A stretch of 23,937 nucleotides of DNA, from positions 1 through 23,937 of the IMG/VR virus record IMGVR_UViG_3300028372_000046; one strand, 5' to 3'. The position numbers were made by a program, and so were the translations under genes. Position 1 is the first letter of the stretch. Each line of letters starts with the position of its first letter. Below, piece after piece: positions 1 through 23,937 of the stretch. The notes under the pieces were generated by a model. It was not told the origin of the DNA. It made no database searches and worked only from the letters and a program-made list of their open reading frames with translations. This DNA comes from a virus.

Positions 1-1
1 C

Positions 2-676
2 AACGCTGAAGAAGTCGGCTTTGATGAATGGCTGGAATCGAACGGATACGAGAGTATGCAGGACTTCATCGAAAACGGTGAAGAATTCGAAGCAATCGAA
101 TCTCCTGTCAGTGTTATCGGTGGGAATCCGAATCACCGAGAAGCACCCGATCAAGTCAACGGAAGCCGATATCGCATCAAAACCGGGTACGGTAAGATGT
201 ATGTGACTATCGGTGAAGACGAACACGGTATTGTCGAAGTCATGGCAACGGTTGGCAAATCGGGTGGCTTCAACGAGTCAATGTGTGAAGCTCTCGCACG
301 TCAGATCTCACAGTCCTTCCAGTGGGGTGTCCCTGTGGAGGAAGTTATCGATCAACTCGAAGGTATCCGCTCACCCGCTGTTGGGTGGGATCAGGGAGAT
401 CAAGTCCAATCTATCCCGGATGGTATCGCGCTGGCTCTCAAACGCCACACTCAAGCGAAAACCGAGACTGAAGCCACGTCGAAGAACATGATCGACAATA
501 CGGGTATCAGTAAAGAGAGTGACGGTGGAGTGGACGAAGATGCAGGAATGAACGAAAGCACGAAGGAGCTTATCGCAGATGGCGAGAATCCGGAGTGTCC
601 CGACTGTGGGGCCATGCAACTCCATTATTCGGAGGGTTGCAAACGCTGTGAGTCGTGCGGTTGGTCTGAATGTTAA
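2..676 (+). CDS. nrdJ: Adenosylcobalamin-dependent (class II) ribonucleotide reductase, C-terminal part, 5'-truncated by window edge
   Basis: The frame is open from the first bases, so the gene starts upstream of the window; 224 residues are visible. The segment running from YVTIGEDEHGIVEVMATVGK through NESMCEALARQIS and QLEGIRSP to DQVQSIPDGIALAL matches the TSCPD-type region near the C-terminus of NrdJ enzymes. The last ~25 residues form a four-cysteine zinc-ribbon-like tail (CPDC, then CKRCESC), also typical of this family. Class II enzymes reduce ribonucleotides to deoxyribonucleotides with B12 and need no oxygen. The catalytic barrel lies outside the window. Tailed viruses often carry RNR, and a ThyX gene lies 4.6 kb downstream, which fits a viral dNTP supply module. 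No strong terminator follows, only weak T-rich patches around 705-725. Confidence 0.88.
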   Translation, partial: NAEEVGFDEWLESNGYESMQDFIENGEEFEAIESPVSVIGGNPNHREAPDQVNGSRYRIKTGYGKMYVTIGEDEHGIVEVMATVGKSGGFNESMCEALARQISQSFQWGVPVEEVIDQLEGIRSPAVGWDQGDQVQSIPDGIALALKRHTQAKTETEATSKNMIDNTGISKESDGGVDEDAGMNESTKELIADGENPECPDCGAMQLHYSEGCKRCESCGWSEC

Positions 677-784
677 ATTAACTGTTAGACCACTTCGTTT
701 CAACTTTTAGTCGGTACTGTTTTAGGTGCAAAATGTACAGAGCGGGTTTGTACTCTCCATATCAGTAAAAAAGAATCAGAAAGC

Positions 785-791
785 CTTATAG
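785..791 (+). promoter_or_regulatory. Archaeal TATA box (CTTATAG) for the 813/911 transcript
   Basis: CTTATAG is centred 25 nt upstream of an ATGAGG at 813, the spacing expected for a leaderless archaeal transcript. The block from ATCAGAA at 775 to CATATGAGGTTG resembles the one upstream of the gene at 2746, with matching spacing (38 versus 37 nt from ATCAG to ATG). The interval 677-784 holds nothing else that I can identify. Confidence 0.55.
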
Positions 792-812
792 TTGTATAGC
801 CCGTATATACAT

Positions 813-917
813 ATGAGGTTGAAGAGATCAACTTCTGGTATCCGGTCCCTGCGCTACGGCGTAAGATCGGCTATCATTAGCACGCCCCCAATGGAAGAAA
901 GGAAACTACAATGGTAA
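813..917 (+). CDS. Possible 34-residue leader ORF ahead of the SprT-like gene
   Basis: This ORF starts at an ATGAGG placed where transcription is predicted to begin, and reads MRLKRSTSGIRSLRYGVRSA and onward. Its TAA overlaps the ATG of the next gene (ATGGTAA, ATG at 911), an arrangement that permits translational coupling. The peptide is basic and unlike the acidic proteome, so it may be a regulatory leader, or simply a 5' UTR in which GAGGT has another role. No family is recognised. Small ATGAG-initiated ORFs in the same relation to a promoter occur at 6159 and 7095. Confidence 0.3.
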   Translation: MRLKRSTSGIRSLRYGVRSAIISTPPMEERKLQW

Positions 918-1975
918 CTCAATCACAATGGAATTCACTTCCCGACGTTGAGGAACAGACGCAGTTGGATGAGCCGATCAAAGTCCGTTGGTCAAGCCAA
1001 AACAGAAGCCGTATGCGCCGTCGCTTCAGAGCGGCGTTAGCAGACGGCTACATGGAAGAAGCAATCGGGCTTCCAGTTGTGACCCGACAAAGTACGAATA
1101 TTGTCATCAAAACTGAAGAAGAGCTTGAGGTCTTACGCAAATGCAGTTCCATGGTCAAATGGAGAGTGTGGGACCGCATTGAGGCAGAAATCAAGGATCA
1201 GCTACCGGACGAACTAAAGGCCCAACCAATCCCAACGAAATACGAGCCACCGTTGAAAGACCATCCATGTTACAAGAGTGTTTCACTAGATCTCAAAGTG
1301 GGCGACCGCATTGAGACGCTGAAATACAATGGTCACGGAACTGTCTACGATGATGACAACAATAACATCGGAGACAAGAAATGCAACGCGAACGGGACCA
1401 TCACCTACTACACCGTCCGCAGGGTCGAAGATGACCGTGTGCTGGCGCAGTGGTGTAACAGAGACACCTTGAACTGGCTACCTCGCGAACAGATCGTGGG
1501 TATCTCCGTGTACGAGAAAGCGAAAGCTGAGTACAAGGAGTACAAACGCCAGAGAGCCGCCGCGAAAAAAGAGGCGAAGGTTTCGAAGCGTAAAGAGACT
1601 GATATGGACACGCTGATGGAGGAAGTCGTTATTCCTCATGCTCGTAAATGGGCGAATGAAGTGTGGCCCGGTGGCACTGTTGACGTGGATGAGATCTGCT
1701 GGTTCTGGAACCCGTACCTTAGTAATGCTGCTGGATACGCTTACTGGGGTGGAGCGGTTCCAAAAACGATGGCAAGTGGGAGACTCGCAATCGGACTCGC
1801 TCCCGGATACTACTACCAACACGGTATCGATAAACTGTTAGAGATCGTTCGACACGAACTGATCCACATCTGGCAGTACGAACACCCTGAAGGAGATGGG
1901 GGGCACGGCCCAACCTTCCATCAATGGACGGATGATATGGATACTCATCGACACTGCAAACACTGGTCGAAATAG
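911..1975 (+). CDS. SprT-like zinc metalloprotease with an unassigned N-terminal region
   Basis: The protein has 354 residues. The C-terminal third (about 232-354) looks like a SprT/Spartan-type domain: HELIH at 315-319 supplies two zinc ligands and the catalytic Glu, and H332 in GGHGPTFHQW is the likely third ligand, followed by a conserved-looking WTDDMDTHRHC end. SprT-like proteins act in the cytoplasm; Spartan cleaves DNA-protein crosslinks, and viral versions are usually of unknown target. The N-terminal 110 residues are basic and charged. Residues 125-200 look like a small beta domain (LKVGDRIETLKYNGHGTVYD), followed by a Lys/Arg-rich coiled segment at 201-230. The ATG overlaps the stop of an upstream mini-ORF. 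A T8 run at 1996-2003 follows the stop. Confidence 0.75.
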   Translation: MVTQSQWNSLPDVEEQTQLDEPIKVRWSSQNRSRMRRRFRAALADGYMEEAIGLPVVTRQSTNIVIKTEEELEVLRKCSSMVKWRVWDRIEAEIKDQLPDELKAQPIPTKYEPPLKDHPCYKSVSLDLKVGDRIETLKYNGHGTVYDDDNNNIGDKKCNANGTITYYTVRRVEDDRVLAQWCNRDTLNWLPREQIVGISVYEKAKAEYKEYKRQRAAAKKEAKVSKRKETDMDTLMEEVVIPHARKWANEVWPGGTVDVDEICWFWNPYLSNAAGYAYWGGAVPKTMASGRLAIGLAPGYYYQHGIDKLLEIVRHELIHIWQYEHPEGDGGHGPTFHQWTDDMDTHRHCKHWSK

Positions 1976-1995
1976 ATCAGTGGTCGATGCGTATC

Positions 1996-2003
1996 TTTTT
2001 TTT
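1996..2003 (+). terminator. Poly-T terminator after the SprT-like gene
   Basis: A run of eight T residues begins 20 nt after the stop codon at 1975. Archaeal RNA polymerase terminates at such T-tracts without needing a hairpin. It separates the SprT-like transcript from the following non-coding region. Confidence 0.55.
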
Positions 2004-2033
2004 ATACAATGACAGGGATTGACAGAGTCGTTA

Positions 2034-2044
2034 GATTTATAACG
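2034..2044 (+). promoter_or_regulatory. TATA box candidate for the non-coding RNA region
   Basis: GATTTATAACG lies just beyond the poly-T terminator and predicts transcription starting near 2065, immediately before the hairpin-rich segment. No large plus-strand ORF follows, which fits a promoter for an RNA gene. Confidence 0.4.
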
Positions 2045-2064
2045 CTATAATTCCTACGGATGTA

Positions 2065-2430
2065 TGTGAGGGGGCGACCGCTCATTGACCAATTGAATGT
2101 GGTCTGGCACGCGACGTGAAAGCGTGTAACAACAAACAAATCCACAATCGAGCGCAGCTTACAGACATTGGCGGAAAAAGCAAGCAGGGCAAGTGCGTGC
2201 GATCCACATAGGAACTTTTCAAGTTCCTTTTCAGTACCGGCCTTCGTCGGAATAAGAGGGCCGACGTAAAACAAGGGGGCGAGCGGGAAGGGCAATTCCC
2301 GCTCCACACCATCTTTCAGTACCCCGTTGCAGGGAAACTTGCGAGGGGATAGGGTGACGTTATCACTCGTGGTGAACTAATCACTCACCGTTCAACCACA
2401 CTAAGGCGGACTAATCACCCGCCGCCTTTG
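2065..2430 (+). ncRNA. Candidate structured non-coding RNA, about 370 nt, class unknown
   Basis: The gene-free stretch 1976-2488 contains an unusual density of perfect or near-perfect stems. They are: CACGC/GCGTG (2108-2112 with 2122-2126); a 10-bp stem with one A-G mismatch and one G-U pair (2147-2156 with 2194-2203); AGGAACTT/AAGTTCCT with a 3-nt loop (2210-2228); CGTCGG/CCGACG (2245-2266), which competes with CGGCC/GGCCG (2238-2242 with 2259-2263); GAGCGGGAA/TTCCCGCTC with a 6-nt loop (2281-2304); CCCC/GGGG around 2322-2347; GGTGA/TCACC (2371-2389); and AAGGCGG/CCGCCTT (2403-2428). The last two have nearly identical loops (ACTAATCAC). A TATA box at 2034 and the next gene's promoter at 2454 bracket it. 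I do not recognise tRNA, RNase P, SRP RNA or a group I intron core. Strand is inferred from the promoter. Confidence 0.55.
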
Positions 2431-2453
2431 AAACAAAGTACTATTAGATAAAT

Positions 2454-2470
2454 TTATAAGCTTATAGAAC
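2454..2470 (+). promoter_or_regulatory. Promoter with palindromic TATA element (TATAAGCTTATA)
   Basis: TTATAAGCTTATAGAAC contains a perfect 12-bp palindrome at 2455-2466. Its TATA portion lies about 30 nt before the ATG at 2489, predicting a leader of a few nucleotides. The same 17 bases recur at 2719-2735, so both small genes are probably regulated alike. Confidence 0.6.
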
Positions 2471-2488
2471 AAATACTCAACTGGAAAA

Positions 2489-2701
2489 ATGACTGTCTAT
2501 ATCTCATCCCTCGTACTCGAAGGTATTCAAGAGGCGATAGCAGACGACACAGTGAACGAATACCATCACACGGAGGTTAGGGCCTACTGCTTCGAGAATC
2601 AGTACTACGACACCGCCACGTGGATCAAGAATCATCACACCGAGTACTCCGAGGGATTGATGACTGGCTTCGAAACTGAAAGCGAGACTATCGAAAAGTA
2701 A
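2489..2701 (+). CDS. Small acidic protein of unknown function (70 residues)
   Basis: It begins MTVYISSLVLEGIQEAIADD and is rich in Glu, His and Tyr, with no transmembrane segment or recognised motif; a single Cys is present. It has its own promoter with the palindromic TATA element 23 nt upstream, and is followed directly by a second copy of that promoter driving the next gene. Size, promoter and position among accessory genes suggest an early host-interaction or regulatory protein, but nothing in the sequence shows a function. Confidence 0.6.
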   Translation: MTVYISSLVLEGIQEAIADDTVNEYHHTEVRAYCFENQYYDTATWIKNHHTEYSEGLMTGFETESETIEK

Positions 2702-2718
2702 TACCCGTATCAGAAGTC

Positions 2719-2735
2719 TTATAAGCTTATAGAAC
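2719..2735 (+). promoter_or_regulatory. Promoter, second copy of TTATAAGCTTATAGAAC
   Basis: This is identical over 17 bases to 2454-2470. The TATA centre is about 24 nt before the ATGAGG at 2746, giving a leaderless start, or a 15-nt leader with GAGGT as Shine-Dalgarno if translation starts at the ATG at 2761. Confidence 0.6.
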
Positions 2736-2745
2736 TATTGTACAT

Positions 2746-3222
2746 ATGAGGTTGGTTAAAATGAACGCACGTATCTTTCACACGGTGTACAGCGACGATG
2801 AAGACGGCAAAGAAGCACGGTTCCTGCGCTCGGACGTTCAATTCGATGACCGTATCCCAACGCAGGAAGATTTCGATTCGCTGTACGAGGAAGCAGGAAT
2901 CGAGGAATTCGAATCGGATGATCACGGTGAGATCTTGAACAAAGTGTGGTCGCACTGGAACGCGGGAAGCGGTAATGAATCAGTCGAATTCGCCCGCCGA
3001 GAATGTGAAGATTGTGACGAAGTCTTCACCGGAGAGGTCGATGGCGAAGTCGATCTGCGCGTTCGTCAGAACAACGCCGAAGCTCACGAAAACGAAACCC
3101 GCCACGAAGTCGGTCACGGAACCCGCTCACTGTCGGTTGCGGATATCGTTGTGATCGAAGACACGGCATACCTATGCGTGTCCTTCGGGTGGGACGAGAT
3201 CGACGTTGAGGCCGAAGCATGA
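2746..3222 (+). CDS. Accessory protein with a C-terminal YodL-like motif (158 residues)
   Basis: The reading frame begins MRLVKMNARIFHTVY; the second Met (ATG at 2761) is a credible alternative start because GAGGT sits 7 nt before it. The N-terminal 70 residues are acidic and include a hydrophobic-aromatic patch (EILNKVWSHWN). A CEDC pair at about 87-90 could be half of a zinc site. The C-terminal stretch (about 127-152) reads TRSLSVADIVVIEDTAYLCV followed by SFGWDEI. This resembles the S-V-x-D-V...A-Y...G-F signature at the end of YodL/DUF4316-like proteins found on mobile elements. Function is unknown. The stop overlaps the start of the next ORF (ATGA). Confidence 0.65.
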   Translation: MRLVKMNARIFHTVYSDDEDGKEARFLRSDVQFDDRIPTQEDFDSLYEEAGIEEFESDDHGEILNKVWSHWNAGSGNESVEFARRECEDCDEVFTGEVDGEVDLRVRQNNAEAHENETRHEVGHGTRSLSVADIVVIEDTAYLCVSFGWDEIDVEAEA

Positions 3223-3392
3223 GATTCGAGAGTTGGGACGAAGCCGGAGAAGCCCTACTTGAAAACGTCCCCGGTGTCGGGAAAGCGACCGTTGAATCTC
3301 TCGAAAAAGAAATGGCGGTATCGACGTTCGAATTCGGATGTGCGGAAGCTGGCAAACACGGCCAGACCGAACGGTCTCGATTCGACCGATAA
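3219..3392 (+). CDS. 57-residue helix-hairpin-helix protein
   Basis: The ATG overlaps the preceding stop codon (ATGA at 3219-3222), indicating an operon. The protein opens MRFESWDEAGEALLENVPGV, continues with GKATVESLEKE and ends about 26 residues later. PGVGKATVESL is a classic helix-hairpin-helix loop, a non-specific DNA-backbone binding motif found in repair and recombination proteins. Only one HhH is present, and family members usually carry a tandem pair, so this may be a minimal DNA-binding protein or a shortened remnant. The sequence after residue 32 lacks recognisable features. The next bases on the opposite strand look like a decayed acidic coding region. Confidence 0.55.
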   Translation: MRFESWDEAGEALLENVPGVGKATVESLEKEMAVSTFEFGCAEAGKHGQTERSRFDR

Positions 3393-3539
3393 CGGAGGAT
3401 AGATATCTTCTTCGTTCTCTTCTGGCTGTTCAGTCTCTTCCGACTCTTCTTCCTCTTCGATCTCTTCTGACTGTTCCGGCTGTTCTGACTGTTCTGGATT
3501 TTCCTCAATATCGATGCGAATAGTTATCTGATAGGGGTA
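3255..3539 (-). pseudogene. Start-less acidic reading frame, possible gene remnant
   Basis: On the minus strand one frame is open from 3539 down to a TAG at 3255-3257 but has no ATG, GTG or TTG; a TGA closes it upstream at 3540-3542. Its first part reads ITIRIDIEENPEQSEQPEQS and then a Glu-rich run, typical of a haloarchaeal acidic tail. The coding DNA contains short repeats (TCTGACTGTTC on the plus strand). The distal part is antisense to the helix-hairpin-helix ORF and looks less like a protein. I read it as the 3' remnant of a gene that lost its beginning, or as chance antisense of a low-complexity spacer. Confidence 0.25.
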
Positions 3540-3541
3540 TC
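3519..3541 (+). promoter_or_regulatory. Probable promoter with GATAGGGGTATC element before gene 3553
   Basis: A weak AT-rich element (TAGTTATCT) lies about 26 nt before the ATG at 3553. The partly dyadic 12-mer GATAGGGGTATC (3530-3541) lies between it and the start codon, where a bound protein would block transcription. The same 12-mer or close variants recur elsewhere in the window. Confidence 0.35.
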
Positions 3542-3552
3542 AATTATAGAGT

Positions 3553-3990
3553 ATGCTACCTTCAGCAGAGAAAATTAAGGCTGGTAACATTCCATGGGAA
3601 CTGATCAAGCTGGCCTTCTGGAATCTCCGTACTATGTACTTCACGAAGCCAGAGCCATCGATGCAGCTTCGTGTCGAATCCAATCTCGAAGAGATGCACC
3701 GGGTGTTCGGTAAAGCTCATTTCACAGGCGCGTGGGAGCTATCCTACGATCTCGGTGAAGATCTCAACATGCGCCGCCCGGAATACGAAGACGATGAGTA
3801 CGAGTGGTATCAGACGCATGTTCGGGTCTACGGTAGAGGTGATTACTGCGAGATCCACGTTCACTATGAACTGTGTCCCACGGAATACCCAAAAGAGCAT
3901 ATCGCGGAAGTCAACTACACGCGAGAACCCGGACTTCAGAACACGAAAGACATACTGACCGAAGCCGGGATTGAATGGTCGGAAGTTTAA
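3553..3990 (+). CDS. Hypothetical protein (145 residues)
   Basis: The protein begins MLPSAEKIKAGNIPWELIKL. It contains a probable beta-rich core (MQLRVESNLEEMHRVFGKAH, then WELSYDLGEDL, HVRVYGRGDYCEIHVHYEL) and a short C-terminal helix (TKDILTEAGIEWSEV). There is no signal peptide, membrane segment or catalytic motif that I recognise. It is the last plus-strand gene before the minus-strand operon, and its stop codon overlaps the stop of the convergent DUF3307-like gene (3987-3990). Function is unassigned. Confidence 0.6.
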   Translation: MLPSAEKIKAGNIPWELIKLAFWNLRTMYFTKPEPSMQLRVESNLEEMHRVFGKAHFTGAWELSYDLGEDLNMRRPEYEDDEYEWYQTHVRVYGRGDYCEIHVHYELCPTEYPKEHIAEVNYTREPGLQNTKDILTEAGIEWSEV

Positions 3991-4328
3991 AACAAACCAG
4001 CGACCGGCAGTGAGAGCGACAGAGCGGTGAGGTGCATGATCTGATCCATCAACCAGACCCACCGTTCCCCCCATCCTTCTTTTGGTTCGACCCATCGACG
4101 GGAATCAATGATGAAGTGAGAGGCGAAGATCCATCCAACAAAAACTAACTGTGATACCCCTATCAGAGCAACCCACGCAATCGGAACGAAAAGAAAAGCG
4201 TGAATGCTACAGTGGATGAAACGTGTCCCCACTTCATCGATCTTCATTTCACTCATCCACTGCGGCTGAAACGGAAAATCACCCAACATATGTGCAGTCA
4301 GTAGCCAAAGGCTAATCGGCTCAGTCAT
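3987..4328 (-). CDS. DUF3307-like integral membrane protein
   Basis: This is a 113-residue hydrophobic protein. The conserved polar pattern of DUF3307 proteins is visible: TAHMLGDFPFQPQWM at 11-25, H43 in a membrane helix, ASHFIIDSRRW at 69-79, and DQIMHL at 95-100. Three or four membrane helices are likely. The biochemical role of the family is unknown; its buried His/Asp pattern could bind metal or act in membrane chemistry. It is the last gene of the ThyX operon (13 nt after the two-TM gene) and meets gene 3553-3990 tail to tail with overlapping stops. A role in membrane remodelling or lysis is possible but is only inference. Confidence 0.65.
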   Translation of the reverse strand: MTEPISLWLLTAHMLGDFPFQPQWMSEMKIDEVGTRFIHCSIHAFLFVPIAWVALIGVSQLVFVGWIFASHFIIDSRRWVEPKEGWGERWVWLMDQIMHLTALSLSLPVAGLF

Positions 4329-4340
4329 GTGTATTTAATG

Positions 4341-4766
4341 TTACTTTGCAAGCCAGTATAATAATACCGGTATTGCTAACACATTCAAAATTTGAAAACC
4401 TAAAAGATCGGGATAGGTGTTGTAGACGTAAATTACGTTTACGAGTAATGTGATACTCATAACCAAATTTAGAATCACACGGCTTAGATTGATGGTGATA
4501 GTGTCGTCTGGATGTTGTCTCATATGCTCCATTTCTCTTTTCTGTGAGGCAACAGCGACATTCGTCAGTGCGTTGATGGTCTCTTGACTGTACTTTTGTC
4601 CGGCTTCCTGTGAGGCAAGCATGATCTGTGTTTTAACATCCTTGTAGATCTTTTCAGCTTCCTCTTCGGTCATCCCGATTTCCTGCAACACTTCACGCTG
4701 ATCGGTATATACTTCGCTCGGATCTTGCATCGTCTGTTCTATCGATATATTATCTGCGTCTACCAT
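4341..4766 (-). CDS. Two-TM membrane protein of unknown function
   Basis: The protein has 141 residues. The first 90 are soluble and largely helical and acidic (MTEEEAEKIYKDVKTQIMLA). Two transmembrane helices follow, at about 97-115 (VILNLVMSITLLVNVIYVY) and 121-139, with only a short turn between them and almost nothing after, so the N-domain is probably cytoplasmic. Its start overlaps the end of the HNH gene by 7 bases, showing operon structure. A C-terminal helical pair with a charged N-domain could suit a holin-like or membrane-tethering role, but no family is recognised. Confidence 0.6.
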   Translation of the reverse strand: MVDADNISIEQTMQDPSEVYTDQREVLQEIGMTEEEAEKIYKDVKTQIMLASQEAGQKYSQETINALTNVAVASQKREMEHMRQHPDDTITINLSRVILNLVMSITLLVNVIYVYNTYPDLLGFQILNVLAIPVLLYWLAK

Positions 4767-5263
4767 TCGATTTCAACTCCTTTCGCGGCCAGTTCACCGA
4801 GTTCTGATGGACTGTATTCGGACGGTTCCGTGACAACAGTCTGTTCGATCTCGGTCTCCTGTTTGATCTGATTGTTCATCTCCCTATGCACCTTCCGGTG
4901 TTCTTCTGGCGTGAGGGGTTCGACGTTCTCAAGCGTATTGTACCACTTCACCGGGACTTTATGATGGACTTCCAGTTCATCGAAGCCATCCAAATCATCT
5001 ACTTTGAGTGTCGCCAGTAGCCTATGTTCGTAGACATGATGATCGTTATGGCGGAAAATCATGTACCGACGCCCGTCTCCCAGCATTTGATATCGTGGGT
5101 GTTTTTCATTGTCTGGTGTACGGACTTCAATATCGAACCGATGGAGATATCGACGCACTGTAGTTTTCGAGCAGCCCAACTCATCTCCAACCTCGCGGGT
5201 ACTCATCCCCTTCCCGATATACAATTCCTTCAATTTTTCCTTGTTGGCCCACGGACGTTCCAT
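4760..5263 (-). CDS. HTH-HNH endonuclease
   Basis: The protein has 167 residues. Residues 20-43 form a helix-turn-helix (STREVGDELGCSKTTVRRYL). Residues 78-127 form an HNH nuclease core: EHRL, LEVHHKVP with H100/H101, N109 and N113 in WYNTLENVEPL, and H122/H126 in EEHRKVH. This arrangement is typical of free-standing phage HNH (homing-type) endonucleases, which cut DNA using one metal ion. A Glu/Thr-rich linker and a short acidic tail follow. The gene starts directly next to the ThyX stop codon, so it is co-transcribed with thyX. It could be a homing endonuclease beside its insertion point, or a nuclease recruited for replication or packaging. Confidence 0.8.
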   Translation of the reverse strand: MERPWANKEKLKELYIGKGMSTREVGDELGCSKTTVRRYLHRFDIEVRTPDNEKHPRYQMLGDGRRYMIFRHNDHHVYEHRLLATLKVDDLDGFDELEVHHKVPVKWYNTLENVEPLTPEEHRKVHREMNNQIKQETEIEQTVVTEPSEYSPSELGELAAKGVEIEW

Positions 5264-6067
5264 CTATGGGGCCAGCCGATTTTTCCGGTGAATCATTTCT
5301 TCCATGTAGTATTCCATAGTGTTTGGAATCCACTCTTTAGTCAGTTCTAATATTTCTTCAGTGAATTCCCGGATCTCCCACTGTGCATCCGCAGCGGCTC
5401 TCATATCGGCTATATGAAGCAGTGTTCGAGCATTGAGAGTGAAGTAGATATTTACCTTCGAACCAATAGGAAGTGCGTATCGTGCGTCTTCAGGCGCGAC
5501 TCCGAGATCTCGTAATCGGTTGTACGACGCTACCGAATTTTCAATCGAATTTGAAAAGATTCGTTGTCGCGCTTCCTCAAGTTCCGTTTCTGACTGAAGT
5601 CCGTTCTCATCCAGAATCGTAGCAATATCTTTTGAATCCGGGTTTCGGTTTCCGGATCGAACGTCAGTGATTGATTTTGGTGTGACAACAAGAGTATTGG
5701 CAGGAACACCAGCAAAATCAACGTATCGTTGACTCTGAATATCGAAGCTAATACCTGTCCGGTGGCGCGTGAGTTGCGCCATGAGAGATCGGGATACACC
5801 TTTCACCATGAATGTAATGTTTATATGCTCATACGGGCCGAAATGCCCTCTATTCAACAAATGTTGGAGGAATTCTTTCTTGTGAACATCTCCTTTCTCG
5901 ATTTGTATTTCGCCGTTGAGCATACTAATAAACTCATCATCAACGGTTTCAGCAAGTGTCTCTGTCTGAGTTTGATCTCCAACCCAACCAGATTTATAGT
6001 CATTCCGTGCGGCCCGAATAACAACCATTTCGGGATTCTCGGTAGCTTCTTCTACGGTTACTTCCAT
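5264..6067 (-). CDS. thyX: Flavin-dependent thymidylate synthase
   Basis: The protein has 267 residues, a full-length size for the family. The ThyX signature RHRxxSxxxxSxR is present as RHRTGISFDIQSQR at 101-114. The C-terminal active-site region is also recognisable (GSKVNIYFTLNARTLLHI, then AQWEIREF). ThyX makes dTMP from dUMP using FAD, NADPH and methylenetetrahydrofolate, acting as a cytoplasmic homotetramer. It is the first gene of a four-gene minus-strand operon. Together with the RNR at the window start it supports dNTP synthesis for virus replication. Confidence 0.93.
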   Translation of the reverse strand: MEVTVEEATENPEMVVIRAARNDYKSGWVGDQTQTETLAETVDDEFISMLNGEIQIEKGDVHKKEFLQHLLNRGHFGPYEHINITFMVKGVSRSLMAQLTRHRTGISFDIQSQRYVDFAGVPANTLVVTPKSITDVRSGNRNPDSKDIATILDENGLQSETELEEARQRIFSNSIENSVASYNRLRDLGVAPEDARYALPIGSKVNIYFTLNARTLLHIADMRAAADAQWEIREFTEEILELTKEWIPNTMEYYMEEMIHRKNRLAP

Positions 6068-6074
6068 AACAACT

Positions 6075-6102
6075 CTATAGAAATTATAGGATTATAAGTC
6101 TT
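6075..6102 (-). promoter_or_regulatory. thyX promoter with a CTATA-N5-TATAG dyad
   Basis: On the minus strand CTTATAAT (6098 to 6091) lies about 28 nt before the thyX ATG at 6067, giving a nearly leaderless mRNA. Between them is the inverted repeat CTATA gaaat TATAG (6075-6089), well placed to act as an operator. Confidence 0.5.
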
Positions 6103-6129
6103 AGCATTTTATTTTGTATGGGACGATAA

Positions 6130-6161
6130 GTTTATAAGGAGGTGGTTATAATACCCCTATG
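6130..6161 (+). promoter_or_regulatory. Promoter upstream of the packaging genes, with AATACCCCTATG element
   Basis: GTTTATAAGG (6130-6139) is centred about 25 nt before the ATGAGG at 6159, the leaderless spacing. AGGAGGTG (6137-6144) would be a strong Shine-Dalgarno sequence if a transcript began further upstream. AATACCCCTATG (6150-6161), a variant of the recurrent GATACCCCTATC element, spans the predicted start site. This region is divergent from the thyX promoter. Confidence 0.5.
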
Positions 6162-6257
6162 AGGGTAGACGACCATCCTAATCGTCCAACTCAATCCTCG
6201 CTGTCGGTCTCTGACCGGCACTTCCTTCCCTTCCCCTCACCCGATCACCAGCGGTAA
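6159..6257 (+). CDS. Possible 32-residue leader ORF before TerS
   Basis: The ORF starts with ATGAGG exactly at the predicted transcription start and reads MRVDDHPNRPTQSSLSVSDR, then HFLPFPSPDHQR. It ends 44 nt before the GTG of the small terminase gene. No family is recognised. It may be a leaderless leader peptide, or simply the transcribed leader of the terminase operon. It is supported only by position and by similar ATGAG-initiated mini-ORFs at 813 and 7095. Confidence 0.25.
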   Translation: MRVDDHPNRPTQSSLSVSDRHFLPFPSPDHQR

Positions 6258-6301
6258 ATCTATACCAATGCGACGTAATAACCCTATTAAGTGAGTTTCC
6301 A

Positions 6302-7015
6302 GTGAGTGAATCCGAACTACCCGATAAAGAGAAAGACCGTCCCCGATTCCGGAAAAAAGACACCCGTGTACAAGTCGCACTTGCGAAATTCCATGGGATG
6401 GGCGACGATGATCCGTGGACCGTCGAAGAAATCGCTGACTACCTGAATGTCAACGTTTCGACTGTCAGCGAATACATCAACAACACCGAGATCGGTGAAG
6501 AAGTAGAATCCCAACTGGCTGAAGCTCAAGCCAGAACCCGGATGAAGCTCGGTATGAAGCTCCTTGATCGGCTTGACAATCTTGAGCGTATGATGAGCCT
6601 CAAGGAAGAAGAAAAGCGTCCTGCGGTTGTCTCACACCGTTATGAGAACGTCAGAGGGAAGGTCACGATGAACCGCGAAGGGATGACCATCGATGACGAA
6701 AAAGAAGTCGGATTCACTGTTCCGGTCCCTGATAAGTTCAAGGAGGTTCCGAAGGTCGATAATGACATGAAGACGCTCATGAACGAATGGCGTCAGACTG
6801 TCGAACAGGTCGAAGATCTACTCGGACTCGAAGAACCCGACAAAATCGAATCCGAAGTCAACGAGACCCGAACCGAGATCAAACTATGGGGTGGGATGGA
6901 AGATGCAAACTTCCCCGAACAGGAACAGCGCGAAGATGCTCCGGTTGTCGAATTAGAGGAAAACGAAGACGAAATCCTCGTTGAATCAAAAGAGTCCGAC
7001 GACAAAGACAACTGA
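6302..7015 (+). CDS. Terminase small subunit (TerS)
   Basis: The protein has 237 residues and a GTG start; no ATG is available in frame at the N-terminus. After a basic N-terminal segment (KEKDRPRFRKKDTRVQVALA), residues 38-62 form a helix-turn-helix (WTVEEIADYLNVNVSTVSEY). A long helical region suited to oligomerisation and an acidic C-terminus follow. TerS recognises viral DNA, forms a ring and regulates TerL. The identification rests on the HTH-plus-coiled architecture and the position just before TerL; sequence similarity among TerS proteins is low. Its stop codon lies inside a perfect inverted repeat (7014-7031). Confidence 0.65.
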   Translation: MSESELPDKEKDRPRFRKKDTRVQVALAKFHGMGDDDPWTVEEIADYLNVNVSTVSEYINNTEIGEEVESQLAEAQARTRMKLGMKLLDRLDNLERMMSLKEEEKRPAVVSHRYENVRGKVTMNREGMTIDDEKEVGFTVPVPDKFKEVPKVDNDMKTLMNEWRQTVEQVEDLLGLEEPDKIESEVNETRTEIKLWGGMEDANFPEQEQREDAPVVELEENEDEILVESKESDDKDN

Positions 7016-7075
7016 TTATAGTTCTATAATCTTATTAAGCTTTTAGGCAAAAGTAATAAGCTATAGCACCTAAAA
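7014..7075. repeat. Three inverted repeats, two interlocked as in an H-type pseudoknot
   Basis: GATTATA/TATAATC (7014-7020 with 7025-7031, 4-nt spacer) begins within the TerS stop codon. CTTATTA (7031-7037) pairs with TAATAAG (7054-7060), and TTTTAGG (7041-7047), inside that loop, pairs with CCTAAAA (7069-7075). All are perfect 7-bp arms. The order a-b-a'-b' fits a pseudoknot in RNA or overlapping operators in DNA. The region lies between TerS and TerL, where packaging sites are often found. Confidence 0.5.
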
Positions 7076-7094
7076 CACTATAATAGCCATATCA

Positions 7095-7205
7095 ATGAGA
7101 GCGCCAAATTCGGCAGAAGAGAACTTTTGTCCAACGTGTGACAGAGAGTTTTCTGGTGAAGTTAGAATTCCTGTAATGGAGGTGATTCAAAATCTCTCCA
7201 TCTGA
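7095..7205 (+). CDS. 36-residue CxxC ORF, possibly the 5' exon-like start of TerL
   Basis: The ORF starts ATGAGA downstream of an AT-rich promoter region (AGCTATAGC near 7063) and contains FCPTCDREFSGEV, a half zinc-finger. A 9-base perfect Shine-Dalgarno match (GGAGGTGAT, 7178-7186) lies near its end. The terminase reading frame is open, but without a start codon, from 7186, so the two frames overlap by about 17 nt. Deleting one base in the AAAA run at 7188-7191 would fuse this ORF to TerL. It is therefore either a separate small protein, or the true TerL N-terminus reached by frameshift or interrupted by an indel. Confidence 0.4.
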   Translation: MRAPNSAEENFCPTCDREFSGEVRIPVMEVIQNLSI

Positions 7206-7263
7206 TGATACGGGTAACTTAGAGGAACGTTCATTCGAACCGTTACCCAAACAGAAGGAATTT

Positions 7264-8682
7264 ATGATGAGTACTTCTGATCAAGTGTTGCTTTCAGGCT
7301 CCTTCGGTGCTGGTAAGTCACGGGTAGGCAACGAAAAAGGATATCTCATGAACATGATGTACCCCGGCAACCGGGGTCTCATCGTTCGTAAACACTTCTC
7401 TGACGTGTATTCGTCTACGATCAAGCAGACGCTTCTTGAAGAAGTGATTCCGGATTCTCACATCCACAATCACAACAAGGGGGAACACGTCATCGAACAC
7501 TACACGGGTTCATACGACGATAACGGCAAACCGATTCTCTCTGAAATCCACTATCACGGCCTTGACTCCGGACAGTCAACGTCAGACGACGACTTGCCTC
7601 GTAAGATCGGGTCACACTCGTATGGCTGGATCTTCGTGGATGAGGGAACCGAACTGTCCAAAGGTGAATGGAACCAGCTTCAGGGGCGTCTCCGATACAA
7701 GGGAACGCGGCAAGGTGGCACGTTCTACACTGTCCCCTTCCAGCAGATCTTCACGGCGACCAACCCTGCATCCCCGCAACACTGGATGTACAAGCTGTTC
7801 TTCAACGCGGATAATCAGCAGGACGCTCATGCGATTCGCATGAATGTCAAAGACAACCCATACGTTCCGAAGTCCTACGTCGAACGGATGGAGAAGAACC
7901 TGTCGGGGATGTACTACGAACGGTACTTCCTCGGCAAATGGGTTGGTGCAGAAGGTATCATTTACAGTGAGTACACTGAAGATGACCACCTGATTACGGC
8001 TGATTACCTTGCAAACCCTGATACCCCTCTCGGCACGTGGGATATCAAGCGAACAGAAGAATGGGATTACGATAACGAACCCGACTCTGTTTGGATTGAT
8101 CCACCGGAGGGCTGGCGTGTCTACCGCTCTATCGACTTTGGGTATAACAATCCCTTTGTCTGTCAGTGGTGGGCTTTGTCACCGGATGACGAACTGGTGC
8201 TGTTCCGTGAACTGTACCAGTCCGAACTACTTGTCGAAGATGCAGGTCGGCGGATCGAGGAGCTAACCAACGACGACTGGCACCTCGAAAACACGTTTGC
8301 AGACCACGACGCCGAAGGTAACGAGAACCTGAAGCGAAGAGGCGTCCACACTGCCAACGCGAAAAAAGACGTAAACGCTGGTATTCAATCGGTGAAGAAT
8401 CGACTCCGGAAAGACGACCGTGGGCGGCCCCGGCTGTATATCATGGTCGGATCTCGCGTGCATAAACCAGATAACAGACTCGTTCTGGATGACAGCCCGA
8501 CGAAAACTGTTGATGAAATTCCCTCTTACGTATGGAAGAACGACGACGAAGAGGTTCCCCGTAAGGCAGATGACCACGGCCTTGACGCCTTGCGATATCT
8601 GACATACTCTCTGGATAATGGGCCGAATATCACACTCGATGAAATGAAATCACTCGAAGAAACTGTCAACAGTGCATGGTAA
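7264..8682 (+). CDS. Terminase large subunit (ATPase-nuclease packaging motor)
   Basis: There are 472 residues from the first in-frame ATG. The ATPase domain shows Walker A GSFGAGKS (12-19), Walker B WIFVDE (122-127) and the coupling motif FTATNP (163-168). The nuclease domain shows the acidic triad region: D291 in SIDFGYNNPF, D347 in TFADHDAEG, and D436/D437/D441 in ADDHGLDALRY. TerL pumps DNA into the prohead using ATP and cuts concatemers, docked on the portal. Walker A is unusually close to the N-terminus. The preceding codons, in the same frame but lacking a start, encode FEPLPKQKEF, a stretch expected in terminases, so the true protein probably starts earlier. The portal gene follows after 4 nt. 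Confidence 0.92.
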   Translation: MMSTSDQVLLSGSFGAGKSRVGNEKGYLMNMMYPGNRGLIVRKHFSDVYSSTIKQTLLEEVIPDSHIHNHNKGEHVIEHYTGSYDDNGKPILSEIHYHGLDSGQSTSDDDLPRKIGSHSYGWIFVDEGTELSKGEWNQLQGRLRYKGTRQGGTFYTVPFQQIFTATNPASPQHWMYKLFFNADNQQDAHAIRMNVKDNPYVPKSYVERMEKNLSGMYYERYFLGKWVGAEGIIYSEYTEDDHLITADYLANPDTPLGTWDIKRTEEWDYDNEPDSVWIDPPEGWRVYRSIDFGYNNPFVCQWWALSPDDELVLFRELYQSELLVEDAGRRIEELTNDDWHLENTFADHDAEGNENLKRRGVHTANAKKDVNAGIQSVKNRLRKDDRGRPRLYIMVGSRVHKPDNRLVLDDSPTKTVDEIPSYVWKNDDEEVPRKADDHGLDALRYLTYSLDNGPNITLDEMKSLEETVNSAW

Positions 8683-8686
8683 ATAA

Positions 8687-10765
8687 ATGGTAAATCTCAA
8701 ATCACCCGTCAGAAAAGCAAAGCAGTCATTCGAAAATGGCGTTGTAAGAGTACTTCAAAAGTTCGGCTATCCTTCTGCGGCTGGCGGTATGGGTGGGCAT
8801 AGTTCCGCACCAGAACCCCCTTACGAGCGTAGTATCTCCCCGAAGTGGATCTACGAAATGCGACAGAAGCAGGCTCTTGTAAACAACGCAATCGAAGAGA
8901 AGGTCAATCAGACCTTCCGCCGTGGCTTCGCAGAGTGGGAAAAAGAGTACGTTGCCAAATGCAACGAGTGCCATGAGGAATTCGATACCTACGAACCATT
9001 CCGACAGCAACTCGGTGAAGCCGGGGATGATCTCGAAGAAGAGGATTTCGATTTCGACAAGAAACGAGTGTGTCCGGAGTGCGACGAAATGTGTGAATTC
9101 GATGCACCCGACGCACTCGAAAAGAAACGCGCTCAGAAATTCGTCGATGAGATCAACGAGCGAGGGCGTGCTGATCAGTTCCTTGACGGGGATGAACAGA
9201 ATTCGGTGGGTCAGACGTTCCTCGAAGTGTGTAAGGAAGTCGCATGGGATATTCAGTCCTTCGATGACGGCTGGATGATCTTCGAACGTGACTACATTCT
9301 GAACAACCACGGCGAGATCATCGATTGGGATTTGACCGGTGTCAGTCGCGCTCCCCCTGAACTAATGCGGTACTCGGTTGATCAGGAGGGCAACATGGGT
9401 GAGAAGTGGTGGATCTGTCCGGCGTGTAGAGCGACCGATGAACACTACCACCCACAGCAAGATGGCCAAAAGTGCGATAGCTGTGGGAATCAGACCTACC
9501 GTGCATACGCGGAACAAGTCGAAGCTCCGGGTGGAGATGCTGAAGAATTCTTCATCCGTGGGGAATTCACACACGCCAGCGAATACGAACCATCGAAGTT
9601 CTACGGCCTTAGTCCGATCATCACGCTGTGGGAAGAGTGTCGGACTCTTGAACAGATGGACAAGTGGTATCAGACAGCCTACGAACAACGCCGCGCTCCA
9701 CGTGGAGCTATGATCATCCGATCTACCAACGCGGAATCGGTTCGATCATGGAACACCGGCCAGTTCGAGAAGCTGAAGGATGACCCACACCACATCCCGA
9801 CGTTCATTGATGATACCGAAGGCTCTGGCCAGCCGTTGACGTGGCAACCGCTACTCGAAGATCCAGCGCAGATGCAACATATGCAGATGCGAGAGTGGTT
9901 CCTTGACCGTATCTCGGCTAAGTACGGTGTAACCTCTGTCTTCCAGAAAGCGTCCCCACAGAATTCGGGGCTTTCACAGTCGATGGAGATTATCGTTTCC
10001 AATCGCTCTGCACATCGACTAAAGACTGTCTTCGAAGACTCGTTCATCCCGGCTATGTTGAGCCAGCTTCAGGTCGAAGGATGGGACTTGTCCATTGCCG
10101 AGATCGAAGAGGAAGACGAAAACGCCGAAGCAGAACGAATCGGCAAGGAGCTTAAAAACGCTCAACTCGCCCAACAGGTTGGTGCAGATGTTGAGTGGAC
10201 TACTGCCAATGACGCCGATATCAAAGCCGGTATCCTCGAATCACCTGAACAAGAGGGCGGTATGATGGGTGGCATGGGTGGTATGGGTGGCGAACCAGAG
10301 GGCGGTGATGGGGGTGGCAGTCCGTTCGATGAAGTCATGGCGGGACAGACCGGGCCTGAAGGTGGACGGCCACCAGAGGCCAACACGGTCGGTGGAGAGC
10401 CAGCCAGCCCTGATGAACCGACACAGGGCAATGAAATCGCATACTCCGATGGCGCAGGTACACATAACGCTACCTATGGTGGCGCACGTGGTGGAGTCAT
10501 CAACATCTTCGATCATATCCAGTCCCAAATGAATGATGGGAACGCGGATATGCAGAAGCGGCTTCTGAGTCAAGCGAAGGTCGCCTACGACTCGAACTTC
10601 GAACACTTAGGAATGAACGGTGACACCATCGAAGAGTACGCCAAAGACGATGGCAAATCGTTCTCTGATCTCTGTGAAGACCACTACGGAAAGTGGCTCA
10701 AAACGAATCAGGGACGTGGCTCTACGGAATATCTCTATGAGTTGATGGGTGGCAACCCTCAATGA
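8687..10765 (+). CDS. Portal protein with zinc-ribbon-like insertions
   Basis: The protein has 692 residues. The core (about 300-515) resembles tailed-virus portals: EYEPSKFYGLSPIITLWEEC, a clip/stem-like helical stretch around 320-345, and AKYGVTSVFQKASPQNSGLS with SQSMEIIVSNRSAHRLKTVF at 431-450. Portals form the dodecameric DNA channel where TerL docks. Unusually, two Cys pairs occur at C92/C95 and C129/C132, and another set at C244/C247 and C263/C266, suggesting two zinc ribbons inserted in the N-terminal half. A Gly/Met-rich segment (about 523-545) and a helical tail (605-690) follow. The start is fixed by close spacing to TerL, and the stop overlaps the next gene (ATGA at 10762). Confidence 0.82.
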   Translation: MVNLKSPVRKAKQSFENGVVRVLQKFGYPSAAGGMGGHSSAPEPPYERSISPKWIYEMRQKQALVNNAIEEKVNQTFRRGFAEWEKEYVAKCNECHEEFDTYEPFRQQLGEAGDDLEEEDFDFDKKRVCPECDEMCEFDAPDALEKKRAQKFVDEINERGRADQFLDGDEQNSVGQTFLEVCKEVAWDIQSFDDGWMIFERDYILNNHGEIIDWDLTGVSRAPPELMRYSVDQEGNMGEKWWICPACRATDEHYHPQQDGQKCDSCGNQTYRAYAEQVEAPGGDAEEFFIRGEFTHASEYEPSKFYGLSPIITLWEECRTLEQMDKWYQTAYEQRRAPRGAMIIRSTNAESVRSWNTGQFEKLKDDPHHIPTFIDDTEGSGQPLTWQPLLEDPAQMQHMQMREWFLDRISAKYGVTSVFQKASPQNSGLSQSMEIIVSNRSAHRLKTVFEDSFIPAMLSQLQVEGWDLSIAEIEEEDENAEAERIGKELKNAQLAQQVGADVEWTTANDADIKAGILESPEQEGGMMGGMGGMGGEPEGGDGGGSPFDEVMAGQTGPEGGRPPEANTVGGEPASPDEPTQGNEIAYSDGAGTHNATYGGARGGVINIFDHIQSQMNDGNADMQKRLLSQAKVAYDSNFEHLGMNGDTIEEYAKDDGKSFSDLCEDHYGKWLKTNQGRGSTEYLYELMGGNPQ

Positions 10766-12552
10766 GTGATATGGATATCGGGCGGTTCGCCGCACTTGCA
10801 AGCGAAACTCCGGACCCAACAGTGGAGACAGTTGAGGGAGATCAATACAAAATCGTAGATACCCCTAATACAGATACCAACAAAGGTAATACAGATACCA
10901 ACAAAGGTAAAATCGAAATGAAAGAAGAACTACTGAACGAGGTTGTCGGTGTTGCAAAGAAGTTCGCCAAAGAACGGACTTATATCAGAGATCCTTCGGA
11001 AGCTCCCGAAGGTGCTGATGTAGAGGAAGGGCCACAAGGAGGGTATTACTACGAAGAAGCGATTTCTCCGGATGACGGAAGTAGCCCGAATTCAGAAGAC
11101 GGTGAGACCGAAGGCGAACGTCTCCAAACTGCACTAAACGAGCAAGGTGTCAGTGAAGAAGATCAGCAGCAGCTACTCGAAGAGTTGCAAGAAGTTGCAG
11201 ATGAAGGGTTCGACCCGACTTCGATTCTCCAACCACTCCTACAGATGGGATACGACTACGAAACCGCGAATTCGGTTACGGAGGTAGTCTTCGGAAAGGA
11301 TTTTAGCAAGCGGACCTACGTGAGTAACCCATCGGATGCACCACCCGGTGTCGATCTCCACGAAGGTCCGCAAGGTGGAACCTACTACGAGGAAGAAGGT
11401 AGTAATAGCCCATCCGAAGACTCCCGTGAAGAGGGGAGACCGCAGGAAGAAAAACCGGAAGAAGAAGCTGAATCCAACGGGCGTGAAGAGAACCGAGAAG
11501 TCAAAATCGCAGAGCCGGAAGACTTCGCCAGCACTGTTTCAAACTTCATCGAAGAAGAGCCTGAAATGGGCGCGTTTCTCACTGCACACACTCCCGAAGA
11601 ACTGGAAGACCATACGCTCATCACCACGGATGGAGGTGGCGCGGGGGTCTCTGTGAGTCCCGATGGGGATATTCAGAACTTGTTCAACCACACCGGTCCC
11701 AAAGGAATCGGTGAAGAACTGTTGGACAAGGCTATCGCAGAAGGCGGGCGCACGTTGGACTGTTACAACGGCTACCTTCGAAAGCTGTACAAAGACCACG
11801 GATTCAAGGAGGGTGGACGGATGGAATTCAACCCCGATTACGCACCGGATGGGTGGGATTTCGAAAAGTACGAGACGCCAGACGTAGTGTTTATGTACTA
11901 CGACCCTGAAGAAGAATACACAGTTTCAGACCAATATTATGAGCCAGACCAATGGGGAGACGCCAAAGAGGACGCCAGAGGAAGAGCAGATTTTGGACGA
12001 AATGAAGGAGGAAGAGAGCGAGGAATGGGTGGAGGCGAACGCGGCGATGATTCTAAATCAAGCTCGTCTCGTAGGCGATTTGTAGCCGGAGACGAGATCA
12101 AAGAGAAAATCGCCAACTCGGTCACGGTCTCTTCACTGACTACTAAACAAGAAGACTGGTTAGACTCTTACGCCGCTGAATTCCCACTCTACAAGTCCGA
12201 CTGGCAAGATGATACCCCTGATCGAATTTCGGTTAAATGGGGCGGAATCCCGGTTGGCTTTGCCGAGATCCGAGACGAAGATCTCTTCACGGGGTACAAC
12301 GGGAAAAACCAGCTACTCGAACGCCTCCTTCGGGCCATGTCTACGCGGAAGTGGGCCGAAGATGAAGGCAACGAATACGACTCCGGCATTCTCTCTATCG
12401 AAGAACACGCCGAGATCGGATCCGAAGAGCGAATGGAAGAGCTTGTGTTGGTGCTGGCAGATCTACCGGGTGTGACCGTCGAACGCGGGGTTCCATCCGA
12501 GAAGTCGAAAATCATGCTTGACACCCAACAATTACTCCAACGACACCAGTAA
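10762..12552 (+). CDS. Modular virion-associated protein with GNAT-like acetyltransferase domain
   Basis: The protein has 596 residues and overlaps the portal stop by ATGA. Layout: a short N-terminal region with a 7-residue tandem repeat (NTDTNKG twice, 36-49); a helix; shared module 1 (73-98, PSEAPEG then EGPQGGYYYEE); a helical segment with a UBA-like look (SILQPLLQMGYDYETANSVT, 154-173); shared module 2 (185-211, EGPQGGTYYE); an acidic linker; a GNAT-like domain (about 249-380) with AGVSVSPDGDIQNLFNHTG, GIGEELLDKAI, TLDCYNGYLRKLYKDHGF and PDVVFMYY; a Gly/Arg-rich linker; and an unassigned C-terminal domain (440-596). GNAT enzymes transfer acetyl groups from acetyl-CoA. Position beside the portal suggests a structural or packaged protein. 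The target is unknown. Confidence 0.65.
   Translation: MSDMDIGRFAALASETPDPTVETVEGDQYKIVDTPNTDTNKGNTDTNKGKIEMKEELLNEVVGVAKKFAKERTYIRDPSEAPEGADVEEGPQGGYYYEEAISPDDGSSPNSEDGETEGERLQTALNEQGVSEEDQQQLLEELQEVADEGFDPTSILQPLLQMGYDYETANSVTEVVFGKDFSKRTYVSNPSDAPPGVDLHEGPQGGTYYEEEGSNSPSEDSREEGRPQEEKPEEEAESNGREENREVKIAEPEDFASTVSNFIEEEPEMGAFLTAHTPEELEDHTLITTDGGGAGVSVSPDGDIQNLFNHTGPKGIGEELLDKAIAEGGRTLDCYNGYLRKLYKDHGFKEGGRMEFNPDYAPDGWDFEKYETPDVVFMYYDPEEEYTVSDQYYEPDQWGDAKEDARGRADFGRNEGGRERGMGGGERGDDSKSSSSRRRFVAGDEIKEKIANSVTVSSLTTKQEDWLDSYAAEFPLYKSDWQDDTPDRISVKWGGIPVGFAEIRDEDLFTGYNGKNQLLERLLRAMSTRKWAEDEGNEYDSGILSIEEHAEIGSEERMEELVLVLADLPGVTVERGVPSEKSKIMLDTQQLLQRHQ
10867..10908 (+). repeat. Perfect 21-bp tandem duplication, in frame
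   Basis: Two identical 21-bp units (10867-10887 and 10888-10908) encode NTDTNKG twice. They lie next to GATACCCCTAAT at 10858. The exact identity indicates recent slippage or strong constraint. Confidence 0.9.
10978..11055 (+). repeat. Shared EGPQGG module, copy 1 (GNAT-like protein)
   Basis: Residues 73-98 read TYIRDPSEAPEGADVEEGPQ followed by GGYYYEE. This is the long subtype of the module that recurs in six neighbouring proteins. Bases 11029-11058 match 18588-18617 at 29 of 30 positions. Confidence 0.8.
11314..11394 (+). repeat. Shared EGPQGG module, copy 2 (GNAT-like protein)
   Basis: Residues 185-211 read RTYVSNPSDAPPGVDLHEGP followed by QGGTYYEE. Long subtype. Confidence 0.8.
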
Positions 12553-12553
12553 T

Positions 12554-14215
12554 ATGGATATCAAAGAGAGTATTGCGAAGGCTGCTTCTGAAGTCATCAA
12601 AGAATGGATTCCTTACGAGGGGCCGCAGGGTGGGCAAGGATGGCAACACTCGGAAAGCGATGAAGTCGTTTATCAGGAAGAGAAACCGGGTACAGGTGAG
12701 AGTGGCGAAGAATCCAGTGATACGGATATTGCGCTCACTGCTGGCGACCCCCGTGTACGTGTAGACACCCCCGAAGAAGCTGTTCAAGCTCTCGCAGACT
12801 TCGATGAGAGTGATTATAAATACGACTATTGGGAAGGAGATGGAGAGGTTTCAGTCGGTTCTATCGTTGAAATCCCGACTGACGTATTCCAACTACAGGG
12901 AGATGGTGACACCGCTATCGTTGTCGAAGCTGATAAAGAGTCCGGTGGATATCGGGTTATGACAGAAGACGGTGTTGGCTACGAATTCACCCCGGAGGTT
13001 ATGGGATTCGATGAGACTGGCGAAGGCGAAACGTCTATGCTCGGTGTATGGGATGACCCCGCCAATCAAGTAGCAACTGGTGAGAGTGAGTGGAGCGACT
13101 TTTCGGATGACGCTATTCCCAACGAAGTCAAAGAAGCGTTGGGTGAAACAGAATCCGAGGAAACGGAGGAAGAACCCGAAGAATCGCAAGGAGATCCTGA
13201 TTGGTTCGAGTCTATTGATTTCGAATCCTATTCGAGTGATAACGGTCTGTTCTCCGGTGGGAAATATTCGTTCCGGGGTGAGGTAATCACGCTGGATGAA
13301 GCGGGGGAAGCCCGTGGTGTTCAGTACTTCGATTCCGAAGGAGTCCATAACACGTTTGCCGAGATTGATGGAGTCGCCACAACTGTCTCGGAACAGTCAT
13401 CGGTTGATACAGGTACTATCCGCAATATCCATTTCTCGGAAGATACAGATATGGAAGACGGGTGGTATCGAATCGGTGATGATACCCGTGTTGAAGACGG
13501 TGGTGACTCGATTTTCGTAGAGTTTGAGGATCAGAACGGCAATATCACGGAAATCGATGCTGTCGAAGTCGAACGGGAACAGTTGATTGATCGTAAACAC
13601 ATCCCTGCTGAAATCGGGGATGCGACCCCGTCGATGGAAAAGCCGTGGGAGAACTACGAGCGTGAGTATCCAGAGAAGCCGGATCTCCCGGATCATCTCA
13701 ATACGGGTAATATCACTGAAGAAAACGGATACACCGCAGAATCGATCAAGTCGATCAACAGTGGGTTGGGGCGTGTTGCCGATCTCGGCCTTGACAGGCA
13801 GATTTCGAGTATAGAGGTGCTGGATGAAGAGGGGACGTTGGGGCGATTCGACCCGAACACAGATCAGGTTCTCCTGAACCCCCGGCAGATGAATCAAGAG
13901 CAACTGGATGATCTTTCGGAAAACTTCTCTGTAGGTGAGACAGTTGAAGATCTCGTTGTTCACGAAGCCATGCACGCGGCACACGTAGAAGCACTACTCG
14001 AAGATGGATGGTCGGCCGATGAAATATTCGATGAACTGCTAAACAAGCCGCTGAACGAATCCGAGAAGGAGATCATGGAGCGGGATGTGTCTACCTACGG
14101 CGCAAGTAACGCACTCGAAGTTGTCGCTGAAGTGGGATTAGCAATCACTATGGGGAAAGAGGTATCAGATGAAGCATTGTTTATCTACGAAAAGTATGGA
14201 GGGCCTGAACTATGA
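12554..14215 (+). CDS. Modular protein with C-terminal HEAMH zinc metallopeptidase domain
   Basis: I chose the ATG at 12554, two bases after the previous stop, over an upstream ATG at 12518, because it gives MDIKESIAKAASEVIKEW, like the N-terminus of its neighbour. That gives 553 residues. The shared module in its short subtype is at 17-42 (WIPYEGPQGGQGWQ...VVYQEE). Two or three beta-rich segments and acidic linkers follow. The C-terminal ~170 residues look like a gluzincin: VVHEAMHAAHVEAL with HEAMH at 470-474, and a downstream NALEVVAEVGLAI helix offering E522 or E526 as third zinc ligand. Possible roles are head maturation or cleavage of a host protein. The stop overlaps the next ATG. Confidence 0.65.
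   Translation: MDIKESIAKAASEVIKEWIPYEGPQGGQGWQHSESDEVVYQEEKPGTGESGEESSDTDIALTAGDPRVRVDTPEEAVQALADFDESDYKYDYWEGDGEVSVGSIVEIPTDVFQLQGDGDTAIVVEADKESGGYRVMTEDGVGYEFTPEVMGFDETGEGETSMLGVWDDPANQVATGESEWSDFSDDAIPNEVKEALGETESEETEEEPEESQGDPDWFESIDFESYSSDNGLFSGGKYSFRGEVITLDEAGEARGVQYFDSEGVHNTFAEIDGVATTVSEQSSVDTGTIRNIHFSEDTDMEDGWYRIGDDTRVEDGGDSIFVEFEDQNGNITEIDAVEVEREQLIDRKHIPAEIGDATPSMEKPWENYEREYPEKPDLPDHLNTGNITEENGYTAESIKSINSGLGRVADLGLDRQISSIEVLDEEGTLGRFDPNTDQVLLNPRQMNQEQLDDLSENFSVGETVEDLVVHEAMHAAHVEALLEDGWSADEIFDELLNKPLNESEKEIMERDVSTYGASNALEVVAEVGLAITMGKEVSDEALFIYEKYGGPEL
12602..12679 (+). repeat. Shared module, copy 3, short subtype (zincin protein)
   Basis: Residues 17-42 carry EWIPYEGPQGGQGWQ and then EVVYQE. 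This is the tryptophan-containing short subtype, placed near the N-terminus. Confidence 0.7.
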
Positions 14216-16179
14216 GTAATGAAAAAAGCATAATCGAAGCGACAGAAAAGGCCATGTTCGAATCGTTTGAAACATGGCTTTCGGACATGGAAGACAACAC
14301 CGAGAAGACCGAGAAAGATTGGGTTCCGTATGTCGGTCCCCGTGGGGGTGAGGGGTGGAGAAGTACCAACGCCCAATCGGTTCGCTACCAACCAAACAAA
14401 CCGACTGCTGAAGACGATGATCATGATCCGAACGATGTAGATCAAGAAGCCGTAGACGATGCTGGTATCCATCAGACGCGGCTGTGGGAACCCACACAGG
14501 CCGATGATCTACAGGTCGGATACAAGGTCCGAAGCAATCAGGAGGAACACGAATGGAACGGGCGTGTTACCGAGATCTTAGACGATGAGATCGTTTTCGA
14601 GACTGAAAGCTGGCGTGAGATCCGGGTTCCCACAGACGAAAACGGGGTTCCGGAAGAAGATCTCCAACGACCGAAGACAGTTTTCTTTGGGACGGGTATC
14701 GCCAACGTCGATTATTCGTTCCTACCAGAAAACGGAGAGGCGACCGAGACGCAGATTCAGGCCGAAGCAGTACGTTCGGCCACAACTGGTGATGGAATCG
14801 GTGAGACGAAGCCGCTGGAAGCCTTCATCGGTCTCGCACTGGCGCGGGGAGAAGACGAATCCACGGTGAGTGAGGCAGTCGATCTCGCTATCGATAAACA
14901 CCCGTATCTCTACGAGCGTGACAAAGATGATATCATGGCCAACGGACGGGCCATCGTCGAAGAACACGACGCCGAACGCCTGAAATCCATCCATAAAGAT
15001 TATATGGATAAGGGATGGGTTCGTTACGAGGGGCCACGCGGTGGGATGGGGTGGCAGAACAGCGAAACCGGTGATGTGGTCTACAGCGAAGAAGCCCCCG
15101 GTGAAGTCGAAGAAGGGGCCGAAGATCAAACACAGACCACGCTTGATACGGGTACTGACGCCGAGATCAACATCAAAGAGCCGAAGTGGATGGATGACAG
15201 TGTAGCCCGTGTCGCTGTTTACAGATCTCTCCCCGAAGAGGCGTATCACGGAATCGTAGAAGAATCCGATATCGGCAGTGAGTGGAGTATGTCGGCTGAT
15301 GAATGGATAGACGGTGCGAAAGAATGGATCGAAGCCAACGGTGATGAGAACGATATAAAGGAATTGCAGGAGTATCTGGATCAATACGACAAGAATGCTC
15401 CGTGGACGGCATATTCCGAAGAAATCACTGCACCGGATAACATGAATCCTGAAAAATCGGAGGAAATGAAAGCATTCAACGAGATGGGTATCAGCGGCGG
15501 GATTAGTGCTGAATCCATGTGGGTCGCTGATATGGGGCCGAATGACCGCCGCCTGTTCATCACAAATGTCAACGACAGGGTTGGCTCAAGCGAAGATGAA
15601 TACGAAATGAGAGCGGCTGAACAATCCTCTAAGTTCCTTGAAGCTTTTGGTCTCACGGTTCCGGAACATCACTACGAGGAAGGCGAATTCTTAGCTGTAG
15701 CCGAAGCAGAAGGAACTCCTGTAGGAGATCTTTTGGACCGTGTAGATATGGACAAATACGATTACTTAGAGCATTCACTGGCTACACTCATGATCGGTAA
15801 TAGGGATGCTCACGAACAGAACGTCTTCCTCAATCGCACCTACAGTGGGTACGAACTGACCACCATCGATCTCGATCTCGCTGGAACGGATCTCACAGAT
15901 CAAAGAAGTTCCATCGAAAACACTCTCGGACAGCTCTTCGAAGCGTCTGTTAAACTCGACCTGTACGAACCATACGACGACGATGATATCCAACGGTTCA
16001 AGCAGGATATCATCTCTTATGTTGAAGGATGGTTCGAGTACAACGACGCTTCTGAAATGTTGGAGAGTGTCGATGACGAAGAAATGCGTGAGGTGTTCGA
16101 AACGAATATTAACGCATTGAAAAGCGGTGAACTAATTAGTGATGACACTGTAGTTACGTCAATGTACTCACTGCCCTGA
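14212..16179 (+). CDS. Modular protein with C-terminal HipA/APH-like kinase domain
   Basis: The protein has 655 residues; its ATG overlaps the upstream stop. Short-subtype modules occur at 36-60 (WVPYVGPRGGEGWR) and 268-292 (WVRYEGPRGGMGWQ). A small beta module lies at about 99-140 (DLQVGYKVRSN). The C-terminal domain (about 400-640) has a kinase-type catalytic loop, IGNRDAHEQN (528-537, D532 and N537), and a metal-binding TIDLDLAG (551-558). These match the D-x-H-x-x-N...D pattern of HipA, APH and phosphoinositide-kinase-like folds. A glycine-rich ATP loop is not obvious. The same domain occurs in the gene at 19532. The predicted activity is phosphorylation of an unknown substrate. The next gene starts 8 nt after the stop. 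Confidence 0.65.
   Translation: MSNEKSIIEATEKAMFESFETWLSDMEDNTEKTEKDWVPYVGPRGGEGWRSTNAQSVRYQPNKPTAEDDDHDPNDVDQEAVDDAGIHQTRLWEPTQADDLQVGYKVRSNQEEHEWNGRVTEILDDEIVFETESWREIRVPTDENGVPEEDLQRPKTVFFGTGIANVDYSFLPENGEATETQIQAEAVRSATTGDGIGETKPLEAFIGLALARGEDESTVSEAVDLAIDKHPYLYERDKDDIMANGRAIVEEHDAERLKSIHKDYMDKGWVRYEGPRGGMGWQNSETGDVVYSEEAPGEVEEGAEDQTQTTLDTGTDAEINIKEPKWMDDSVARVAVYRSLPEEAYHGIVEESDIGSEWSMSADEWIDGAKEWIEANGDENDIKELQEYLDQYDKNAPWTAYSEEITAPDNMNPEKSEEMKAFNEMGISGGISAESMWVADMGPNDRRLFITNVNDRVGSSEDEYEMRAAEQSSKFLEAFGLTVPEHHYEEGEFLAVAEAEGTPVGDLLDRVDMDKYDYLEHSLATLMIGNRDAHEQNVFLNRTYSGYELTTIDLDLAGTDLTDQRSSIENTLGQLFEASVKLDLYEPYDDDDIQRFKQDIISYVEGWFEYNDASEMLESVDDEEMREVFETNINALKSGELISDDTVVTSMYSLP
14317..14391 (+). 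repeat. Shared module, copy 4, short subtype (kinase-like protein)
   Basis: Residues 36-60: DWVPYVGPRGGEGWRSTNAQ, then SVRYQ. Confidence 0.7.
15013..15087 (+). repeat. Shared module, copy 5, short subtype (kinase-like protein)
   Basis: Residues 268-292: GWVRYEGPRGGMGWQNSETG, then DVVYS. Placed between the helical middle region and the kinase-like domain. Confidence 0.7.
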
Positions 16180-16187
16180 TCGTAGTT

Positions 16188-19100
16188 ATGATTACAATTT
16201 ACAAATTAAAAGACGATTCGCTTGAATTCGAACCCATCGGACAGATCGAAAATGGCGAAATTGTCGATGGTGGGGATGCTCTCGAACAACTGGTTCCAGA
16301 GAAACTTCGAGGGGACGAAAAAGAGCTTCTAAATCGGTTTGATGGACCGAGATATCTGGCTTCGAGTACCGAGTACGGCAACAAAAAGGAGAAGGGTGGT
16401 TCGGGGAACGGCTACTGTGAGGTAGACGGCGAACAGCTTGAGATCAGAGACTACTATCGGGTATGGGTCAAATCCGAATCGGACGTACCCGAAGGGCGGA
16501 CAGCCCACCGTGGAGACGAAACAGCCCCCGTTGATAACAAGTACTACTACGAAGTTCCATTCCAAACATCGACCGTCATTGATGTAGGGAAATTTGACAA
16601 AATGCGGGTTGATCCGACCGACCACCCATCCCGACAAGATCTGGTTGATATGGGTATTCCAGATCCGGATCTATCTCTCACGAAGTCGAACGGCGAAGTC
16701 TCACTGAACCCCGCCGAGTACCGAGAAGCCGAATCGCCACTCACTCTGTTTCACCTGTACAAAAAACTCTACGATCAGGGCAGTGAGTACACCAGCTACC
16801 TTTCGATACTGAAGCGTGAATTAAATAATAGGGGTATTCTCTCGTTCGAACGGATAGCGAAATCTCGGCTGGTTCGTAAAGACGAAGGTGGGTGGACAGA
16901 AGAAACTGGCCCCCGTGGTGCGACTCGGTGGCGCAGAGGTGATGAGATCCGCTACAAGCCCCCCGCAGGAGCATCCGAGAGTGATGAATCGTCTACTACC
17001 TCTACCGAGGAAAGCCCCGCAGAAGAGACACACGACCCATACAATCGCCCTGTTGAGACGACAACTTCACCCGTTGGTGAGTTGGAGGCCGAGGATTTCG
17101 CCGGAACGACGTTCCGATTCTACGATGACGATAACAACCCTGTTGAAGATCTCACCGTTGTAGACGTGGTGAACAACCCTACGACGCTAATGGGGCCGAA
17201 TGCCGGGTACGTTGAATTCGAAGATGGGACATACGCAACACTCACTGGAAACGACTACGCAGATCTGTTTTCAGACGACGATACAGTACGAGCGTTCACC
17301 GATTCCGAAGCTGTTGTTCAACGGGAAGTCTATCAGGAACCTACCGGAGAACCGAATCCCGATGGGTGGGATATTCAGTGGGAAGTTGAGAACGAAGATC
17401 GAGATCTTGATCGGCTCAACGACCGCGAGAAAGAGCAATTCCTAAAAGAGTGGCACGCTGCTTCGCCTGAAGGTGGTTTCGAAGATATCGAAGACGCCTT
17501 CTATCAGATCAAAGCCGTGACCACTTCGACCGGTGGCCAACTGCTTGATAAGGCTATGCAAGCAGCGCATGGTATCGCTGGTGAACCACGAACCGATGAA
17601 CACATGGATGATCGTGACTTCGAAGATTCGGATGATCCAACCGAAGCCGAAGTCGAAGCCGCGAGAGTCTTCACCAAAGCGTCTCAAAAGTTCATGCAGG
17701 AGAACTTCGGGGACGAATTCACGCTTCACCGTGGGTTGGGGAACCACGTTGTCGAACCGCTCTACGATACACTGTTAGATCGGTTTGCCGAGGGTTCGAC
17801 TGATGATCTCGTAATCAAAGATAACCCTGTCGCCACGTGGACCACTGATCAGCAAATGGCCAATAGCTACGATAAGGGTATTGTCGCCAGAAAGCAGTTC
17901 GAAGTCGGTGATGTGCTATCGACTCCCGAAGCACTGCTTGATATGGAAGGCGACGTTCGGGCCATGACTGACTACAGTGAAGGTGAGACCAACGTCGCTG
18001 GATGGGATATGTCCGTAGATCCGGGTGACTTATACGTATCAAAAACTAATGTTACATTCAGAGAATTGATGGAAGACCCCGTAGCGGCACACCTACGAGA
18101 CATTGAGGATGAAGACAGTGGGACAAAGACGACGGCGTTGCACAGTTTCATTACTCACATCCGACACCGGGACAAACCTGAAGCCGCCAAAGCACTCCGG
18201 CGTAAGCTGGAAGCATCCGACGTGTATCAGGAGAATCCCGATCTCTTCGATTCGATTCCAAAGCAACTCGAAGTTATGTTGGATAAAAATGATACAGTGG
18301 GCGACGATACGAGCGGGCGTGACGTGATAGATATCCGTTCAGATGCAGATTGGCTTGTCGAATCACGTGATGAGCGAACCGAGAAGGGACGCCGCTATGT
18401 TACCTCCTCCGACGAAGCCCCCGAAGGTGTGGATGTTGAGGAAGGCCCACAGGGTGGTCTCTACTACGATACGGGTACTGGCGACAGTAGGACGGAACCA
18501 CAGAAGATCTCCATTGGGAAGATAGCGAAGAATCCCAACTACGTCAATGATCCGTCTGAAGCTCCTGAATGGGCCACTGTGCAAGAGGGGCCACAAGGAG
18601 GGTACTACTACGAAGAAAGCCAAAAACCATCGGAGAGCGACGACGACAGCCGTGAGTCGCCTTCTGCTGATGACCTGATCTCGGAGATCGGATTGGGGAG
18701 TCTGGATGAAGTTGGAGAAGTCATCTCCCGTGGGATTGTTGAAGGGGTCGATCTCGCAGAGTTGGGCGACAGAATTGCCGATGAGAAAAGCGGGCGATAC
18801 ATTAATCGGGTACTCGGAGATGTTGAGCAAGCTGTCTCAAAGCAGATCGATGGCTACGAGAATCCAGTCAAGATGACCTACAGTTGGGACGATGACTTCG
18901 ATTTCCCCGACAAAGCCCAACAGAAGTTCATGGAATCGGTTGACGAAGAAACCGGTCAACTGGCGAAACAGGCCATGGAGACGTGGCCGCTTGATTTCTT
19001 CTCGGAGGATATGGCCCCGCTATGGAAAACTGTCATGGCGGAAACCGGGAACACGAATCTCCTGAAAGACGAAGAGCAAGTCACCGAGACCGAGGTTTCC

Positions 19101-19535
19101 GATGCTCAAATGGACGCGGTGAGAGCGTACAAGCAACACACCGAGGATACACTTCGAGAGATCCACGGCGATAGTATCACTGTCTACCGTGGTGTCTACG
19201 GGGATGCAGGTCACTCCCTGATCGAAGCCGCCGAAGCGGGTGAAGAGATCGAATGGGAACGCCGGGCGGTCGAATCCTACACGACTGAACTGACCTACGC
19301 TAAATCGTATGCTCAAAACCCCGGTGGAGTTGTCGTTGAACAGGAAATACCTGTTGAAGATGTGTGGGCTTCATCTCACACAGGCTTCTTAGATGCAAAC
19401 GAGAACGAACTGGTGGTTCAAAAGGAATCGGTGGAGACGATATCTCCCGATAATATCCATACTCCGGAAACGCTTGATGACGGATCATGGAACATCGAAG
19501 AAGTTGGCGAGCAAGCACGGAGGTTCCAACAATGA
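16188..19535 (+). CDS. Giant modular protein with two ADP-ribosyltransferase domains
   Basis: The protein has 1115 residues. An N-terminal ~60-residue domain (MITIYKLKDDSLEFEPIGQI ... RFDGPRYLAS) is duplicated as the stand-alone gene at 20479. A degenerate short module lies at 232-256 (GPRGATRWRR). A beta-rich segment (300-355) precedes ART domain 1 (about 485-625): HRG with R515, TWTTDQQMANSY (550-561) and EGE at 598-600. Two long-subtype modules follow at 736-761 and 783-811. ART domain 2 is at about 960-1090: VYRG with R1001, ESYTTELTYAKSY (1029-1041) and ENE at 1072-1074. This is the R-S-E (arginine-type) ART pattern, which uses NAD+ to ADP-ribosylate targets. T4 Alt is a packaged, injected ART, so a similar role is plausible here but unproven. 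Confidence 0.72.
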   Translation: MITIYKLKDDSLEFEPIGQIENGEIVDGGDALEQLVPEKLRGDEKELLNRFDGPRYLASSTEYGNKKEKGGSGNGYCEVDGEQLEIRDYYRVWVKSESDVPEGRTAHRGDETAPVDNKYYYEVPFQTSTVIDVGKFDKMRVDPTDHPSRQDLVDMGIPDPDLSLTKSNGEVSLNPAEYREAESPLTLFHLYKKLYDQGSEYTSYLSILKRELNNRGILSFERIAKSRLVRKDEGGWTEETGPRGATRWRRGDEIRYKPPAGASESDESSTTSTEESPAEETHDPYNRPVETTTSPVGELEAEDFAGTTFRFYDDDNNPVEDLTVVDVVNNPTTLMGPNAGYVEFEDGTYATLTGNDYADLFSDDDTVRAFTDSEAVVQREVYQEPTGEPNPDGWDIQWEVENEDRDLDRLNDREKEQFLKEWHAASPEGGFEDIEDAFYQIKAVTTSTGGQLLDKAMQAAHGIAGEPRTDEHMDDRDFEDSDDPTEAEVEAARVFTKASQKFMQENFGDEFTLHRGLGNHVVEPLYDTLLDRFAEGSTDDLVIKDNPVATWTTDQQMANSYDKGIVARKQFEVGDVLSTPEALLDMEGDVRAMTDYSEGETNVAGWDMSVDPGDLYVSKTNVTFRELMEDPVAAHLRDIEDEDSGTKTTALHSFITHIRHRDKPEAAKALRRKLEASDVYQENPDLFDSIPKQLEVMLDKNDTVGDDTSGRDVIDIRSDADWLVESRDERTEKGRRYVTSSDEAPEGVDVEEGPQGGLYYDTGTGDSRTEPQKISIGKIAKNPNYVNDPSEAPEWATVQEGPQGGYYYEESQKPSESDDDSRESPSADDLISEIGLGSLDEVGEVISRGIVEGVDLAELGDRIADEKSGRYINRVLGDVEQAVSKQIDGYENPVKMTYSWDDDFDFPDKAQQKFMESVDEETGQLAKQAMETWPLDFFSEDMAPLWKTVMAETGNTNLLKDEEQVTETEVSDAQMDAVRAYKQHTEDTLREIHGDSITVYRGVYGDAGHSLIEAAEAGEEIEWERRAVESYTTELTYAKSYAQNPGGVVVEQEIPVEDVWASSHTGFLDANENELVVQKESVETISPDNIHTPETLDDGSWNIEEVGEQARRFQQ
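16881..16955 (+). repeat. Shared module, copy 6, degenerate short form
   Basis: Residues 232-256 of the ART protein: GGWTEETGPRGATRWRRGDE, then IRY. It keeps GPRG, a Trp and a terminal Tyr but lacks the second GG. Confidence 0.5.
18393..18470 (+). repeat. Shared module, copy 7, long subtype (between ART domains)
   Basis: Residues 736-761: RYVTSSDEAPEGVDVEEGPQ, then GGLYYD. Confidence 0.8.
18534..18620 (+). repeat. Shared module, copy 8, long subtype (between ART domains)
   Basis: Residues 783-811: PNYVNDPSEAPEWATVQEGP, then QGGYYYEES. Bases 18588-18617 match 11029-11058 in 29 of 30 positions. Confidence 0.8.
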
Positions 19536-20482
19536 CAGAGCGAATCAAACTCGAAGATACAGACCCTCGTTGGAGATATGAAGAGGAATCAGAGGATACT
19601 GTTGGAAAGCAGATCTTCGATCTCCTGCACAAAAAGAGACGGTACGTACAAAGCCCTGATGAAGCCCCTGATGGCGTTTCGGTTGAAGAGGGACCACAGG
19701 GCGGACTGTACTACGAAACCGAGCAAAATCGATTGGAGACCCCATTCGAGATCGATGATAACGCACCGGATTACCTGAATCCGAGTTTGGCAAACGAACT
19801 GAAAACGTTCGAAGATATGGGTATCAGAGGCGGGAAAGCGGCTGATTCAATGGCAATCGCTCAGTTCGATGGTAGTAAAGCGTTTATCCGAGCAGTCGGG
19901 GACAGTGGGTCACGGGATGAAACATCCCCGGTTGAAGATGCAGAAAACGCCATGACAGCTTACACCATACTGTCCGAACTGAACAGCGAGAACGTCCCTG
20001 AACACTACTACAACGAGGGTGAATGGATGGGCAGTGTCGGCGTCGAAGGAACGAATCTCTACAAAGCAGACGATGAGTTGATCGAAAAGATCGACAGAGA
20101 GGAAGCACTGGATCTCATGAGTACACTGGTACTGATAGGCGAATCCGATATGCACGGCGACAACTTGATTGTCGATTCGGAGGGGAAACCCCATGTATTC
20201 GATTTCGATGACTCCACAACAGATCTCACTGGTAGAGGTGAGAACAGAGTCATTCAGGGGATGATCCACACGCTTCGAGAAATGGATATCGAAGCCGACG
20301 AAGACGCCGAAGGATACACTGATAAAGCGAAGTTGGGGGCGACTGTCAAGCAGAGAGCATACCAGAAAGCACAAAATATGAGCGACGAAGAAATCGAATC
20401 GATACTCAGCAAGATACCATACGAAGAACAGCGCGAGCGGATACAGGGGAACATCAAATTCCTCCGTGGGGGTGGAGAATGA
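19532..20482 (+). CDS. Second HipA/APH-like kinase-domain protein with shared module
   Basis: I chose the ATG at 19532 because it overlaps the ART gene stop (ATGA); an upstream ATG at 19487 would add 15 residues inside that gene. That gives 316 residues. Long-subtype module at 37-62 (RRYVQSPDEAPDGVSVEEGP). Residues 80-316 parallel the kinase-like domain of the 14212 protein: FEDMGIRGGKAADSM versus FNEMGISGGISAESM, VPEHYYNEGE versus VPEHHYEEGE, then IGESDMHGDN (202-211) as catalytic loop and VFDFDD (222-227) as metal motif. It is a compact paralogue without the long N-terminal region. Phosphotransfer activity is predicted; the substrate is unknown. An alternative reading is a regulator or antagonist of its larger paralogue. 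Confidence 0.68.
   Translation: MTERIKLEDTDPRWRYEEESEDTVGKQIFDLLHKKRRYVQSPDEAPDGVSVEEGPQGGLYYETEQNRLETPFEIDDNAPDYLNPSLANELKTFEDMGIRGGKAADSMAIAQFDGSKAFIRAVGDSGSRDETSPVEDAENAMTAYTILSELNSENVPEHYYNEGEWMGSVGVEGTNLYKADDELIEKIDREEALDLMSTLVLIGESDMHGDNLIVDSEGKPHVFDFDDSTTDLTGRGENRVIQGMIHTLREMDIEADEDAEGYTDKAKLGATVKQRAYQKAQNMSDEEIESILSKIPYEEQRERIQGNIKFLRGGGE
19640..19717 (+). repeat. Shared module, copy 9, long subtype (second kinase-like protein)
   Basis: Residues 37-62: RYVQSPDEAPDGVSVEEGPQ, then GGLYYE. Confidence 0.8.
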
Positions 20483-20706
20483 TCATTTGTCTATACGAAC
20501 TGGAAGGTATGGAGTACGAGCTAATCGCTGTCATTCGAAACGGTGAGGTGAATTCAGAAGCCCCGTACATCGATAACATATTCAGAGGTATCGATCTGGA
20601 TGACGAAGAGTACATTTTGGATCATTTCAACGGCCCGCAACTGGTAGCATCCCCACTCGGAAATATTAGTGGAGAAGACAAATATCAGTGGAGAAGACAA
20701 AAGTGA
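20479..20706 (+). CDS. Stand-alone copy of the ART protein N-terminal domain, C-terminus altered by a 19-bp duplication
   Basis: This 75-residue protein starts in ATGA overlap with the preceding gene. MIICLYELEGMEYELIAVIR, NGEV and HFNGPQLVAS align with the first ~60 residues of the 1115-residue ART protein (ITIYKLKDD, IGQIENGEI, RFDGPRYLAS). Near its end a 19-bp tandem duplication (20661-20698) shifts the frame, so it now ends SGEDKYQWRRQK. Without one unit it would continue SGEDKSEKTRDEEGDI and stop at 20737, three bases before the next start codon. The domain has no recognised function. A role as cofactor, adaptor or immunity-like partner of the ART protein is possible. Confidence 0.6.
   Translation: MIICLYELEGMEYELIAVIRNGEVNSEAPYIDNIFRGIDLDDEEYILDHFNGPQLVASPLGNISGEDKYQWRRQK
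20661..20701 (+). repeat. 19-bp imperfect tandem duplication causing a frameshift
   Basis: AAATATTAGTGGAGAAGAC (20661-20679) is followed directly by AAATATCAGTGGAGAAGAC (20680-20698), one mismatch in 19, and then AAA. The period of 19 is not a multiple of three, so it changes the frame of the gene's last codons. Confidence 0.88.
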
Positions 20707-20740
20707 AAAGACACGGGATGAAGAAGGTGACATATAAACA

Positions 20741-21517
20741 ATGACTGATAAAAAACCACAGGTTATCGATCTGTCGAAGTCGGACGACGAAGAGGGTGGG
20801 TCTCAAAACGTTGCTGATGAAGCCGCTGAACACTATCCAGAATCCGTTGGGGATGGTGAGAACAACGAAGGCGGGACCGGTGATGTGTACCACGAAGCCC
20901 GCGAGAACGCCGAAAACGAGGGCGACAGTGAGAACGAGGATGGCACTGGCAACGTCTTCCATGAGGCACGTGAGAACCGAGAAGACGAAGATGAAGACGG
21001 CGAGACGGCTAAGGCATTCGAACTGAAGAACTTCGATCTCTCACACCGCTTCGATCAAGAAAAGAGCTTCAACGATCTCAAGTCCGGCGACGTGGTCCTG
21101 ATCGATACCCCACTTCACGGTGGGAAGATTGGGGAAGTCACTGGCAAAGAAGACGCATGGACCGGGACGCTTCACGTGAAAGTCGATACAGGGGCCAACG
21201 AGTACGATATCACTCCGTACAACGATGATTACTCCGAGAAATACGTCGGCTGTATCTCGGAAGAAGGGTCGCTTTCGAGTGAGATCCTGTCTCAACTCGG
21301 CAAAACCAGCATCGACAAACTCGAAGTCGGCAACCAGATCATTCTGGATGTACCACGGTGTGGTCCTGTTCGTGGAACTGTTTCGAACAAAACTGACACC
21401 GAGACACAGGGGACAAAAATCGCTGTCTCAACTGGCCCTGCTACGTTCTCGGTATACGAAGAACCGAGTCCGGCGCAGAAAAAAGAGCAAGCAATTATTG
21501 TTGGACAGGTTCAGTAG
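20741..21517 (+). CDS. Acidic protein with two beta-barrel-like modules and an internal HEAREN repeat
   Basis: The protein has 258 residues. The N-terminal 95 residues are an acidic, probably disordered region with a 12-residue repeat: GTGDVYHEAREN (45-56) and GTGNVFHEAREN (68-79), perhaps a weaker third copy at NVADEAAEHY (23-32). Two similar beta-rich modules follow, at about 112-165 (DLKSGDVVLIDTPLHGGKIG) and 193-240 (KLEVGNQIILDVPRCGPVRG). They resemble the modules in the 14212 and 21524 proteins (DLQVGYKV, DLESGQKILI). They look like small SH3/KOW-type barrels and could mediate assembly contacts. No catalytic motif is seen. It precedes the MuF gene by 6 nt, so a structural or scaffolding role fits best. 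Confidence 0.55.
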   Translation: MTDKKPQVIDLSKSDDEEGGSQNVADEAAEHYPESVGDGENNEGGTGDVYHEARENAENEGDSENEDGTGNVFHEARENREDEDEDGETAKAFELKNFDLSHRFDQEKSFNDLKSGDVVLIDTPLHGGKIGEVTGKEDAWTGTLHVKVDTGANEYDITPYNDDYSEKYVGCISEEGSLSSEILSQLGKTSIDKLEVGNQIILDVPRCGPVRGTVSNKTDTETQGTKIAVSTGPATFSVYEEPSPAQKKEQAIIVGQVQ

Positions 21518-21523
21518 GTTATA

Positions 21524-23937
21524 ATGAACGATTCGAGTGACGCTTCTTCGGAAAAAGAATCCATTCTTGAAGGTGTCAGTTCAATTTTTCGGAACACTTA
21601 CAACAAGGGCGAGGAAGCACCCACCAACGACCTTGATCCGACTCTGGAAAATGGCTCACAACCGGGCGGAAACATGCAACAAAAGCAAGATACCCCTATC
21701 ATCGATTCCGATGCTGGTAACGACACTGGTGGGGATTCCGATGATAGCGGTTCGACTTCTCCTATCCACACTGAATCAAAAGCTGCCAAACATAACGTAG
21801 AAAAGGAACGACGATACGTTGACTCGGTTGACGAAATACCAGAGGGTTACGAAGCTCAAACTGGTGAACGTGGGGGTACTTATTGGACACCTGATTCTAA
21901 CGAATCAACTGACGACGATTCCGATGATGGTGAAAGTGAGTGGGGCACTGTAACCGATGATATGGGATACGGTGATTTTGACGGTAAACAGATCCTCGTA
22001 GACGGCGAGATCTACAATGCGAGCGTGTATATGAGTGGGGATGAACCGCTCGTTACTGTCGAAGAAGATCTCACCGGAGACGAACCCGGATACACGACGG
22101 ATGGTGGGATGTTCGAAGGATTCGATACCAGCGCAATCGATGGGATTCGAGAAGGCCCTGAAGAAGAGGAACCGGACCCCGAACCCGAACCGGAACCCGA
22201 AGAAGAAGAGTCGATAGACCCCGATGAGTGGAATGATCCACCTGAAGATTTCAACGATCTCGAATCAGGGCAGAAGATCTTGATCAACGACGAAGATCTC
22301 GGTGGCTATCGAACAGCCACACTCTCCGATACGATCTACATTGGAGACGACTACACACTGATATCCGTCTCTCTTGATGACGGCGAAGTTCATGATATCC
22401 GTGATACGGGTGTTATCGAAGGTGTAGGAGATCCAATCGGAGATCGACCGAACCCCGCCGAGTCAACGACACAGGAGATCATCGACTGGCTACCGTTCCG
22501 TGCTGATAATGAGCGAAAGGAAGAATGGATTCGTGGCTACCTACAGAACGCCGCAGATTCAACTGTAAGCGAAGAAGTGTCCAAAACGGTATTGGACCAC
22601 ATTAAGGCAATAGAATCAATGCCCGGACGCTCTCACATTGTACTGACGGCGGGTACGTCACAAGAGAGGCCCGCGCTCAATCTCGGTACGGGCGCGAGAC
22701 GAGGAACCGTCAACCACGAGTATGCTCATATGGTAGCCGACGCATACGGGTACAGTGTTGACAGAGAAGCTATTCGTCGGAGCATGATGCAGTACGACTC
22801 CGAGAAAGATACGTTCATTGAGGCGAATCCCAACGATGAACGATTCCACCTTACACAAGTCGAAGGGAAACAGCCGCCTACCGAAGTTCGGGAGTTGATG
22901 GATGCGATTAACGACGGGTGGAGTCGCATTCAGGAGAATAGCGAAGAAGCCGACGAATACACCATTCGGGACAACTATGCAGCAATCAACGCACACGAAC
23001 TGTTAGCTGCAACAAACGAAACCCTACAACGGACCTTCGGGAGTAAACAGACTGTTGAAACGCTTTACGAGAAGCATCCCGATATCCTCGAAACCTACAC
23101 CAAAGTCTTCAATCCATCAAACGAGAATAAACAGGAAATAGCAGATTACCACAAATCGAACCCATCGGACTCACTATTCGAGATGAATCCATATCCAGAT
23201 CATGTCTCGAAGGATCTCGCAGAGAACGAACGACGAAAGGGATTCGTCAAAGTTGCAGATCTTCAGACACCTACCGAAATCCGAGAAGGGACGATGCAGA
23301 AGGTAGCCGAGAATTTTGAGAAGGTCGATGATCTGCTCATGGAAGCAGTCGAAAAGCAGATCTGGAAGGATATTGAGGATATTGAAAAAGCACCGAACAT
23401 GTGGCGACTCGGTGATAACGTCCCTCAATTCGTCCGCTCCTACGTCAAGCAAGCCGCTTCACAGTCGGGCGTGATGTACTACGATTACAGCGGAATCCCC
23501 CATCTCGCCGGTCTCGAAGTTCAAAAGATCATCACGGACTCACTCACCGAATCCGATGGGTGGTCTATCGATAGTATCTCGAAGCGGTTGATCGATAAGT
23601 TCGAAGGACTGGAACGCAAACAGTCGGTGACTATCGTTCGGACAGAAGTCGGTGCAGTACTCAACAAAGCCAGAGAAATGGCATACAAGGCGAATGAGGC
23701 AGATCCGGACGTGTATTGGACTGGCCCCGATGATAGCCATACCACGAAGCTATGCACGGAGACGAAACAGGAGATCGAGAGTCGTGGTGGCCACGTCAAA
23801 ATGAGCGTGTTGAAGGAAATTCTCATGGAGAAGGCCAAAAAGTACGCCGATGACGGTGGGACTCCGGGACGTGTAGACAGCTTCCTTTGTCACTACAATT
23901 GTCGCCATACATTTGTCCGGGCCGAATACCGCTTCCT
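21524..23937 (+). CDS. MuF-like minor head protein fused to a HEYAH zinc metallopeptidase, 3'-truncated by window edge
   Basis: The frame is open to the window end, with 804 residues visible. Layout: acidic N-terminus; variant shared module at 97-126 (RRYVDSVDEIPEG, TGERGGTYW); a Glu/Pro linker (211-229); a beta module at 243-292 (DLESGQKILI); a zincin domain at about 315-505 with NHEYAHMVADAYG (HEYAH 398-402) and a possible third ligand in NAHELLAATNE; then a MuF-type region at about 570-804. The MuF end shows IVRTEVGAVLNKAREMAYKA (704-723), VYWTGPDDSHTTKLC (730-744) and FLCHYNCRHTF (787-797), matching the W-x-x-x-x-D...C...H-x-x-C-R pattern of Mu gpF-like minor head proteins. MuF proteins sit near the portal and are known carriers of toxin domains in phages. 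A protease fused here could mature the head or act in the host. Confidence 0.72.
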   Translation, partial: MNDSSDASSEKESILEGVSSIFRNTYNKGEEAPTNDLDPTLENGSQPGGNMQQKQDTPIIDSDAGNDTGGDSDDSGSTSPIHTESKAAKHNVEKERRYVDSVDEIPEGYEAQTGERGGTYWTPDSNESTDDDSDDGESEWGTVTDDMGYGDFDGKQILVDGEIYNASVYMSGDEPLVTVEEDLTGDEPGYTTDGGMFEGFDTSAIDGIREGPEEEEPDPEPEPEPEEEESIDPDEWNDPPEDFNDLESGQKILINDEDLGGYRTATLSDTIYIGDDYTLISVSLDDGEVHDIRDTGVIEGVGDPIGDRPNPAESTTQEIIDWLPFRADNERKEEWIRGYLQNAADSTVSEEVSKTVLDHIKAIESMPGRSHIVLTAGTSQERPALNLGTGARRGTVNHEYAHMVADAYGYSVDREAIRRSMMQYDSEKDTFIEANPNDERFHLTQVEGKQPPTEVRELMDAINDGWSRIQENSEEADEYTIRDNYAAINAHELLAATNETLQRTFGSKQTVETLYEKHPDILETYTKVFNPSNENKQEIADYHKSNPSDSLFEMNPYPDHVSKDLAENERRKGFVKVADLQTPTEIREGTMQKVAENFEKVDDLLMEAVEKQIWKDIEDIEKAPNMWRLGDNVPQFVRSYVKQAASQSGVMYYDYSGIPHLAGLEVQKIITDSLTESDGWSIDSISKRLIDKFEGLERKQSVTIVRTEVGAVLNKAREMAYKANEADPDVYWTGPDDSHTTKLCTETKQEIESRGGHVKMSVLKEILMEKAKKYADDGGTPGRVDSFLCHYNCRHTFVRAEYRF
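21812..21901 (+). repeat. Shared module, copy 10, diverged (MuF protein)
   Basis: Residues 97-126: RYVDSVDEIPEGYEAQTGER, then GGTYW. It keeps the EIPEG, GG and aromatic positions but replaces EGPQ with TGER. Confidence 0.65.

Follow-up and report, generated by a model that had tools for sequence, protein, structure and literature searches.

A conserved hairpin-rich intergenic element in a Druskaviridae-related viral contig: a candidate structured non-coding RNA

Structured non-coding RNAs of archaeal viruses have hardly been described so far, and no structured RNA family from a halovirus was found in the open full-text literature as judged from titles and abstracts. Sponge RNAs of the CsrB type carry repeated hairpins that present the same loop. 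The ROOL and GOLLD RNAs of phages are virus-encoded, elaborately structured non-coding RNAs whose function is not known; one ROOL example measures 659 nt, GOLLD RNAs often exceed 800 nt, and both are often located near tRNA islands (PMC12286853). RNA anti-CRISPRs (Racrs) are small non-coding viral RNAs encoded downstream of a promoter and mimic CRISPR repeats (PMC10651486), while TIGR arrays, virus-encoded RNAs in which stem-loops recur, have been reported from archaeal viruses as well (PMC12045711).

The element analyzed here resembles ROOL and GOLLD in being a virus-encoded, elaborately structured candidate RNA without an assigned function, but it spans only about 260 nt, has no Rfam match, and lies in a sequence in which ARAGORN detected no tRNA or tmRNA gene. 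Like the Racrs it would be a viral RNA that is small, non-coding and placed behind a promoter, whereas no similarity to CRISPR repeats was found. It shares repeated stem-loops with TIGR arrays, but it has no spacer array, and none of the scanned ORFs encodes a Nop-domain protein. Its 3' part recalls the CsrB-type sponges by repeating hairpins with the same loop, yet it differs from them in having only two clear copies, another loop and a partner that is only putative.

A core shared with a second contig and a 3' block specific to the window

The window (the whole stretch of DNA analyzed, 23,937 bases) is a contig from a virus with relatives in the family Druskaviridae; the Haloarcula tailed viruses HCTV-1, HCTV-5, HCTV-16 and HVTV-1 of that family share about 56% identity with it in the large terminase. 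The region of interest is flanked by a SprT-like gene (911-1975, Pfam PF10263) on one side and by a pair of small accessory genes, at 2489-2701 and 2746-3222, on the other.

The region 2065-2430 was structured beyond chance. A first-pass annotation had described at least seven stems packed there, and a count of perfect stems that do not overlap gave seven with 5 bp or more, where dinucleotide shuffles predict 2.4 (p 0.003), and three with 7 bp or more, where they predict 0.15. The 9-bp hairpin at 2281-2304 and the 8-bp hairpin with a 3-nt loop at 2210-2228 were found exactly as claimed. The comparison of minimum free energy with shuffled sequence that the annotation had proposed gave a z score of -4.18 on the plus strand versus -1.83 on the minus strand, and the lowest z (-5.8) among 476 segments of 200 nt from both strands of the contig was that of 2201-2400 on the plus strand.

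A second viral contig, L005 (IMGVR_UViG_3300000361_000040), matched positions 1997-2324 at 79% identity. The match ended at 2324, beyond which neither the ACTAATCAC hairpins nor ORF 2489-2701 are present in L005; a homologue of ORF 2746 comes next there. The interval 2065-2430, taken as one unit in the first-pass annotation, consists of two parts, a core that is conserved (2064-2324) and a hairpin block specific to the window (2325-2430); the expectation that stems be preserved in homologous sequences held for the core, one pair excepted, and failed for the block, which is absent from L005. The core comprises the following features:

2064-2324, plus strand: conserved core of the putative non-coding RNA, about 260 nt, homologous to L005 67-292
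2066-2085, plus strand: hairpin H1 with a GCGA (GNRA) loop; the L005 stem has 8 bp, that of the window contains one G-G mismatch
2087-2104, plus strand: hairpin H2, GACC/GGTC stem conserved, loop variable
2107-2127, plus strand: hairpin H3, with compensated pair C2112-G2122 (T-A in L005)
2128-2149, plus strand: A-rich linker AACAACAAACAAATCCACAATC, mostly unpaired, identical at 22 of 22 positions
2150-2207, plus strand: variable arm, 26 nt shorter in L005, poorly conserved
2209-2280, plus strand: identical run of 72 nt, the longest shared between the window and L005 (the next is 56)
2210-2228, plus strand: hairpin H5, 8 bp, 3-nt loop, invariant
2238-2266, plus strand: hairpin H6, either 2238-2263 (8 bp) or 2245-2266 (6 bp), mutually exclusive, invariant
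2281-2304, plus strand: hairpin H7, 9 bp, with G-C (window) or A-U (L005) as the terminal pair

Window and L005 differed at only two of 96 nt over 2209-2304, and these differences (G2281A and C2304T) fall on either side of the terminal base pair of H7, so that they compensate each other; H3 contains the second compensated pair. The linkers at 2128-2149, 2229-2237 and 2264-2280 were invariant, and no antisense target of the linkers above shuffles was detected within the window. In the next gene, third codon positions differed at 31% between the two contigs. On this comparison the core is more conserved than the neighbouring genes and constrained at the nucleotide level. The homologue and covariation check suggested by the annotation thus yielded two compensated pairs and one broken pair, from a comparison of two sequences that carries no formal covariation statistic. 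Indels of 5, 1, 26 and 3 nt separate the two contigs.

Folding energy gave a less uniform picture. The core of the window, taken alone, was only moderately better than shuffled sequence (z of -2.31 on the plus and -1.93 on the minus strand); that of L005 folded well on both strands (-4.45 and -3.92), and L005 61-320 reached -5.07. Because the window's core alone folds less impressively, conservation and compensation weigh more than energy.

The block that follows the core contains these features:

2325-2443, plus strand: window-specific 3' hairpin block, containing both ACTAATCAC hairpins, absent from L005
2371-2389, plus strand: hairpin GGTGA-ACTAATCAC-TCACC, perfect 5-bp stem
2405-2423, plus strand: hairpin GGCGG-ACTAATCAC-CCGCC, perfect 5-bp stem

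The loops at 2376 and 2410, described earlier as nearly identical, are identical (ACTAATCAC both times), with no other occurrence in the window. Two perfect 5-bp hairpins sharing one 9-nt loop did not arise in any of 3000 shuffles of the block, and 2313-2460 folded with a z of -4.4. Two stem pairs differ between the copies, both compensated in that pairing register. Reading GTGA-N5-TCAC in the block as a DNA operator was rejected, as a third copy loses the palindrome and keeps the hairpin stem. An RNA hairpin may fit the block better than an operator, a preference that is only suggestive because energy minimization of 2369-2399 favours another stem, longer than this one, and leaves TAATCAC in the loop. 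The block was found in no other virus locus examined (the loci listed were cut from the window itself), and a pattern scan of viral contigs with the 3' hairpin gave no match.

Promoter motif and search for further members

Three features of the flanking sequence bear on transcription of the element:

1996-2003, plus strand: T8 run that follows the SprT-like gene 911-1975; contig L005 likewise begins with a T run
2037-2049, plus strand: TATA-type viral promoter motif TTATAACGCTATA, kept in L005 with one mismatch
2454-2466, plus strand: promoter motif of ORF 2489-2701, the same motif, separate from the RNA's own copy

The first two correspond to the poly-T and TATA box that had been noticed ahead of the region, and the T8 run is probably the terminator of the SprT-like gene. 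Allowing at most one mismatch, TTATAANNNTATA occurred 14 times in the window versus 0.4 expected, and it is found 27-35 nt ahead of the start codons of ORF 2746, ORF 2489 and ThyX. The element accordingly has its own copy of an enriched motif common to neighbouring genes, which is a motif and not a measured start. The T run and the promoter were conserved with L005, the bases just ahead of 2064 were not, and conservation resumed at ATGTGAG, 27 nt from the start of the motif at 2037. This copy predicts an RNA start at about A2064.

The motif is also present at 786, in the intergenic stretch 677-910 ahead of the SprT-like gene, a stretch that shares the string CATATGAGGTTG with the sequence preceding the ATG at 2761. 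TTATAAGCTTATAGAAC is common to the promoter regions of ORF 2489 (2454-2470) and ORF 2746 (2719-2735), as though the insertion of ORF 2489 had been accompanied by the duplication of one promoter. At several sites (6084-6097, 7016-7029) the motif is near-palindromic and could drive transcription in both directions.

The window had no match in Rfam (release 15) at gathering; in E-value mode (E up to 10) its best match was PinT (12.9 bits, E 8), which is not credible, and nothing credible was obtained for L005. Covariance models R1, R2 and R3 matched nothing in HVTV-1, HCTV-5, HCTV-1 and HCTV-16, and models of the whole element, the 3' domain and the 5' domain retrieved only the two known members from Druskaviridae and related contigs. 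Pattern scans of viral contigs with three core blocks each recovered L005. Ten other viral-contig matches to the A-rich linker pattern looked like chance; one of these ten, L027, was matched by model R1 (E 0.014) but had been pre-selected for the linker string. The pattern scan of genome contigs gave a Snodgrassella match, roughly what chance would yield (by our own estimate, about one). Searches of phages and plasmids by blastn returned nothing relevant, neighbour-gene searches for additional loci added no new member, and no third homologue of the core was found. The conserved core with its stems kept (one pair excepted), the two compensated pairs and the lack of an Rfam match support the earlier description as a structured viral RNA outside the known classes. 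The core would most aptly be called a new RNA family, one that has two members and no assigned function.

Possible roles of the element

The reading we prefer, which we hold to be about evenly balanced between right and wrong, is that of a viral non-coding RNA that stands alone, belongs to a family not yet described, has its own promoter and acts in trans as a scaffold or decoy; the first-pass annotation had named decoy, packaging RNA and regulator as candidate roles. The promoter motif points to transcription, which would run rightward from the element's own copy, starting near A2064. The transcript, with its presumed ends, would fold into hairpins joined by conserved single-stranded linkers and would act in trans during infection, binding a host or viral protein (or RNA) through the invariant hairpins H5-H7 and the linkers. 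The step from a structured RNA to a scaffold or decoy is suggested by this anatomy, because invariant hairpins and linkers are what a binding RNA would conserve. The 3' block would have been added in this virus, and since its loop is repeated, the two hairpins with the same TAATCAC loop sequence may offer extra docking sites.

More tentatively, the two loci could be the founding pair of a new archaeal-virus RNA family, an in-trans modular binding scaffold with lineage-specific add-on hairpins and a role like that of the ornate RNAs of bacterial phages. Being compact and better conserved than the genes around it, the element presents a concrete target for work in a halovirus system, and the modular 3' block a handle on its putative binding partner. 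Points against a stand-alone RNA are the broken pair of H1 in the window and the moderate folding of the core alone. In addition, no terminator-like site was detected near the 3' end of the core (2324) by a scan built for bacterial terminators, so transcription could run into the downstream gene.

The main and strongest rival, a long structured 5' leader (attenuator or switch), draws on this absence and on the fact that haloarchaeal genes can have long-leader transcripts: in Hfx. volcanii, some genes have a leaderless and a second, very long-leader transcript (PMC4983044). Transcription from 2064 would continue into ORF 2746 or ORF 2489, the structure controlling the gene. The two mutually exclusive stems of H6 would suit such a switch, and in L005 the ORF 2746 homologue follows within about 67 nt of the core homologue. 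However, ORF 2489 and ORF 2746 each have their own promoter motif 27-35 nt ahead of the start codon, and in the window ORF 2489 and the hairpin block separate the core from ORF 2746, so that the pairing of element and gene is not fixed. A leader is a serious possibility, though on the unlikely side.

Inverted repeats acting as DNA, in a cis-acting packaging, replication or recombination site, would pair on either strand, as the L005 core does when folded, but several observations make this improbable. The promoter motif lies directly upstream and conservation resumes at the predicted RNA start; the plus strand folds clearly better over 2065-2430, and G-U pairs and the GNRA loop occur on that strand only. 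Moreover, the terminase genes are 4-5 kb away and no turn in GC skew is seen at the site.

A protein-coding role is very improbable. The predicted RNA would open with AUG UGA, a start followed immediately by a stop, and open frames of 101 and 76 aa exist on the antisense strand. The longer one (2307-2002; 99 aa at L005 305-6) is open in both contigs with identical stretches near its start, and in L005 a promoter motif is found 25 nt upstream of its ATG. Nevertheless, the L005 start has no homologous counterpart in the window, and the 26-nt and 5-nt indels place the conserved blocks 2064-2090 and 2128-2177 in different frames. None of the 24 third positions of the 72-nt block has changed, compared to 31% in the next gene, an outcome that would be very unlikely if the block were coding (1.6e-4). 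The first-pass annotation had likewise seen no convincing protein.

Chance hairpins in an intergenic region free of structural constraint would explain the broken H1 pair and the poorly conserved variable arm (2150-2207), but this reading, already unlikely for the core, retains very little probability against the hairpin counts, the fold z scores, the conservation above coding genes and the compensated pairs. A solitary CRISPR-repeat mimic (RNA anti-CRISPR) has next to no likelihood: the element would be a short non-coding viral RNA behind a promoter and its TTTCAG string is reminiscent of a haloarchaeal repeat, but plus-strand alignment to haloarchaeal type I-B repeats, which may not be those of the host, scored no better than shuffled sequence. 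Three repeats, type I-B only, were tried; GTTTCAGACGAACCCTTGTGGGATTGAAGC was confirmed in haloarchaeal plasmids, and the other two we take to be haloarchaeal repeats of that type.

Other features of the contigs

Between the homologues of ORF 2746 and ORF 3553, L005 has additional small ORFs (1053-2490), so this stretch appears to be a variable accessory region. Farther along the window, six ORFs from 10762 to 21517 had no Pfam match. Between 10762 and 23935, past the portal gene, the translations of several consecutive ORFs repeat a motif like YVxxPSDAPEGVxVxEGPQGGxYYE within differing flanking sequence, as if it were a tag or processing site common to these ORFs.
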